Positions 1 to 64,000 of a DNA stretch of 64,000 nucleotides are shown here, piece after piece. Origin of the DNA: Pseudomonas sp. B6002 (GTDB lineage Bacteria > Pseudomonadota > Gammaproteobacteria > Pseudomonadales > Pseudomonadaceae). The notes under the pieces were generated by a model. That model worked only from the letters and a program-made list of their open reading frames with translations, ran no database searches and was not told where the DNA came from. Every line of letters begins with the position of its first letter. The stretch's first letter is position 1. The stretch is taken from NCBI RefSeq assembly GCF_013385985.1, contig NZ_JACAOY010000012.1:288064-352063 (forward strand), written 5' to 3'. Both the position numbers and the translations under genes were made by a program.

Positions 1-16
1 AAGCCAGCTCCCACAT
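1..16. repeat. REP element, right end only
   Basis: The window opens inside a REP copy: AAGCCAGCTCCCACA is the outer end of the repeat that recurs throughout the window. Its partner half must lie to the left of the window. Confidence 0.75.
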
Positions 17-47
17 TTTTGAGCCGGTTTCTTCAGGATCATCTCCT

Positions 48-425
48 ATGACCAAATTCCCCACTGCCGTAAACCTGCACAAAACCTCCAACACCCTCGG
101 CCTCACCTACGGGCCCGACGAGGTGTACCAACTCTCCGCCGAACTGCTGCGCACCCACTCGCCTTCCGCCGAGGTCCAGGGTCACGGCAAACCCATCCTG
201 CAATTCGGCAAGCTCAACGTACGGTTGACCAAGATAGAGCCGGCCGGTCAGTACGCACTGAAATTGACCTTCGACGACGGACACGACAGCGGGCTGTTCA
301 CCTGGGACTACCTTTACCAGCTGGCCGTGCGTCAGGACGCGCTGTGGGCCGATTACCTGGCCGAACTCAAAGCCGCTGGAAAAACCCGCGACCCGAGCGA
401 GTCGGTCGTGCGGCTGATGCTCTAG
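48..425 (+). CDS. DUF971 domain protein (gamma-butyrobetaine hydroxylase-like N-terminal domain)
   Basis: A 125-residue cytoplasmic protein with no signal peptide or membrane segment. The whole chain is one small domain of the DUF971 type, which also occurs as the N-terminal domain of gamma-butyrobetaine hydroxylases and in Fe-S related proteins. Signature stretches visible are LGLTYGPDEVYQLSAELLR near the N-terminus and LTFDDGHDSGLFTWDYLY at about residues 73-90. It starts at ATG 48, a few bases after an AGGA. In Pseudomonas this gene normally sits between hslUV and the PHA cluster; phaC1 does follow here after 248 bp. The molecular role is not established; a link to PHA metabolism is not shown by the sequence. 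Confidence 0.85.
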   Translation: MTKFPTAVNLHKTSNTLGLTYGPDEVYQLSAELLRTHSPSAEVQGHGKPILQFGKLNVRLTKIEPAGQYALKLTFDDGHDSGLFTWDYLYQLAVRQDALWADYLAELKAAGKTRDPSESVVRLML

Positions 426-673
426 CACACGCCTCTTGCTCTTTAGAGAGCATTTTCTAATTTCATCTGCTTGAATGCCCTGTCGCGCGGCCAATGACTG
501 GCCCGCTTGCGAAAAAAATTAAACTCGGGTAACCAATGGAACTGGCAAGTTCCCTGCATTTGACGATGCGGTATCAACGGTCACCCGAGTCGCGTACCTG
601 GCTTGTGTTGTGTATCGAAACCTGGTGCACAGCGGTACCCGGTACTCGTCTTTCGGACAATGGAGCGTCGTAG
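426..673. promoter_or_regulatory. phaC1 upstream region (no gene)
   Basis: A 248-bp gap with no credible ORF. It holds an AT-rich stretch at about 440-470 and another at 515-535. The phaC1 ribosome binding site GGAG is at 662-665, eight bases before the ATG. I could not fix a promoter with confidence; a TGGCCCGCTTGC string near 498 has the wrong spacing for sigma-54. Confidence 0.5.
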
Positions 674-2353
674 ATGAGTAACAAGAACAACGATGACTTG
701 AAACGCCAGGCCTCGGAAAACACCCTGGGGCTGAACCCGATCATCGCGTTACGGAAAAAGGATTTGCTCGCCTCGGCGAAGATGGTGCTGACCCAAGCCA
801 TCAAGCAACCGTTGCACAGCGTCAAGCACGTCGCCCACTTCGGCGTCGAATTGAAGAACGTGATGTTCGGCAAATCCCAGCTGGTGCCGGAACACGACGA
901 CCGTCGTTTCCATGACCCGGCCTGGAGCCAGAACCCGCTCTACAAACGTTATTTGCAGACCTACCTGGCGTGGCGCAAGGAGCTGCACGACTGGATCGGC
1001 GACAGCAACCTGTCGGAACAGGACATCAGCCGAGGTCACTTTGTGATCAACCTGATGACCGAAGCCATGGCCCCTACCAACAGCGCGGCCAACCCGGCGG
1101 CGGTCAAACGCTTCTTTGAAACCGGTGGCAAGAGCCTGCTCGATGGCCTCTCCCACCTGGCCAAGGACCTGGTACACAACGGCGGCATGCCGAGCCAGGT
1201 CAACATGGGCGCCTTTGAAGTGGGCAAGACCCTGGGCACCACCGAAGGCGCGGTGGTGTTTCGCAACGATGTGCTGGAGCTGATCCAGTACAAGCCGATC
1301 ACCGAACAGGTGCACGAGCGCCCCCTGCTGGTAGTGCCGCCGCAGATCAACAAGTTCTATGTATTCGACCTGAGCCCGGACAAGAGCCTGGCGCGCTTCT
1401 GCCTGCGCAATGGCCAGCAGACCTTTATCGTGAGCTGGCGCAACCCGACCAAGGCCCAGCGCGAGTGGGGCCTGTCGACCTACATCGAGGCGCTCAAGGA
1501 AGCGGTGGATGTGGTCACTGCGATCACCGGCAGCAAAGACATCAACATGCTCGGCGCTTGCTCGGGCGGCATCACCTGCACCGCTTTGCTCGGCCACTAT
1601 GCCGCGCTGGGGGAGAAGAAGGTCAATGCCCTGACCCTGATGGTCAGCGTGCTGGACACCACCCTGGACACCCAGGTGGCGCTTTTCGTCGACGAGCAAA
1701 CCCTTGAGGCCGCCAAGCGCCACTCCTACCAGGCCGGCGTGCTGGAAGGCCGCGACATGGCCAAGGTGTTCGCGTGGATGCGCCCCAACGACCTGATCTG
1801 GAACTATTGGGTAAACAACTACCTGCTGGGCAACGAACCGCCGGTGTTCGACATCCTGTTCTGGAACAACGACACCACCCGCTTGCCGGCCGCGTTCCAC
1901 GGCGACCTGATCGAACTGTTCAAGAACAACCCCCTGGTACGCGCCAACGCCCTGGAAGTGTGCGGCACGCCGATCGACCTCAAGCAGGTCACCGCCGATA
2001 TCTACTCACTGGCCGGCACCAACGACCACATCACGCCGTGGCAGTCCTGCTACAAATCGGCGCAGTTGTTTGGCGGCAAGGTGGAGTTCGTGCTGTCGAG
2101 CAGCGGGCATATCCAGAGCATTCTCAACCCTCCGGGCAACCCCAAGGCGCGCTACCAGACCAGTGATGGCCTGGCGTGCAGTGCACTGGAATGGCAGGAG
2201 AACGCGACCAAGCACACCGATTCCTGGTGGTTGCACTGGCAGGCGTGGCAGGCGGATCGGGCAGGCAAGTTGAAGAAGGCGCCGACTTCGCTAGGAAATA
2301 AAACCTACGCCGCAGCTGAAGCAGCGCCGGGTACTTATGTACACGAACGATAA
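674..2353 (+). CDS. phaC1: class II poly(3-hydroxyalkanoate) synthase 1
   Basis: Polymerises medium-chain (R)-3-hydroxyacyl-CoA into PHA at the granule surface, releasing CoA. The 559 residues match the usual class II length. The alpha/beta-hydrolase core carries the lipase-like box GACSGG with nucleophile Cys296, Asp451 in TNDHITPW and His479 in SSGHIQS, the expected triad. The N-terminal third has the typical synthase region (DPAWSQNPLYKRYLQTYLAW). ATG 674 has a GGAG eight bases upstream. A CA-rich stretch suitable for Hfq/Crc lies just inside the start. It heads phaC1-phaZ-phaC2-phaD; a REP pair separates it from phaZ. Very high confidence, since the protein aligns throughout with its paralogue phaC2 2.8 kb away. 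Confidence 0.98.
   Translation: MSNKNNDDLKRQASENTLGLNPIIALRKKDLLASAKMVLTQAIKQPLHSVKHVAHFGVELKNVMFGKSQLVPEHDDRRFHDPAWSQNPLYKRYLQTYLAWRKELHDWIGDSNLSEQDISRGHFVINLMTEAMAPTNSAANPAAVKRFFETGGKSLLDGLSHLAKDLVHNGGMPSQVNMGAFEVGKTLGTTEGAVVFRNDVLELIQYKPITEQVHERPLLVVPPQINKFYVFDLSPDKSLARFCLRNGQQTFIVSWRNPTKAQREWGLSTYIEALKEAVDVVTAITGSKDINMLGACSGGITCTALLGHYAALGEKKVNALTLMVSVLDTTLDTQVALFVDEQTLEAAKRHSYQAGVLEGRDMAKVFAWMRPNDLIWNYWVNNYLLGNEPPVFDILFWNNDTTRLPAAFHGDLIELFKNNPLVRANALEVCGTPIDLKQVTADIYSLAGTNDHITPWQSCYKSAQLFGGKVEFVLSSSGHIQSILNPPGNPKARYQTSDGLACSALEWQENATKHTDSWWLHWQAWQADRAGKLKKAPTSLGNKTYAAAEAAPGTYVHER
680..690 (+). promoter_or_regulatory. candidate Hfq/Crc CA-motif at phaC1 start
   Basis: AACAAGAACAA fits the AANAANAANAA pattern bound by Hfq-Crc and lies two codons inside phaC1, where it could block translation during catabolite repression. 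Crc control of phaC1 translation has been described in P. putida (from memory). Here it rests on motif and position only. Confidence 0.55.
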
Positions 2354-2380
2354 GCAGATGTTTGGTTGAAATGCAGCCCC

Positions 2381-2470
2381 TGTGGGAGCTGGCTTGCCTG
2401 CGATAGCGGTGGGCCAGTTGTTGATGGGCTGGCAGGAAGAATGCCATCGCAGGCAAGCCAGCTCCCACAT
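2381..2470. repeat. REP pair (REPIN-like), T/A subtype
   Basis: TGTGGGAGCTGGCTTGCCTG at 2381-2400 is repeated inverted at 2446-2470, about 45 bp apart, in the phaC1-phaZ gap. It can fold into a long hairpin and may affect readthrough or mRNA stability between the two genes. Confidence 0.85.
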
Positions 2471-2518
2471 GGACCGCATCGTCCATTGGATCTTTGCACC
2501 ACCTGACAGGGCTTGAGC

Positions 2519-3364
2519 ATGCCGCAACCGTTCATCTTTCGTACCATCGACCTGGATGGCCAGACCATCCGCACGGCGGTGCGCCCGGGCAAGCCTCATT
2601 TGACGCCTTTGCTGATCTTCAACGGCATCGGCGCCAACCTTGAGCTGGTGTTTCCGTTCGTCCAGGCCCTGGACCCGGACCTGGAAGTGATCGCCTTCGA
2701 TGTGCCCGGCGTGGGTGGCTCTTCCACCCCCAACCGTCCCTATCGCTTTCCCGGCCTGGCCAAGCTCACGGCACGCATGCTCGACTACCTGGACTATGGC
2801 CAGGTGAACGCGGTGGGCGTGTCCTGGGGCGGCGCGTTGGCGCAGCAGTTCGCCTACGACTACCCGGAGCGTTGCAAGAAGCTGATCCTGGCGGCCACGG
2901 CGGCGGGTGCGGTGATGGTGCCGGGCAAACCCAAGGTGCTGTGGCTGATGGCCAGCCCACGCCGTTACATCCAGCCGTCCCACGTGGTGCGCATCGCCCC
3001 GATGATCTACGGCGGCTCGTTCCGCCGCGATTCGAAACTGGCCGCCGAACACGCCAGCAAAGTGCGCTCGGCGGGCAAGCTGGGTTACTACTGGCAGCTG
3101 TTCGCCGGGCTGGGCTGGACCAGCATCCACTGGCTGCACAAGATCCGCCAACCCACCCTGGTGCTGGCGGGGGATGACGACCCGCTGATCCCGCTGATCA
3201 ACATGCGCATGCTGGCCTGGCGCATTCCCAACGCACAGTTGCACATCATCGACGATGGCCACCTGTTCTTGATCACCCGGGCCGAAGCGGTGGCGCCGAT
3301 CATCATGAAATTTCTCGAGGAGGAGCGCCTGCGCGCGGTGATTCATCCACGACCTGCGGTGTAA
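2519..3364 (+). CDS. phaZ: intracellular poly(3-hydroxyalkanoate) depolymerase
   Basis: Hydrolyses stored medium-chain PHA to 3-hydroxy acids, allowing polymer turnover next to the synthases. The alpha/beta-hydrolase has the nucleophile elbow GVSWGG with Ser102, an acid in AGDDDPLIPL and the histidine in DDGHLFLIT. It has no signal peptide, as expected for an intracellular depolymerase. I chose ATG 2519 (MPQPFIFRTIDLDG) rather than an in-frame TTG six bases earlier, because this is the family N-terminus. The length is 281 residues. It lies between the two synthases and is probably expressed with them. Confidence 0.96.
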   Translation: MPQPFIFRTIDLDGQTIRTAVRPGKPHLTPLLIFNGIGANLELVFPFVQALDPDLEVIAFDVPGVGGSSTPNRPYRFPGLAKLTARMLDYLDYGQVNAVGVSWGGALAQQFAYDYPERCKKLILAATAAGAVMVPGKPKVLWLMASPRRYIQPSHVVRIAPMIYGGSFRRDSKLAAEHASKVRSAGKLGYYWQLFAGLGWTSIHWLHKIRQPTLVLAGDDDPLIPLINMRMLAWRIPNAQLHIIDDGHLFLITRAEAVAPIIMKFLEEERLRAVIHPRPAV

Positions 3365-3453
3365 GGACCACACCGCCGCGCAACTTGCCAGGAACCGACT
3401 ATGGTTCTGAATTGGCGTGCCTGTTTGATGGCTTGACGAAGGAGTGTTGGCTC

Positions 3454-5136
3454 ATGCGAGAAAGACCCGTGACGAACCCGGCGCCCACCCCTGCCGTGTT
3501 CATCAATGCGCAAAACGCGATCACCGGCCTGCGCGGTCGGGACTTGCTGTCGACGCTGCGCAGTGTTGCCGCCCACGGCTTGCGCAACCCGGTGCATACC
3601 GCTCGTCATGCCTGGGCGCTGAGCGGCCAACTGGGTCGCGTGCTGCTGGGTGAGACCGTGCATGAGCCCAACCCCAGTGACAGCCGCTTCAGTGACCCCA
3701 CCTGGAAGCTCAACCCGCTCTACCGGCGCAGCCTGCAGGCTTACCTGAGCTGGCAAAAGCAGACGCGCCACTGGATCGACGACAGCTCGCTGAGCGCCGA
3801 TGACCGGGCCCGCGCACACTTTGCCTTCTCCCTGCTCAACGACGCCGTCTCCCCTTCCAACACCCTGCTCAACCCGCTGGCCGTCAAGGAGTTGCTCAAC
3901 TCCGGGGGCAACAGCGTGGTGCGCGGTGTCACCAACCTGTTCGAAGACCTGCTGCACAACAATGGCCTGCCGCGCCAAGTGAGCAAGCACGCGTTCGAAG
4001 TGGGCAAGACGGTTGCCACCACCCCGGGCTCGGTGGTGTTTCGCAACGAGCTGCTGGAGCTGATCCAGTACAAGCCCATGAGCGAAAAGCAGTACGCCAA
4101 GCCGCTGCTGGTGGTGCCGCCGCAAATCAACAAGTACTACATTTTCGACCTCAGCCCCGCCAACAGCTTCGTGCAGTACGCCCTCAAGAACGGCCTGCAG
4201 ACCTTCATGGTCAGCTGGCGCAACCCGGACGTGCGCCATCGCGAATGGGGGCTTTCCACTTACGTTGCGGCGCTGGAAGAAGCCCTCAACGTCTGCCGGG
4301 CCATCACGGGTGCACGGGAGGTCAACCTGATGGGCGCCTGCGCCGGTGGCCTGACCATCGCCGCCCTGCAAGGCCACCTGCAAGCCAAGCGCCAGTTGCG
4401 GCGCATCTCCAGCGCCAGCTACCTGGTAAGCCTGCTCGACAGCCAGATCGACAGCCCCGCCACGCTGTTTGCCGACGAGCAAACCCTGGAGGCGGCCAAA
4501 CGCCGCTCCTACCAACAGGGCGTGCTGGACGGCCGCGACATGGCCAAGGTGTTCGCCTGGATGCGCCCCAATGACCTGATCTGGAACTACTGGATCAACA
4601 ACTACCTGCTGGGCAAGGAACCCCCGGCCTTCGACATCCTGTACTGGAACAACGACAACACACGCTTGCCCGCCGCATTGCACGGCGACCTGCTGGATTT
4701 CTTCAAGCACAACCCGCTGAGCCATCCCGGTGGCCTGGAGGTGTGCGGCACGCCTATCGACTTGCAGAAGGTCACGGTGGACAGCTTCAGCGTGGCCGGG
4801 ATCAACGACCACATCACGCCGTGGGACGCGGTGTATCGCTCCACCCAGTTGCTGGGGGGCGAGCGGCGCTTCGTGCTGTCCAACAGCGGGCATATCCAGA
4901 GCATCCTCAACCCGCCGGGCAACCCCAAGGCCAACTACGTCGAGAACCCCAAACTGAGCAGCGACCCCCGCGCCTGGTACTACGACGCCAACCACGTCGA
5001 AGGCAGTTGGTGGCCACAGTGGCTGGAATGGGTGCAACAGCGCTCCGGCGTGCAGCGCGAAACCCTCACCGCCCTGGGCAACCAGAACTACCCACCGATG
5101 GAAGCAGCGCCGGGCACCTATGTGCGTGTGCGCTGA
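3454..5136 (+). CDS. phaC2: class II poly(3-hydroxyalkanoate) synthase 2
   Basis: Second PHA synthase, paralogous to PhaC1 along its whole length, with the same chemistry and probably a different substrate preference. At 560 residues it has the nucleophile Cys296 in GACAGG, the Asp in INDHITPW and the His in NSGHIQS. I start it at ATG 3454 because AAGGAG lies nine bases upstream at 3439-3444; the frame is open further upstream but has no comparable site. A GTG at 3469 is the alternative. It follows phaZ by 89 bp and precedes phaD by 27 bp. Confidence 0.96.
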   Translation: MRERPVTNPAPTPAVFINAQNAITGLRGRDLLSTLRSVAAHGLRNPVHTARHAWALSGQLGRVLLGETVHEPNPSDSRFSDPTWKLNPLYRRSLQAYLSWQKQTRHWIDDSSLSADDRARAHFAFSLLNDAVSPSNTLLNPLAVKELLNSGGNSVVRGVTNLFEDLLHNNGLPRQVSKHAFEVGKTVATTPGSVVFRNELLELIQYKPMSEKQYAKPLLVVPPQINKYYIFDLSPANSFVQYALKNGLQTFMVSWRNPDVRHREWGLSTYVAALEEALNVCRAITGAREVNLMGACAGGLTIAALQGHLQAKRQLRRISSASYLVSLLDSQIDSPATLFADEQTLEAAKRRSYQQGVLDGRDMAKVFAWMRPNDLIWNYWINNYLLGKEPPAFDILYWNNDNTRLPAALHGDLLDFFKHNPLSHPGGLEVCGTPIDLQKVTVDSFSVAGINDHITPWDAVYRSTQLLGGERRFVLSNSGHIQSILNPPGNPKANYVENPKLSSDPRAWYYDANHVEGSWWPQWLEWVQQRSGVQRETLTALGNQNYPPMEAAPGTYVRVR

Positions 5137-5163
5137 ACTCAACGATCACACTAAGAAGACTGG

Positions 5164-5784
5164 ATGAAGACCCGCGACCGTATCCTTGAATGTGCCCTGC
5201 AGTTGTTCAACCAGAAGGGCGAGCCGAACGTGTCGACCATGGAGGTGGCCAATGAAATGGGGATCAGCCCCGGCAACCTCTACTACCACTTCCATGGCAA
5301 GGAGCCTTTGGTGCTCGGGCTGTTCGAGCGCTTTCAATGCGAGCTGGCGCCCCTGCTCGATCCGCCCGCTGACGCGCAGCTGGAGGCCGAGGATTACTGG
5401 CTGTTCCTGCACCTGATTGTCGAGCGCATGGCCCATTACCGGTTTCTGTTCCAGGACCTGTCGAACCTGGCCGGGCGCCTGCCGAAGCTGGCCAAAGGCA
5501 TTCGCCACCTGCTCACGGCACTCAAGCGTACGCTGGCGTCGCTGTTGGCACGGTTGAAGACCTCGGGGCAACTGGTCAGTGGCACCCAGGCACTGGGGCA
5601 ACTGGTGGAGCAAATCACATTGACCCTGCTGTTTTCGCTGGACTACCAGCGGATTCTCGACCGTGAAGGAGAGATACGGGTGGTGGTCTACCAGATCGTG
5701 ATGCTGGTGGCGCCGCACTTGCTGCTGCCGGCGCGGCTGGCGACCGAGAAATTCGCACTCAAATACCTGGATGAAATCGATTAA
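5164..5784 (+). CDS. phaD: TetR-family regulator of the PHA cluster
   Basis: A 206-residue TetR-type DNA-binding protein. The helix-turn-helix lies at residues 20-47 (VSTMEVANEMGISPGNLYYHFHGKE), followed by an all-helical ligand and dimerisation domain. In P. putida PhaD activates the phaC1 and phaI promoters and responds to a fatty-acid-derived CoA ester (family knowledge, from memory). ATG 5164 follows phaC2 closely, so it is likely co-transcribed. It converges on phaF with a bidirectional terminator between them. Confidence 0.95.
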   Translation: MKTRDRILECALQLFNQKGEPNVSTMEVANEMGISPGNLYYHFHGKEPLVLGLFERFQCELAPLLDPPADAQLEAEDYWLFLHLIVERMAHYRFLFQDLSNLAGRLPKLAKGIRHLLTALKRTLASLLARLKTSGQLVSGTQALGQLVEQITLTLLFSLDYQRILDREGEIRVVVYQIVMLVAPHLLLPARLATEKFALKYLDEID

Positions 5785-5787
5785 AAC

Positions 5788-5891
5788 TGTGGGAGCGGCG
5801 GTGCGACGATTCGACTTGCCCGCGATAGCAATAGATCAGCCAATATCTATGTGACTGAAACTCCGTCATCGCGGGCAAGCCCGCTCCCACA
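5788..5891. repeat. REP pair (REPIN-like), diverged left half
   Basis: TGTGGGAGCGGCGG at 5788 pairs with the inverted GCGGGCAAGCCCGCTCCCAC ending at 5890. The left half carries an insertion-like GTGCGACGATTCGA segment between the GGGAGCGG and CTTGCCCGCGAT parts; a similar arrangement occurs near 19,830. Confidence 0.75.
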
Positions 5892-5921
5892 TTGGAAGTG
5901 CGATATAGGTGAGACTTCCAT

Positions 5922-5959
5922 AAAAAAACGCCCGACCTTTACAGGCCGGGCGTTTTTTG
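5922..5959. terminator. bidirectional terminator between phaD and phaF
   Basis: AAAAAAACGCCCG-acctttacagg-CGGGCGTTTTTT: a GC-rich stem flanked by A and T runs on either side, so it can end both the phaD transcript and the convergent phaF transcript. Confidence 0.92.
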
Positions 5960-5972
5960 TGCCCTGAGAAAA

Positions 5973-6962
5973 TCAGGACTGACTGGAGGGCGTCGGGGTT
6001 ACCGGCGTTGCAGTCGGGGTGGTCGCAGCGTGGGTCGGTGCGGACACCGAGTTGGCTGTTGAAGCGGCAGGTGCCGGAGTGGCTGGCTTGGCCGCAACAA
6101 CAGGCTTGGCCGCTGCTGGTTTTTTCGCTACCGCAGGCTTCTTCGCGGCGGCTGGTTTTGCCGCAGGCTTGGCGGCCGCAGGTTTAGCAGCAGCCGGTTT
6201 GGCTGCAGGTTTCGCAGCAGCGGGCTTGGCAGCAGGTTTAGCGGCTGCGGTTTTAGCCGCTGGCTTGGCGGCTGGTTTTGCGGCGGCCTTGGCGGCAGTT
6301 TTAGCAGCCGGTTTGGCAGCGGTTTTAGCGGCCACTGGTTTAGCGGCAGGCTTGGCAGCCGGTTTTGCCGCTGCTGTTTTAGCCGCAGGCTTGGCAGCTG
6401 GTTTAGCGGCGGCTTTGGCGGGTGCCTTGGCCGCAGGTTTTGCAGCCGGTTTGGCAGCAGCTTTTACCAGAGGCTTGGCTGCAGGTTTCGCTGCAGGCTT
6501 GGCCGCTGCGGTTTTAGCGGCCGGTTTGGCAGCAGGTTTGGCGGCAGCGGTTTTCACAGGGGCCACTTTGGCGCCGGTGAGTTTTTCGATTTGCTTGGTC
6601 AACGTGTCGACCTTGCTGTGCAGTGCCTTCAGCTCTGCCTTACTGGGTACGCCCAGTCTCGAAATCGCACTGTTGAGGCGCTTGTCGAAAGTTTCTTCCA
6701 ACTTGCCCCAGGTGTCAGAAATACCCGACTTGGCGGAACCGGCAGTTGCCTTGGCCGCTTCAACTGTTTTACCCACTGTGCTTTTGGTCAACTTCTCGGC
6801 TTTCTCACCGTCCTTGACCAAAGACTCGAAGAGTTTTTTGCCTTCACCAATGCTAGCCTTCGAGTACACGCCTAAACCAGCAAGCCAGATCTTACGGGAA
6901 TATTTTTCAACTTCCCCGACCCACGAGCTGCCTTCTTTCTGAGTAGTCTTTTTAACAGCCAT
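5973..6962 (-). CDS. phaF: phasin PhaF with histone-like KPAA tail
   Basis: A granule-surface protein that stabilises PHA granules and links them to the nucleoid, helping even partition at division (known for P. putida PhaF). Residues 1-130 form the phasin domain, including the YSRKIWLAGLGVYSK element shared with PhaI and a helical, probably oligomerising stretch to about residue 128. From about residue 135 to 295 the chain is nearly all Lys, Pro and Ala in KPAAK/KTAAAK repeats, resembling histone H1 and expected to bind DNA without sequence specificity. It ends in a Thr/Pro/Ser-rich tip. At 329 residues it is on the long side; repeat number is expected to vary between strains. It follows phaI by 12 bp. 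Confidence 0.95.
   Translation of the reverse strand: MAVKKTTQKEGSSWVGEVEKYSRKIWLAGLGVYSKASIGEGKKLFESLVKDGEKAEKLTKSTVGKTVEAAKATAGSAKSGISDTWGKLEETFDKRLNSAISRLGVPSKAELKALHSKVDTLTKQIEKLTGAKVAPVKTAAAKPAAKPAAKTAAAKPAAKPAAKPLVKAAAKPAAKPAAKAPAKAAAKPAAKPAAKTAAAKPAAKPAAKPVAAKTAAKPAAKTAAKAAAKPAAKPAAKTAAAKPAAKPAAAKPAAKPAAAKPAAAKPAAKPAAAKKPAVAKKPAAAKPVVAAKPATPAPAASTANSVSAPTHAATTPTATPVTPTPSSQS
6080..6555 (-). repeat. coding tandem low-complexity repeat (KPAA) within phaF
   Basis: GC-rich imperfect repeats of roughly 12-27 bp encode Ala-Ala-Lys-Pro units. Codon choice varies between units (GCA, GCC, GCT and GCG all occur), so it is old or selected for protein content rather than a fresh slippage array. 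Confidence 0.85.
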
Positions 6963-6974
6963 CCCGATGTCTCC

Positions 6975-7397
6975 TTAGTGTTTACGCGCGACACGTTCTA
7001 GCAATGTCGTCAGCTCTTCGAGCTTAGCAGAGAGTGTCTCCACGTCATGTTTAGACGCAATGCCGATCCGATTCAAGGCACTTGCAACGCGTATGTCAAA
7101 AGCTTTTTCAACTTTATCCAGTTGAACTTCAACCAGGCCTTTGACGCTGGAGACATTACTCTTTACTTGGTCAATCTGACTGTTGGCGGCATCAAGTTGT
7201 TCAACTACAACTTTTTTGCCTTTACTTTCAACATGTTGACCTTTCTTGACCAGCTCTTTGAAGTACTCGCTGCCTTCGCTGCCGACCTTGGCATAGGCGC
7301 CAAGCCCTGCCAGCCAGATCTTGCGGGCATAGCTTTTAACGTCACTCAGGGCGGTGGACTGAACGTCGATTTTTTTCTTCAAAACAACTTTGGCCAT
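6975..7397 (-). CDS. phaI: phasin PhaI
   Basis: A 140-residue granule-associated phasin, mostly helical and amphipathic. The conserved phasin element YARKIWLAGLGAYAK lies near residues 18-32 and the C-terminal half is heptad-like (LSAKLEELTTLLERVARKH). I start it at ATG 7397 (MAVKVV-type N-terminus MAKVVLKKK), with a GAGGTG a few bases upstream; the open frame beyond it has no start with a ribosome binding site. It is the first gene of phaI-phaF. PhaD-dependent transcription is expected from P. putida. Confidence 0.94.
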   Translation of the reverse strand: MAKVVLKKKIDVQSTALSDVKSYARKIWLAGLGAYAKVGSEGSEYFKELVKKGQHVESKGKKVVVEQLDAANSQIDQVKSNVSSVKGLVEVQLDKVEKAFDIRVASALNRIGIASKHDVETLSAKLEELTTLLERVARKH

Positions 7398-7502
7398 GGC
7401 ACACCTCACGCAGAAAAGGGTTGAGGAACGGCCCGCAGGAGTTGAGGGCTTGGGCACAAAGTAGGCAGAAAAATTAGAATCGGCACCCTAAGTAGATCCG
7501 GA

Positions 7503-7778
7503 TCAGGCCAGTGCCTTATCCAGGGCTTTCTCGATTTCGGACTTGATAGTGCCACTCATGGCCGACATCAACAGCCCCAGCTCCACATCAATACGCAGGG
7601 AATCCTCGGCCACCGACACGGTGCCTTTAACGCCTGAACGCTTGAGGTTCAAGGTATCGCCAGACCACGTGGACTCCAGGCCATATTGCTCCTTGAGTTT
7701 GCTCGCCAACTTGTCGGCTTTTGCCCGCGCGCCTTCTTTACCCAGGGAATGTGCACGCTCAACGGTAATACGGGCCAT
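7503..7778 (-). CDS. small PHA granule-region protein (polyhydroxyalkanoic acid system family)
   Basis: A 91-residue basic protein starting MARITVERAHSLGKEGARAKADKLASKLKEQYGLES. It matches the family found beside PHA genes in gammaproteobacteria and annotated only as PHA system or granule-region protein. The ATG at 7778 has AAGAGGAGT nine bases upstream; a longer frame to 7826 exists but lacks this. The middle (TWSGDTLNLKRSGVKGTVSVAEDSLRIDVELGLLM) looks like a beta-rich small domain and the end is helical. It lies upstream of phaI on the same strand with a 105-bp gap. Function unknown. Confidence 0.85.
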   Translation of the reverse strand: MARITVERAHSLGKEGARAKADKLASKLKEQYGLESTWSGDTLNLKRSGVKGTVSVAEDSLRIDVELGLLMSAMSGTIKSEIEKALDKALA

Positions 7779-7923
7779 TGCAATGACTCCTCTTTTATAA
7801 CGGTATGGATACCTTCCATGCGGCAAAAGGTCTCGGTGACCGCCTATCTTACCTTCAGCCTTGCCAAGACAAAGCAGGTCGCGGGGATTATCATGTCCCG
7901 CATTCTCTTTTGGTGACAGCGAT

Positions 7924-8694
7924 ATGACTGATCAGCGCAAAGGCAGCGATGCCGAACCCACCACTCACTTCGGCTTCAAGAACGTTCCGGAAAGCCAAAA
8001 AGCGGAAAAAGTCGCTGAGGTGTTCCACTCCGTAGCCGCCAAGTACGACCTGATGAACGACGTGCTGTCGGGCGGCATGCACCGCCTGTGGAAGCGCTTC
8101 ACCATCGAGCTGTCGGGCGTGCGCACCGGTAACCGCGTGCTGGACATCGCCGGTGGTACGGGCGACCTGGCCGCCAAGTTTTCCAAGCTGGTGGGCCCGA
8201 CCGGTCAGGTCGTGCTGGCGGACATCAACGGCTCGATGCTCAAGGTCGGTCGCGACCGCCTGCTGGATAAAGGCGTGGCCGGCAATATCGAGTTCGTCCA
8301 GGCCGACGCTGAGAAGCTGCCGTTCCCGGACAACCATTTCGACTGCGTGACCATTGCCTTCGGCCTGCGCAACGTGACCCACAAGGAAGACGCGATCCGC
8401 TCGATGCTGCGCGTGCTCAAGCCGGGTGGCCGCCTGTTGGTGCTGGAGTTCTCCAAGCCGACCAACGCGCTGATGTCCAAGGTCTACGACACCTACTCCT
8501 TCGCCTTCATGCCGTTGATGGGCAAGCTGATCACCAATGACGCCGAGAGCTACCGCTACCTGGCCGAATCGATCCGCATGCACCCCGACCAGGAAACCCT
8601 GAAGTCGATGATGGTAGAAGCCGGCTTCGACCGCGTGACCTACCACAACATGACCTCGGGCATCGTCGCCCTGCACCGCGGCATCAAGCCCTGA
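7924..8694 (+). CDS. ubiE: demethylmenaquinone / 2-methoxy-6-polyprenyl-1,4-benzoquinol C-methyltransferase
   Basis: SAM-dependent C-methylation step in ubiquinone (and menaquinone, where present) synthesis. The 256 residues are the standard length. Motif I is [12 protein letters not shown] at about 69-80, then [10 protein letters not shown], and the UbiE signature [17 protein letters not shown] follows. An alternative start 63 bp upstream lies in the same frame; ATG 7924 gives the family N-terminus [18 protein letters not shown]. Its stop overlaps the ubiJ start (TGATG). Confidence 0.97.
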
Positions 8695-9317
8695 TGCTGT
8701 TCGCGGGCCTTCTCGCCAGCGTCGAGCACGGTATCAACCGTGTGCTGCGCCTGGACAGCACCGCCCTGGCGCGGCTCGCGCACTTGAACGGCAAGATCAT
8801 TGCCGTCGACTGCCGCAGCCCCGCCTTGCAGCTGTTTATCCTGCCCAGCGATGAAGGCCTGCTGCTCGCCAGCGATTGGGCTGCCGACGCCGACTGCACC
8901 CTGCGTGCGCCGGCATCGAGCCTGTTGCACCTGGCCCTGAGCCGCAACAAGACCGCCATCCTGCACAGCGCCGAGGTGGAGCTCGAAGGTGACAGTTCGG
9001 TGCTGATGGACCTGGCCGCCGTGCTGCAAGACCTGGAACTGGACTGGGAATACGAACTCTCGCGCTGGATCGGCCCCGTGGCCACCCAGTTGATCAGCGG
9101 GCACCTGCGCAGCCGCACGCGCTGGTACCAGCAAGGGTTCGCCAGCCTCAACCAGAACCTCGCCGAATACCTGAGCGAAGAATCGCGCACCCTGGTCGGA
9201 GAACGGGAAGCGCAAGCGCGCTTTCGTGAACTCGACAAGGCCAAAATCGACCTGGAACGCCTCGAGGCCCGCTTCGAGCGCCTGAGCCGTTCCCTTGATC
9301 CAAGCGATAACGCATGA
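8694..9317 (+). CDS. ubiJ: ubiquinone biosynthesis accessory factor UbiJ (SCP2 domain)
   Basis: A 207-residue lipid-binding accessory protein of the aerobic ubiquinone complex; in E. coli UbiJ forms a scaffold with UbiK and binds polyprenyl intermediates. The N-terminal half resembles an SCP2 sterol-carrier fold and the last 40 residues ([30 protein letters not shown]-like) are a strong coiled coil. It overlaps ubiE by one base and ubiB by four (ATGA), so translation is coupled within ubiE-ubiJ-ubiB. Confidence 0.92.
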
Positions 9318-10918
9318 AGCTGCTCGCCGTCCGCCGTCTGTTTCGTATCCAGCGCGTCGTAATCCGCTACCGCCTCGATGACCTGCTGTTCGCCCTGCCC
9401 CTGCCGTGGTTCCTGCTGGCAGTGCGCTATGTGCTGCCGTGGCGTTGGTTCCCGCGCAAGCCGCTGGAGCTGAGCCGCGGTGCGCGCCTGCGCCTGGCAT
9501 TGCAGGACCTGGGGCCGATCTTCATCAAGTTCGGGCAGATCCTCTCGACCCGTCGCGACCTGTTGCCCGAAGACATCGCCGACGAGCTGATGCTGTTGCA
9601 GGACCGCGTGCCGCCGTTCGATTCCCAGCATTCGATGAAGTTGATCGAAGAACAACTGGGCAAGAAGATCAGCGACGTCTTCAGCCGCTTCGATGTCGAC
9701 CCGCTGGCCTCGGCCTCCGTGGCGCAGGTCCACGCCGCCCAGTTGAAGACCGGCGAAGAAGTGGTGGTGAAGGTGATCCGCCCGGGCCTCAAGCCGATCA
9801 TCGGCCAGGACCTGGCGTGGCTGTTCATCCTCGCCCGCGCCGCTGAGCGCTTCAGCGCCGATGCGCGCTTGCTGCACCCGGTGGACGTGGTCGCCGACTA
9901 CGAAAAAACCATCTACGACGAACTCGACCTGCTGCGCGAAGCCGCCAACGCCAGCCAGCTCAAGCGCAACTTCGAAGGTTCGCCGCTGCTGTACGTGCCC
10001 CAGGTGTATTGGGACTGGTGCCGCCCCAAAGTGCTGGTGATGGAGCGCATCTACGGCGTGCAGGTCACCGACCTCGCCACCCTGGCGGACCAGCGCACCG
10101 ACATGAAGATGCTTGCCGAGCGCGGCGTGGAGATCTTCTTCACCCAGGTGTTCCGCGACAGTTTCTTCCACGCCGACATGCACCCGGGCAACATCTTCGT
10201 CAGCACCGTGAACCCGTGGAGCCCGCAGTACATTGCGATCGACTGCGGCATCGTCGGCAGCCTGACCCCGGAAGACCAGGACTACCTGGCCCGCAACCTG
10301 TTCGCCTTCTTCAAGCGCGATTACCGCCGCGTGGCGCAGTTGCACATCGATTCGGGTTGGGTGCCGGCCGAAACCAAGCTCAACGAATTCGAAGCGGCGA
10401 TCCGTACCGTGTGCGAGCCGATTTTTGAAAAACCGTTAAAAGATATTTCCTTTGGCCAGGTGCTGATGCGCCTGTTCCAGACCGCGCGGCGCTTCAACAT
10501 GGAAGTGCAGCCGCAGCTGGTACTGCTGCAAAAAACCCTGCTGAATATCGAAGGCCTGGGCCGCCAGCTGTACCCGGACCTCGACCTGTGGAACACCGCC
10601 CAGCCGTTCCTGGAACGCTGGATGCGCGAGCGCATGAGCCCGAAAACCGTGCTGGGCAACCTGCACAGCCAGATGGAACAACTGCCGCACCTGGCCAACA
10701 TGACCCGCGACCTGCTGGAGCGCATGTCCCAGCCCCACGCCAAGGACCCGGCACCGCCCTGGAAGAAGCGCAAGGACGACTGGTTCCTGCGCTTGCTGGG
10801 CGCCGCGCACCTGGTCGGCGGCGTGATACTCGCCCTCGGCGGGCCGTTGAATGAGTTGGGCCACTGGCTGGCCGGCATCATGGTCGCCGTGGGTGTTTAT
10901 CTGATCGTGCGTCGATAG
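9314..10918 (+). CDS. ubiB: UbiB atypical kinase/ATPase for ubiquinone biosynthesis
   Basis: A membrane-associated protein-kinase-like ATPase needed for ubiquinone assembly. Of 534 residues, the KxGQ motif is in [16 protein letters not shown] (about 71-86), the Ala-rich nucleotide loop in [12 protein letters not shown], the Lys in VVVKVIRPG, the catalytic motif in [11 protein letters not shown] and the metal-binding equivalent in IDCGIVG. Two closely spaced hydrophobic helices at the C-terminus (from about residue 490) anchor it. Canonical in all motifs. It overlaps ubiJ by 4 bp. Confidence 0.97.
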
Positions 10919-10959
10919 CCAATCCGGTTATACACTGTCGCAAATTACCGGAGCCGAAC

Positions 10960-11352
10960 ATGAAAGACTGGCTGGACGAGATCAAGTGGGACAGTGACGG
11001 CCTGGTGCCGGCCATTGCCCAGGACTACAAGACCGGGCGCGTGCTGATGATGGCCTGGATGAACCGCGAGGCCCTGAGCCTCACCGCCGCCGAGCGGCGC
11101 GCCATCTACTGGTCACGCTCGCGTGGCAAACTGTGGCGCAAGGGCGAAGAGTCCGGGCACGTGCAGACCCTGCACGAGATGCGCCTGGACTGCGATGCCG
11201 ACGTGGTGATCCTGATGGTCGAGCAGATCGGCGACATCGCTTGCCACACTGGCCGTCACAGCTGCTTCTATCGCGTGTTCGAAAACGGCGAATGGAAGGT
11301 TGTAGAGCCGGTGCTCAAAGACCCGCACGCCATTTACTCGGCAGGACACTGA
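10960..11352 (+). CDS. hisI: phosphoribosyl-AMP cyclohydrolase
   Basis: Third step of histidine biosynthesis: opens the adenine ring of PR-AMP. At 130 residues it is the stand-alone HisI, not fused to HisE as in enterics. Metal-binding Asp/Cys residues are visible in [15 protein letters not shown] and [16 protein letters not shown] element lies about 30 bp upstream of the ATG, a possible -10. It is followed by hisE after 2 bp. Confidence 0.97.
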
Positions 11353-11354
11353 AC

Positions 11355-11687
11355 ATGAGCGATACCCTGAACCGCGTGGCCCAGGTGCTGGAAGACCGCA
11401 AAGGCGCGGACGCCGACAGCTCCTATGTCGCCAGCCTGTACCACAAGGGCTTGAACAAGATCCTGGAAAAACTCGGCGAAGAATCCGTCGAGACCATCAT
11501 CGCCGCCAAGGACGCGCAAATCAGCGGCGACTGCAGCGATGTGATCTACGAAACCGCTGATTTGTGGTTCCACAGCCTGGTCATGCTCGCCCAACTGGGG
11601 CAGCATCCGCAGGCTGTGCTGGATGAACTGGACCGTCGCTTCGGCTTGTCCGGGCATGCCGAAAAGGCCTCGCGCCCGTCCGCCTGA
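11355..11687 (+). CDS. hisE: phosphoribosyl-ATP pyrophosphatase
   Basis: Second step of histidine biosynthesis: removes pyrophosphate from PR-ATP. The 110-residue helical protein of the MazG-like fold has the acidic signature [15 protein letters not shown] with metal-binding Glu/Asp residues. I use ATG 11355, just after the hisI stop; a longer frame running back through hisI is a shadow. It precedes tatA by 25 bp, so histidine and Tat genes probably share a transcript. Confidence 0.96.
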
Positions 11688-11712
11688 ATAACTTTTACAG
11701 AGGAATTGCAGC

Positions 11713-11991
11713 ATGGGCATTTTTGACTGGAAACACTGGATCGTCATTCTGGTGGTGGTGGTACTGGTGTTCGGCACCAAGAAACTCAAGAACCTGGGCA
11801 CTGACGTGGGCGAATCGATCAAGGGCTTCCGCAAAGCCATGAACGATGACGAAAAGCCGGCCGACCCGGTGGCCAACCCTGTGCCGCCAGCCCAGCCTGT
11901 GCACCCGCAGGCCGCCCAGCCGATCACCGAGCGTCGTACCTTCGACGTGCAGGCTGAGAAAGTCGAAGAGCCGACCCGCAAAGACTCGTGA
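11713..11991 (+). CDS. tatA: Sec-independent translocase subunit TatA
   Basis: Forms the size-variable channel of the twin-arginine export system. The 92 residues comprise one N-terminal membrane helix ([18 protein letters not shown], about residues 8-25), the FGTKKL hinge, an amphipathic helix ([18 protein letters not shown]) and a polar tail rich in Pro and Gln. AGAGGA lies eight bases before ATG 11713. First of tatABC. Confidence 0.96.
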
Positions 11992-12001
11992 GCACTGACT
12001 A

Positions 12002-12427
12002 ATGTTTGGTATCAGCTTCTCTGAACTGCTCCTCGTCGGCCTTGTTGCCCTGCTGGTACTGGGGCCGGAACGCCTGCCCGGTGCCGCGCGCACGGCCGGC
12101 CTGTGGATCGGGCGCCTGAAACGCAGTTTCAACGCCATCAAACAGGAAGTTGAACGGGAAATCGGCGCCGACGAGATTCGTCGCCAACTGCACAACGAGC
12201 ACATCCTTTCGTTGGAGCAGGAAGCGCGCAAGATCCTCTCCCCGGTGCAGGAGCCTGCCAAGCCGGCCGAACCTGTGGCCGAGCAGAGCATCGCGCCGCC
12301 GCCCGTGGCCCAGGTGCCACCCGTGGCGGAACCCGCCCCGGCCGTCCACAGCCCCACAGAGCCTGCGCCGGCGCCCGTTGCGTCGCCCGCTCCCCATGAC
12401 CCTACATTGCCGCCGCGAGCCCCATGA
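12002..12427 (+). CDS. tatB: Sec-independent translocase subunit TatB
   Basis: Receptor-complex partner of TatC. The 141 residues start with [26 protein letters not shown], the TatB membrane helix with the conserved Glu and the GPERLP hinge, followed by an amphipathic helix ([25 protein letters not shown]). The C-terminal 60 residues are Pro/Ala-rich and probably disordered. It follows tatA by 10 bp and overlaps tatC by 4 bp (ATGA). Confidence 0.96.
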
Positions 12428-13215
12428 GCGCTGATAAACCGGAAAACGACCAGCACATGCCGCTGGTTTCGCACCTCACCGAGCTGCGTACCCGCCTGCT
12501 GCGCTGCGTAGCGGCGATCTTCATCATCTTTGCCGGGCTGTTCGCCTTTACCCAGCAGATCTACACCTTCGTCTCTACGCCTTTGCGCCAGTACCTGCCG
12601 GCCGGCGCGACGATGATCGCCACCGACGTGTCCTCGCCGTTCCTCACGCCGTTGAAGCTGACGATGATGGTCTCGCTGTTCCTGGCGATCCCGGTGATCC
12701 TGCACCAGATCTGGGGCTTTATCGCGCCGGGCCTGTACAAGCATGAGAAGCGCATCGCGGTGCCGCTGCTGGTGTCGAGCATCCTGCTGTTCTACACCGG
12801 CATGGCGTTCGCCTATTTCCTGGTGTTCCCGCTGATCTTCAAGTTCTTCGCCGCGGCCACCCCGGCCGGCGTGGAGATGATGACCGACATCACCAGCTAC
12901 CTCGACTTCGTGATGACGCTGTTCTTCGCCTTTGGCGTGGCCTTCGAAATCCCGGTGGCCGTGGTGCTGCTGGTGTGGATCGGCGTGGTCGACGTCAAGT
13001 ACCTGAAGAAGATCCGCCCGTACGTGATCATCGGCTGCTTCGTGGTCGGCATGATCCTCACGCCGCCGGACATCTTCTCGCAGACGTTGCTGGCCGTGCC
13101 GATGTGGATGTTGTTCGAGATCGGCATTCTGTTCGGCAGCCTGATCAGCAAGCGTGGCGATCACCCGGATGACCAGCCCGCCGACGACGACCAGCCGCCA
13201 GCGACCCAGCCGTGA
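12424..13215 (+). CDS. tatC: Sec-independent translocase subunit TatC
   Basis: Core twin-arginine signal-peptide receptor. The 263 residues have six predicted membrane helices. Conserved TatC features include [10 protein letters not shown] near the N-terminus, SPFLTPLKL, the periplasmic Pro-containing loop before [12 protein letters not shown], and TPPDIFSQ in the last loop. The C-terminal tail is polar ([14 protein letters not shown]). It overlaps rsmE by four bases (GTGA). Confidence 0.97.
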
Positions 13216-13919
13216 ACCTGCTGTTACTGGAAGAGGCCGACTTCATTGCGGCCGACCGTGTGGTGCTGCGTGACCGGCGCCTGGTGCACATGCAGGACGT
13301 CCACCGTGCGGCCGTCGGCGACAGCCTGCGCGTCGGCCGTATTGGCGGGTTGATGGGCAATGCCCAGTTGCTGCGCCTGGACGCCGGCGAAGCCGAACTG
13401 CACGTGAGCTTCGACCAGCCGCCGCCCGCCAAACTGCCCTTGACCCTGCTGCTGGCCCTGCCGCGCCCGAAGATGCTGCGTCGGGTGCTGCAAACCGTGG
13501 CCGCCATGGGCGTGCCCAAAGTGGTGCTGCTCAACAGCTATCGGGTCGAGAAGAGTTTCTGGCAGACCCCGTTCCTGGAGCCTGAGGCGATCCGTGAGCA
13601 ACTGATCCTCGGCCTGGAACAGGCACGCGACACGGTGCTGCCCGAAATCATCATCGAAAAGCGCTTCAAACCGTTCGTCGAGGACCGCCTGCCGGCCATG
13701 GCCGAAGGCACCCTGGGGCTGATCGGCCACCCGGGCGATTACCCGGCGTGCCCGCGTGGGCTGGACGAGCCGGTCACCCTGGCCATCGGCCCGGAAGGCG
13801 GCTGGATCCCCTACGAAGTCGACCTGCTGGCCAAGGCCGGCCTGCAGCCGGTACAGCTTGGTGCACGCATCCTGCGCGTTGAAACCGCCGTCACCGCCCT
13901 GCTCGCCCGCCTCTTCTAA
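13212..13919 (+). CDS. rsmE: 16S rRNA (uracil(1498)-N(3))-methyltransferase
   Basis: Methylates N3 of U1498 in the ribosomal decoding region, using SAM. The 235-residue SPOUT-class enzyme has an N-terminal PUA-like part (to about residue 70) and the knot region with [16 protein letters not shown] and [19 protein letters not shown], the family signatures. Its GTG start overlaps the tatC stop. Last gene of the hisI-rsmE run; a REP cluster follows. Confidence 0.95.
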
Positions 13920-13933
13920 CCACTTCAACCCCC

Positions 13934-14036
13934 TGTAGGAGCCGGCTTGTGTGGGAGCTGGCTTGCCTGCGATGCAGACACCTCGGTATCTCAGGCAAAC
14001 CCGGTTGATGCTATCGCGGGCAAGCCCGCTCCCACA
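13934..14036. repeat. composite REP cluster (two subtypes)
   Basis: TGTAGGAGCCGGCTTG is cut off directly by TGTGGGAGCTGGCTTGCCTGCGAT, and the partner at the right end is GCGGGCAAGCCCGCTCCCACA. Three sequence subtypes are therefore joined in one element, in the rsmE-chemoreceptor gap. Confidence 0.8.
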
Positions 14037-14120
14037 GGGGATCAGTGTCGCTACAGAATCTTCCTGCGCAGCCGATAACCTTTGAATAAGTCCAAGCCTT
14101 GTTCCAAAGGAGATCGCAGC

Positions 14121-16037
14121 ATGTATCGTTGGTTAGCCGAAAAACTGGGGAATGTGAGCGTCAATCGAAAGCTGGCCATTGGCTTTGGCTTGGTGTTGAT
14201 CCTGACGCTGTTGATCACCTTCACCGGCTGGACCGGCCTGGGCGATGTGACCAGTCGCGGCGATAAGCTGGGCTTTATCTCCAGCCTCAACGGCCTGACC
14301 AAGGACCTGCGCCTGGCGCGCCTGGACTTCGAGACCCGTCGCGGCGAACAAGGCACGGGCGCCGTCAACGACCTGATAGCCAAGCTGGACAGCGGCCTGA
14401 AAACCGCCGAAACCCTGATCGAGCAACCCGACGACAAGGCCCTGGTCGAACAGCAACTGGACGCCCTCAACCAATACAAAAAAGCCTTCGGCGCCATGGT
14501 GCAGGCCGGCCTCAAGCGTGAAGGGGCGCGCAGCAAGCTCGGCGACACCGCCGACAACGCCGTGGCCAAGATCAACGAAATTGAAAAAGCCCTGCTGCAA
14601 GGCGACAGCGTCACCCAGTTCAATAGCGTGGTCGACCTGAGCAAGCTGATCCAGCAATCGCGCTTCCAGGTGCGCGGCTACACCTACAGCGGCAAGACCG
14701 ACGCTGAACAGCCCGCACTCGACGCCATCGACAACGCCCTGAAGAAAATCACCGAGCTGCAAGGCCAACTGCCAGAGCAGTACCAGGCCAACCTGCAGGA
14801 GGCCAGCGTGTCGTTGCAGGCCTACCGTGCCGCCGTCAGCCAATACCGTGACTCTCAAACCGCCAGTGCAGCCGCCCTGGTCATCATGACCGCCCAGGGC
14901 GATATCCTGTTGGGCAACAGCGACAAACTCACCGTCTCTCAAACCGTGGTGCGCGATACCGATGCTGCGCAGGCCAAGAACCTGTTGCTGTTGGCGACCG
15001 CCCTGGCACTGATCTTCGGCCTGGTCGCCGCCTGGGCCATCACCCGCCAGATCGTCATCCCGCTGAACCAGACCCTCAAGGTCGCCGAGCGCGTCGCCTC
15101 CGGCGACCTGAGCCACAACCTCGACTCGCTGCGCCAGGACGAACTGGGCCAGCTGCAACGCGCCATGCAGAGCATGACTGTGGGCCTGCGCGAGTTGATC
15201 GGCGGCATCAGCGACGGTGTCACTCAGATCGCCAGCGCCGCCGAGCAACTGTCGGCCGTGACGGAACAGACCAGCGCCGGGGTCAACAGCCAGAAGGTCG
15301 AGACCGACCAGGTGGCCACCGCCATGAACGAAATGGCCGCTACCGTGCAAGAAGTGGCGCGTAACGCCGAGGAAGCCTCCGAAGCTGCCGTGGCCGCCGA
15401 CCAGCAGGCCCGTGAAGGCGACAAGGTGGTCGGCGAAGCCATCGCCCAGATCGAACGCCTGGCCACCGAGGTGGGCAACTCCACAGTCGCGATGGGCGAC
15501 CTGAAACGTGAAAGCGACAAGATCGGCAGCGTGCTCGACGTGATCAAGTCGGTGGCCCAGCAAACCAACCTGCTGGCCCTCAACGCAGCGATTGAAGCGG
15601 CACGTGCCGGTGAGGCCGGGCGTGGCTTCGCCGTGGTGGCTGATGAAGTGCGCAGCCTGGCGCAACGCACCCAGAAATCCACCGAAGAGATCGAAGAGCT
15701 GATCGTCGGCCTGCAAAACGGCACCCAGCAGGTGGCGACGATCATGGACAACAGCCGTGGTCTCACTGACAGCAGCGTCGAGCTGACCCGCCGTGCCGGC
15801 GATGCGCTGGGCAATATCACGCGCACGGTCTCGACCATCCAGGCGATGAACTCGCAGATTGCTACGGCTGCCGAGCAACAAAGCGCGGTGGCCGAAGAGA
15901 TCAACCGCAGTGTGCTGAATGTACGTGATGTGTCTGAGCAGACTTCGTCGGCCAGCGAGGAAACCGCGGCATCGAGCGCCGAGCTGGCGCGCCTGGGCAT
16001 CTACCTGCAAACCCTGGTCGGGCGTTTTCGCGTCTGA
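14121..16037 (+). CDS. methyl-accepting chemotaxis protein (probable HBM-type sensor)
   Basis: A transmembrane chemoreceptor that signals to CheA/CheW. From ATG 14121 (AAAGGAG nine bases upstream) it has 638 residues. A first membrane helix is at about 15-38, then a roughly 245-residue all-helical periplasmic domain, and a second helix at about 285-307. HAMP follows (to about 360), then a cytoplasmic signalling coiled coil whose hairpin tip [24 protein letters not shown] is near 475-498. The helical sensor of this length, and its N-terminus ([22 protein letters not shown]), resemble the helical bimodular (HBM) receptors McpS/PcaY of Pseudomonas; the ligand cannot be read from sequence. No C-terminal CheR-binding pentapeptide. 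A paralogue follows. Confidence 0.93.
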
Positions 16038-16184
16038 CCCTCTGTGCGCGGCGACCGCCTCCGGTCGCCGCGCGCCAGCAACTTGTGAAATCTCCTACAC
16101 GCTTATCATCCCGCCATGTCCCCGCTCGCCTTTGAATCGAATTAGCGTCAGCACTGAACGCTTTCTCTGATTCGGAGGCTCCCC

Positions 16185-18092
16185 ATGTTTCGTCGGCTGA
16201 CCCGCCTGCTGGGCAATGCCAGTGTCACGCTCAAACTGGCCCTGGGCTTTGGCCAGGTGCTGATCCTCAGCCTTATCATTGCGGTCACCGGTTGGCAGGC
16301 GTTGAGTGCTGCGCTGGACCGCTCAGGCAACCTGACGGTGCTGGGCAAGCTGACCGTTGTAGCGCAGGCCATGCGAGCTGATCGTATTGTGTATCGCACC
16401 CTCACTGACACGGCCAGCCTGGGCAAGATGAGCACCCAGATCGAAGAGATCGAGCAGCAACTGGCCTACCTCTCCAGCCGATTGAAAGACCCGGACGACC
16501 TGTCGCGTGCGCAACAAGCGACCCAACTGGTGAATGCATTCAAAGCGGCGCTGGCACAATTGCCACCCTTGATCGAACACCGGGAGAGCACGCGCACTCC
16601 GGTGCAAAAAACCGCGCTCCAGGCGGGCGACACACTGGCCCAACTGGCCAGCGAATTGCCTGACCAACACGACCAGAACGCCTTGGAGGCCATCGAAAAC
16701 CTGCGTCAAGCCATCAGCCAGGCCGAGAACCGCACTCAACGCCCGGCCTGGTCCGCCGACTCGTTGCAAGCCTACGCACAGAGCATCAGCCAGACACTCG
16801 ATGCACTGGAAACGGCGCTGGCTGCGGTGACCGCGCTTCCCGTCGACTCCAGCGTGCTCAAGGAAGACCTGGCGGCGTATCGCACTCAACTTACGGCACT
16901 CAAGGACGCCCAGCTGAACACCGAAACAGTGCAAAACCGCTTCGAGCAACAACTCAACAGACTGCTTGAGCAAAGCGAGCAATTGAGCCAGGACCAAGTG
17001 CTCAAGGGTGACGATGAAGCACGCCGGAAACGTACGCTGCTGGTAGGCATCACCCTCGCGGCCTTGGTGCTGGGTAGCGTTGCCGCGTGGTGGATCGCCC
17101 GGCAAATCGTAGTACCGCTACGAAAAACCCTCGCCACTGCCAACCGCATCGCCAATGGCGATCTGAGCCACACCACCCGGGTCGAACGCCGTGACGAACT
17201 GGGCCAACTGCAGCAAAGCATCGCCCAGATGACCCAGAACCTGCGCAACCTGATCAGTGGCATAGGCGGCAGTGCCCAGCAAGTCGCCAGTGCTGCCACG
17301 CAGTTGTCGACGGCGGCCGAGCAGGCGCGTGCCGGCATCAGCCACCAGAGAGATGAAACCGATCAGGTCGCCACGGCGATGAACGAAATGCTCGCCACTG
17401 CTCAGGAAGTCGCCCGGCATGCCGAACAGGCGTCGGCGGCGGCAACCGAGGCTGACCAACTAGCCAGCACCGGCGATAAGGTGGTGACCCTGGCCATAGA
17501 GCAAATCGGCCAGTTAGCCAGCGAAATGACGCGCTCGAGCCAGGCAATGCTCGCGTTGCAGCAGGAAAGCCAGAAGATCGGCAGCGTGCTGGACGTGATC
17601 AAGTCCGTGTCCCAGCAGACCAACCTGTTGGCCTTGAATGCAGCCATCGAAGCAGCGCGTGCAGGTCGGGCCGGCGAAGGGTTTGCCGTGGTCGCCGACG
17701 AAGTGCGCAGCCTGGCCCAACGCACCCAGGAATCCGCCGAAGAAATCGAAGGGTTGATCCAAAGCCTGCACGCCGGTACCCAGCAAGTCGCCGACATGAT
17801 CAGCAGCAGCCGCAGCCTGACTGACAACAGTGTAGGCCTGACCCGTGATGCAGGGGAGGCGCTGGCAGCCATCGCCCGTACGGTGTCGGTCATCCAGGAC
17901 ATGAACCCGCAGATCGCCGCTGCCGCCGAAGAGCAAAGCCTGGTGGCAGAGGAGATCAATCGCAGCGTATTGAAGGTCAAGCACGTGTCGGAACAGGCAG
18001 CCGCCGCCAGTGAGGAAACCGCGACAGCCAGTGCTCAGCTGACAAAATTGAGCCTGGACCTGCAGACCCTGGTCGGCAAGTTCAGGCTCTGA
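16185..18092 (+). CDS. methyl-accepting chemotaxis protein, tandem paralogue
   Basis: Second chemoreceptor, 635 residues, with the same architecture: membrane helix at about 15-38 (GNASVTLKLALGFGQVLILSLIIAVTGW), helical periplasmic sensor, second helix near 287-308, HAMP, and signalling hairpin [23 protein letters not shown]. The C-termini are close (LTKLSLDLQTLVGKFRL versus [17 protein letters not shown]) while the sensor regions differ clearly, as expected for duplication followed by ligand divergence. ATG 16185 follows CGGAGG. It converges on the ABC transporter genes with a 3-bp gap. Confidence 0.93.
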   Translation: MFRRLTRLLGNASVTLKLALGFGQVLILSLIIAVTGWQALSAALDRSGNLTVLGKLTVVAQAMRADRIVYRTLTDTASLGKMSTQIEEIEQQLAYLSSRLKDPDDLSRAQQATQLVNAFKAALAQLPPLIEHRESTRTPVQKTALQAGDTLAQLASELPDQHDQNALEAIENLRQAISQAENRTQRPAWSADSLQAYAQSISQTLDALETALAAVTALPVDSSVLKEDLAAYRTQLTALKDAQLNTETVQNRFEQQLNRLLEQSEQLSQDQVLKGDDEARRKRTLLVGITLAALVLGSVAAWWIARQIVVPLRKTLATANRIANGDLSHTTRVERRDELGQLQQSIAQMTQNLRNLISGIGGSAQQVASAATQLSTAAEQARAGISHQRDETDQVATAMNEMLATAQEVARHAEQASAAATEADQLASTGDKVVTLAIEQIGQLASEMTRSSQAMLALQQESQKIGSVLDVIKSVSQQTNLLALNAAIEAARAGRAGEGFAVVADEVRSLAQRTQESAEEIEGLIQSLHAGTQQVADMISSSRSLTDNSVGLTRDAGEALAAIARTVSVIQDMNPQIAAAAEEQSLVAEEINRSVLKVKHVSEQAAAASEETATASAQLTKLSLDLQTLVGKFRL

Positions 18093-18095
18093 AGA

Positions 18096-18830
18096 TCACA
18101 ACACCTGGCGCAAAAATGCCTGGGCGCGTGGGTCTTTCGGCGCGTCGAAAAACTCGGCCGGGGCGGCGTCCTCGAGCAGCTTGCCGTGATCGAAGAACAG
18201 CACCCGGTCAGCCACTTCGCGGGCGAAGCCCATTTCGTGGGTGACGCAGACCATGGTCATGCCCTCCAGGGCCAGGGTCTTCATCACGTCCAGGACTTCA
18301 CCGACCATTTCCGGGTCCAGCGCCGAGGTGGGTTCGTCAAACAGCATCACCTTGGGGTCCACCGCCAGGGCCCGGGCAATTGCCACCCGTTGTTGCTGAC
18401 CGCCGGAGAGGCGCGACGGAAATTCGTTGGCCTTTTGCGCGATACCGACCTTTTCCAGCAGGGCCAGCGCCTTGGCTTCGCGTTCTTTCTTGCTGCGCTT
18501 GCGCACGACCTTTTGCGCCAGGCACAGGTTTTCCAGCACGGTCATGTGGGGGAACAGGTTGAAATGCTGGAACACCATGCCGACTTCGCGGCGGTAGGCA
18601 TTCACATCGGTCTTCGGGTCGGCCAGTTGCAGGCCGTCGATGCTCACCGAGCCCGAGTCGAATTCTTCCAGGCCATTGAGGCAGCGCAGGAAGGTGGACT
18701 TGCCGGAACCCGACGGGCCGATCACCACCAGCACTTCGCCCTTGGCCACCTGGGTGGTCACGTTGTCCACCGCGCGCACCACCTGCCCACGGGTGTCGAA
18801 GACTTTTACCAGATCGCGGACTTCAATCAC
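18096..18830 (-). CDS. polar amino acid ABC transporter, ATP-binding subunit
   Basis: ATPase of an amino-acid importer of the HisP/GlnQ family, 244 residues. Walker A is GPSGSGKST, the Q-loop is [17 protein letters not shown], the signature [15 protein letters not shown], Walker [15 protein letters not shown], and the switch His is in [10 protein letters not shown] choose the GTG start at 18830 because GGAGG lies ten bases upstream; the frame also opens at TTG 18851 without a binding site. The start overlaps the permease stop by 8 bp, so translation is coupled. It is the last gene of the binding protein-binding protein-permease-ATPase run. Confidence 0.92.
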
Positions 18831-19782
18831 TTTGCGCGAGCCTCCGCTCAAGCCGGCTGGCCATTTTCGACAGCGGCAGGTTGATCAGCAGGTACAGGCC
18901 TGCCACACAGAACAGGATTTCAAACGGCGAAAACGAGGTGGTGATCACTTCGCGGCCACTCTTGAGCAGTTCGGTAATCGCGATCACCGACACCAGCGAA
19001 GTGTCTTTCACCAGGCTAATGAACTGCCCGGCCAAGGGTGGCAGCACGCGCTTAAAGGCTTGCGGCAACACCACATGGCGCATCGACTGGCTGGCACTCA
19101 GGCCCAGGGAACGGGCGGCTTCGTTCTGGCCACGGGTGATGGACTGCACGCCGGCCCGGACGATTTCCGCCACATAGGCACCGGTGAACAGCGACAGCGC
19201 CGCGATGCCGGCAAACTCCCGGGACAGGTTGAGCACCGTGCCGATAAAGAAATAGAAAATGAAGATCTGCACCAGCAGCGGCGTACCCCGCACCAGTTCG
19301 ACGTAGATCGTCGACAGATCGCGCAACGTTGGGTTGCTGGACAAGCGGCACAGGCCGGTCGCCAAGCCGATCACCAGGCCCAGAATGCCGGACACCACCG
19401 ACAACCACAGCGTGGTCCACAAGCCCCACATCAACGGCCCCAACGCCCACTGCCGGGTCACGCCGACGACATCGCCTTCGGCCACGTCATCGCCGCGAGC
19501 CACTTGCAGGCTGTTGTCGGCAACGATCAGCTTCTGCTCGGCGCCCGCGTCGTTGCGCAGGGTGACTTCGGCGACGTCGCCTTTGCGTACCAACTCGACC
19601 ACCGTGGAGATGTCGGCAGCGCGTTGGGACGTTTCAGCCTGGTAGGCGAAGTACTGCGGTACGCGGTTCCAGCGCCACTCGTAGGACATCAACGAGGTGG
19701 CGTAGTACAAGGCGCCAGCCAGGCCGACCAGCACGACCACGGTGAGCAGGTGCCAGGGCCATTGGGCTTTTTTCTGTTTCAT
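18823..19782 (-). CDS. polar amino acid ABC transporter, permease with large N-terminal insertion
   Basis: Inner-membrane permease of the HisM/GlnP family, 319 residues from ATG 19782. It is longer than the usual 220-250 residues: between the first membrane helix (about 13-33) and the permease core lie some 80 residues (from about [13 protein letters not shown] to [11 protein letters not shown]) that are polar and probably periplasmic. The core has the EAA loop ([40 protein letters not shown]). Substrate unknown; with two different binding proteins upstream it may serve more than one ligand. Confidence 0.9.
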
Positions 19783-19817
19783 TTCACGTTCCGGGATGTG
19801 TGTTGCCTGTGAGGCCG

Positions 19818-19910
19818 CCATCGCGAGCAAGTCGAGTCGTCGCACCGCCGCTCCCACATTTTGATTTGCGAACACCGTCAACTGTGGGAGCTGGCTTGCC
19901 TGCGATACAG
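19818..19910. repeat. REP pair in tail-to-tail order
   Basis: ATCGCGAGCAAGTCGAGTCGTCGCACCGCCGCTCCCACA (a diverged copy like the one near 5,790) is followed by TGTGGGAGCTGGCTTGCCTGCGAT. The outer ends face each other, the reverse of most pairs here. It separates the first binding protein from the permease. Confidence 0.75.
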
Positions 19911-19928
19911 GCAACTCGGTCTTAAGCG

Positions 19929-20729
19929 TTATTCCATGTCCTTGAGCCACTCGGAGCTCTTGAACCACTTGTCATGGATGCGATCGTAGGTGCCGTCGTT
20001 GCGGATCTGGTGCAGGAAGTTGTTGATGAAGTTGATGCTGTCGTAATCGCCTTTTTTCAGGCCGAACGCCAGGGGTTCGAAGGTGAAGGGTTCTTCAAGG
20101 AACACCAACTTGCCGTTACCGACCTTCTTCTCGGCAACCACGTTGTAAGGCGCGTCATACACGAAGGCGTCGGCCTTGCCGTTGACCACGTCCAGCACAC
20201 CTTCCTGTTCGTTGTCGTAGCCGTGGTACTTGGCCTTGGAGATCAGCTTCTTGGCGACCATTTCACCGGTGGTGCCCAGCTTGGAGGTCAGGCGGTACTT
20301 CTCGTCGTTCAGGTCTTTGTAGGACTTGATGGTGCCTTCCAGGTCCTTGCGGATCAGCAGGGTCTGGCCCACCACGATGAAGGGTTCACTGAAGTTCAGG
20401 CGCAGGTTGCGCTCCTGAGTCAGGGTCATGCCGCTGCCGATCATGTCGAACTTGCCGGTCAGGAAGGCCGGGATGATGCCGTCGTAACCGGTGGACACCA
20501 GTTCCAGCTTGACGCCCATGGACTTGGCCATGGCCTTGAGGATGTCGACTTCGAAGCCGATGATTTCACCGCGCTTGTCTGTCATTTCGAACGGCATGTA
20601 GGTCGGGTCCATGCCGACTTTCAGCGTGCCGCGCTTGACCGCATCATCGATGGCGCCGGCCTGGGCCGCAGTGGCGGCAACCAGTGCGGTGACGCCGAGC
20701 ATCAGCATCGAAAGATACTTTTTCATCAT
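19929..20729 (-). CDS. amino acid ABC transporter, periplasmic binding protein (copy 1)
   Basis: A 266-residue family-3 solute-binding protein. It has a signal peptide (KKYLSMLMLGVTALVAATAAQA) cleaved before GAIDDAVKRG, then the typical LKVGMDPTYMPFEM and GFEVDILKAMAKSMGVKLELV motifs and the Arg-containing TLTQERNLRLNFSEPF ligand stretch. ATG 20729 follows AGGGGA. It pairs with the permease and ATPase downstream. Ligand unknown: the pocket motifs fit a polar amino acid. A diverged copy of the gene lies immediately upstream. Confidence 0.93.
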   Translation of the reverse strand: MMKKYLSMLMLGVTALVAATAAQAGAIDDAVKRGTLKVGMDPTYMPFEMTDKRGEIIGFEVDILKAMAKSMGVKLELVSTGYDGIIPAFLTGKFDMIGSGMTLTQERNLRLNFSEPFIVVGQTLLIRKDLEGTIKSYKDLNDEKYRLTSKLGTTGEMVAKKLISKAKYHGYDNEQEGVLDVVNGKADAFVYDAPYNVVAEKKVGNGKLVFLEEPFTFEPLAFGLKKGDYDSINFINNFLHQIRNDGTYDRIHDKWFKSSEWLKDME

Positions 20730-20780
20730 CAAGTCCCCTGAACGATTCTTGTAAGGTCGGCGCATAAAAAGGGCTGCACC

Positions 20781-20804
20781 ATTTCGGGGTGCGATCCTAA
20801 CCCA
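20781..20804 (-). promoter_or_regulatory. conserved upstream block, copy 1
   Basis: On the minus strand TGGGTTAGGATCGC then ACCCCGAAAT, about 50 bp before the copy-1 binding protein start. Almost the same block stands before copy 2. It contains TAGGAT, a possible -10. Duplicated leader or shared operator; no regulator is identifiable. Confidence 0.6.
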
Positions 20805-20945
20805 CTCGATGGCCGTCACAAAGGTTTCACGGGTATTTGTTATCCGCGTATGTCGGAAAAGCCCCACAACGGTGCAGCACAGCGCAGGTGTAGACACGTC
20901 GGCGAGTCACGCAGGCAAGCAATTGATGTGTAAGTAGTTATGACT

Positions 20946-21746
20946 TCAGTCGATTTCCACCATCCAGTCGGTGTCCCTGAACCACTTGTCGTGCAACCGA
21001 TCGTAGGTGCCATCCTGGGCGATCTGATTGAGGAAATGGTTGATCCAGTTGACGCTGTCGTAATCGCCTTTCTTCAAGCCAAAGGCCAGCGGCTCGAAGG
21101 TAAAGGGCTGTTCGAGGGACAACAGCGTACTGTTTTCCGGCCTGGCCAGCGCGATCAGGTTGTAGGGGGCGTCGTGGATAAAAGCATCAGCCTTGCCCTC
21201 CACCACCTGGCTGACCCCGTCTTGCGGGTTTGCAAAACGGGTCACTTGTGCAGCCCCCAGAAATCGCCGCGCCGCCAACTCCCCCGTGGTGCCTTCGCTG
21301 ACAGCGATGCGATAACCGGCTTCATCCAGGTCTTCCACGCTGCCGACCCGGCCGGCAAGGCTGGGGTGCAGCAGCACAGTCTGGCCCACCACGATAAAGG
21401 AGTCGCTGAAGTTCAGCTTCAGGTTGCGCTCCTGGGTAACGGTCATGCCGCTGCCGATCAGGTCGAACTTCTTCGCCGCCAACCCCGGCAGCAGGTCGCC
21501 ATAAGGTACGGCCACCAACTCAAGCTCTACGCCCAGCGCCTGGCTCATGGCCTGGAGCAAGTCGATCTCGAAACCCACGATCTGCCCGTGTTTATCGGTC
21601 ATTTCGAAAGGCATGTAGGTAGGTGAGGTACCGACTTTCAGCACACCGCGCCGAACGGCATCATCGATGGCGCCTGCCTGCCCCAGGCTAACCTGAATCA
21701 GCGCAATAGCGCCGATCAGCCATGCCGAACAATACCTGTTGATCAT
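20946..21746 (-). CDS. amino acid ABC transporter, periplasmic binding protein (copy 2, diverged paralogue)
   Basis: A 266-residue binding protein, the same length as copy 1 and by eye a little over half identical. It has a signal peptide ending near SLGQA before GAIDDAVRRG. Family motifs TYMPFEMTDKHG, GSGMTVTQERNLKLNFS and EPLAFGLKKGDYDS are retained, but the lobe around residues 140-200 differs (GRVGSVEDLDEAGYRIAVSEGTTGELAARRFLG), suggesting altered ligand choice. ATG 21746 follows AGGGGG. Transcribed toward copy 1, permease and ATPase. Confidence 0.92.
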   Translation of the reverse strand: MINRYCSAWLIGAIALIQVSLGQAGAIDDAVRRGVLKVGTSPTYMPFEMTDKHGQIVGFEIDLLQAMSQALGVELELVAVPYGDLLPGLAAKKFDLIGSGMTVTQERNLKLNFSDSFIVVGQTVLLHPSLAGRVGSVEDLDEAGYRIAVSEGTTGELAARRFLGAAQVTRFANPQDGVSQVVEGKADAFIHDAPYNLIALARPENSTLLSLEQPFTFEPLAFGLKKGDYDSVNWINHFLNQIAQDGTYDRLHDKWFRDTDWMVEID

Positions 21747-21769
21747 GAATCCCCCTGTCACCGAATCAA

Positions 21770-21792
21770 ATTTCGGGGGCGATCCTAACCCA
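21770..21792 (-). promoter_or_regulatory. conserved upstream block, copy 2
   Basis: On the minus strand TGGGTTAGGATCGC then CCCCGAAAT, differing from copy 1 by a one-base deletion, about 25 bp before the copy-2 binding protein. Its preservation where the surrounding sequence differs suggests function. Confidence 0.6.
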
Positions 21793-21900
21793 GCCACAGG
21801 CACGGCAATACGCCCAGCACCTTGGACTTTTGTTTCGAAATAACAAGGAGTTAGCGCCGAAAGGAAGCGGCGGAAAACGCTGTAGGACCAGCGTTCGAGG

Positions 21901-21926
21901 CGCCCCCGAGAACAACCTCGGGGGCG
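21901..21926 (-). terminator. stem-loop after opgH
   Basis: CGCCCCCGAG-aacaac-CTCGGGGGCG is a perfect 10-bp GC stem six bases beyond the opgH stop. No T run follows on the minus strand, so it may be a weak terminator or an mRNA 3-prime end stabiliser. Confidence 0.6.
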
Positions 21927-21932
21927 TCTGAA

Positions 21933-24503
21933 TCAGGCCGGTTGGGCCTGGGACGACTGCGGCTGCAACGGCAGCAACGGCGCGTGCGGATCAGCCTTGA
22001 TCGACTGGCGCCATGCACCCAGCCACTCGGCATGCCCTTCGCTCCAGACCTGCTCGTGCAGGCGAGCCAGGGCGACCGGGTCGCTGAGCAAGGCCAGGCG
22101 TTCACCGTTGTTGAGGCCGGCCGGGCCGACTTTCAACGCGTGACGAACACGCTCCTGGCGCAGGTACTCGATCGGCTCCGCCTCGCGGTGACGCGAAGTC
22201 GCCAAGGCACAGGCCAGGGCGTTCTGCTGCGGGTCGACCACCGAACGAATGAAACCGTCATTGAGCGCATGCCAACGGTTCTCGTGGGTGTACTTCTCGG
22301 TCGACAGCAAGGCTTGTGGCGGGTTGTATTCCTCAGGAATCAGGAACAGGCTCTCGTCGCGGGACTTGAGGCCCAGCTTGACTCGGCTGGAAATCACCGA
22401 CACCGGGATCGACAGCATCAGCGAACCGACGATCGGGATCAGCCACCACAGGAAGCTCGGGTTCAACCACACCACCAGCAACGCCCAGAGGAAGCCCAGC
22501 ACGGTCTGCGGGCCGTGGCGCTTGACCGCCTCGCCCCACGGAGTGGAGTCGTCGTCACGCTGCGGCGAGTTCCAGGTGGCGGCCCAGCCGAGGAACGCGG
22601 CGAGTACGAAACGGGTGTGGAAGATCATTCGCACCGGCGCCAGCAGCATGGAGAACAGCATCTCCAGCAGCATCGACAGGGTGACCTTGAACTTGCCGCC
22701 GAACTCTTTGGCGCCCTTGGCCCAGATCAGGATGATGCTCAGCAACTTGGGCAGGAACAGCAGCACGATGGTGGTGGAGAACAGCGCCACTGCCTTGTCC
22801 GGGTGCCATTGTGGCCACAGCGGGTACAACTGGCGCGGCGCCATGAAGTACTGCGGCTCCATCAAGGTGTTCACCGCCAGCAGCGCGGTGGACAACACCA
22901 GGAAGAAGAACCACAACGGTGCCGACAGGTAGGACATCACGCCGGTCAGGAACACCGCACGGTGTACCGGGTGCATGCCTTTTACCAGGAACAGGCGGAA
23001 GTTCATCAAGTTGCCGTGGCACCAGCGACGGTCACGCTTGAGTTCGTCCAGCAGGTTCGGCGGCAGTTCTTCGTAGCTGCCCGGCAGGTCGTAGGCAATC
23101 CACACGCCCCAGCCAGCACGGCGCATCAGCGCGGCTTCAACGAAGTCGTGGGAAAGGATCGCACCGGCAAACGCACCCTTGCCCGGCAATGGCGCCAGGG
23201 CGCAGTGCTCGATGAACGGCTTCATGCGGATGATTGCGTTGTGACCCCAGTAATGGGATTCACCCAGTTGCCAGAAGTGCAGGCCGGCAGTGAACAGCGG
23301 GCCATACACACGGGTGGCAAACTGCTGCATGCGCGCATACAGGGTGTCCATGCCCGACGCACGCGGCGCGGTCTGGATAATCCCGGCATCCGGCGTGGCT
23401 TCCATCAGGCGCACCAGGCTGGTGAGGCATTCGCCGCTCATCACGCTGTCGGCGTCGAGCACCACCATGTACTTGTATTCACCGCCCCAACGACGGCAGA
23501 AGTCATCGAGGTTGCCGCTCTTGCGCTTCACACGGCGGCGACGGCGGCGATAGAAAATCTTGCCGAAGCCACCGGCTTCACGGCACACGTCGAGCCAGGC
23601 TTGCTGTTCGGCGATACAGATATCGGCGTCGTTACTGTCACTGAGCACGAAGAAGTCGAAGCGGTCCAGGTCGCCTGTGGCGGCCACCGATTCGAAGGTT
23701 GCACGCAAACCGGCGAATACCCGGGGCACGTCTTCGTTGCAGATCGGCATCACCAACGCGGTACGGGCGTCTTTCGGAATCGGCTCGTCACCGGCACTTT
23801 TACCGGAGATGCGGTATTTATCGTGACCGGTCAGCAGTTCCAGGAAGCCCATCAGCGCGGTCCAGAAACCGGCCGACACCCAGCAGAACAGAATCCCGAA
23901 CATGATCAGAATGCTGGTTTGCAGGGCGTAAGGCAGCACCTGGGTGGCGGTTTGCAGCAGGGTCTGGTTGCGAATTTCGTCGAAGTCGACCAGCGACCAG
24001 CCCTGGTACGGCATGATGCCTTTCATGTACCAGCCGGCCACGATGGTCTGGCCGAGCATCAGGATCAGCAGGATGTAGCGACGGATCGAACCCACGGTGC
24101 GCCAGCGTGCAGCCGGCAGCACGCGCTCGTCTTTCGGCGGTTTTGGCGGGTTGGTACGACCGGTCAGCCGGCGCCAGCCGCGCACCAGGATGTTGGTGCG
24201 CCACGGCTCGGGCACGACCTTGGTCCGACGGATCGGCGGCGTGGCCTTCAGGCACACCCGGCCACCGGCGTCGAGCGCAAGCATTTCAGCGTCTTGCAGC
24301 TCTTCGGCGGTGTTGAGGGTCAACCGACGGCCGACCGAGGCCTGGGCGGCATCGGTCGGGGCGTCGAACGTCGACGACGACAGGCGTTCATGCAACTCGC
24401 TGAAGGACGTGCAGCCCGCCAGTTCGGCGCGCTGCTCAGCGGTCATCGGGAGGTGCGCCAGGTACTCAGACAGCGTCTCTGGCGTGGCTTGAGAATTACT
24501 CAT
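21933..24503 (-). CDS. opgH: glucans biosynthesis glucosyltransferase OpgH (MdoH)
   Basis: Inner-membrane glucosyltransferase that builds the linear beta-1,2-glucan backbone of osmoregulated periplasmic glucans from UDP-glucose. The 856 residues have an N-terminal cytoplasmic stretch, membrane helices near 140-165 and 195-220, and a GT2 catalytic domain with the DAD motif in [12 protein letters not shown] and RDRRWCHGN as the Q/RxxRW-like motif. Several further helices follow from about 515. The start overlaps opgG by 8 bp. The C-terminal tail is Pro/Gln-rich. Confidence 0.96.
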
Positions 24504-26241
24504 CGGCAGGCAACTGATAGCTCCAGGTCTCGGTCAGGACTTGTTCGGTCTTTTCCGGCTCCGGTGTGGCTGGGGCAGCTTCTGGCTGCTTGGCTTCCTT
24601 GTCTTTTGCATCTTTGGCGTCTTTCTTGGCCTGTTTCTCGTGTTGCTTGGCCAGGACCTTGTCGGCCTTGAGCACTTGGGTCGACACCTTCTCAGGTTCC
24701 GGCTTCACGATGTCCTGGACCAGGGCCGCACGCATCTCGGTAGGCTTGCCGGCGTCCTTGATCTTCATGCGCAGGGTCAGGCGCCAGCCTTTGGTGTGCT
24801 CGTTGTAGCGCACGCTGTTTTCAACGACTTCGGCGTTTTCACCCACGCTGACCTGGCTGCGCACCGGGGCGTCCGATGGCAAGGCCTTGAGGGACGGGCC
24901 CTCGAAGTCCACCAGGTAGGCCACGCTGCCGTCAGGCTGGCGGATCAGGTTGGATTGTTTCACGTCACCGGTGGAACGCAGGGTCTGCTTGACCCAGGCG
25001 CTGTCGGCCGGGTGCAGCGATTTTTCGTCCATGGTCCAGTGCAGGCGATAGCTGACATCCAGCGGCTTGCCGACTTCCGGCAACTCGGCCGGGCTCCAGA
25101 ACGCAACGATGTTGTCGTTGGTTTCGTCGGCGGTCGGAATCTCTACCAGGTTGACGGTGCCTTTGCCCCAGTCGCCCTCAGGCTCGATCCAGGCGCTTGG
25201 GCGCTTGTCGTAGTTGTCGTCCAGGTCTTCATAGTGGCTGAAGTCGCGGCCACGTTGCAGCAGGCCGAAACCACGCGGGTTTTCAACGCTGAAGTTGCTG
25301 ACCGACAGGTGTTTAGGGTTGTTCAGTGGGCGCCAGATCCACTCGCCGTTGCCGGCATGGATCGACAGGCCGCTGGAGTCATGCAGCTCGCGACGGTAGT
25401 TGAGGACCTTGGACGGCTGGTTCGCGCCGAACAGGTACATGCTGGTCAACGGGGCAACGCCCAGCTTGCTGACCTTGTCGCGCAGGTACATCTGGGATTT
25501 GACGTCGACGATGGTGTCAGTGCCAGGGCGCAGGGTCAGGCGATAAGCGCCGGTGGCCCGTGGCGAATCCAGCAGGGCGAAGATCACCAGCTGTTTCTCA
25601 CCCGGTTTCGGACGTTCGATCCAGAACTCGGTGAAGCGCGGGAATTCTTCGCCGGACGGCAATGCAGTGTCGATCGCCATGCCACGGGCGGACAGGCCAT
25701 AGGATTGGCCCTTGCCCACGACGCGGAAGTAGCTGGCGCCGAGCATGGTCATGATTTCGTCTTGCTTGTCGGCCTTGTTGATCGGGTACAGCACACGGAA
25801 GCCCGCGTAACCCAGCTGCTCGGTGGCTTTAGGGTCGAACTTCACGTCGCCGAAATCGAAACGAGTCGGGTCGTACTTGATTTCCTGGACGCTGTCGGCA
25901 GTGACTTCGTTGATCTTCACCGGCGTGTCGAAGTGCATGCCCTGGTGATAGAAGGACAGCTTGAACGGCGTGTTCTGATCGGCCCACTCGGCTTTTTCGT
26001 TGCGGAAACGAATCTTCTGGTAGTCAGCGAATTTCATTTCGCGGAATTCGTTCGGCAGATTGCTGCGCGGAGCTTCGTATTTCTGCCCGGCCAGCTCTTT
26101 TGCCTTGGCCGACACATCGTCCAGACTGAATGCCCACAGTTGACCCGCGCCGAACAGGCAAAACAGGGCGGAGCCCGTCACCAGTGCGTTTCGTAACCGT
26201 TTGGCAGACAATTTTGGTGCATTACAGGGACTAACAATCAC
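24496..26241 (-). CDS. opgG: periplasmic glucan biosynthesis protein OpgG (MdoG)
   Basis: Periplasmic protein needed to branch or modify osmoregulated glucans made by OpgH. I use GTG 26241 ([20 protein letters not shown]) with GAGGG six bases upstream, giving 581 residues; an ATG 27 bp earlier has no better site. It has a signal peptide (about 1-40, ending near GQLWA) and then the two-domain OpgG fold with the conserved [22 protein letters not shown] segment. The C-terminal 45 residues are a Lys/Ala/Glu-rich extension ([20 protein letters not shown]), unusual beside the ordered core. It precedes opgH with overlap, so it is one operon. Confidence 0.94.
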
Positions 26242-26508
26242 GAGCAACCCTCGCCGAAAACAGATCAAAAAACCAACGGCCAGCTATCTATATGCCAGGT
26301 TGGCGAGCATTGTTCCGACTCCCCTGGGGCAAAATGATTCCCCATTGGTTGTCGGACAAGTCTCTACCTAAGTCAAAAATGGACCAAACAACGCTGATCC
26401 CCGTAGCGCGCGATTATCTAGTAGCCCGCGAAACAACGCATCAGGGACAACGAAGTATTTGTAGCGAAACCCTGCGTTTTTAGGCATTAAAAGTCGTTTT
26501 TAATACAT
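26242..26508. promoter_or_regulatory. opgG-dtd intergenic region
   Basis: 267 bp with no credible gene; AT-richer than its neighbours. It must hold the opgGH promoter on the minus strand. A plus-strand ORF at 26292-26483 has no family resemblance and no ribosome binding site. Confidence 0.4.
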
Positions 26509-26946
26509 TCACGTCTGCAAGAGGAAGGTCACAGGGCCATCATTGACCAAATGCACCTGCATATCAGCGCCAAAACGCCCCGACGCCACCTTGCCATGCA
26601 ATTGTTGCGCTTGTAACAGCAGGTGATCAAAAAGCGCTGCTCCCAGGGCCGGAGGGGCCGCCGTGGAGAAGCTCGGCCGTAGCCCGCTCTTGGTATCCGC
26701 CGCCAGGGTGAACTGCGACACCAGCAGCAAACCGCCGCCGATGTCCTTCAAGGACAGGTTCATCTTGCCCTCGTCATCGCTGAACACCCGATAGTTAAGC
26801 AGCTTGTGCAGAAGTTTGTCGGCGCTCTCGGGTGTATCGCTCGGCTCCACGGCCACCAGCACCAGTAAACCCTGGTCGATTGCCCCAACCACTTCGCCCG
26901 CGACTTCGACCCGGGCGCCGCGCACCCTTTGTAACAAACCCTTCAT
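26509..26946 (-). CDS. dtd: D-aminoacyl-tRNA deacylase
   Basis: Proofreading enzyme that removes D-amino acids (and glycine from tRNA-Ala) from tRNA. The 145 residues match the standard dimeric fold: [34 protein letters not shown] at the N-terminus, [20 protein letters not shown] as the SQFTL motif and [13 protein letters not shown] as the GP-cis-Pro motif at the C-terminus. It overlaps pip by 4 bp (ATGA), so the two are co-translated. Confidence 0.97.
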
Positions 26947-27914
26947 GCTTCTTCTGGCGGCAGATCAAGCAGGCGCCTTGCCATTTCGCCGGTGGCGCGC
27001 ACCAGCGCATCGGTGATGCCCGGCTCGGACGCGGCATGGCCGGCCTCGCGGATCACCTGCAGCTCACTGTTGGGCCAGGCCTGGTGCAATTCCCAGGCGT
27101 TATCCAGCGCGCAGATCATATCGTAGCGCCCGTGGATGATGACGCCAGGCAGATGGGCGATCTTGTGCATGTCGCGAATCAGCTGGTTCGGCTCCAGGAA
27201 GGAGTTGTTGGTGAAGTAGTGGCACTCGATGCGTGCGATGGACAGCGCACGCTGGGGCTCGGCAAAACGCTCCACCTGCGCCTGGTTCGGGCACAGGCCC
27301 AGCATGCGACCTTCCCAGGTCGACCACGCCTTGGCCGCGTGCATCTGGGCGATCTGGTCGTTGCCGATCAGGCGCTTGTGGTAGGCGCCGAGCAGGTCGT
27401 GCCGCTCATCCTGCGGGATCGGCGCCAGGTAGTCCTGCCAGTAGTCCGGGAACATGCGGCTGGCACCGGTCTGGTAGAACCACTCAATGTCTTGGGGCCT
27501 GGCGAGGAAAATGCCGCGCACGATCAGGCCAAGCACGCGCTCCGGGTGGGTTTGCGCGTAGGCCAGGGCCAGGGTCGAGCCCCAGGAACCGCCAAACAGC
27601 ACCCATTTGTCGATGCCCAGGTGCTCTCGGATGCGCTCCATGTCGGCGACCAGGTCCCAGGTGGTGTTGTTTTCCAGGTTGGCGCGGGGGGTGGAGCGCC
27701 CGCAGCCACGCTGGTCAAAGGTGACAATGTGATAAAGGTTCGGGTCGAAGTAGCAGCGGCTGTTTGCGTCGCAACCGGAGCCAGGGCCACCATGGATGAA
27801 TACGACGGGCAAGCCTTCGGGGGAGCCACTTTCATCGACGTACAGGGTGTGGATGTCATCGACGGCCAGATCGTGCCGGGCGTAGGGTTTGATCTGCGGG
27901 TACCAAGTCTGCAT
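26943..27914 (-). CDS. pip: proline iminopeptidase
   Basis: Serine peptidase of family S33 that removes N-terminal proline from peptides, in the cytoplasm. The 323 residues carry HGGPGSGCD as the oxyanion motif, [10 protein letters not shown] as the nucleophile elbow, the acid near HGRYDMIC and the His in REAGHAAS. All catalytic residues are present. It heads pip-dtd. Confidence 0.96.
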
Positions 27915-28017
27915 TGCGCGCTCCGTAGGGTGTCGGGTTCATCCCTGGGGGGACGTCTATTATTTTGCCGTCTGGCACTATAAACCCGAATTGTGCAATG
28001 AGCATGTCCTTGAGCAC

Positions 28018-28953
28018 TTAGACCTGTGTCAGCCCTTCGCTCCTCAGGTAATACAACAAGTAGTCGTAGAGCTGATCCACTTCCGGCACCTGCCCACGCG
28101 CGCGCAAGCAGCCGTGGACCAATCCCTTGCCGGGATACAACACCGCCTGCCCCCCTGCCCCTTGCAAACGCTCGGCATACAGCATGCCGTCATCGCGCAA
28201 CGGGTCGAACTGGGCCACGGCGATCAACGCCTTGGGCAGCCCGCCGAAATCTTTGGCCAGCAGTGGCATGGCGTAGGGCGTGGGCTGACCGGTCCCCTGC
28301 AGGTAAAGCGCCAGGTAAGACTCGGTGTCGGCGCTGCTGAGCAGGGGCGCATCCCTGCAATCACGGCGCGACGGCAAATCAGCCGGGCCGCCTAATCCTG
28401 GATAAATCAGCACTTGGGCGCAGGGCAGCGGCTGGCCGTCATCGCGCAAGCCCAGGCACAACGCCGCCGCCAGGTTGCCGCCGGCACTGTCGCCCATCAC
28501 TGCCAGGCGCTGCAGGTTAATGCGGCGTGTCGCCTCCCCAGCCTGGATCGCTTGCCACACGGCCCGGCAATCCTCGTAGGCGGCCGGAAACGGATGTTCA
28601 GGCGCCAGCCGGTAATCGATGGCGATCACCAGCACGTGCAGGGCCGTCGCCAGTTCGAAGCAGATGAAATCGTGGGAATCCAGGCCACCGACGGCCCAGC
28701 CGCCGCCGTGCATATAAAGGAGGCAGGGCCAGCCGTCGGTAGGTGCGGGTGCCTCAGGCTGGTAGATGCGTACGCCGACACCGCCGAGGCAGAAGTCCTC
28801 AATGAACAGGCCTTGTGGCCGTGGCGGGGTGAATGCGCGGCACATGCGGTCGTAGTTCTGGCGCAAGCCGGCCAGGGATGAGTCGTCGCGGGTGAAGGAT
28901 TCGGTTTGGGTGATGAAGGTGCGCATCTGCGAAGAAACAGGGTATTCAGCCAT
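28018..28953 (-). CDS. alpha/beta-hydrolase, hormone-sensitive-lipase type esterase
   Basis: A 311-residue cytoplasmic esterase of the HSL family. It has YMHGGGWAVGG as the oxyanion-hole HGGG motif, MGDSAGGNLAAAL as the nucleophile motif, and Asp and His of the triad near AQFDPLRDDG and KGLVHGCLR. The N-terminal 40 residues form the usual cap. ATG 28953 follows AGGGAG. The natural substrate is unknown; the family hydrolyses short acyl esters. It lies alone between pip and the choline-binding protein with a REP pair upstream. Confidence 0.9.
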   Translation of the reverse strand: MAEYPVSSQMRTFITQTESFTRDDSSLAGLRQNYDRMCRAFTPPRPQGLFIEDFCLGGVGVRIYQPEAPAPTDGWPCLLYMHGGGWAVGGLDSHDFICFELATALHVLVIAIDYRLAPEHPFPAAYEDCRAVWQAIQAGEATRRINLQRLAVMGDSAGGNLAAALCLGLRDDGQPLPCAQVLIYPGLGGPADLPSRRDCRDAPLLSSADTESYLALYLQGTGQPTPYAMPLLAKDFGGLPKALIAVAQFDPLRDDGMLYAERLQGAGGQAVLYPGKGLVHGCLRARGQVPEVDQLYDYLLYYLRSEGLTQV

Positions 28954-28983
28954 GCATCAGTCTCCCTGACCATTGAGGTCAAA

Positions 28984-29072
28984 TGTAGGAGCCGGCTTGC
29001 CGGCGATAGCTGTTTGCCAGGCAACTAATCATTGCCTGATAGACCGCCATCGCTGGCAAGCCAGCTCCTACA
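28984..29072. repeat. REP pair (REPIN-like), TGTAGGAG subtype
   Basis: TGTAGGAGCCGGCTTGCCGG at 28984 is inverted at the right as GGCAAGCCAGCTCCTACA. The subtype has GTAGGAG where others have GTGGGAG. The two halves differ at the GCCGG/GCCAG position. Confidence 0.85.
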
Positions 29073-29090
29073 GGTTGTCCGGTGTGGGGT

Positions 29091-30026
29091 TCAGGGTTTC
29101 AGGCTGGCCCGTACCGCCGCCGCGCCATCACCGCCATCAAACGCTTGAACGCCGGCCAGCCAGCGCTGCAAATCCTCAGGATGATCACGCAACCATTGCT
29201 TGGCCACATCCTGCGGCGATTGGCGCTCCATGATCGGCACCATCAGCTGGCTTTCCTGGGCGGCGGTGAAGGTGAGGTTTTCCAGCAGGCGGTTGGCATT
29301 CGGGCAGCGCTCGGCAAAATCCGGCGCGGTGACGGTGGACACGGTGGCGCGGCCTTCATCGGCGCCGAACACGTCTTCACTGCCGGTGAGGTAGGCCATT
29401 TTCATGTTGATGTTCATCGGGTGCGGGGTCCAGCCGACGAACACCACGAACTCCTTGCGGTTCACCGCCCGCTGCACCGCCGCCAGCATGCCGGCTTCAC
29501 CGGAAGCCACCAGTTTGAAACCGCCGAGGCCGAAGTGGTTGGTGTCGATCATCTTCTGGATATCGGTGTTAGCGCCGCTACCGGGCTCGATCCCGTAGAT
29601 CTTGCCACCCAGTTTGTCCTTGAAGCGGGCGATGTCGGCAAAGGTCTTCAGGCCTGCGTCGGCCACGTACTGCGGCACGGCCAGGGTGGCCTGGGCATCG
29701 GCCAGGCTGGGTTTGTCGAAGACTTTGACTTGCTTGGCGGCCAGGAACGGCGCGATGTTGTTGTCCATCGCCGGTTTCCAGTAGCCGAGGAAGATATCCA
29801 GGCGCTTGTCGCGAATGCCGGCAAAGATGATCTGCTGCACCGCGCTGGTCTGCTTGCTGTCGTAGCCCAGGCCATTGAGCAGCACGTCGGCCATGCCCGA
29901 GGTGGCGATCACGTCAGTCCAGCTGACCACGCCCATGCGGATGCTTTTGCAGGAGGCCGGCTCGGCGGCCATGGCGTTGGCGCTGATCAGCACGGCGCAG
30001 GTGAGGGTCAACAACAGTCTTTTCAT
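29091..30026 (-). CDS. choline/betaine ABC transporter substrate-binding protein, orphan
   Basis: A 311-residue type II binding protein of the ChoX/CaiX class. The signal peptide (KRLLLTLTCAVLISANAMA) is cleaved before AEPASCKSIRMGVVSWTDVI. Aromatic and Asp residues that could box a quaternary ammonium are in LGYWKPAMDNN, YGIEPGSGANTD and GWTPHPMN. No permease or ATPase gene is adjacent, so it probably works with a transporter encoded elsewhere, as known for several Pseudomonas binding proteins. It lies downstream of hutG on the same strand, separated by an inverted REP pair. Confidence 0.88.
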   Translation of the reverse strand: MKRLLLTLTCAVLISANAMAAEPASCKSIRMGVVSWTDVIATSGMADVLLNGLGYDSKQTSAVQQIIFAGIRDKRLDIFLGYWKPAMDNNIAPFLAAKQVKVFDKPSLADAQATLAVPQYVADAGLKTFADIARFKDKLGGKIYGIEPGSGANTDIQKMIDTNHFGLGGFKLVASGEAGMLAAVQRAVNRKEFVVFVGWTPHPMNINMKMAYLTGSEDVFGADEGRATVSTVTAPDFAERCPNANRLLENLTFTAAQESQLMVPIMERQSPQDVAKQWLRDHPEDLQRWLAGVQAFDGGDGAAAVRASLKP

Positions 30027-30162
30027 GGATGAGGTCTCACTCGGCAGCTTTTATTGTGGGGAGTGGCGTCTGGTGCGCCGTATCCACAACCTTACCCAGC
30101 GGGATCTCGATAAACACGACCTGTGGCGACCGGCAGTTGCACAGAGGCGACCGTGAGGGCCT

Positions 30163-30248
30163 CATCGCAGGCAAGCCAGCTCCCACCTTTGACCGAGTTT
30201 CAACATGAGAATAGGGTCAAAAATGTGGGAGCTGGCTTGCCTGCGATG
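30163..30248. repeat. REP pair in tail-to-tail order
   Basis: CATCGCAGGCAAGCCAGCTCCCAC then, after about 35 bp, TGTGGGAGCTGGCTTGCCTGCGATG. The outer ends point at each other, six bases before the hutG stop (minus strand), so the hut transcript ends inside or near it. Confidence 0.85.
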
Positions 30249-30254
30249 GCGATA

Positions 30255-31055
30255 TCAGCCGTAACGCTTCTGCCCCCAGGCCAACAACCCTTCCAGCAAC
30301 TGCTTCAACACCACCTGCGCCGGCTCCGCCAGGTCCGGCCGATACCGGAACGGCTCAACCTCTTCCATATACGTGCTCTGACACAGCTCCAACTGAACCG
30401 CATGAATATCCTGCGCCGGGTTGCCGTAATGCCGGGTGATATGCCCGCCCTTGAAACGCCCATTGAGCACATGTGTGTACTGCGCGTGCTGGGCGCAGAT
30501 GCCTTCCAACTGGCTGGCCAGTTCCGGGTCGCATGCGGCGCCGTTGAAGGTGCCGAGGTTGAAGTCCGGCAACTTGCCGTCGAACAGGTGCGGGATCACC
30601 GAGCGGATCGAGTGCGCATCGAACAGCAAGGCGTAGCCGAACTCGGCTTTGAGGCGCGCGAGTTCTTCCTGCAGCGTGCGGTGGTACGGCCCCCAGATCT
30701 TTTGCAGGTAGGTCACGCGCTCTTCTTCGGACGGCACCTGTCCCTCAAGGAACAATGGCACACCATCGAACAGCGTCGCCGGGTACAGCCCGGTCGTGGC
30801 GCCGGCATAGAGCGGCTTGTCGTCCGACGGCCGGTTCAGGTCGATCACGAAGCGCGAATACTCCGCCGCCAGGGTGCTGGCGCCCAGTGCTTCGGCGAAG
30901 TCGTACAGTGTAGGGATGTGCCAGTCGGTGTCCGGCAGGCTTTGGGCCTCGGGGATCAACCCGGCTTCGACCGCAGGCGTGAGGCGCAGGCCGGCGTGGG
31001 GCATGCTGATCAGCAGCGGCACACGGCCTTTTTTGAACGTCAGAACCTTATCCAC
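30255..31055 (-). CDS. hutG: N-formylglutamate deformylase
   Basis: Last step of the five-step hut pathway: N-formylglutamate to glutamate plus formate. The 266 residues contain a metal-binding His in SMPHAGLRL, the NRPSDD stretch and LFDAHSIRS. It starts at GTG 31055 with AAGGAG eight bases upstream. Its presence along with HutF shows that this strain uses the formylglutamate route, not the formiminoglutamase route. Last gene of the hut operon, 12 bp after hutI. Confidence 0.95.
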   Translation of the reverse strand: MDKVLTFKKGRVPLLISMPHAGLRLTPAVEAGLIPEAQSLPDTDWHIPTLYDFAEALGASTLAAEYSRFVIDLNRPSDDKPLYAGATTGLYPATLFDGVPLFLEGQVPSEEERVTYLQKIWGPYHRTLQEELARLKAEFGYALLFDAHSIRSVIPHLFDGKLPDFNLGTFNGAACDPELASQLEGICAQHAQYTHVLNGRFKGGHITRHYGNPAQDIHAVQLELCQSTYMEEVEPFRYRPDLAEPAQVVLKQLLEGLLAWGQKRYG

Positions 31056-31067
31056 AGCAGCACTCCT

Positions 31068-32273
31068 TCATACAGTGACGTCGACGCCATGGCGCACGAC
31101 GCGTTTATCCAGCTCGCCACCCAGCCAGTAGGCCAGGTCAGCGGGGCGATCAATCTGCCAGGCGACAAAATCGGCCACCTTGCCCACTTCCAGGGAACCA
31201 TGGGTATCGCCCATACCCAGCGCGGTCGCCGCATGAGTGGTGGCGCCGGCCAAGGCTTCTTCCGGGGTCATGCGGAACAGGGTGCAGGCCATGTTCAGCA
31301 TCAAGCGCACTGACAACGCCGGCGAGGTGCCAGGGTTGAGGTCGCTGGCGATGGCGATTTTCACAGCGTGCTTGCGCAGAGCGTCCATCGGCGGCAATTG
31401 GGTTTCGCGCAGAAAGTAGAAAGCCCCCGGCAACAGGACCGCGACGGTGCCGGATGCGGCCATGGCGATGGCATCTTCTTCAGTCATGAACTCCAGATGA
31501 TCCGCCGACAGCGCGTGGTAACGCGCCGCCAGGCTGGAGCCGTGCAGCGACGACAGTTGCTCGGCGTGCAGCTTCACCGGCAGGCCGAGCTGCTGGGCCA
31601 CCTTGAACACACGCTCCACCTGCTCGGTGGAAAACGCCAGGTATTCGCAGAACGCATCCACCGCGTCCACCAGCCCTTCCGCCGCCAGGGCGGGCAGCAT
31701 CTCGGTGCAGATGTGGTCGATGTAGTCGTCAGCGCGGTCCTTGTACTCCGGTGGCAACGCATGGGCCGCCAGGCACGTGGCTCGCACGCTGACCGGGAGC
31801 ACGTCACCGAGGCGACGGGCTACGCGCAGCATCTTGCGTTCGTTGGCCAGGTCCAGGCCGTAGCCGGACTTGATCTCTACCGTGGTCACGCCGTCACGCA
31901 GCAGGCTGCGCAGGCGTTTTTCAGCGCTGGCAAACAGTTCATCCTCGGTCGCGGCGCGGGTGGCGCGTACAGTGCTGGCAATGCCGCCACCCTTGGCTGC
32001 GATCTCGGCGTAGCTGACGCCTTCGAGGCGTTGCTCGAACTCGCCACTGCGATTGCCACCGAACACCGTGTGGGTGTGGCAGTCGATCAGCCCGGGGGTG
32101 ACCCACGCGCCTTGCAGGTCATGCACCTGGGCGTAATCCGCCGTGGGCACTTGGCTGCGGGGGCCGATCCACTCGATGAGCGAACCGGCTGTGACCATGG
32201 CGGCATCCTCAATGATCGAGTACTTGCCCTGGGCCATGGTTGCGACGTGGCAGTGTTGCCAAAGCGTTTTCAT
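31068..32273 (-). CDS. hutI: imidazolonepropionase
   Basis: Third step: hydrolyses 4-imidazolone-5-propionate to formiminoglutamate. A 401-residue amidohydrolase with the metal site [12 protein letters not shown], His in [11 protein letters not shown], and Asp in [15 protein letters not shown] 32273 is chosen because GGGAGG lies six bases upstream; a TTG one codon earlier is less likely. It lies between hutG (12 bp) and hutT (15 bp). Confidence 0.96.
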
Positions 32274-32288
32274 CAACGCCTCCCTAGA

Positions 32289-33698
32289 TTAACGATGAGA
32301 CAAAGCCGGGTCGTGATGGACCTTGGCCGCTTGCCCGGCCGCAGGCTTGACCCACAGCAGGTAGGCCACGACCAGCAGCACGATCCATACGGCGCCGACC
32401 AGCAAGGCAGCCTGGGTGTCCGGGAAGTAACCCAGCACACCAAACACGAACAGCATGAACACGATGGCGGCGGCCGGCGCATAGGGCCAGAACGGCACCG
32501 GGAATTTCAGCTCGGCGACCTGCTCCTCTGTCATGGAGCGGCGCATGGCGACCTGGGTGAACAGGATCATCAACCACACCCACACGGTGGCGAAGGTGGC
32601 AATCGAGGCGATCAGCAGGAACACGTTTTCCGGGATCAGGTAGTTGAGCACCACGCCGCCCAGCAGCGCTGCGCCCATGACCACTACGGTCATCCACGGC
32701 ACGCCCTGTTTGGACAGCTGCGCAAACCCCTTGGGTGCCTGCCCTTGTTGGGCCAGGCCATACATCATGCGGCCGGCGCCGAAGATGTCGCTGTTGATGG
32801 CCGACACGGCCGCCGAGATCACCACGATATTGAGGATGGTCGCCGCCGAGCCAATCCCTAGGTTGCTGAAGATCTGCACGAACGGGCTGCCCTGGCTGCC
32901 GATCTGCGGCCATGGGTAGATGGCCATCAGCACGAACAAGGTCAGCACGTAGAACAACAGAATGCGCAGCGGCACGGCGTTGATCGCCTTGGGGATCACA
33001 CGTTGCGGGTCTTTGGCCTCGCCGGCGGTGATACCGATGATCTCGATGCCACCAAAGGCAAACATCACCACCGCGAACGAGGCGATCAGGCCGCCGACGC
33101 CGTTAGGCATGAAGCCACCGTGGGCCCACAGGTTGCTGAGGCCACTGGCCTGGGTTTCACCCGCCGAGTGGATGCCGAACAGCATGATGCCGAAACCGCC
33201 AAGGATCATCGCGACGATGGCGCCGACCTTGAGCAGCGACAGCCAGAACTCCATTTCGCCAAACACTTTGACGTTGCACAGGTTCAGGCCGCCGATCAAA
33301 AACACGATGCCGAGCACCCAGACCCAACGCGCGACTTCGGGAAACCAGAAGCCCATGTAGATGCCGAACGCGGTGACGTCAGCCAGGCAGACGATGATCA
33401 TCTCAAACGCGTAGGTCCAGCCGAGGATGAAGCCGGCCATGGGGCCCAGGTAGGTGCTGGCGTACTGGCCGAAGGAGCCAGCCACCGGGTTGTGCACGGC
33501 CATCTCGCCGAGGGCGCGCATCACCATGAACACCGCGGCGCCACCGATCAGGTAGGCGAGCAGCACGGCCGGGCCGGCCATCTGGATGGCGGAGGCGGAG
33601 CCGTAGAACAGCCCGGTGCCGATCGCGGAACCGAGTGCCATGAAGCGAATATGTCGGGCACTTAGCCCGCGTTTCAAACCCTTTTCTTGCTGGAGCAT
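32289..33698 (-). CDS. hutT: amino acid permease, probable histidine transporter
   Basis: A 469-residue APC/AAT-family secondary transporter with 12 predicted membrane helices. Signature segments are [25 protein letters not shown] at the N-terminus and [20 protein letters not shown]. Its position between hutI and hutH in the hut operon, and resemblance to HutT/ProY, point to histidine uptake. A REP pair separates it from hutH. Confidence 0.9.
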
Positions 33699-33754
33699 TT
33701 CTCGTCCCTAATTATTCTTATCCTGAGAAAAATTCAGAGCCTGACGCCAATCAC

Positions 33755-33826
33755 TGTAGGAGCTGGCTTGCCAGCGATGGCGGCGTGTCAGATAGACCGC
33801 TATCGCCGGCAAGCCGGCTCCTACAG
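33755..33826. repeat. REP pair (REPIN-like), TGTAGGAG subtype
   Basis: TGTAGGAGCTGGCTTGCCAGCGATGG and inverted CTATCGCCGGCAAGCCGGCTCCTACA in the hutT-hutH gap, with spacer GTGTCAGATAGACCG. Almost the same spacer (TTTCAGATAGACCG) is in the copy near 43,620, so these two are related as whole elements. Confidence 0.88.
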
Positions 33827-33839
33827 GAGTTGTTGCGCC

Positions 33840-35372
33840 TTACAAACTTGGCAGCAGCTTGGCCGGCACCAGTTCATTCAGGCAGCGGCTGGCGAGCAGT
33901 TCGCTGGCGGCGTTGATGTCCGGGGCGAAGAAACGGTCTTTTTCATAGAACGCCACTTTGTCGCGCAGGATGCCGCGCGCTTTCTCAAGCTTGGCCGAGG
34001 TCTTGAGGCCGTCACGCAGGTCCAGGCCCTGGCACGCGGCCAGCCATTCAACCGCCAACACGCCACGGGTGTTCTCGGCCATTTCCCACAGGCGCTTGCC
34101 CGCAGCCGGGGCCATCGACACGTGGTCTTCCTGGTTGGCCGACGTCGGCAGACTGTCCACACTGTGCGGGTGGGCCAGTGCCTTGTTCTCGCTGGCGAGC
34201 GCGGCAGCGGTCACCTGGGCGATCATGAAGCCGGAGTTCACCCCGCCATTGCCCACCAAAAACGGCGGCAGTTGCGACATGTGCTTGTCCATCATCAGCG
34301 AGATACGGCGCTCGCTCAGGGAACCGATTTCGGCGATGGCCAGGGCCATGTTGTCCGCGGCCATGGCCACGGGTTCGGCGTGGAAGTTACCACCGGAGAT
34401 CACGTCGCCTTCGGCGGCAAACACCAGCGGGTTATCCGACACGGCGTTGGCTTCGACCACCAGCACTTCAGCGGCCTGGCGGAACTGGGTCAGGCACGCG
34501 CCCATGACTTGTGGCTGGCAACGCAGGGAGTACGGGTCTTGCACCTTGTCGCAGTTCTGGTGCGACTGCGACACCTGGCTGCTGTCGCCGAGCAGGTCGC
34601 GATAGGCGGCCGCTGCATCGATCTGCCCACGCTGACCACGCGCAGCATGAATGCGTGCGTCGAACGGCGAGCGCGAACCCAGCACCGCTTCCACGGTGAG
34701 CGCGCCGCACGCCAGGGCGCCAGCGAACAGGTCTTCGCCTTCGAACAACCCGCGCAGTGCGTAAGCGGTGGACACCTGGGTGCCATTGAGCAGCGCCAGG
34801 CCTTCTTTGGCGGCGAGGGTCAGCGGCGTGAGGCCGGCGACTTTCAGCGCTTCGGTGGCTTCCAGCCATTCGCCTTTGTAGCGCGCCTTGCCTTCGCCCA
34901 GCAGCACCAGGGACATGTGCGCCAAGGGCGCCAGGTCGCCGGAGGCACCGACCGAACCTTTCAGAGGTATATGCGGGTACACCTCGGCATTGATCAGCGC
35001 GATCAGCGCGTCGATTACCTGGCGGCGAATCCCGGAGAACCCACGGCTGAGGCTGTTGACCTTGAGCACCATGACCAGCCGCACCAGCGCATCGCTGATC
35101 GGCTCACCGACGCCGGCGGCGTGGGACAGCACCAGGGAACGCTGGAGGTTTTCCAGGTCTTCGCTGGCGATGCGGGTCGAGGCCAGCAGGCCGAAACCGG
35201 TGTTGATGCCGTAGGCGGTGCGGTTCTCGGCGAGAATCTGCTCCACGCAGGCCACACTGGCGTCGATCTGCGCCGTGGCGCTGTCATCCAGACTGAGGGT
35301 TACCGGCTGCTGGTAGATGGCCCGCAGTTGGGCGAGGCTCAGTTGGCCTGGAATCAGGTTTAGCGCAGTCAC
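33840..35372 (-). CDS. hutH: histidine ammonia-lyase (catalytically intact copy)
   Basis: First step: L-histidine to urocanate and ammonia. From GTG 35372 (AAGGAG seven bases upstream; the ATG at 35378 has only one base of spacing) it is 510 residues, the length of P. putida HutH. The MIO cofactor triad Ala143-Ser-Gly is present in [15 protein letters not shown]. Other active-site residues are visible: Tyr in YGINTGFG, His in VLSHAAGVG, Asn in LLNGTQ, QDPYSLR, GNFHAEP and NQEDHVSM. It stands between hutT and the MIO-less paralogue. Called hutH2 in some P. fluorescens literature (from memory). Confidence 0.97.
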
Positions 35373-35406
35373 ATTCATGCTCCTTTTGAGAGTGTTGTTA
35401 ACTACC

Positions 35407-35457
35407 AGTCGCTCCGGATGCTTCCGTTATCCGCCGCGGCCCTCTTTTAGAGCGACT
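35407..35457 (-). promoter_or_regulatory. intercistronic inverted repeat between the two hutH homologues
   Basis: AGTCGCTC at 35407-35414 pairs with GAGCGACT at 35450-35457, and GGAT with ATCC nested inside. The 113-bp gap is otherwise featureless. It might be a processing or stability structure in the hut mRNA; no T run follows, so a terminator is unlikely. Confidence 0.4.
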
Positions 35458-35492
35458 CGCGGCTTGGCACGCTGGTTATTGTTGGAAAAACG

Positions 35493-37016
35493 TCAGTGCA
35501 AATTCGGCAAGGTGCGCTGCAGCAACGCGGCGTCCTTGAGCAAGGCGGCGGCGGTGGCGATGTCCGGCGCAAGCCAACGGTCCTGCTCATACGCTGGCAC
35601 CCCTTCACGCAGCAATCGCCAGGCGCTGTCAGTGCCGGCGCCGAAACGCTGGTCCTTCAGGAACTCGAACGCCTGGGCCGCCAGCAGGTACTCGATGGCG
35701 AGGATCTGCGTCACGTTGGCCAACACCTGGTGCAGCTTGAGCGCGGCATTGGTGCCCATGCTCAGGTGGTCTTCCTGCAGGCCCGAGGTGACGAAGTTGT
35801 CGAGTACCGCCGGTTGCGCCAGCTGGCGGTTTTGCCCGCACAGGGAGGCGGCGACGTACTGCACGATCATCATCCCGGAGTTGACCCCGGGGTTGCTCAC
35901 CAGGAACGCCGGCAAGCCACTGACGTGCGGGTTGATCAGGCGGTCCAGGCGGCGCTCGGCCACGGAGCCGATCTCGGCCATGGCGATGGCGAGCATGTCG
36001 GCGGCCAGCGCCACGGACTGCCCGTGGGGGTTGGCCTGGGACACCACGCGGTAGTTGTCCGGCGTGCCGAGCACCAGCGGGTTGTCGGTGGCGCTGTTGA
36101 GTTCGGTCTCGACCTGGCGGGTGGCGTGCTCCACTTGATCACGCGCGGCGCCGTGAATCTGCGGGATCGAACGGATGCTCAAGGCGTCCTGGGTGCGGAG
36201 GCCTTTGCTGCTGGCGATCACTTCGCTGCCGTCGAGCAAGGCGCGCAGGTTGATGCCCACTTGCTGCATGCCAGGGTGTGGCTTGAGCGCAATGATTTCT
36301 TCATCGAAGGCGTCGATCTGCCCGCGCTGGGCCTCGAAACTCATGGCGCCGATCACGTCGGCCCATTGCAGCAAATGGTGAGCATCGGCCAGGGCCAGGC
36401 AGCTCAGGCCGGTCATGCACGGGGTACCGTTGACCAGGCACAAGCCGTCTTTGGCGCCGAGCACCACAGGGTGCAAACCTTCTGCGCTTAATGCCTCTTG
36501 CGCCGAAACGATCTTGCCCCGGTAACTCACATTGCCGACGCCCAGCAAGGCCACGCCGACATGGGCCATGTGGGTCAGGTAACCCACCGAACCCTGGGAC
36601 GGCACTTGCGGCGTGATGCCGTGGTTGAGCAGCGCCAGCAGCGAATGCACCACCTGCGGGTGCAGGCCGGATTTGCCGTGGCTGTAGTTGATGATGGCGG
36701 CGCAGATGATTGCGCGGGTCTGCTCGTCACTGAGCACCGGGCCGACGCCGCAGGCGTGGCTCAGCAGCGTATTGCGCGACAGTTGGCTGAGCTGCTCGCC
36801 CTTGAGCGACACATTGCACAGCGCGCCCAGGCCGGTGTTCACGCCGTAGGCGCGTTCGCCGCTGGTGACGATGCGTTGCACGATGGCTTGTGCATTATCG
36901 ATGCGTGCCCAGGCCTGGCCCGAGAGTTCGAGGACGGCGCCGTGACGGGCGACGGCGACCACGTCCTGCCAGCGCAATGGCGTATCCGCGATGGTGATTT
37001 TTGTTGGCTGGGACAT
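35493..37016 (-). CDS. histidine ammonia-lyase paralogue lacking the MIO motif
   Basis: A 507-residue member of the aromatic amino-acid lyase family, aligning with HutH end to end, but residues 142-149 read GSVGYLTH where active enzymes read [14 protein letters not shown]. The six-residue shortfall removes the Ala-Ser-Gly that forms the methylidene-imidazolone cofactor. The frame is intact. Also changed: Tyr of QDPYSLR (here QDALSIR) and Phe of GNFHAEP (here ANPHGQS). Retained: Tyr in YGVNTGLG, His in LLSHACGVG, Asn in LVNGTP, and Glu in LQEDHLSM. ATG 37016 follows AAGAAGG. Normal ammonia-lyase chemistry is unlikely; it may regulate or pair with HutH, or have a new activity. Probably the hutH1 gene of P. 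fluorescens literature. Confidence 0.9.
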   Translation of the reverse strand: MSQPTKITIADTPLRWQDVVAVARHGAVLELSGQAWARIDNAQAIVQRIVTSGERAYGVNTGLGALCNVSLKGEQLSQLSRNTLLSHACGVGPVLSDEQTRAIICAAIINYSHGKSGLHPQVVHSLLALLNHGITPQVPSQGSVGYLTHMAHVGVALLGVGNVSYRGKIVSAQEALSAEGLHPVVLGAKDGLCLVNGTPCMTGLSCLALADAHHLLQWADVIGAMSFEAQRGQIDAFDEEIIALKPHPGMQQVGINLRALLDGSEVIASSKGLRTQDALSIRSIPQIHGAARDQVEHATRQVETELNSATDNPLVLGTPDNYRVVSQANPHGQSVALAADMLAIAMAEIGSVAERRLDRLINPHVSGLPAFLVSNPGVNSGMMIVQYVAASLCGQNRQLAQPAVLDNFVTSGLQEDHLSMGTNAALKLHQVLANVTQILAIEYLLAAQAFEFLKDQRFGAGTDSAWRLLREGVPAYEQDRWLAPDIATAAALLKDAALLQRTLPNLH

Positions 37017-37055
37017 CTTTATACCTTCTTCAATTCTTGTGCAGCCTTACCGGCC

Positions 37056-37195
37056 TCTTCGCGGGCAAGACTGCTCCCACAGTTGATCGGGTTCATGCAG
37101 GGCAACTGTGGTGAGGCTGTTGGCCTCAATCGCAGGCAAGCCAGCTCCCACAGGGGAATGCATTCCAAGGTGGGAGCTGGCTTGCCTGCGATGGC
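37056..37195. repeat. REP cluster, three half-elements
   Basis: CTTCGCGGGCAAGACTGCTCCCAC (C/G subtype, one mismatch), then TCGCAGGCAAGCCAGCTCCCAC, then GTGGGAGCTGGCTTGCCTGCGATGG in inverse. The last two form a tail-to-tail pair around GGGGAATGCATTCC. It lies in the gap between hutV and the MIO-less hutH paralogue. Confidence 0.8.
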
Positions 37196-37222
37196 GCCAG
37201 CCAACTCACCACACAATCCGGA

Positions 37223-38047
37223 TCAGACCACCGCCGCCCGCCGCTGTACGAACCGGTCCACATACTCATCCGCCGGCGAGTGCAGGATCTCTCGCGGTGT
37301 GCCGACCTGGATCAGCTTGCCATCCTTGAGGATCGCAATGCGGTTGCCGATGCGTACGGCCTCGTCGAGGTCGTGGGTGATGAACACGATGGTCTTGTGC
37401 AGGGTCTTTTGCAGCTCGAGCAACTGGTCCTGCATCTCGGCGCGGATCAGCGGGTCGAGGGCGCTGAAGGCTTCGTCCATCAGGATGATGTCGGTGTCGG
37501 CCGCCAAGGCGCGGGCCAGGCCAACGCGCTGGCGCATGCCGCCAGAGAGCTGGTGCGGGTATTTGTTTTCGTAGCCCTTCAGGCCCACGGTTTCGATCCA
37601 GTGCAGCGCGCGCTCGGCGCAGACCTGCTTGGTTTCGCCACGCACTTTCAAGCCGTAGGCGACGTTGTCGAGCACGCTCTTGTGGGGCAACAGGCCGAAG
37701 CTCTGGAACACCATGCTGATCTTGTGCCGACGGAATTGGCGCAGGGCTTCCATGTCCAGTTGCAGGATGTCTTCGCCGTCCACCAGGATCGCACCGCTGG
37801 TGGGGTCGATCAGGCGGTTGAAGTGGCGCACCAAGGTAGATTTGCCGGAACCCGACAGGCCCATGATCACGAAGATCTCACCGGTGCCGATGCTCAGGGA
37901 CAAATCGTTCACGCCGACCACACAGCCGGTCTCGGCCAGCACCTGGTCCTTGGTCTTGCCTTGGCCGATCAGCGACAGCGCGTCCTTGGAACGGGCGCCG
38001 AAGATCTTGAAGACGTTTTTAACTTCAATTTTGCTGACAGTAGTCAT
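37223..38047 (-). CDS. hutV: histidine ABC transporter ATP-binding subunit (ProV-type)
   Basis: ATPase of a quaternary-amine-type importer, 274 residues. It has Walker [10 protein letters not shown], signature [15 protein letters not shown], Walker [14 protein letters not shown] and the switch in FITHDLDEA. The N-terminal [30 protein letters not shown] extension is typical of ProV-like proteins; the chain stops without CBS domains. It overlaps hutW by 4 bp. Location in the hut operon supports histidine as substrate, as reported for HutXWV in related strains (from memory). Confidence 0.92.
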
Positions 38048-38895
38048 TTGCTCGCCTCATGCCGTGGACGACCATAGGCCTGGGTAATGCGGTCGATGAC
38101 CACTGCGAGAATCACGATCGCCAGCCCGGCTTCGAGGCCGCGACCGACGTTGAGGGTCTGGATGCCGACCAGCACGTCTTCACCCAAGCCACGGGCGCCG
38201 ATCATCGAGGCGATCACCACCATCGACAGCGCCATCATGGTGGTCTGGTTGATACCGGCCATGATGCTCGGCAACGCCAGCGGCAGTTGCACGCCGAACA
38301 GTTGCTGCCAGCGGTTGGCACCGAAGGCGTTGATGGCTTCCATGACTTCGCCGTCGACCTGGCGAATGCCCAAGTCGGTCAGGCGAATCAGCGGCGGTGC
38401 GGCGTAGATCACCGTGGCGAAGATCGCAGGGACTTTGCCCAGGCCGAACAGCATCAACACCGGGATCAGGTACACGAAGCTCGGCATGGTCTGCATGATG
38501 TCGAGCAACGGCATCAGCACCGAACGCAGGCGATTGCTGCGCGCCGACAGAATGCCCAGCGGGATACCGATCAGCACCGAGATCACCGTGGCGACCATCA
38601 TCAAGGCCAGGGTCTGCATCAGCTTGTCCCACAGGCCAACCGCGCCCACCAGGAACAACAAACCGACGATCACCGCCGTGGTCACCACCTTGCGGGTGGC
38701 ATGCCAGGCAACGCCGGCAACGATGGCCAGCATCAGCCACCACGGTGCTGCGCGCAGCAAGCCTTCCAGGTTGACGATGGCCCACAGCAGGGTGTCGGAG
38801 ATGTGCCGGAACACATCGCCGTAGTTGGTGACCAGTGAATCCACCCAACTGTTGACCCAGTCGGCAATGGAAAACGTAAAACTCTCAGGAAACAT
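38044..38895 (-). CDS. hutW: histidine ABC transporter permease (ProW-type)
   Basis: A 283-residue permease with about six or seven predicted membrane helices. The EAA-type loop is [51 protein letters not shown], characteristic of ProW. The first 60 residues are a polar N-terminal section ([19 protein letters not shown]). It is translationally coupled to hutV and follows hutX by 72 bp. Confidence 0.93.
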
Positions 38896-38967
38896 ATCGT
38901 GCTCTCGATCCAGTGGGTTGTGGCCAAGTGCCCGGCCAGCCCCTCAGGGTAGCCGGGCACACTTGAC

Positions 38968-39933
38968 CTACAAGGCCGCGTCGATTTTCTTGGCTGCGTC
39001 GTCGCTCACCCATGCGTGCCAGACTTCAGGATGTTCCTTGAGGAAAATTTTCGCCAGTTTTGGCGATTCAATTCGCTCTTTGGCCATGCGACCGAGGTTC
39101 TGGTTCAGCAGGTCGATGGGCAGGTTGACCTTTTCCAGCACGGCCACCAGCTCTGGCGCCTGCTCGTGGAAGGTCTTGGACAGGCCGACCTTGATGCTCA
39201 CGCTTTTATCCACGCCGGGCTTTTCTTCCAGCTTGACCAGGTCGACCTGGCCCATCAGCGGCGTCGGCGACCAGTAGTAGAACAGGATCGGCTCGCCACG
39301 CTTGTAGCTCGACAGCACCGCCGCATCCAGCGCCGGGCCAGTGCCTGGGCGGAAGTTGGTGTAGGAATTTTCCAGGCCGTAGCTTTTCAGCATTTCGCTG
39401 TTGTCCAGCTCGCAGGTCCAGCCGGCCGGGCAGTTGTAGAAACGCCCCTTGGACGGCTCTTCCTGGTCCTTGAACACCGAGGCGTACTTGGCCAGGTCGG
39501 CGATGTTTTTCAGGTCCGGCGCCTTGGGCTCCAGCTTGCGCTTGGCATCGCCCTCGATCACATAGCGCGGCACGTACCAGCCTTCGATCGCACCGACCAC
39601 CGGAGCACCGACGCCCACGACTTTGCCGGCCTTCTCGGCCTTGTTCCAGACTTCACTGCGGCCCACCCATTCTTCGGCGAAGACCTGGATGTCGTTGCTG
39701 CTCAGGGCGTTTTCCATAGTGATGGAGTTGCCCGGCAGGCTGTCGGTTTTGCAGTCGTAGCCTTTTTCCAGCACGGTTTGCAGGATATCGGTGAGCAACA
39801 TGCCGCTTTCCCAGTTAAGGCCGGCGAACTTCACCGGCTTGCCGGATTCGCACCAGCCGGCCGCCTGGGCGCCAGCACTGGCCAACACGCCCGCAGAGAA
39901 CACAGTGGCCAACAGGGTTTTATTCATCTTCAT
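38968..39933 (-). CDS. hutX: histidine ABC transporter binding protein (ProX-type)
   Basis: A 321-residue periplasmic binding protein. I use ATG 39933, ten bases after GGGAG; a second Met two codons later and a longer frame to 39996 are less supported. Its signal peptide (MNKTLLATVFSAGVLASAGAQA) is cleaved before AGWCESGKPVKFAG. Family features include LNWESGMLLTDILQTVLEKGYDC and the EEWVGRSEVW segment. Although it resembles glycine-betaine binders, its place in hutXWV points to histidine. Confidence 0.9.
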   Translation of the reverse strand: MKMNKTLLATVFSAGVLASAGAQAAGWCESGKPVKFAGLNWESGMLLTDILQTVLEKGYDCKTDSLPGNSITMENALSSNDIQVFAEEWVGRSEVWNKAEKAGKVVGVGAPVVGAIEGWYVPRYVIEGDAKRKLEPKAPDLKNIADLAKYASVFKDQEEPSKGRFYNCPAGWTCELDNSEMLKSYGLENSYTNFRPGTGPALDAAVLSSYKRGEPILFYYWSPTPLMGQVDLVKLEEKPGVDKSVSIKVGLSKTFHEQAPELVAVLEKVNLPIDLLNQNLGRMAKERIESPKLAKIFLKEHPEVWHAWVSDDAAKKIDAAL

Positions 39934-40002
39934 TGTTGTGACGCTCCCAATCTTGAAATGGATTACGGCAGTCAGTAGGCATCCTGCCCTGTCCACGTCC
40001 CA

Positions 40003-41451
40003 TCAGGCTTGTACCGCCAGCCCGTTTGTCGTCGTTGGTGCAGCGCCCTGCTCTGCTGGCAGGATCAGGTGTTCAGGAATTGCGCTGTGCCACTTTTTGG
40101 CGGCCCAGTAATACAGTGCAGCGGGCACCACCAAGCCGATGATCCAGGAGATATCGGTGTCGCCGAGGCTGGCGACGAGGGGGCCGGTGTAGAAGTGCGT
40201 CGAGATGAACGGCATCTGGATCAGCACGCCGAACACATAGATGCTGATGCCCATCAGGTTCCAGCGGCCGTAGCGACCGTTGGGATTGGACAACGCAGGA
40301 ATGTCATAGCGCTCTTTGGTGATGCAGTAGAAGTCCACCAGGTTGATTGCACTCCAGGGCGTGAAAAACGCCAGCAGGAACAGGATGAACGCGGAGAAAT
40401 CCTTGAGGAATGAGTCTTTTCCCAAAAGTGCCAGCGCGGCGGCAATCGAGACCATCAGGAAGATGTACAGCAGGCGTACCGCACTGGAGATGTGCCGGCT
40501 GCCACGAAAGCCGCTGATGATCGTCGCGATGGACATGAAGCTGCCGTAGGCGTTGAGGGTGGTCACGGTGACCTTGCCGAAGGCGATGCTGAAATACAGC
40601 AGCGCCGCGACAATGCCGGTGCCGCCCAGGCCGACGATAAACGAGACTTCGTGGTGAGCGAATTGCGCGCCGGCCAGGGCTGCCGCGAACACACCAAACA
40701 CCATCGACGCCTGCGCTCCGATCACCGAACCCAGACCAACGGCCCAGAAGGTTTTCGACGCGCTGGTGCTGCGCGGCAAATAGCGCGAGTAGTCCGCCAC
40801 ATACGGGCCGAACGCGATCTGCCAGGACGCCGACAACGAAATCGCCAACAGGAAACTGCTCAGGGAAAAGTGCTTGTTGCCCAGCAACGCCGCCACGTCG
40901 TTACCCGCCAACAGTTTGTAGAACAGGTACACGAACGCAATCACGCCCAGCACGCTGGCCACGCGGCCGATGCCGTGGATGACGCGGTAGCCGAAAATGG
41001 TGAACACCATGATCAACCCGGCGAACAACACGATGCCGACCCAGTCTTCCACGTGCAGCAACTGCGCCACCGCCTGCCCCGCCAGCAACGAACCGCTGGC
41101 CGAGAAGCCGATGTACATCAGGCACACCAGCACCAGCGGGATCACCGCCCCATACACACCAAACTGCACACGGCTGGAAATCATCTGCGGCAAGCCCAGT
41201 TGCGGGCCTTGTGCCGCATGCAACGCCATCACGCCACCGCCCAGCAGTTGGCCGATCAACAGACCGATCAACGACCAGAACACATCACCGCCCAGCACCA
41301 CGGCCAGGGCCCCGGTGACAATCGCGGTGATCTGCAGGTTGGCACCCAGCCACAGGGTGAACTGGCTCAATAGACGACCATGTCTTTCCGCTTCCGGGAT
41401 GTAGTCGATCGAGCGCCTTTCGATCAACGGGGTGGTGTCATTTGCAGCCAT
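40003..41451 (-). CDS. NCS1-family permease, probable urocanate transporter
   Basis: A 482-residue transporter of the nucleobase-cation-symport-1 (cytosine/purine permease) family with about 12 membrane helices. N-terminal ERRSIDYIPEAERHGRLLSQFTLWLGANLQITAIVTGAL is typical. I use ATG 41451 with AGAGG nine bases upstream. It stands directly behind hutU. In P. fluorescens a gene here is reported as the urocanate permease hutTu (from memory), which would make urocanate the substrate; the sequence alone says only NCS1. Confidence 0.86.
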   Translation of the reverse strand: MAANDTTPLIERRSIDYIPEAERHGRLLSQFTLWLGANLQITAIVTGALAVVLGGDVFWSLIGLLIGQLLGGGVMALHAAQGPQLGLPQMISSRVQFGVYGAVIPLVLVCLMYIGFSASGSLLAGQAVAQLLHVEDWVGIVLFAGLIMVFTIFGYRVIHGIGRVASVLGVIAFVYLFYKLLAGNDVAALLGNKHFSLSSFLLAISLSASWQIAFGPYVADYSRYLPRSTSASKTFWAVGLGSVIGAQASMVFGVFAAALAGAQFAHHEVSFIVGLGGTGIVAALLYFSIAFGKVTVTTLNAYGSFMSIATIISGFRGSRHISSAVRLLYIFLMVSIAAALALLGKDSFLKDFSAFILFLLAFFTPWSAINLVDFYCITKERYDIPALSNPNGRYGRWNLMGISIYVFGVLIQMPFISTHFYTGPLVASLGDTDISWIIGLVVPAALYYWAAKKWHSAIPEHLILPAEQGAAPTTTNGLAVQA

Positions 41452-41496
41452 GTTGTTCAACCTCTGATGGATTGTTTTTGTGTGCATTGCTGTTCT

Positions 41497-41600
41497 TGTA
41501 GGAGCTGGCTTGCCTGCGATGCAGGCGACTCGGTCTGTCAGTCAAACCGATGTGATGCCATCGCAGGCAAGCCAGCTCCCACACAAGCCCGCTCCCACAT
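41497..41600. repeat. composite REP pair
   Basis: TGTAGGAGCTGGCTTGCCTGCGATGC, then inverted ATCGCAGGCAAGCCAGCTCCCACA, then a stub ACAAGCCCGCTCCCACA of another subtype. The left end has TGTAGGAG and the right GTGGGAG ends, so the element mixes subtypes. It lies between hutU and the NCS1 permease. Confidence 0.85.
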
Positions 41601-41604
41601 TGAG

Positions 41605-43275
41605 TTACTTGATCATTGGGAGGTTGAGGCCCTGTTCTTTGGCGCAGTCGATCGCGATCTGGTAGCCGGCGTCTGCGTGGCGCATCACGCCGGTGGCCGG
41701 GTCGTTGTGCAGCACGCGGGCGATACGCTCGGCGGCTTCGTCGGTACCGTCGCAGACGATGACCATGCCGGAGTGCTGGGAGAAGCCCATGCCGACGCCG
41801 CCACCGTGGTGCAGCGACACCCAGGTCGCGCCGCTCGCGGTGTTGAGCAAGGCGTTGAGCAGTGGCCAGTCGGACACGGCGTCGGAACCGTCCTGCATGG
41901 CTTCGGTTTCACGGTTCGGGCTGGAGACCGAGCCGGAGTCGAGGTGGTCGCGGCCGATCACCACCGGCGCCGACAGCTCGCCGCTGCGTACCATTTCGTT
42001 GAACGCCAGGCCCAGCTTGGCGCGTTGGCCCAGGCCGACCCAGCAGATACGCGCCGGCAGGCCCTGGAAGCTGATGCGCTCGCGCGCCATGTCCAGCCAG
42101 TTGTGCAGGTGGGCGTCGTCCGGGATCAGCTCTTTGACTTTGGCGTCGGTCTTGTAGATGTCTTGCGGGTCGCCCGACAGCGCCGCCCAACGGAACGGGC
42201 CAATGCCACGGCAGAACAGTGGGCGGATGTAGGCCGGTACGAAACCCGGGAAGTCGAAGGCATTTTCCACGCCCTCTTCCTGGGCCATCTGGCGGATGTT
42301 GTTGCCGTAGTCGAAGGTCGGGATGCCTTGTTTCTGGAATTCCAGCATGGCTTTGACGTGCACGGCCATCGACTGCTTGGCGGCCTTGATCACGGCAGCC
42401 GGCTCGGTCTTGGCGCGGGCGCGGTATTCGTCCCAGGTCCAGCCGGCTGGCAGGTAGCCGTTGAGTGGGTCGTGGGCGCTGGTCTGGTCGGTGACCATGT
42501 CTGGGCGCACGCCACGCTTGACCAGTTCCGGCAGGATTTCCGCCGCGTTACCCAGCAGGGCGATGGAGATGGCCTTGCCTTCCTTGGTGTATTTGGCGAT
42601 GCGAGCCAGGGCGTCGTCGAGGTCGGTGGCTTGTTCGTCGACATAACGGCTGTTCAGGCGGAAGTCGATGCTGACCTGCTGGCATTCAATGTTCAGCGAG
42701 CAGGCGCCAGCCAAAGTAGCGGCCAGAGGCTGGGCGCCGCCCATGCCGCCGAGGCCGGCGGTGAGGACCCAGCGGCCGGTCAGGTCGCTGTTGTAGTGTT
42801 GGCGGCCGGCTTCGACGAAGGTTTCGTAGGTGCCCTGGACGATGCCTTGGCTGCCGATGTAGATCCAGCTGCCGGCGGTCATCTGGCCGTACATGGCCAG
42901 GCCCTTGGCATCCAGTTCGTTGAAGTGTTCCCAGCTGGCCCAGTGCGGTACCAGGTTGGAGTTGGCGATCAGTACACGCGGAGCGTTGCTGTGGGTCTTG
43001 AACACGCCAACCGGCTTGCCGGATTGCACCAGCAGGGTTTCGTCGTCGTTCAGGTTAGTGAGGCTCTCGACGATCTGGTCGTAGCACTCCCAGTTGCGCG
43101 CCGCACGGCCGATACCGCCGTACACCACCAATTCTTTCGGGTTCTCGGCCACTTGCGGGTCGAGGTTGTTCATCAGCATGCGCAGCGGCGCTTCAGTCAG
43201 CCAGCTTTTGGCAGTGAGCTTGTTACCGTGGGCGGCACGGATTTCGACGTCACGGTATTTTGTAGGCTTGGTCAC
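41605..43275 (-). CDS. hutU: urocanate hydratase
   Basis: Second step: urocanate to imidazolone propionate, using tightly bound NAD+. The 556-residue standard-length protein has the glycine-rich NAD loop [12 protein letters not shown], the family Cys-region near [10 protein letters not shown], and the C-terminal [13 protein letters not shown] and [13 protein letters not shown] signatures. It starts at GTG 43275, with GAGGAG eight bases upstream. First gene of the main hut operon, preceded by a sigma-54 type promoter and a HutC-type operator. Confidence 0.97.
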
Positions 43276-43346
43276 AACAAGAACTCCTCGGCGATCGATG
43301 CGCGAACATGGATGGTGCGAAGGAGAGTCTTACGCACACATCTTTA

Positions 43347-43360
43347 CTTGTACATACAAG
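43347..43360. promoter_or_regulatory. HutC operator at hutU
   Basis: CTTGTA-CA-TACAAG, a perfect inverted repeat of 6 bp with a 2-bp centre, containing the TGTA-N2-TACA core shared with the hutC-hutF region. It lies just downstream of the -12 element, over the expected transcription start, so bound HutC would block transcription. Inducer expected: urocanate. Confidence 0.85.
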
Positions 43361-43364
43361 CATA

Positions 43365-43380
43365 TGCAATCAAGCGGCCA
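43365..43380 (-). promoter_or_regulatory. sigma-54 type promoter of hutU
   Basis: On the minus strand TGGCCGCTTGATTGCA; consensus TGGCACGNNNNTTGCW. The invariant GG and GC are spaced correctly by ten bases and TTGCA is complete. CbrB or NtrC would be the activator; CbrB activation of hutU is described for P. fluorescens (from memory). Distance to the GTG start is about 90 bp. Confidence 0.8.
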
Positions 43381-43587
43381 ACTTGGCGAGGGGGTTGTCG
43401 AGATTTTTTTGGAAAGTACGCGCGAGCCTTGGAAATTAAGGCTTCGGGGCTTGATGAAATTTCTTACGGAGGGTTTTTACAGCGAGAGAGGTTTGGCGTG
43501 TCGGCGTGGTTTTGCGCCACGCTGGGGCATTCGGTAACAAATTGGTGCGAGGGTTGGAAACAGATTTTATCTACACCACAAAACCAC

Positions 43588-43657
43588 TGTAGGAGCCGGC
43601 TTGCCGGCGATGACGGTGTTTCAGATAGACCGCTTCGCCGGCAAGCCGGCTCCTACA
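43588..43657. repeat. REP pair (REPIN-like), TGTAGGAG subtype
   Basis: TGTAGGAGCCGGCTTGCCGGCGATG and inverted CGCCGGCAAGCCGGCTCCTACA, spacer including TTTCAGATAGACCG. The stem is perfect over 18 bp. It lies four bases after the hutD stop on the minus strand, so it may mark the end of the hutC-hutD transcript. Confidence 0.9.
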
Positions 43658-43660
43658 GGG

Positions 43661-44221
43661 TTAATCGCGTGGGGTCAGTTCGATGATGCAGCTGCGGCCG
43701 GCTACGGAGATATCCAGCAAGCCGGTGTTACCGTCCACTTGCAGGCAGTCGTGGTGACCGAGCTTGTGGTCCAGCACCTTCACTTCATCCGCCACACTGA
43801 ACACCAGCACAGTCTGCGCGGTCGTAAAGAATTGCTGCACGCCGTCCACCCACTGCAACCGCGCGTGGTAACGCTGGGGCGAGTAGATCAGGTTGAAGTC
43901 GCGAATCGGCCCGGTAATCAGGCGGCAAGACACTTGGCTGTCACCTTTGAACGCGAACGGTTGCAGCGGTAACAAACCGCGCTGCTCCTCACCGTCGACC
44001 GTCAACACCATGCCAGCACCCTGGATCACGGTGATGACGCGCTGGTAACCAGCGAAGGTCGAGAACCCGCCCGACTCGCCAATGTCGGCAATCGACAGGC
44101 GCCAGCCAAAGCCATCGAGACCTGCGCCTGCGTCACGGGTGATTTCTTCGGTGCTGCCACCGCCGTTTTTCCACGGCATGCGCACGTAATCGGTGGCGCG
44201 CCAGACTTTCACTGCACTCAT
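43661..44221 (-). CDS. hutD: HutD/Ves-family cupin
   Basis: A 186-residue small cupin-like protein. Family signatures are YVRMPWKNGGGSTEEITRD (about residues 12-30), the WRLSIADIGESGGFSTFAGYQRVITVIQGAGM cupin strand region, and DFNLIYSPQRYHARL. The metal-binding His set of catalytic cupins is not clear. HutD is linked to hut genes in pseudomonads and has been proposed to set an upper limit on hut activity; the biochemical role is open. It overlaps hutC by 4 bp (ATGA), so the repressor and HutD are co-translated. Confidence 0.92.
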   Translation of the reverse strand: MSAVKVWRATDYVRMPWKNGGGSTEEITRDAGAGLDGFGWRLSIADIGESGGFSTFAGYQRVITVIQGAGMVLTVDGEEQRGLLPLQPFAFKGDSQVSCRLITGPIRDFNLIYSPQRYHARLQWVDGVQQFFTTAQTVLVFSVADEVKVLDHKLGHHDCLQVDGNTGLLDISVAGRSCIIELTPRD

Positions 44222-44967
44222 TTACTGAAACGTCCTTCCAGGCTATGACGGGAACCGGGGTGGATCAAACGCGCGGCGGTCACCGGCTGGCGGCCCGACC
44301 AGGTGCGTCGGCGGATCAACAGGCAGGGCTCACTCGGTTCGATCTGCAGCAGCTTGCACTCGGCGGCGTCTGCGAGGATCGCTTCAACCACGTGCTCGCC
44401 TTCGGTGAGCGGCGCCACCTGGTTCAAATAGGCGTAAGGGGTTTGCTGGGTGAAATCCTGCTGCAGGTATTCCGGCGCGACCAGAGCGTTGACGAAACGG
44501 TCTTCGATTTGCACGGGAATATCGTTTTCGAAGTGCACGATCAGCGAGTGGAATACGCGCCCGCCTTCACGCATCTCCAAGGCAACGGCGCGCTCGGAGC
44601 CCGCAGCCTCTTCGCCCAGATGGATGACCTGGCAAGTGTGCCGATGACCGCGGGAGGCGATCTCATCGGCAATGTTGTGCACTTCAAACAGCGCTGACTG
44701 GCTCTTGGGCTCGGCGACGAATGTGCCGACGCCTTGCATGCGCACCAGCAACCCTTCGGCGGTGAGCTCGCGCAGGGCACGGTTGATGGTCATGCGGCTG
44801 AAGCCCAGTTCGCTGACCAGCTCGCTCTCGGACGGCACGCGGTAATGGGGCGGCCAGTTGCCGGTGAGAATCTGCTGGCTGATCATCTGTTTGACGCGGG
44901 CATACAAGGGCGCCGGACTTTCGTCCATGTGGGCAGCCAGCGAAGAGTTGGCGGGCGGAGTCGGCAC
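44218..44967 (-). CDS. hutC: HutC, GntR-family repressor of histidine utilisation
   Basis: A 249-residue repressor, HutC subfamily. Residues about 20-85 form the winged helix (APLYARVKQMISQQILTGNWPPHYRVPSESELVSELGFSRMTINRALRELTAEGLLVRMQGVGTF). The rest is the UTRA ligand domain (VFHSLIVHFENDIPVQIEDRFVN and RLIHPGSRHSLEGRFSK), whose inducer is urocanate. I choose GTG 44967, giving MPTPPANSS and AAGGA six bases upstream; an upstream ATG (44997) has no binding site. The open frame continues far past it as an antisense shadow of hutF. It diverges from hutF. Confidence 0.94.
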   Translation of the reverse strand: MPTPPANSSLAAHMDESPAPLYARVKQMISQQILTGNWPPHYRVPSESELVSELGFSRMTINRALRELTAEGLLVRMQGVGTFVAEPKSQSALFEVHNIADEIASRGHRHTCQVIHLGEEAAGSERAVALEMREGGRVFHSLIVHFENDIPVQIEDRFVNALVAPEYLQQDFTQQTPYAYLNQVAPLTEGEHVVEAILADAAECKLLQIEPSEPCLLIRRRTWSGRQPVTAARLIHPGSRHSLEGRFSK

Positions 44968-45036
44968 AGGGAATCCTTGCAGGGGGAAAAGATGCATAGA
45001 TTGCCGGAGTTTACCGAGCAGGCAAACGTCTGTATA

Positions 45037-45046
45037 TGTATATACA
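45037..45046. promoter_or_regulatory. HutC operator between hutC and hutF
   Basis: TGTATATACA, the same TGTA-N2-TACA core as at hutU, in a 16-bp TA-rich stretch (45031-45046) that repeats the half-site TGTATA twice. Placed 30 bp before hutF and 70 bp before the hutC start, so it can serve both as repression of hutF and autoregulation of hutC. Confidence 0.75.
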
Positions 45047-45075
45047 AATAAACACACGACCGGGGTGCCTTGATC

Positions 45076-46440
45076 ATGTCCGCTTTCTTTGCCGAACGCG
45101 CGCTGCTGCCTAATGGATGGGCCAATGATGTACGTCTTGAAGTCAGCGCCGATGGCCTGCTGACTAAGGTTGAGGCCAATGCCAGCGCAGAGGGCGCCGA
45201 ACGGCTGAGAGGCCCGTTGTTGGCGGGCATGCCGAACTTGCACTCCCATGCATTCCAGCGCGCCATGGCCGGTTTGGCCGAAGTGGCCGGCAACCCGAAT
45301 GACAGTTTCTGGACCTGGCGCGACCTGATGTACCGGATGGTCGGCAAAATCAGCCCGGACCAATTGCAGGTCATCGCACGTCAGCTGTACATCGAGATGC
45401 TCAAGGCCGGCTACACCTCGGTCGCCGAATTCCACTATGTACACCATGACGTCAGCGGCCAGCCGTACGCCGACCGCACCGAGCTGTCGCGCCAGATCAG
45501 CCTGGCGGCGGCCAGCAGCGGGATTGGCCTCACGTTGTTGCCGGTGCTTTACACCCATTCCGGGTTTGGGGGCCAGGTGCCGAATGAGGGCCAGCGGCGC
45601 TTTATCAACAGCACTGAACACTACCTGGACCTGCAGGCTCGCTTGAAGCCTATCCTCGCCGCACAACCGGCCCAGCAGTTGGGCCTGTGCTTTCACTCCC
45701 TGCGCGCCGTCACGCCCCAGCAGATCAGCGAAGTACTGGCGGCCAGCGACAAAGCCTGCCCGGTGCATATCCACATCGCCGAACAGCAGAAGGAAGTCGA
45801 CGACTGCCTGGCCTGGAGCGGCAAGCGACCTCTGCAGTGGCTGTATGACAACGTCGAGGTCGATGAGCGCTGGTGCCTGGTGCACGCCACCCACGCCGAT
45901 GCCGAAGAAGTGACGCGCATGGCCAAGAGCCGTGCGATTGCCGGTTTGTGCCTGACGACCGAAGCCAACCTGGGTGACGGCATTTTCCCGGCCGTGGATT
46001 TCCTCGCGCAGGGCGGGCGCATGGGCATCGGTTCCGACAGCCATGTCTCGCTGAGCGTGGTGGAAGAATTGCGGTGGCTGGAATACGGCCAGCGCCTGCG
46101 CGATCAGCGGCGCAACCGGTTGTATCGCAGTGATCAGCCGATGGTCGGCCGCACGCTGTTTGATGCTGCGCTGGACGGTGGCGCTCAAGCATTGGGGCAG
46201 CCGATTGGTCGCCTGGAGGTGGGTAAACGTGCGGATTGGATTGTGCTGGACGGCAGTGATCCGTATCTGGCGACGGCGACAGAGGACGGGATTCTCAATC
46301 GCTGGCTGTTCGCCGGGGGCGACCGGCAGGTGCGGGATGTGCTGGTGAACGGCAAGTGGGTGGTGCGCGATGGGCGGCATGCGGGCGAAGAAGACAGCAG
46401 CCGGGCGTTTACCCAGGTTTTGAAGGATTTGCTCGGTTAA
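45076..46440 (+). CDS. hutF: formiminoglutamate deiminase
   Basis: Fourth step: N-formimino-L-glutamate to N-formyl-L-glutamate plus ammonia. A 454-residue amidohydrolase; the metal site is in GMPNLHSHAFQRA, further His in HIHIAEQQKEVDD and HATHADAEEV, and Asp in GIGSDSHVSLSVVEEL. ATG 45076 is chosen; the frame also has a TTG two codons earlier. Divergent from hutC-hutD and separated from the main hut operon, which contains hutG for the next step. Confidence 0.95.
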   Translation: MSAFFAERALLPNGWANDVRLEVSADGLLTKVEANASAEGAERLRGPLLAGMPNLHSHAFQRAMAGLAEVAGNPNDSFWTWRDLMYRMVGKISPDQLQVIARQLYIEMLKAGYTSVAEFHYVHHDVSGQPYADRTELSRQISLAAASSGIGLTLLPVLYTHSGFGGQVPNEGQRRFINSTEHYLDLQARLKPILAAQPAQQLGLCFHSLRAVTPQQISEVLAASDKACPVHIHIAEQQKEVDDCLAWSGKRPLQWLYDNVEVDERWCLVHATHADAEEVTRMAKSRAIAGLCLTTEANLGDGIFPAVDFLAQGGRMGIGSDSHVSLSVVEELRWLEYGQRLRDQRRNRLYRSDQPMVGRTLFDAALDGGAQALGQPIGRLEVGKRADWIVLDGSDPYLATATEDGILNRWLFAGGDRQVRDVLVNGKWVVRDGRHAGEEDSSRAFTQVLKDLLG

Positions 46441-46458
46441 CTGGCGACACATAACAAA

Positions 46459-46545
46459 TGTGGGAGCTGGCTTGCCTGCGATACAGGCACCGCGGTGTAT
46501 CAGTTACACCGCGGTGATGCTATCGCAGGCAAGCCAGCTCCCACA
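46459..46545. repeat. REP pair (REPIN-like), T/A subtype
   Basis: TGTGGGAGCTGGCTTGCCTGCGATACAGGCACCGCGGTGTA and its inverted partner around the centre ATCAGT. Here the pairing extends inward through CACCGCGGTG, so most of the 87-bp element can be one hairpin. It lies between convergent hutF and the lipocalin gene. Confidence 0.9.
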
Positions 46546-46570
46546 TTTTTTGATCGGCGTTGATTCAGGT

Positions 46571-47140
46571 TTATTGCGAGGTCTTGGCCATCTGCTTATC
46601 CGACGTGCGCCAGATCAAACGTGTGGTGTCGTACCCCTGCTGTCGCGCCCTGCTCAGCAGGTCCTCGCGGGTGTCGGCATTCACAGTTGGCGTGCGCGAC
46701 AGGATCCACATATAGCGCCGGCTCGGGCTGCCCACAATCGCGGTCTTGTAGTCATCACTGACGTACAGCACCCAGTAGTCGCCCTTGGCGACGCCTGGCA
46801 GCAACGACGTGAACCAGTTATTGAATTCCACCCAGAGCTTGTCGGTCTTGCCCGGTACTTGCGGCGTGGCCGTGCCTTTGGCTTCTTCCCACTTCCATTC
46901 GGTCGTCAGGCAGCGGTTGAACACCGACATGTCGCCATCGGGCAACAGCGTGTAACGGGCTTCGGACTGGGCGCAGTTGCGCTGGAAGTACATCGGCAAT
47001 CGAGCCAACTCATACCAGGTGCCCTGGTAACGCTTGAGGTTGACGTTGCTCGCTGTCTTGGGTTGCAGATCGTCGCCAGAATGGCTGGCGCAGCCCGCCA
47101 AAAACAGGCTGGCACAAAGGTATAAAACAAAACGCATCAT
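46571..47140 (-). CDS. blc: outer-membrane lipocalin (Blc type)
   Basis: A lipid-binding lipoprotein, 189 residues. The signal peptide has the lipobox LAGC (Cys at about 16), followed by Ser and His, so outer-membrane sorting is expected. Lipocalin signature RYQGTWYELARLPMYFQ at about 37-53 and the last motif RRYMWILSRTP near 142-152. It may store or move phospholipids or fatty acids in the envelope. It starts at ATG 47140, eight bases after GGGAG. A 30-bp gap separates it from the small lipoprotein upstream. Confidence 0.93.
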   Translation of the reverse strand: MMRFVLYLCASLFLAGCASHSGDDLQPKTASNVNLKRYQGTWYELARLPMYFQRNCAQSEARYTLLPDGDMSVFNRCLTTEWKWEEAKGTATPQVPGKTDKLWVEFNNWFTSLLPGVAKGDYWVLYVSDDYKTAIVGSPSRRYMWILSRTPTVNADTREDLLSRARQQGYDTTRLIWRTSDKQMAKTSQ

Positions 47141-47170
47141 TCTTTTTCTCCCGCAGGCTCGCGCCCCGGT

Positions 47171-47425
47171 TTACTTCAGGCCTTGCCCGGAAAACATCAG
47201 AACTTTGTCACCGGCGTATTGCACGCTGATAAAGCTGTTTTTATCGCCCCACGTGCAGCTGGACATGCCCAGTGCGCCGGAACAATCGGCAGGCTTGCCC
47301 AGCAACGACTCCACCTCAGCCTTGGCCATGCCAGCCGACAGCTTCGCGTAATTTTCCTGGTTGACCTTGCTGCAAGCGGCCAAAAGCACGCAAAAAGTCA
47401 GCAGGGCGAGACGGCGTAACGACAT
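47171..47425 (-). CDS. small lipoprotein, SmpA/DUF3862-like fold
   Basis: An 84-residue lipoprotein. The signal peptide ends in the lipobox LLAAC (Cys at about 18), followed by SKVNQENYAKLSAGMAKAEVESLLGKPADCSGALGMSSCTWGDKNSFISVQYAGDKVLMFSGQGLK. The NYAKLSAGMAKAEVESLLGKP segment is the helix-helix-beta pattern of BLIP/SmpA-like domains. Two Cys (in ADCSG and SSCTW) could form a disulfide. ATG 47425 follows AGGAG. Probably co-transcribed with the lipocalin gene. Function unknown. Confidence 0.85.
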   Translation of the reverse strand: MSLRRLALLTFCVLLAACSKVNQENYAKLSAGMAKAEVESLLGKPADCSGALGMSSCTWGDKNSFISVQYAGDKVLMFSGQGLK

Positions 47426-47513
47426 GGGATAACTCCTGGAGAGACGAAGCAGCGTGGGTATCTGCCAGAAGCTTAGAAGGGAAAAGGGGTGTCTGGTTCC
47501 CGATGAGCAAAAA

Positions 47514-47550
47514 CAAAAAAAGCCCCGAAACGCTGAAACGTTTCGGGGCT
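47514..47550 (-). terminator. fbp terminator
   Basis: On the minus strand AGCCCCGAAACG-tttcag-CGTTTCGGGGCT and then TTTTTTTG, a 12-bp stem with a T run, about 50 bp after the fbp stop. Confidence 0.92.
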
Positions 47551-47601
47551 TCTTCAAGGGTGATCCGGCTCACAACAACGCGGATGACCGGTCGCCGCCA
47601 C

Positions 47602-48612
47602 TTACTGCTTGTGGTAAGCGGTCACGCGCTCAACTTCTTCCTTCGAACCCAGGAACACCGCCACACGCTGGTGCAGGCCTTCAGGCTGGATGTCGAGGAT
47701 ACGCTGGTGGCCGTCGGTGGACGCGCCGCCCGCTTGCTCAACCAGGAAGGACATCGGGTTGGCTTCATACATCAAGCGCAGCTTGCCCGGCTTGGACGGC
47801 TCGCGGCTGTCACGTGGGTACATGAACAGGCCACCCCGGGTCAGGATACGGTGCACGTCGGCCACCATCGCAGCGACCCAGCGCATGTTGAAGTTCTTCT
47901 TCAACGGGCCTTCCTCGCCTTCCATCAACTCATTCACGTAGCGCTGTACCGGGGCTTCCCAGTGGCGCTGGTTGGACATGTTGATGGCAAATTCCTGGGT
48001 GGAAGCAGGAATGGAGATGTCTTCGTGGGTCAGCACGAAGCTGCCCATTTCACGGTCCAGGGTGAAGCCTTTGACGCCGTCGCCCAGGGTTAGCACCAGC
48101 ATGGTCTGCGGGCCGTAGATCGCGTAGCCGGCAGCGACCTGCTCGGTGCCTGGCTGCAGGAAGGCCTTTTCGTTCAGGGCTTCGTTCTGGCTCAGGTATT
48201 CGTTCGGGCAACGCAGTACCGAGAAGATGGTGCCGACCGGCGCGTTGATGTCGATGTTGGACGAACCGTCCAGTGGGTCGAATACCAACAGGTAGGCGCC
48301 TTTCGGGTATTTACCCGGGATCTGGTAGGCGTTGTCCATTTCTTCGGACGCCATGCCGGCCAGGTGACCGCCCCATTCGTTGGCTTCGAGCAGAATCTCG
48401 TTGGACAGCACGTCTAACTTCTTCTGCACTTCGCCCTGCACGTTTTCAGTGCCCATGCTGCCCAGGACACCACCCAGTGCGCCTTTGGACACGGCGTGGC
48501 TGATTTCCTTGCAAGCACGCGCCACCACTTCGATAAGGAAGCGCAGATCGGCAGGCGTGTTGTTGCTGCGGGTCTGCTCAATCAAATAGCGACTCAAGGT
48601 AACGCGGGACAT
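47602..48612 (-). CDS. fbp: fructose-1,6-bisphosphatase, class I
   Basis: Gluconeogenic phosphatase converting fructose 1,6-bisphosphate to fructose 6-phosphate. The 336 residues have the metal-binding motif [21 protein letters not shown] and the active-site stretch [37 protein letters not shown]. Standard length. ATG 48612. Monocistronic with its own terminator. Confidence 0.97.
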
Positions 48613-48707
48613 GTAAGGCTCCGGAGAATGGGGGGCTAAAAACCCGCGCAGTTTAACGCGAGTCGGGGCTTATTTCCTCTCATCAGAGGATTTAACACCA
48701 ATAGAGT

Positions 48708-50063
48708 TCACGGTTTGGCCACGGGCTTGCGCAACAGACTGTAGGCCATGCCTCCCAGCGCCGCCACGCCGAGCAGAAGTACAGCCCACAGGCCCAGCTT
48801 CTTCCAGTCGGCACCGACTGGGGGCGACACCGCCGCAACCGGCGCACTGACCACCCCATCGCCCACGGTCGTGGCCTGCCCCAGGGTCTTCAGGCGCTCG
48901 GCGCTGTAGTCGGGAATCAGGGTGGACAGCGGCAGGTTCGCCGCCTTCACGGCGCCATTGCCCAGCGCCAGGGTGAACGGCGGCTCACCCCGCGCCAGAA
49001 ACACCAGCTGCGTGGAGCGCACGGCAAAGCGCACGGCCGGTGCGTCGACGCCCAGGCCGCCACCGCGCTCGTCCACCTGCAACTTGAGTTCGGTCACAGC
49101 CTGGCCCGGCAACGGCAACTCATCCTGCACCACCTCCTGGCCATTCTGGGTAAGGCGATACAGCAGGCCATTGCTCAGGGGCTGCCAGGCTTGATTGGCG
49201 TCGCGCCGCCCCGCCAGTGTCACCGGCGCCAGCGTGTTGGGCTGTTTCAACTCGATGCGCAGGCGCTCGACACTCAGCCCCGTCGGCAGCTGCCAACTGT
49301 ACTCCCCGGCCTTGAGCCGCGTGCCCGACAACGGCTGCGACCACACCAATGGCATTGGCAGGCTGCTGCGGGTGGCGCTGGTCAGCTTGGCCGACGTCAG
49401 CACCGGCGCAGTCTGCCCCTGCCAGACCAATCGCAGATAACGCGCCGACTGTCCCGGCAAACTGACGTCATGCTGCTCGACCCGTTCGTCGGCAAACGAC
49501 AGGCGCGCCACCTGGCCGTCGCCCCACGACGCCCAGTGCTGCAAGTCGTCGCTGGCTTCGATGCTGAAACGCTGAAACCCGTCCTGCTCCCGGCTCCAAT
49601 CCAGGCTCAGTTGCTGCAACGGCGCCTTGATCGCACTGGCGTCCAACACCCAGCCGCGCAGCACCTGCTTGCCGGGCTTGGGCTCGGTGGCCGGCTTGAT
49701 CTCCACCAGGGTGCCTTCGGTGGTGGCCTTCATCACCACGCCCGGCAACGCCTGTTGGGTATCGGCGGCGTACAGCGGAAACCACTTCACGTCGGTCACC
49801 GTGCGGCTTTCGGTGTGCTGTGACGATTGACGGGACAACGCATACGCCTGGGCCTCGCCCGCCGCGTTGAACACCCGCACATCGCTGAGATCGGCCTGGC
49901 GTGCGCTCAACTGCACCGCCAGCGGCAGCTCCAGGCGATACCAGGGGCCATTGCCGCTCACCGCCAGCGGCACGTGCGTGGTGAAATCGGCCGGCCCTTC
50001 CTGGGCAACCGCCGCCGCGCACACCATCCATACCGCCAACCCCCCCAGACTCAACTTGCCCAT
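48708..50063 (-). CDS. DUF3999 family protein, periplasmic with C-terminal anchor
   Basis: A 451-residue envelope protein. It has an N-terminal signal peptide (KLSLGGLAVWMVCAAAVAQE), a large beta-rich region with galactose-binding-like segments (FQRFSIEASDDLQHWASWGDGQVARL, YLRLVWQGQTAPVLTSAKL) and one C-terminal membrane helix near 425-445 (LGLWAVLLLGVAALGGMAYSLL). It starts at ATG 50063 inside the stop of the DUF2339 gene (ATGA), so it is translationally coupled. DUF3999 is uncharacterised; the coupling and topology suggest a complex with the DUF2339 protein, possibly for envelope or surface glycan work (inference). Confidence 0.87.
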   Translation of the reverse strand: MGKLSLGGLAVWMVCAAAVAQEGPADFTTHVPLAVSGNGPWYRLELPLAVQLSARQADLSDVRVFNAAGEAQAYALSRQSSQHTESRTVTDVKWFPLYAADTQQALPGVVMKATTEGTLVEIKPATEPKPGKQVLRGWVLDASAIKAPLQQLSLDWSREQDGFQRFSIEASDDLQHWASWGDGQVARLSFADERVEQHDVSLPGQSARYLRLVWQGQTAPVLTSAKLTSATRSSLPMPLVWSQPLSGTRLKAGEYSWQLPTGLSVERLRIELKQPNTLAPVTLAGRRDANQAWQPLSNGLLYRLTQNGQEVVQDELPLPGQAVTELKLQVDERGGGLGVDAPAVRFAVRSTQLVFLARGEPPFTLALGNGAVKAANLPLSTLIPDYSAERLKTLGQATTVGDGVVSAPVAAVSPPVGADWKKLGLWAVLLLGVAALGGMAYSLLRKPVAKP

Positions 50064-53000
50064 CAAGAAGACGCTCCTTCGGTTTCAATCACAGGTTCGG
50101 CACGTTTAGGAGGCAGCGGCGCAAAGTAGCCCACCACCAGCAGCAACCCGCCCACGCCGATAAACGACACAATCCGCGCCAGGCCGCCCCGGTTGCTCAG
50201 CTCGACAAAGAACAGCTTGGCCACCACCAGCGCAATCAAGGCCGCGCCGATCAGCCACACTTCGCGACGATGACGCAGGTGGCCGCCGATCATCAGGCCG
50301 AGGGCGATCAGGGTCCACACGATCGACAGGCCGGCCTGCACCAGCATGGATTCGAGCAACATATCCAACTGGAACGGCACACCGCCCCAATGATGAGCGG
50401 TGCGCATCACCAGGGCCGTAAAGAACGCAAACAACGAAATACCGGCAACGCCCTGGGCGATCAGTTCCACCCTCGGCCCGCGTTGCGGCGCCACGCTGCG
50501 TGACCACAGGTACACACCCAACAGCGCAAACAACAGGCCCAGGTCCAGCGGGTTGAGCAACGGCACATAGGGCAGCGGCTTGGCCACGCCATCGCTGAAG
50601 GTGTTTGCCAGCCAGAACCAGCCGAGCATCAGCACCGCCAGCGGCAATGCCGCCAGCACACGGTATTCACGCGGGTAGGCCGACACCGGCCACGGCCAAC
50701 TGCGTGGTGCGGCCGCCAGTACCAGGTACAGGCTTGGCAGGATCGCCCAGCCCAACCAGCGCCAGGCGTTGTATTCGGCCGACAGAGACAGCAGACCGTA
50801 ACGCAGCTCCAGCGCCAGCACACCGATGAGCATCCAGCAGCCCAACACGTGGGCCACGCTCAGCACCTTGCCCGGCACGACGGCCGCCAGGCGCCGCAGC
50901 GAAATGAAATGCACCACAAATACGGCGAACCAAGCCAGCCAACCAAACTGCGCAGCCGGGTGATAGTAGGCATGGGCAGACACCAGCAGCACCACGGCGG
51001 CAGCTGGCATCAGCAACGTGCACAGCATGCCCAGCGACGCCCAGCGCAAACGCTCGGCCAGCACCCCCCAGATCGCTACGCTGACTGCCGCGATACCCAG
51101 CAGGAACGCGCCTTGCAGTTCCAGCGGGACAAACCGCAGCACTTCGCCGCTCAGCGCCAGTGTCCACCAGCCTGCGCCCCACACCAGCAGCAAGTCAGAC
51201 AGCCGTTGCAGTTTCAGTACGTCAAACACCGGCGCATGGGGTTCGCGTTGCAGGCGCCAGGCCCCCACGAGCGCCGCCAGGCCCAGCACCATCGGTGTCC
51301 AGAAACCACTGTGGGCCAGCGGACGCAAACCTTCGCTCGTCAGCGGCCCCAGCAGTTGCGGCACCGAGAGCAGGAACGAAGCACCGCCGACCACTTGCAG
51401 CAGCAAGCCGAACACAAAGCTGACGCGCTGTTGCAGGTACAGGCTCAGCCAGATGATCAACAACCCACTGGCCGCCCACACACCGCTGGCGCTTTCCCAC
51501 GGCAGCACGAACAGCACCGCGAGGTTGATCAGCACCAACCCCGCCAGCAACACCACCGAGAGCCCGCGCAGCAAGCGCACATCGCCGCGTACCATGTCGT
51601 CACGCGCCGCCAGCAGCATGCCGCCGACCAAGGCCAGGCCGATCAGCGATGCTGTCAGCAAACCGCCCCAACCCGCGCTGAACACCGCCGCGCCATCGCC
51701 ACCCTGCAAGCGCAGCAGGAACAACGCGCCGCCCAGCAACTGCACGGCAAACGCGGTGAACAGGAAGGTGCGCGAGCCGATGCGCAGGCCGACAAACAAT
51801 GTCACCAGGCCGGCGAGCGCCCAACTGATGGCGGTGCCTTGGGTGTGCAACAGCAACGGTGCCAGCAAGTAAAGGAAACCCAGGCCCAGGCTCGCCAGCA
51901 CCGGCAAGCCTTGGCGCTCCCACTCCGACGCTTGCTCGGTGGAGGCTTTGCGCAGTTGATCGAAACTGAACAGCAGCGCCGCGCCCAGCAGCAGCGCGCC
52001 CAACGGCGCGCCGTCGAGCAGGCTGTGCTCACCCATGCGCAACTCGCTGAGGAAGGCGACAGCAGAGCCCAGTTGCAGCAGCAAGCCGAAGGCCCGCGCC
52101 AACGGCCGCTGTTGGCGCACACCCAGCCAGAGAATCCCGGCGCCTTCCACGGCCCACGCTGCAGCGGTCCAGCGCGCATCCAGGCCCAGGGGAATCGCCA
52201 GGCTGGCGAAGATCACGCCCAGAGCCAGGCAGGTCTCCGCCAGCAGCAAGGCGCGCCCGCCACTGAGCATGCGAGCCAGGGCCATGTAGATAATGCCCAG
52301 GCCGAGGGCACTGAACGCCGCTGCGAATTCCAGGTGCTGCACCAGCGCAAACTGCAAGCCAAAGCCCACCAGCGGCGGGCCAAACAACAGGCTGCCGTCC
52401 ACATAGTCACCCTTGGCCGCCGACCAGCGCAGCAGGGCGCCACGGCTGTCGTCCTCGGGCGCGTCGCTCATCTCCAGCAACTTACGCCGGGCGAACAGCA
52501 GGCCGATGGCCAGGTACATCAGGAAAAACAGAATCAGGAACGGTTCGGTGCTCCACAACAGTTCCGGCGTGTAGGAACGCATGCCCCACGCAAAGCCGAT
52601 GCCGAAGGTGCCGACAAAGCCGATCAGGTTGAGCAGGCGCCAGGCCTTGAACCAGGCGATGGCCAGGATGCCGGCATTGAGCAACGCGAAATAACTGAAC
52701 AGCGCCACATGGTTGCCGGCGCCGGTAGAGGTGAGGATTGGCGCCGCAAACCCGCCCAGCGCCGCCGCGCAGGCCAGGCCCAGCGCGTCCTGGGTAATCG
52801 CCAGGATCGCCGAGAACACCGTCACCGCCACCAGTAGGCCCAGCGCGGCGCCCGGGTCGATGAGCGGGTGCAAGCGCATCGCGGCAAACACCGTCAGGTA
52901 CAGCACCGCGATCCCGGTGCCTTGCAGCATCAACCCGTAATTGCTGTTGCGCAGGCGCAGCCACCAGCCCAGGCCCAACAGGCCAACGGCGGCGGCAGCA

Positions 53001-53593
53001 ACACCGGCATAGCGCAACTCGATCGGCACCACCATGCCTTCGGTGGCGTAGCGCAGCAGGAAGGCCAGGCCGAGGAACAACAGCACCACGCCAACCCGCA
53101 GCACGGTGTTGCCACCGAACAGCCAATTGCGCGCACCGCTGATGGCGCGGTCGATCAGGTTGGGGCCACGGGGGGGCACGGGCTCTGCAGGGCGTGGGGC
53201 GGGAGCGGGTGCCCAGACGTCATCCGGCAGCGGTTGGATGGGCTCGGCAACCATCGCGACGGGTGCCAGTTCGGCCGGCAACTCCCAGACAAGCTCGGGC
53301 GCCTCGGCGACAGGGGTGGGTTGAGGTTCGGGTTCAGGGGCGACGGGCTCGGCAGCAATGCTGCTCGCCGGGGCAGGCACTTCCAGTAGCCGCAGGCGTT
53401 CGCCCAATGCGATCAGCGCCTTCTGCGTGGTTTCCAGCTGACGCGCCTGCTGGTCTGCCTGGGACGACAGCATCGACAAGCGAATCGCCTGGCCGATCCC
53501 CAACCCCAGCAGCGCACCAAAACCGGCATCGGTGAACGACTCATCGAGTGTCCAGCCGAGTGCCAGGCCAATCAGCATGAAAATCCATTGCAT
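50063..53593 (-). CDS. DUF2339 giant polytopic membrane protein
   Basis: A 1176-residue protein of which about 900 residues are hydrophobic helices (some 25-30 predicted). The N-terminus has two short helices, a coiled-coil stretch (SSQADQQARQLETTQKALIALGERLRLLE, about 42-70) and a Pro/Glu/Ala-rich linker to about residue 145 before the first block of helices (VLRVGVVLLFLGLAFLLRYA). The rest is a long series of helix hairpins with short loops. No enzymatic motif is recognisable. DUF2339 is uncharacterised. Its stop overlaps the DUF3999 start by 4 bp. Confidence 0.88.
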   Translation of the reverse strand: MQWIFMLIGLALGWTLDESFTDAGFGALLGLGIGQAIRLSMLSSQADQQARQLETTQKALIALGERLRLLEVPAPASSIAAEPVAPEPEPQPTPVAEAPELVWELPAELAPVAMVAEPIQPLPDDVWAPAPAPRPAEPVPPRGPNLIDRAISGARNWLFGGNTVLRVGVVLLFLGLAFLLRYATEGMVVPIELRYAGVAAAAVGLLGLGWWLRLRNSNYGLMLQGTGIAVLYLTVFAAMRLHPLIDPGAALGLLVAVTVFSAILAITQDALGLACAAALGGFAAPILTSTGAGNHVALFSYFALLNAGILAIAWFKAWRLLNLIGFVGTFGIGFAWGMRSYTPELLWSTEPFLILFFLMYLAIGLLFARRKLLEMSDAPEDDSRGALLRWSAAKGDYVDGSLLFGPPLVGFGLQFALVQHLEFAAAFSALGLGIIYMALARMLSGGRALLLAETCLALGVIFASLAIPLGLDARWTAAAWAVEGAGILWLGVRQQRPLARAFGLLLQLGSAVAFLSELRMGEHSLLDGAPLGALLLGAALLFSFDQLRKASTEQASEWERQGLPVLASLGLGFLYLLAPLLLHTQGTAISWALAGLVTLFVGLRIGSRTFLFTAFAVQLLGGALFLLRLQGGDGAAVFSAGWGGLLTASLIGLALVGGMLLAARDDMVRGDVRLLRGLSVVLLAGLVLINLAVLFVLPWESASGVWAASGLLIIWLSLYLQQRVSFVFGLLLQVVGGASFLLSVPQLLGPLTSEGLRPLAHSGFWTPMVLGLAALVGAWRLQREPHAPVFDVLKLQRLSDLLLVWGAGWWTLALSGEVLRFVPLELQGAFLLGIAAVSVAIWGVLAERLRWASLGMLCTLLMPAAAVVLLVSAHAYYHPAAQFGWLAWFAVFVVHFISLRRLAAVVPGKVLSVAHVLGCWMLIGVLALELRYGLLSLSAEYNAWRWLGWAILPSLYLVLAAAPRSWPWPVSAYPREYRVLAALPLAVLMLGWFWLANTFSDGVAKPLPYVPLLNPLDLGLLFALLGVYLWSRSVAPQRGPRVELIAQGVAGISLFAFFTALVMRTAHHWGGVPFQLDMLLESMLVQAGLSIVWTLIALGLMIGGHLRHRREVWLIGAALIALVVAKLFFVELSNRGGLARIVSFIGVGGLLLVVGYFAPLPPKRAEPVIETEGASS

Positions 53594-53643
53594 GGTCGAT
53601 ATCCCTAAGCAAACCGAGGCCTAGTATATCGACGCAAGACCAA

Positions 53644-53733
53644 TGTGGGAGCGGGCTTGCCCGCGATTGCGGTGTGCCAGTCGACAAATCTGCAAACTGA
53701 CACTGCGCTATCGCGGGCAAGCCCGCTCCCACA
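53644..53733. repeat. REP pair (REPIN-like), C/G subtype
   Basis: TGTGGGAGCGGGCTTGCCCGCGATTG and inverted TATCGCGGGCAAGCCCGCTCCCACA. This subtype has GCGGGC...CCCGC in place of GCTGGC...CTGC. It lies just after the glgP stop on the minus strand. Confidence 0.88.
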
Positions 53734-53747
53734 GGGGGACTCGGTGG

Positions 53748-56198
53748 TTAGTCGAGGGCTTTCCAGATCTCGGTTGCGTATTCGCGGATCGTGCGGTCCG
53801 AGCTGAACCACCCCATCCGCGCCGTATTCAACACCGCCGAACGCCACCAGGCCTTGGAGTCGTGCCAATGCGCCTCGACCCGTGCCTGGGCGTCCCAATA
53901 AGAATCGAAGTCGGCACACACCAGGAAGCGGTCGTAGTCGATCAGCCCGTCGATCAAGCCCACGTAGCGGCCCGGATCATCCGGCGAGAACACTCCACCC
54001 CGAATCGCCTGCAGCACATCATTGAGGCGATGGGAGGCGGCGATGTCCGGCCCGGCGTTGAACTCGCCGGCATGTTTGCGCGCCTCCACCTGCTGGGCGC
54101 TCAGGCCGAAGATGAACATGTGCTCGGCACCGACGCGCTCGTGCATCTCCACGTTGGCGCCGTCCATGGTGCCGATGGTCAGCGCGCCGTTGAGGCCGAA
54201 CTTCATGTTGCTGGTGCCCGAGGCCTCAAAGCCTGCGGTGGAGATCTGCTCCGACAAGTCGGCGGCAGGGATGATGCTTTCCGCCAGGCTGACGTTGTAG
54301 TTGGGCAGGAACACCACCTTGAGCAACCCGCGCACGGTCGGGTCGTTGTTGACGGTGCGGGCGATGTCGTTGGTCAGCTTGATGATCAACTTGGCCTGGT
54401 GATAACTGGCCGCAGCCTTGCCGGCAAAAATCTTCACCCGTGGCACCCAGTCGGTGCCGGGCTCGGCACGGATGGCCTGGTACAGCGCCACGGTGTGCAG
54501 CAGGTTGAGCAGCTGGCGTTTGTACTCGTGGATACGCTTGACCTGCACGTCGAACATCGCCGCCGGATTGACGGAAATGCCCAAACGCTCGTGGATGATG
54601 TCCGCCAGGGCACGCTTGCTGTGCAGGCGCTGCTCGGCGAAAGCTTTGCGGAACGCCTGCTTTTCGGCGAACGGTTCCAGCTCCACCAGGCGCTGCTCGG
54701 GTTTGTCGAGGATATCCGGGCCCAACGCTTCCACCAGCATGTCGGTGAGCTTGGGGTTGGCCTGGTACAGCCAACGGCGGAAGGTGATGCCGTTGGTTTT
54801 GTTGTTGATGCGCTCCGGGTACAGCTTGTGCAGTTCGGAGAACACCGTGCTGCGCATCAACTGGGTGTGCAACCCAGATACGCCGTTGACGCTATGGGAG
54901 CCAAGAAACGCCAGGTTGCCCATGCGCACGCGGCGGCCGTTGTCTTCTTCGATCAGCGACACGGCGCGCAGCACGTCAAAGTCGTGGATGCCCTTGGCGC
55001 GCAGCGAGTCGATGTGCTGCGCGTTGATCAGGTAGATGATCTGCATGTGCCGGGGCAGCATGCGCTCCATCAAGCCGACCGGCCAGGTTTCCAGGGCTTC
55101 GGGCAGCAGCGTGTGGTTGGTGTACGAAAGGGTTTCAACGGTGACGTCCCACGCGGCCTCCCACGGGATGTCGTGCAGGTCCACCAGTTGACGCATCAAC
55201 TCGGCCACGGCGATGGACGGGTGGGTGTCGTTGAGCTGGATCGCGGCGTGCTCGCCCAGGCTCAGCACCGAACCGTGCATGTTTTTGTGGCGGCGCAGCA
55301 GGTCTTGCAGGGAAGCGGCGACGAAGAAGTATTCCTGGCGCAGGCGCAGTTCCTGCCCTGCTTCGGTGCTGTCGGCCGGGTAAAGCACCCGGGAGATGCT
55401 TTCGGCGCGGGCCACTTCGGCGACGGCGCCCAGGTGGTCGCCGGCGTTGAAGCGTTCCAGGTGCAGGTCTTCCACGGCCCGGGCACGCCACAGGCGCAAG
55501 GTGTTGACGCTGGCGCCGCGCCAGCCGACCACCGGGGTATCGTAGGCCACGGCGCGCACGGTCTCGTTGGGCGTCCACACCTGGATCATCTTGCCCGAGG
55601 CGTCGGCCTTGGTCTCGACACTGCCGCCAAAGCCGATCGGGTAGATCACCTCGGCCCGCTCGAACTCCCACGGGTTGCCGAAATCCAGCCAGCGCTCGGT
55701 CTGCTCCTGTTGCCAGCCATCGACAATCGCCTGGCGGAACAAACCATGCTCATAGCGAATGCCATAACCGTGGCCGGCAATGCCCAGGGTCGACATGCTT
55801 TCCATGAAGCACGCCGCCAGGCGGCCGAGGCCACCGTTGCCGAGCGCCGCGTCGGGCTCCAGCAAGCGAATGCGCTCCAGGTCCACGCCCAACTCGGACA
55901 GGGCGTCGCGCGCGATTTCCAGCACACCCAGGTTGCTCAGGCTGTCGTAGAGCAGGCGGCCGATAAGAAATTCCAGGGAAAGGTAATAAACCCGCTTCTG
56001 ACCTTTGCGGTAGATATGCCGCGTATGGTTCATCCAGTGGTCGACCATCTGGTCGCGCGCGGCCAGGGCAATGGCTTCGAACCAGTCGTGGTCGAAGGCG
56101 TGATCCGGGTCCTTGCCCACCGCGTAGGTGAGTTTGGTCAAGACGGCATCGCGAAATGCGGCTACCTCTGCTTCTCGTGCAAGCGGTTCCTGAGACAT
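53748..56198 (-). CDS. glgP: glycogen/alpha-glucan phosphorylase
   Basis: Pyridoxal-phosphate enzyme that releases glucose 1-phosphate from alpha-1,4-glucans. The 816 residues are standard. The PLP-lysine region is EASGTSNMKFGLNGALTIGTMDGANVEM and the N-terminal part has YYLSLEFLIGRLL and NGGLGRLAACFMES. No other glycogen gene is adjacent, so it is an isolated copy. Start at ATG 56198. Confidence 0.97.
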   Translation of the reverse strand: MSQEPLAREAEVAAFRDAVLTKLTYAVGKDPDHAFDHDWFEAIALAARDQMVDHWMNHTRHIYRKGQKRVYYLSLEFLIGRLLYDSLSNLGVLEIARDALSELGVDLERIRLLEPDAALGNGGLGRLAACFMESMSTLGIAGHGYGIRYEHGLFRQAIVDGWQQEQTERWLDFGNPWEFERAEVIYPIGFGGSVETKADASGKMIQVWTPNETVRAVAYDTPVVGWRGASVNTLRLWRARAVEDLHLERFNAGDHLGAVAEVARAESISRVLYPADSTEAGQELRLRQEYFFVAASLQDLLRRHKNMHGSVLSLGEHAAIQLNDTHPSIAVAELMRQLVDLHDIPWEAAWDVTVETLSYTNHTLLPEALETWPVGLMERMLPRHMQIIYLINAQHIDSLRAKGIHDFDVLRAVSLIEEDNGRRVRMGNLAFLGSHSVNGVSGLHTQLMRSTVFSELHKLYPERINNKTNGITFRRWLYQANPKLTDMLVEALGPDILDKPEQRLVELEPFAEKQAFRKAFAEQRLHSKRALADIIHERLGISVNPAAMFDVQVKRIHEYKRQLLNLLHTVALYQAIRAEPGTDWVPRVKIFAGKAAASYHQAKLIIKLTNDIARTVNNDPTVRGLLKVVFLPNYNVSLAESIIPAADLSEQISTAGFEASGTSNMKFGLNGALTIGTMDGANVEMHERVGAEHMFIFGLSAQQVEARKHAGEFNAGPDIAASHRLNDVLQAIRGGVFSPDDPGRYVGLIDGLIDYDRFLVCADFDSYWDAQARVEAHWHDSKAWWRSAVLNTARMGWFSSDRTIREYATEIWKALD

Positions 56199-56392
56199 CG
56201 GTGCGACCTCGGGCGAGATAGAAGGAGTGGCTAGAGCCTAGTCGGTCTGACAGACGGTAGACGCTCTGGTTCGGCACTTTTTTAACGCATTTACCTTTGG
56301 GGTTTTAGATGCAGGGCTCGTGCCCGATCACCGTTCGCGCCGCCTTGCAGCGGAAATCCGCAAAATATTGTTCAAAAAACCACCAATCCCGG

Positions 56393-56398
56393 TATGAT
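56393..56398 (+). promoter_or_regulatory. candidate -10 for the YkgJ-type gene
   Basis: TATGAT at 56393-56398, with TTGTTC about 19 bp upstream as a poor -35. It is the best sigma-70 match in the 235-bp glgP-YkgJ gap, which contains no gene. Confidence 0.4.
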
Positions 56399-56433
56399 CG
56401 CGCGCCCGGATAACGCCCCACCTTGGAACCCTG

Positions 56434-56868
56434 ATGAAGCCTCAACTGATCGCCGCCGCGGAACTCGACCGTCTCGAGACTTGGCAGAAATACTCCGCCC
56501 ACATGTGTGGGGGCTGCGTGTCCAGCTGCTGCACGCTGCCGGTGGAAGTGAAGATCAAAGACCTGATCCGCATTGGCATCGTCGATGAGTTCGAGCGTGG
56601 CGACCCGCCGAAGAACATCGCCAAGCGTTTGCAGAAGGAAGGCATCGTCGAGCGTTTCAATTCCAAGTCCGAGATCTTTACCCTGCAGCGCATGAGCAAC
56701 AACGATTGCCTGTACCTGGATCGTAAGACGCGCTTCTGCACTATTTATGACAAGCGCCCGGACACGTGCCGCAACCACCCGAAAATCGGGCCACGCCCGG
56801 GGTATTGCGCGTACAAGCCGAAAGAAGTGGTGCGCGAGACCAATTTGCGCACACTCGATAAATTCTGA
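56434..56868 (+). CDS. YkgJ-family cysteine-cluster protein
   Basis: A 144-residue soluble protein with a cysteine set (HMCGGCVSSCC at about 23-33, then DCLYLDRKTRFC and DTCRNHP, ending GYC) typical of the CxxCxxxCC family thought to bind zinc or an iron-sulfur cluster. Other features are the KNIAKRLQKEGIV helix and a hydrophobic LYLDRKTRFCTIYDKRP core. Start at ATG 56434. Function unknown. Confidence 0.88.
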   Translation: MKPQLIAAAELDRLETWQKYSAHMCGGCVSSCCTLPVEVKIKDLIRIGIVDEFERGDPPKNIAKRLQKEGIVERFNSKSEIFTLQRMSNNDCLYLDRKTRFCTIYDKRPDTCRNHPKIGPRPGYCAYKPKEVVRETNLRTLDKF

Positions 56869-56897
56869 TCCAACGTCTTTGGCGACTGTGCGGCCCC

Positions 56898-56963
56898 CAT
56901 CGCAGGCAAGCCAGCTCCCACACTTGGAATGCATTCCCCTGTGGGAGCGGGCTTGCCCGCGAT
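56898..56963. repeat. mixed REP pair, tail-to-tail
   Basis: CATCGCAGGCAAGCCAGCTCCCACA (T/A subtype) facing TGTGGGAGCGGGCTTGCCCGCGAT (C/G subtype) across CTTGGAATGCATTCCCC. The centre GGAATGCATTCC is itself palindromic and resembles the centre of the cluster near 37,160. Confidence 0.85.
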
Positions 56964-56998
56964 GAGGCCGGTACAAACAACACACTCATCACAGGCAT

Positions 56999-57037
56999 AA
57001 AAAAACGCCCCCGGCCTTTCGACCGGGGGCGTTTTTC
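56999..57037. terminator. bidirectional terminator between YkgJ-type gene and typA
   Basis: AAAAAAACGCCCCCGG-cctttcga-CCGGGGGCGTTTTT, a strong GC stem with A and T runs on both sides, between convergent genes. Confidence 0.94.
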
Positions 57038-57054
57038 ATTCAGCCTGAGTTAAC

Positions 57055-58875
57055 TCAGTTCTTGGCTTTCTTGGCAGCGCGGGTACGCTCGCCTTCGTCC
57101 AGGATCTTCTTACGCAGGCGGATCGACTTAGGTGTCACTTCGCACAGCTCGTCGTCCTGGATGAATTCCAGAGCCTGTTCCAGGGTGAAGCGAACAGGTG
57201 GAACCAGGGCGATGGTTTCGTCTTTACCCGAAGCACGCATGTTGTCGAGCTTCTTGCCTTTGGTTGGGTTGACGCCCATGTCGTTGTCACGGCTGTTCAG
57301 ACCAACGATCTGGCCGTTGTAGATCTCTTGACCGTGTTCAACGAACAGCTTGCCACGCGCCTGGAGGGTTTCCAGGGAGTAGGTCAGTGCCTTGCCGGTT
57401 TCTACCGATACCAGAACACCGTTCTGACGGCCGGACATGTCGCCGGACTTCATGGTGTCGTAGCGATCGAAGATCGAGGTCAGGATGCCAGCACCGTTGG
57501 TCAGGGTCAGGAACTGGTTACGGAAACCGATCAGACCACGAGCAGGGATGTTGTATTCCAGACGTACACGGCCTTTGCCATCCGGCACCATGTTGGTCAG
57601 GTCGCCTTTACGCAGACCCATCTCTTCCATCACCTTGCCCTGGGATTCTTCCGGGGTGTCGATGGTGACGTTTTCGAACGGTTCCTGCTTCACGCCGTCA
57701 ACCTGACGGATGATCACTTCCGGACGACCAACGCCCATTTCGAAGCCTTCGCGACGCATGGTTTCGATCAGTACCGAGAGGTGCAGCTCACCACGGCCGG
57801 AAACCTTGAACTTGTCAGCCGAGTCGCCTTCTTCAACGCGCAGAGCAACGTTGTACAGCAGCTCTTTGTCCAGACGCTCCTTGATGTTACGGGAGGTCAC
57901 GAACTTGCCTTCTTTACCGCAGAAAGGCGAGTCGTTTACCTGGAAGGTCATGGAAACGGTTGGCTCGTCAACGGTCAGAGGCTTCATCGCCTCGACGGTG
58001 TCCGGGTGGCACAGGGTGTCGGAGATGAACAGCGAGTCCATACCGCTGATGCACACGATGTCGCCGGCAGCTGCTTCTTCAACGTCTACACGGTGCAGAC
58101 CGTGGTGACCCATCAGCTTCAGGATACGACCGTTGCGCTTCTTGCCGTCGGCGCCGATAGCGACAACCGGGGTGTTCGGCTTGACGCGACCACGAGCGAT
58201 ACGGCCAACGCCGATAACACCCAGGAAGCTGTTGTAGTCCAGTGCGGAGATCTGCATCTGGAACGCGCCGTCACGGTCAACAGCCGGTGCTGGTACGTTG
58301 TCGACGATCGACTGGTACAGCGGGGTCATGTCTTCAGCCATGTCGGTGTGGTCCAGACCGGCAATACCGTTCAGGGCCGAGGCATAGACGACTTTGAAGT
58401 CCAGCTGTTCTTCGGTGGCACCCAGGTTGTCGAACAGGTCGAAGATCTGGTCCAGAACCCAGTCCGGACGCGCGCCTGGACGGTCAACCTTGTTGATGCA
58501 CACGATCGGACGCAGGCCGGCTTCGAACGCCTTCTTGGTCACGAAACGGGTTTGCGGCATAGGGCCGTCCTGGGCATCAACCAACAGCAGAACGGAGTCA
58601 ACCATCGACATTACGCGTTCTACTTCGCCGCCGAAGTCGGCGTGGCCCGGGGTGTCCACGATGTTGATGTGGTAGCCGTTCCAGTTGATGGCGGTGTTTT
58701 TTGCCAGGATGGTAATACCGCGCTCTTTTTCCTGGTCGTTGGAGTCCATCACGCGCTCGTCGTTGAGCTCGTTGCGCTCCAGGGTGCCGGATTGACGCAG
58801 GAGTTTGTCTACCAGGGTGGTTTTACCATGGTCAACGTGAGCAATGATGGCGATGTTACGTAGATTTTCGATCAC
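57055..58875 (-). CDS. typA: ribosome-associated GTPase TypA/BipA
   Basis: A translational GTPase of the EF-G family that acts in large-subunit assembly and stress growth. The 606 residues have G1 [10 protein letters not shown]3 DTPGHADF, G4 NKVDRPGA and the C-terminal BipA domain with GRLELEYNIP-like [22 protein letters not shown]. The last residues are Lys/Arg-rich ([19 protein letters not shown]). It starts at GTG 58875. Standard. Confidence 0.98.
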
Positions 58876-59014
58876 TTGTGTATCTCGATCAGAGGATTCG
58901 GTGTGCTGACAGGTCGTGGCAGCGATTAACAGTAGAGTCAGGCCTTGCCGTTACAGCTTGACGGCAGAGTCGGGGGGCCGGTGACGCAGGCCACAGGCAA
59001 ACAGCCCCGGGCTC

Positions 59015-60469
59015 TTAGCTCGGTCGATAAACGCGCACATTGGCATGCCCCTCACTGAGCAAATGGTGGGCATGCAGGCGACTCATCACGCCTTTGTCGC
59101 AATACAGCAGGTACTGACGGCTGTTATCCAGTTCCTTGAAACGCGCGTTCAGTGCGTAGAACGGCAGCGTTTGCACGTCGATGCCAGCGATTTCCAGTGG
59201 CTCATCCTCAGCGGCATCCGGGTGACGGATGTCGATGACGATCTGGCCGGCCAGGGCTTCGCTGACTTCTTCGATCTTCACATCCTGGCCCAGTTCGTCG
59301 ATCACGCGATCGATCGGGACCAGCTTGGCGTTCTCGAGCGCACGCTCCAGGATCGCCATGTCGAATTCTTTCTCTTCATGCTCCACGCGGTAACGCTTGG
59401 CGTGGGTCTTGGGGTTCACCGAAATGACCCCGCAGTATTCAGGCATGTGCTTGGCAAAGTCGGCGGTGCCGATTTCTTCTGCCAGGTCGATGATGTCCTG
59501 CTTGTGGCTGGCGATCAGCGGGCGCAATACCAGCTTCTCGGTGACGCAATCGATGATCGACAGGTTGGGCAGCGTCTGGCTGGACACCTGGGAGATCGCT
59601 TCACCGGTCACCAGCGCATCAATGTGCAGGCGGTCGGCAATGCTCGACGCCGCGCGCAACATCATACGCTTCAATACTACGCCCATATGACCGTTATCGA
59701 CTTTACCGAGAATTTCTCCCAGCACTTCCTCGAACGGTACGCTCACAAATAGCACGCGTTGGGAGCTGCCGTATTTCTTCCAGATAAAGTGCGCAACTTC
59801 CATCACGCCCAATTCGTGTGCACGCCCGCCCAGATTAAAGAAGCAGAAGTGGCTCATCAGGCCACGGCGCATGATCTGGTAGGCCGCCACCGTGGAATCG
59901 AAACCGCCGGACATGAGGACCAGGGTCTGTTCCAGGGCGCCCAGCGGGTAGCCGCCGATGCTGTTGTGCTGGCTGTGGATCACAAACAACCGTTGGTCGC
60001 GAATTTCGATACGGACTTCGATTTCCGGTGTTTTCAGCGAGATTCCTGCCGCGCCGCACTCGCGACGCAGCTTGCTGCCGACGTATTTCTCGACGTCCAT
60101 GGAGCTGAACGGGTGCTTGCCGGCACGCTTGCAGCGCACCGAAAAGATCTTGCCGGTCAGCGAGTCACCGTAGTGCTGCTTGCACTTCTCGGTGATGTCG
60201 TCGAAGTCGCCCAGCGGGTACTCATCCACCTGCAGGAAATGCGCGATGCCCGGCATGCAGCTCAGGCGCTCGGTCATGTCCTTCAAGGCTTTGGCGTCGG
60301 TGATGCGGGTTTCCAGCTCGAGGTTGTCCCACACGCCGTTCACCACCACAGCCGGGTCCAGGTCTCGGAGCACGGCACGGATGTTCTTGGCCAATTGACG
60401 GATGAAACGCGTCCGTACCGGTCGGCTCTTGATGGTGATCTCGGGGAAGACTTTAACGATTAATTTCAT
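59015..60469 (-). CDS. thiI: tRNA 4-thiouridine synthase ThiI with rhodanese domain
   Basis: Makes 4-thiouridine at tRNA position 8 and takes part in thiamine thiazole synthesis. ATG 60469 gives 484 residues. Order: ferredoxin-like and THUMP part to about 165, PP-loop ATPase ([15 protein letters not shown], about 180-195), then a C-terminal rhodanese domain with catalytic Cys in [11 protein letters not shown]. The disulfide partner Cys is present in PEYCGVIS. A full-length E. coli-type enzyme, not the short archaeal form. Confidence 0.97.
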
Positions 60470-60566
60470 GGAAACAGCGCGCGCCGGGCCTGCTGAAAAA
60501 GGGGGGCGCGGATTATAGCGGAAATCGCTCAAGGTTTAACCAGTTAATATGCACAACACGCTTCGC

Positions 60567-60581
60567 GCACCAAAACGGGTC
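60567..60581. promoter_or_regulatory. candidate imperfect NtrC site at glnA
   Basis: GCACC-AAAAC-GGGTC: the first half is perfect, the second matches three of five. It lies about 120 bp upstream of the -24/-12 element, the usual position for an enhancer. Confidence 0.35.
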
Positions 60582-60685
60582 ATTTACGAGAATTAACGCT
60601 ACATTGCAGTGCGTTATTTTTTCCGTTTCAGCGGATTGCACCGTTATAGGGGCCATTTTGAGGCAAAAAGGCCATGTTGGCGCAC

Positions 60686-60701
60686 TGGCATGCAATTTGC
60701 T
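60686..60701 (+). promoter_or_regulatory. sigma-54 promoter of glnA
   Basis: TGGCATGCAATTTGCT fits TGGCAYRNNNNTTGCW at every position. It lies about 100 bp before the glnA ATG. Confidence 0.92.
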
Positions 60702-60803
60702 CTCTTGTGAGGCAGGTTGCCTTGGCGGAGTATCCGCGCCGGCATCACCCACATTCTAAGGGCTAACTCCACTACCCCAGCCCGAAGCCACCCGGAGGAC
60801 ACC

Positions 60804-62210
60804 ATGTCGAAGTCGGTTCAACTCATCAAAGATCATGACGTTAAATGGATTGATCTGCGCTTCACGGACACCAAAGGTACTCAGCACCACGTGACCATGC
60901 CGGCTCGCGACGCGCTGGATGATGCTTTCTTCGAAGAAGGCAAAATGTTCGACGGTTCCTCCATCGCTGGCTGGAAAGGCATTGAAGCTTCCGACATGAT
61001 CCTGATGCCGGACGACAGCACTGCCGTGCTCGACCCGTTCACCGAAGACCCAACCCTGATCATCGTCTGCGACGTGATCGAGCCTTCGACCATGCAAGGC
61101 TACGACCGCGACCCACGTGCGATCGCCAAGCGTGCCGAGGAATACCTGAAGTCGACCGGTATCGGCGACACCGTATTCGTAGGCCCAGAGCCAGAATTCT
61201 TCATCTTTGATTCGGTCAAGTTCAAGTCCGACATCTCCGGTTCCATGTTCAAGATCTTCTCCGAACAAGGTTCGTGGATGTCCGACCAGGACGTGGAAGG
61301 CGGCAACAAAGGCCACCGTCCAGGTATCAAAGGTGGCTACTTCCCAGTTCCGCCGTTCGACCACGACCACGAAATCCGTACCTCCATGTGCAACGCCATG
61401 GAAGAAATGGGCCTGGTCATCGAAGTTCACCACCACGAAGTGGCGACTGCCGGCCAGAACGAAATCGGCGTGAAGTTCAACACCCTGGTTGCCAAGGCTG
61501 ACGAAGTTCAGACCCTGAAGTACTGCGTACACAACGTGGCTGATGCCTACGGCCGTACCGCTACCTTCATGCCTAAGCCACTGTACGGCGATAACGGTTC
61601 GGGCATGCACGTTCACCTGTCCATCGCTAAAGAAGGCAAAAACACCTTCGCCGGCGAAGGTTATGCCGGCCTGTCCGACACTGCCCTGTACTTCATCGGC
61701 GGTATCATCAAGCACGGTAAGGCCCTGAACGGCTTCACCAACCCGTCGACCAACTCCTACAAGCGTCTGGTCCCAGGTTTCGAAGCTCCAGTAATGCTGG
61801 CCTACTCGGCTCGCAACCGTTCCGCCTCGATCCGTATTCCTTACGTGTCCAGCCCTCGCGCTCGCCGTATCGAAGCCCGCTTCCCGGATCCAGCAGCCAA
61901 CCCATACCTGGCCTTCGCTGCCCTGGTAATGGCGGGTCTGGACGGTATCCAGAACAAGATCCACCCTGGCGATGCCGCCGACAAAAACTTGTACGACCTG
62001 CCGCCTGAAGAGGCCAAAGAGATCCCACAAGTGTGCGGCAGCCTGAAAGAAGCCCTGGAAGAGCTGGACAAGGGCCGTGCGTTCCTGACCAAAGGCGGCG
62101 TATTCAGCGACGACTTCATCGATGCTTACATCGAGCTGAAAAGCGAAGAAGAAATCAAAGTACGCACCTTCGTGCACCCACTGGAATACGAGCTGTACTA
62201 CAGCTGCTAA
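60804..62210 (+). CDS. glnA: glutamine synthetase, type I
   Basis: Ammonia assimilation: glutamate + NH3 + ATP to glutamine. The 468-residue dodecamer subunit has [16 protein letters not shown] near the N-terminus, the ATP-binding [16 protein letters not shown] and, near the end, the adenylylation Tyr in [14 protein letters not shown] 60804 is used; CGGAGG lies six bases upstream. Preceded by a sigma-54 promoter and followed by a terminator. NtrB starts 1 kb downstream. Confidence 0.99.
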
Positions 62211-62243
62211 TCCAGTAGCGCTACTTGACGTAGCGTGACAAGA

Positions 62244-62271
62244 AAGGCCTCCTTCGGGAGGTCTTTTTTTT
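62244..62271 (+). terminator. glnA terminator
   Basis: GGCCTCC-ttc-GGGAGGTC followed by TTTTTTTT: short GC-rich hairpin with a T run, 34 bp after the glnA stop. Confidence 0.92.
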
Positions 62272-62330
62272 GCCCAGGCTTTTTGAACACTATAAAAGAG
62301 GGCTGGCGCCCTCCCATCAGGAGATCACCG

Positions 62331-62867
62331 TTGAAACGTCGACTCTTATTTGCCCTGTTATTCGCGAGCGCCAGTGCCCACGCTGCGCCACCCACGCTCG
62401 AACCCCTGCTCAACAGCATCGCCGAACGCCTGCAGATCGCCGAACAGGTCGCCCTGAGCAAATGGGACAGCCACAAGCCCGTGGAGGACAAGACGCGCGA
62501 ACAAGAGGTGATCGCCAGCGTTGCCGCCCAAGCGCCGGGCTACAAACTGAGCCCTGCCGCCGCCGAGCAGTTTTTCTCGGCGCAAATCGAAGCCAACAAA
62601 CTGGTGCAATACACCCTGCTGTCCGACTGGCAGTTCCAGGGCAAGGCGCCCGACGATCCACGCCCGGACCTGGTGAAGCAGATTCGCCCCCGCCTCGACG
62701 AATTGCAGAAGCGCCTGCTCAAGCAACTGGCGGACTTCACCCCGCAACGCACCGACCCACAATGCCCGCAATGGCTCGCCCAGGCCGTCCATGAGCCGCT
62801 GAACGAACCGATGCAACAACTGGCGATGATCCGCGCCACCGCCGAGCTGTGCATCCACAAAGGCTAA
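62331..62867 (+). CDS. secreted chorismate mutase (AroQ gamma type)
   Basis: A 178-residue exported AroQ-type protein. A signal peptide (KRRLLFALLFASASAHA) is cleaved before APPTLEPLLNS. The AroQ active-site pattern is readable: Arg in IAERLQIAEQV, Lys in LSKWDS, then PVEDKTREQEVI with Asp-Arg-Glu, typical of chorismate mutase, and a C-terminal helical extension with a Cys pair (DPQCPQW and ELCIHKG). Start is TTG 62331, with AGGAG nine bases upstream. Periplasmic chorismate mutase would convert chorismate to prephenate outside the cytoplasm; the physiological role is open. It is transcribed from its own unit between glnA and ntrB. Confidence 0.85.
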   Translation: MKRRLLFALLFASASAHAAPPTLEPLLNSIAERLQIAEQVALSKWDSHKPVEDKTREQEVIASVAAQAPGYKLSPAAAEQFFSAQIEANKLVQYTLLSDWQFQGKAPDDPRPDLVKQIRPRLDELQKRLLKQLADFTPQRTDPQCPQWLAQAVHEPLNEPMQQLAMIRATAELCIHKG

Positions 62868-62888
62868 AGCCTGCAAACCCCATCAAAA

Positions 62889-62960
62889 TGTGGGAACTGG
62901 CTTGCCTGCGATAGCTTCGGCACATTCAAGACCGCTATCGCAGGCAAGCCAGCTCCCACA
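62889..62960. repeat. REP pair (REPIN-like), T/A subtype
   Basis: TGTGGGAACTGGCTTGCCTGCGATAGC and inverted GCTATCGCAGGCAAGCCAGCTCCCACA with a short central spacer. One mismatch (GAAC for GAGC) in the left half. Confidence 0.88.
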
Positions 62961-63023
62961 CTTACCCAGTCTCGCAGTCAACTCATCGCCAACCTTCACT
63001 TCCTGAACAACCTTCACAAAACC

Positions 63024-63038
63024 GCACTATATTGGTGC
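63024..63038. promoter_or_regulatory. NtrC binding site upstream of ntrB
   Basis: GCACT-ATATT-GGTGC matches the NtrC site GCACY-N5-GGTGC exactly. It is about 140 bp upstream of the sigma-54 type element and about 215 bp before the ntrB start. Confidence 0.85.
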
Positions 63039-63166
63039 GATAGGCTGCACCCTTCCCATCGACTCAGCCCATTTTGGTTCGAAACTTCCCGAGCGAGCTG
63101 GCAGAACGCCACAGTTTCGCGCCTAAAACCCCCATTTCAGGGGTTTCGCGCTTCTTTTCGGAGCCT

Positions 63167-63182
63167 TGGTTTGGTTTTTGCA
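63167..63182 (+). promoter_or_regulatory. sigma-54 type promoter of ntrB
   Basis: TGGTTTGGTTTTTGCA: GG and GC are ten bases apart and TTGCA is complete, with two or three departures in the -24 box. About 57 bp before the ntrB start. Confidence 0.6.
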
Positions 63183-63238
63183 TTTTCCTTGTATCAGCGT
63201 GTGCCCGAAGCCCGCGCCTTGCTCCAAAAGAGGTCCTG

Positions 63239-64000
63239 ATGACCATCAGCGATGCACTGCACCGTTTGCTACTCGACAACCTGACCACCGCGACCATCCT
63301 GCTCAATGACGACCTGCGTCTTGAGTACATGAACCCGGCGGCGGAGATGCTCCTGGCCATCAGCGGCCAGCGCAGCCATGGGCAGTTCATCAGCGAATTG
63401 TTCACCGAGTCGGCCGAAGCCCTGAGCTCGTTGCGCCAGGCAGTGGAGCAGGCACACCCCTTTACCAAGCGTGAGGCGATGCTCACGGCGCTCACCGGCC
63501 AGACCCTGACCGTCGACTACGCCGTGACCCCGATCCTGAGCAACGGCGCGACCCTGCTGCTGCTTGAGGTACACCCCCGCGACCGCCTGCTGCGTATCAC
63601 CAAGGAAGAAGCCCAGCTGTCCAAGCAGGAAACCAGCAAGATGCTGGTGCGCGGCCTGGCCCATGAGATCAAGAACCCCCTGGGCGGGATTCGCGGCGCG
63701 GCGCAATTGCTGGCCCGCGAGCTGCCCGACGAGAATCTCAAGGACTACACCAACGTCATCATCGAAGAAGCCGACCGCCTGCGTAACCTGGTGGACCGCA
63801 TGCTCGGCTCCAACAAGTTGCCGTCGCTGGCGATGACCAACGTGCACGAGGTGCTCGAGCGCGTCTGCCAATTGGTCGAGGCCGAAAGCCAGGGCTGCAT
63901 CACCTTGGTGCGCGACTATGACCCGAGCATTCCCGACGTCTTGATCGACCGCGAACAGATGATCCAGGCGGTGCTCAACATCGTGCGCAACGCCATGCAG
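63239..64000 (+). CDS. ntrB: nitrogen regulation sensor kinase NtrB (partial, 5-prime end)
   Basis: The first 254 codons of the NtrB/GlnL histidine kinase that phosphorylates NtrC when nitrogen is scarce; the C-terminal ATPase half lies beyond the window. A PAS-like N-terminal domain (TATILLNDDLRLEYMNPAAEMLL, about 15-40) is followed by the His-containing H-box LVRGLAHEIKNPLGGIRGAAQLLAREL and the start of the N-box region (DREQMIQAVLNIVRNAMQ). ATG 63239 follows AGAGG with short spacing. Expected partner ntrC lies further right. Confidence 0.95.
   Translation, partial: MTISDALHRLLLDNLTTATILLNDDLRLEYMNPAAEMLLAISGQRSHGQFISELFTESAEALSSLRQAVEQAHPFTKREAMLTALTGQTLTVDYAVTPILSNGATLLLLEVHPRDRLLRITKEEAQLSKQETSKMLVRGLAHEIKNPLGGIRGAAQLLARELPDENLKDYTNVIIEEADRLRNLVDRMLGSNKLPSLAMTNVHEVLERVCQLVEAESQGCITLVRDYDPSIPDVLIDREQMIQAVLNIVRNAMQ

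Follow-up and report, generated by a model that had tools for sequence, protein, structure and literature searches.

A conserved MIO-less paralogue of histidine ammonia-lyase in the Pseudomonas hut operon is a candidate hercynine trimethylamine-lyase

The DNA analyzed here, referred to as the window, is a 64,000-nucleotide stretch of the Pseudomonas sp. B6002 genome. It contains a hut cluster on the minus strand with the gene order hutU, NCS1-type transporter, hutX, hutW, hutV, hutH1 and hutH. hutU (41605..43275) encodes urocanate hydratase (TIGR01228, 1017 bits against a cut-off of 375), the predicted consumer of the HutH1 product. The NCS1-type transporter gene (40003..41487; TIGR00800 E = 1e-27, below the cut-off) we take to be hutTu from the gene order, the name also used in a review on the hut operon of P. 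fluorescens SBW25. hutX (38968..39996) encodes a betaine-type binding protein, hutW (38044..38895) a permease whose best match is of choline/betaine type (TIGR03416, 296.9 bits, below the equivalog cut-off of 363), and hutV (37223..38047) the ATPase of a betaine/proline/choline-family ABC importer (TIGR01186, 365.6 bits, cut-off 326.6). hutH1 (35493..37016) is followed by hutH (hutH2, 33840..35378), a canonical histidine ammonia-lyase (HAL) with an intact MIO triad (TIGR01225, 731 bits, cut-off 539). At the end of the cluster lies a gene for a second betaine-type binding protein, of the choline-binding family (29091..30026, minus strand; TIGR03414, 433 bits, cut-off 379; 2reg, E = 2.5e-77). 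HutX has Trp110, Trp193 and Trp242 (ORF numbering), conserved in all 89 HutX sequences of at least 65% identity. They align with Trp65, Trp140 and Trp188 of E. coli ProX, which we take to be its betaine cage.

The hutH1 reading frame has an ATG start and no internal stops, and encodes an aromatic amino acid lyase (PF00221) of 507 amino acids that we predict to be a hercynine trimethylamine-lyase. At the place of the MIO loop of HutH it has GSVGYLTHM (36567..36593, minus strand), without Ala-Ser-Gly. A preliminary description of this DNA had drawn attention to the motif, and re-reading the minus strand from 36593 to 36570 again gave GSVGYLTH. Sequence comparison bore out its further statements that HutH1 is six residues shorter than the adjoining HutH at the MIO site and lacks Ala-Ser-Gly, that QDPYSLR and GNFHAEP of HutH have become QDALSIR and ANPHGQS, and that YGVNTG, SHACGVG, LVNGTP and LQEDHLSM are retained. 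The same description called the MIO motif cleanly deleted. The absence is real, but the wording implies a recent event, and HutH1 belongs to a separate, old clade with approximately 40% identity to HutH. HutH1 has lost the MIO precursor triad, and it is neither the result of a recent deletion nor a pseudogene.

Membership of the superfamily is given by the match to PF00221, with 556 bits against a gathering cut-off of 27.3 (E = 7e-167). The NCBIfam subfamily model PRK09367 (histidine ammonia-lyase) also accepts HutH1 at 556 bits (cut-off 524), while the equivalog TIGR01225 gives 538.1 bits, narrowly below its cut-off of 539.15. The P. putida HAL (1b8f) and hutH2 of the window have the MIO triad together with Tyr280 and Phe329, whereas HutH1 is without all three. 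HutH1 therefore lacks the features expected of an MIO-dependent HAL, i.e. the Ala-Ser-Gly triad, Tyr280 and Phe329, and a TIGR01225 score above the cut-off. It could still be a histidine ammonia-lyase isozyme, either MIO-free or with the MIO built from other residues, and the HAL-like fold, the retention of most residues and the PRK09367 score would agree with that; given the missing triad, the two changed residues and the TIGR01225 score we consider this very unlikely.

We examined conservation in the best 80 of 439 related stretches, all from named Pseudomonas records, among which L003, L005 and L006 are one strain. GSVGYLTHM is present and the reading frame is open in 80/80 of these loci. 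Because it is kept in all of them the motif is not a product of chance or of sequencing error, and an assembly or reading-frame artefact was ruled out. The median pairwise dN/dS, a plain pairwise estimate by the method of Nei and Gojobori, is 0.101 for HutH1, compared with 0.057 for the HutH sequences at those loci (81 sequences each), and pN/pS is 0.09 across the 20 residues around GSVGYLTHM. The preliminary description had argued that the gene is not a decaying pseudogene and named dN/dS as the measure to use; the value of approximately 0.10 over 81 sequences indicates purifying selection and so sides with it against decay. Being an additional copy next to a functional hutH, hutH1 might be a decaying duplicate, and one H1 with an internal stop is found among the matches listed (G080, a genome that is 86% complete). 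The open frames in the best 80 of 439 loci, the separate clade, the dN/dS and the invariant residues described below leave this reading with a negligible probability, the last two being the evidence that refutes it.

H1 is present in 209 of 299 sampled Pseudomonas genomes, where a best E ≤ 1e-130 was taken as H1. Five candidates were scored per genome, and a re-search of eight genomes with all candidates scored produced no change. The pattern GSVGY[LI][TSA]HMAH is kept in divergent H1 sequences down to 49% identity (L133), and also in L151 and L152 from another family of the order. Of 349 genomes from the phylum, 14 match it at the DNA level; three among them (G1113, G1179 and G1047) belong to two further families of the class. 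HutH1 is a conserved family with its own clade, and is present in other gammaproteobacterial families as well as in Pseudomonas.

The active site was compared in 106 H1 sequences, made up of those from the 80 loci (best 80 of 439) and 26 others, using HAL residue numbers that we take to apply to the columns of the H1 alignment. The equivalents of Tyr53, His83, Asn195, Gln277, Arg283 and Glu414 are unchanged in 106/106 sequences. Tyr280 is replaced by leucine in every one of the 106, and at the position of Phe329 there is proline in 103 and alanine in three. These are the two HAL residues named in the titles of crystal structures of mutants (Y280F and F329A) that were matched in a fold search. 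An AlphaFold2 model of HutH1 is confident overall (pLDDT 85.5, pTM 0.88), with poor stretches at 51-70, 271-280 and 401-420, the blocks that contain several of the catalytic-type residues. Both HALs and ergothionase match the model over its full length, and Foldseek ranks the HALs first. Judged from these sequences, the active site of HutH1 is rebuilt, not lost.

To our knowledge the MIO-less relative of HutH1 with a known function is ergothionase, for which a structure paper of 2019 reportedly described four essential catalytic residues. From the part of a 2026 paper available to us (PMC13405746), ergothionase lacks MIO and splits ergothioneine into trimethylamine and thiourocanate. A term search of the accessible text of a review on MIO enzymes (PMC9002059) did not find ergothionase named. 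In the alignment the enzyme of Treponema denticola (6s7j; also 6s7q) has SSIGEGDITTLSHI at the MIO place. Ergothionase and H1 are thus alike in having no MIO triad, and both have leucine at the position of HAL Tyr280. We calculated an unrooted tree of 63 lyase rows after excluding the MIO and Tyr280 columns. The H1, HutH and ergothionase-type clades have support of 100/99, 98/90 and 100/99 respectively. The split that places H1 and ergothionase apart from HutH and a third type (L137 and L144) has support of 97/93 without the long-branch row X_L083, falling to 75/46 with it. Among the tree rows the residue at Tyr280 is leucine in 23/23 H1 and 15/15 of the ergothionase clade (6s7j plus 14 clade mates, of which only 6s7j is characterized), and tyrosine in 22/22 HutH and in both type-3 sequences.

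In the tree HutH1 nevertheless lies outside the clade of 6s7j, in its own clade beside it. The two proteins are only 28% identical, and the loop deletion is larger in HutH1 and unlike that in ergothionase. In the alignment ergothionase has kept Phe329 and changed Asn195, while in HutH1 the reverse is found. Since Phe329 is kept in the one and is proline or alanine in the other, the two are not interchangeable. Their products should also differ, thiourocanate for ergothionase and, by our prediction, urocanate for HutH1. By raw score HutH1 is nearer to the MIO-bearing HALs of the PDB (E = 4e-106 to 9e-94) than to ergothionase (6e-68).

hutH1 is tightly linked to genes for betaine-type transporters, and often to hutU. 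In the best 80 of 439 loci hutH is directly downstream in 80/80, and hutV is directly upstream in 79/80, the remaining one starting too near the contig end. Across the genus a HutX ortholog (E ≤ 1e-125) is found in 196 of the 209 genomes with H1, compared with three of the 90 without it; the corresponding Fisher value of 7e-57 is overstated since related genomes are not independent. Of the 13 genomes with H1 and no HutX, six keep hutW and hutV beside H1 (presence of hutV being counted by direct tblastn), three have a BCCT (betaine/carnitine/choline) carrier, three a family-3 importer and one (L188) none of these in the stretch. As for the three genomes with HutX and no H1, the contig ends at hutV in G273, and in G043 and G249 (L258 and L259) hutC, hutX, hutW and hutV occur together in this order, but neither H1 nor HutH has a match in the genome. 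That set may be a remnant, or an importer serving something else.

We examined 26 further H1 loci (18 + 3 + 5) in stretches of 8 to 20 kb. HutU lies within the stretch in 18 of them, and in L189 and L190 HutU, HutXWV and H1 together form a compact unit. In the divergent loci L182, L183, L184, L197 and L198, the last two belonging to another family, the gene that separates hutU from hutH1 encodes a BCCT carrier according to a Pfam search. In L185-L187 and L240-L242 H1 is instead beside an importer with a binding protein of family 3 (polar amino acid type). In L185 the importer genes lie ahead of HutH1, and upstream of them is a DAO-type FAD oxidoreductase (5345-6484); oxidoreductases of this type can act on N-methylated amines. 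The most divergent H1, that of L188, has no transporter in the stretch and is missing the Asn-Pro pair of H1, and may have a different function.

These loci bear on the possibility that HutH1 is catalytically dead, and serves either as a subunit that regulates or stabilizes HutH within a mixed tetramer or as a sensor of histidine or urocanate. The loss of the MIO triad and of Tyr280 would be explained in this way, as would the position of hutH1 directly upstream of hutH throughout the close clade (80/80 of the best 80 of 439). So too would the dispensability of hutH1 for growth of SBW25 on histidine, as stated in the portion of the review seen. Yet a HutH gene is absent from the fetched stretch in 15 of the 26 loci, 14 of which have an adjoining transporter, and the presence of H1 goes with that of the transporter. 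Moreover six invariant HAL residues are more than a scaffold seems to need, and ergothionase demonstrates that lack of MIO is compatible with enzymatic function. A dead subunit or sensor is therefore improbable. Of the options offered in the preliminary description, the partner of HutH and the sensor are weakened by the loci without HutH, and the MIO-independent enzyme is the best supported, given the HAL-type catalytic residues kept in 106/106 sequences and the example of ergothionase. The neighboring transporters of quaternary-amine type, which point to a substrate, did not figure in that description.

MIO serves to convert the amino group of an amino acid, which leaves poorly, into a good leaving group. 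Once trimethylated, an amine can form no adduct with MIO, and it already leaves fairly well. Hercynine (N-alpha-trimethylhistidine, the betaine of histidine) is such a compound, made by fungi and by some bacteria (among them actinobacteria). A HAL-type pocket without MIO, transporters of betaine type and a urocanate hydratase together make hercynine a candidate substrate. We estimate a probability of approximately 55% that HutH1 is an MIO-independent lyase, acting most likely on hercynine that enters through HutXWV or a BCCT carrier. In the proposed scheme hercynine would be taken up by HutXWV, or in other clades by the BCCT carrier. Its trimethylammonium group, which cannot add to MIO, would leave without activation by it, so that acid/base catalysis would be enough for HutH1 to release trimethylamine, in the manner of ergothionase acting on ergothioneine. 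The conserved Leu279, Gln327 and Asn329-Pro330 of HutH1 are predicted to surround the trimethylammonium group. The other product would be urocanate, a compound that HutU and the later steps of the hut pathway convert to glutamate. The catalysis by HutH1, the hercynine substrate, the trimethylamine product and the residue-level mechanism are all predictions drawn from sequence.

Importers of betaine type can accept histidine betaines. In the part of PMC9732360 consulted, the betaine-type importer EgtU is described as binding ergothioneine through a cage around the trimethylammonium, with hercynine bound 10,000-fold more weakly. In P. fluorescens SBW25, HutXWV is reportedly involved in the uptake of histidine, and its presence is for this reason no proof of a betaine substrate. 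In addition, since G043 and G249 carry the importer without H1 or HutH, it can serve something else. A main-text term search of the accessible part of a study that profiled the ligands of binding proteins from P. aeruginosa (PMC6829864) did not find PA5096 or PA5103 named. Counting against the proposal are also the six loci with family-3 importers, the raw score and Foldseek ranking nearer to HALs, the larger loop deletion, the change of Phe329, the weak binding of hercynine by EgtU and the second MIO-less type, described below, that keeps Tyr280.

An MIO-independent HutH1 might alternatively act on another pre-activated histidine derivative, such as ergothioneine or its sulfonate, N-alpha-dimethylhistidine, or other N- or ring-substituted forms. 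The chemistry would be the same as for hercynine, and again ergothionase is the MIO-less relative of known function. The six loci where the importer is of amino-acid rather than betaine type, L185 with its DAO-type oxidoreductase included, would suit such a substrate. The BCCT carriers and the Trp-cage transporters, on the other hand, favor a fully quaternary amine. Ergothioneine would give thiourocanate, and the only match in the genome to the thiourocanate hydratase model is HutU of the window, at 690 bits (cut-off 930) compared with 1017 as urocanate hydratase. With no thiourocanate hydratase above the cut-off in a model search of its own genome, hercynine is favored over ergothioneine, and the latter was dropped as main substrate. 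Action on some other derivative is possible, although we think it doubtful.

HutH1 may well be the founding member of a hercynine trimethylamine-lyase family that is widespread in Pseudomonas and occurs in other Gammaproteobacteria too. Together with HutXWV or BCCT carriers it would allow the cell to feed on fungal or actinobacterial histidine betaine through the hut pathway, as a source of carbon and nitrogen. Urocanate is a known inducer of hut genes, and hercynine would probably induce hut through it. If this is correct, it provides one explanation for two features of the Pseudomonas hut operon, a second histidase gene that growth on histidine does not require and an ABC importer of betaine type, and hercynine gains a degradation route. 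It would also mean that loss of MIO in the superfamily goes with quaternary-amine substrates. The annotation would need correction, because the NCBI subfamily model names HutH1 a histidine ammonia-lyase, affecting 209 of the 299 sampled Pseudomonas genomes. In the open-licence literature we found no report of a HutH1-type function, i.e. hercynine breakdown by a lyase.

A paper of 2007 on SBW25 is said to have called one hutH copy nonfunctional. In the review cited above, as far as its text was accessible, the SBW25 operon has the order hutU-hutTu-hutXWV-hutH1-hutH2 as in the window, so that hutH1 is by position the same gene. There it is described as coding for a histidase, and the accessible text makes no mention of a missing MIO, of a likeness to ergothionase or of a betaine substrate. 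In another Pseudomonas both hutH copies are up under iron limitation, according to the part of PMC8069873 seen; from its length and position we infer that the 'HutH_2' of that text is the H1 gene.

Further lyases without the MIO triad were encountered. A second MIO-less PF00221 type, with GSVGYLGPEGHL, occurs in two Pseudomonas genomes (L137 and L144; L199 and L200). Like HutH1 it lacks the triad, and it adjoins ABC importer genes, but it retains Tyr280 and Phe329 and clusters with HutH, which HutH1 does not. Because these MIO-less proteins keep Tyr280, loss of MIO and the change of Tyr280 to leucine are not strictly tied. The genome that holds the window has another MIO-less PF00221 gene outside it (G000 contig C1:7802-9073; L084, L215), with GSLGESDLAPLAHL and QDPLSFR. 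This gene belongs to the ergothionase clade, and is near genes for a LysR regulator and an OpuAC-type binding protein. In L198 an ergothionase-type lyase and an OpuAC-type binding protein (4081-6545) adjoin the hut cluster that includes HutH1. Outside the class, each of five genomes that belong to a single family (G940, G943, G956, G1041 and G1137; L204-L214) shows two MIO-less paralogues of the ergothionase clade, approximately 50% and 41-44% identical to the ergothionase-type lyase of L198, and G999 shows one. The L198 genome, for its part, may degrade two histidine betaines.
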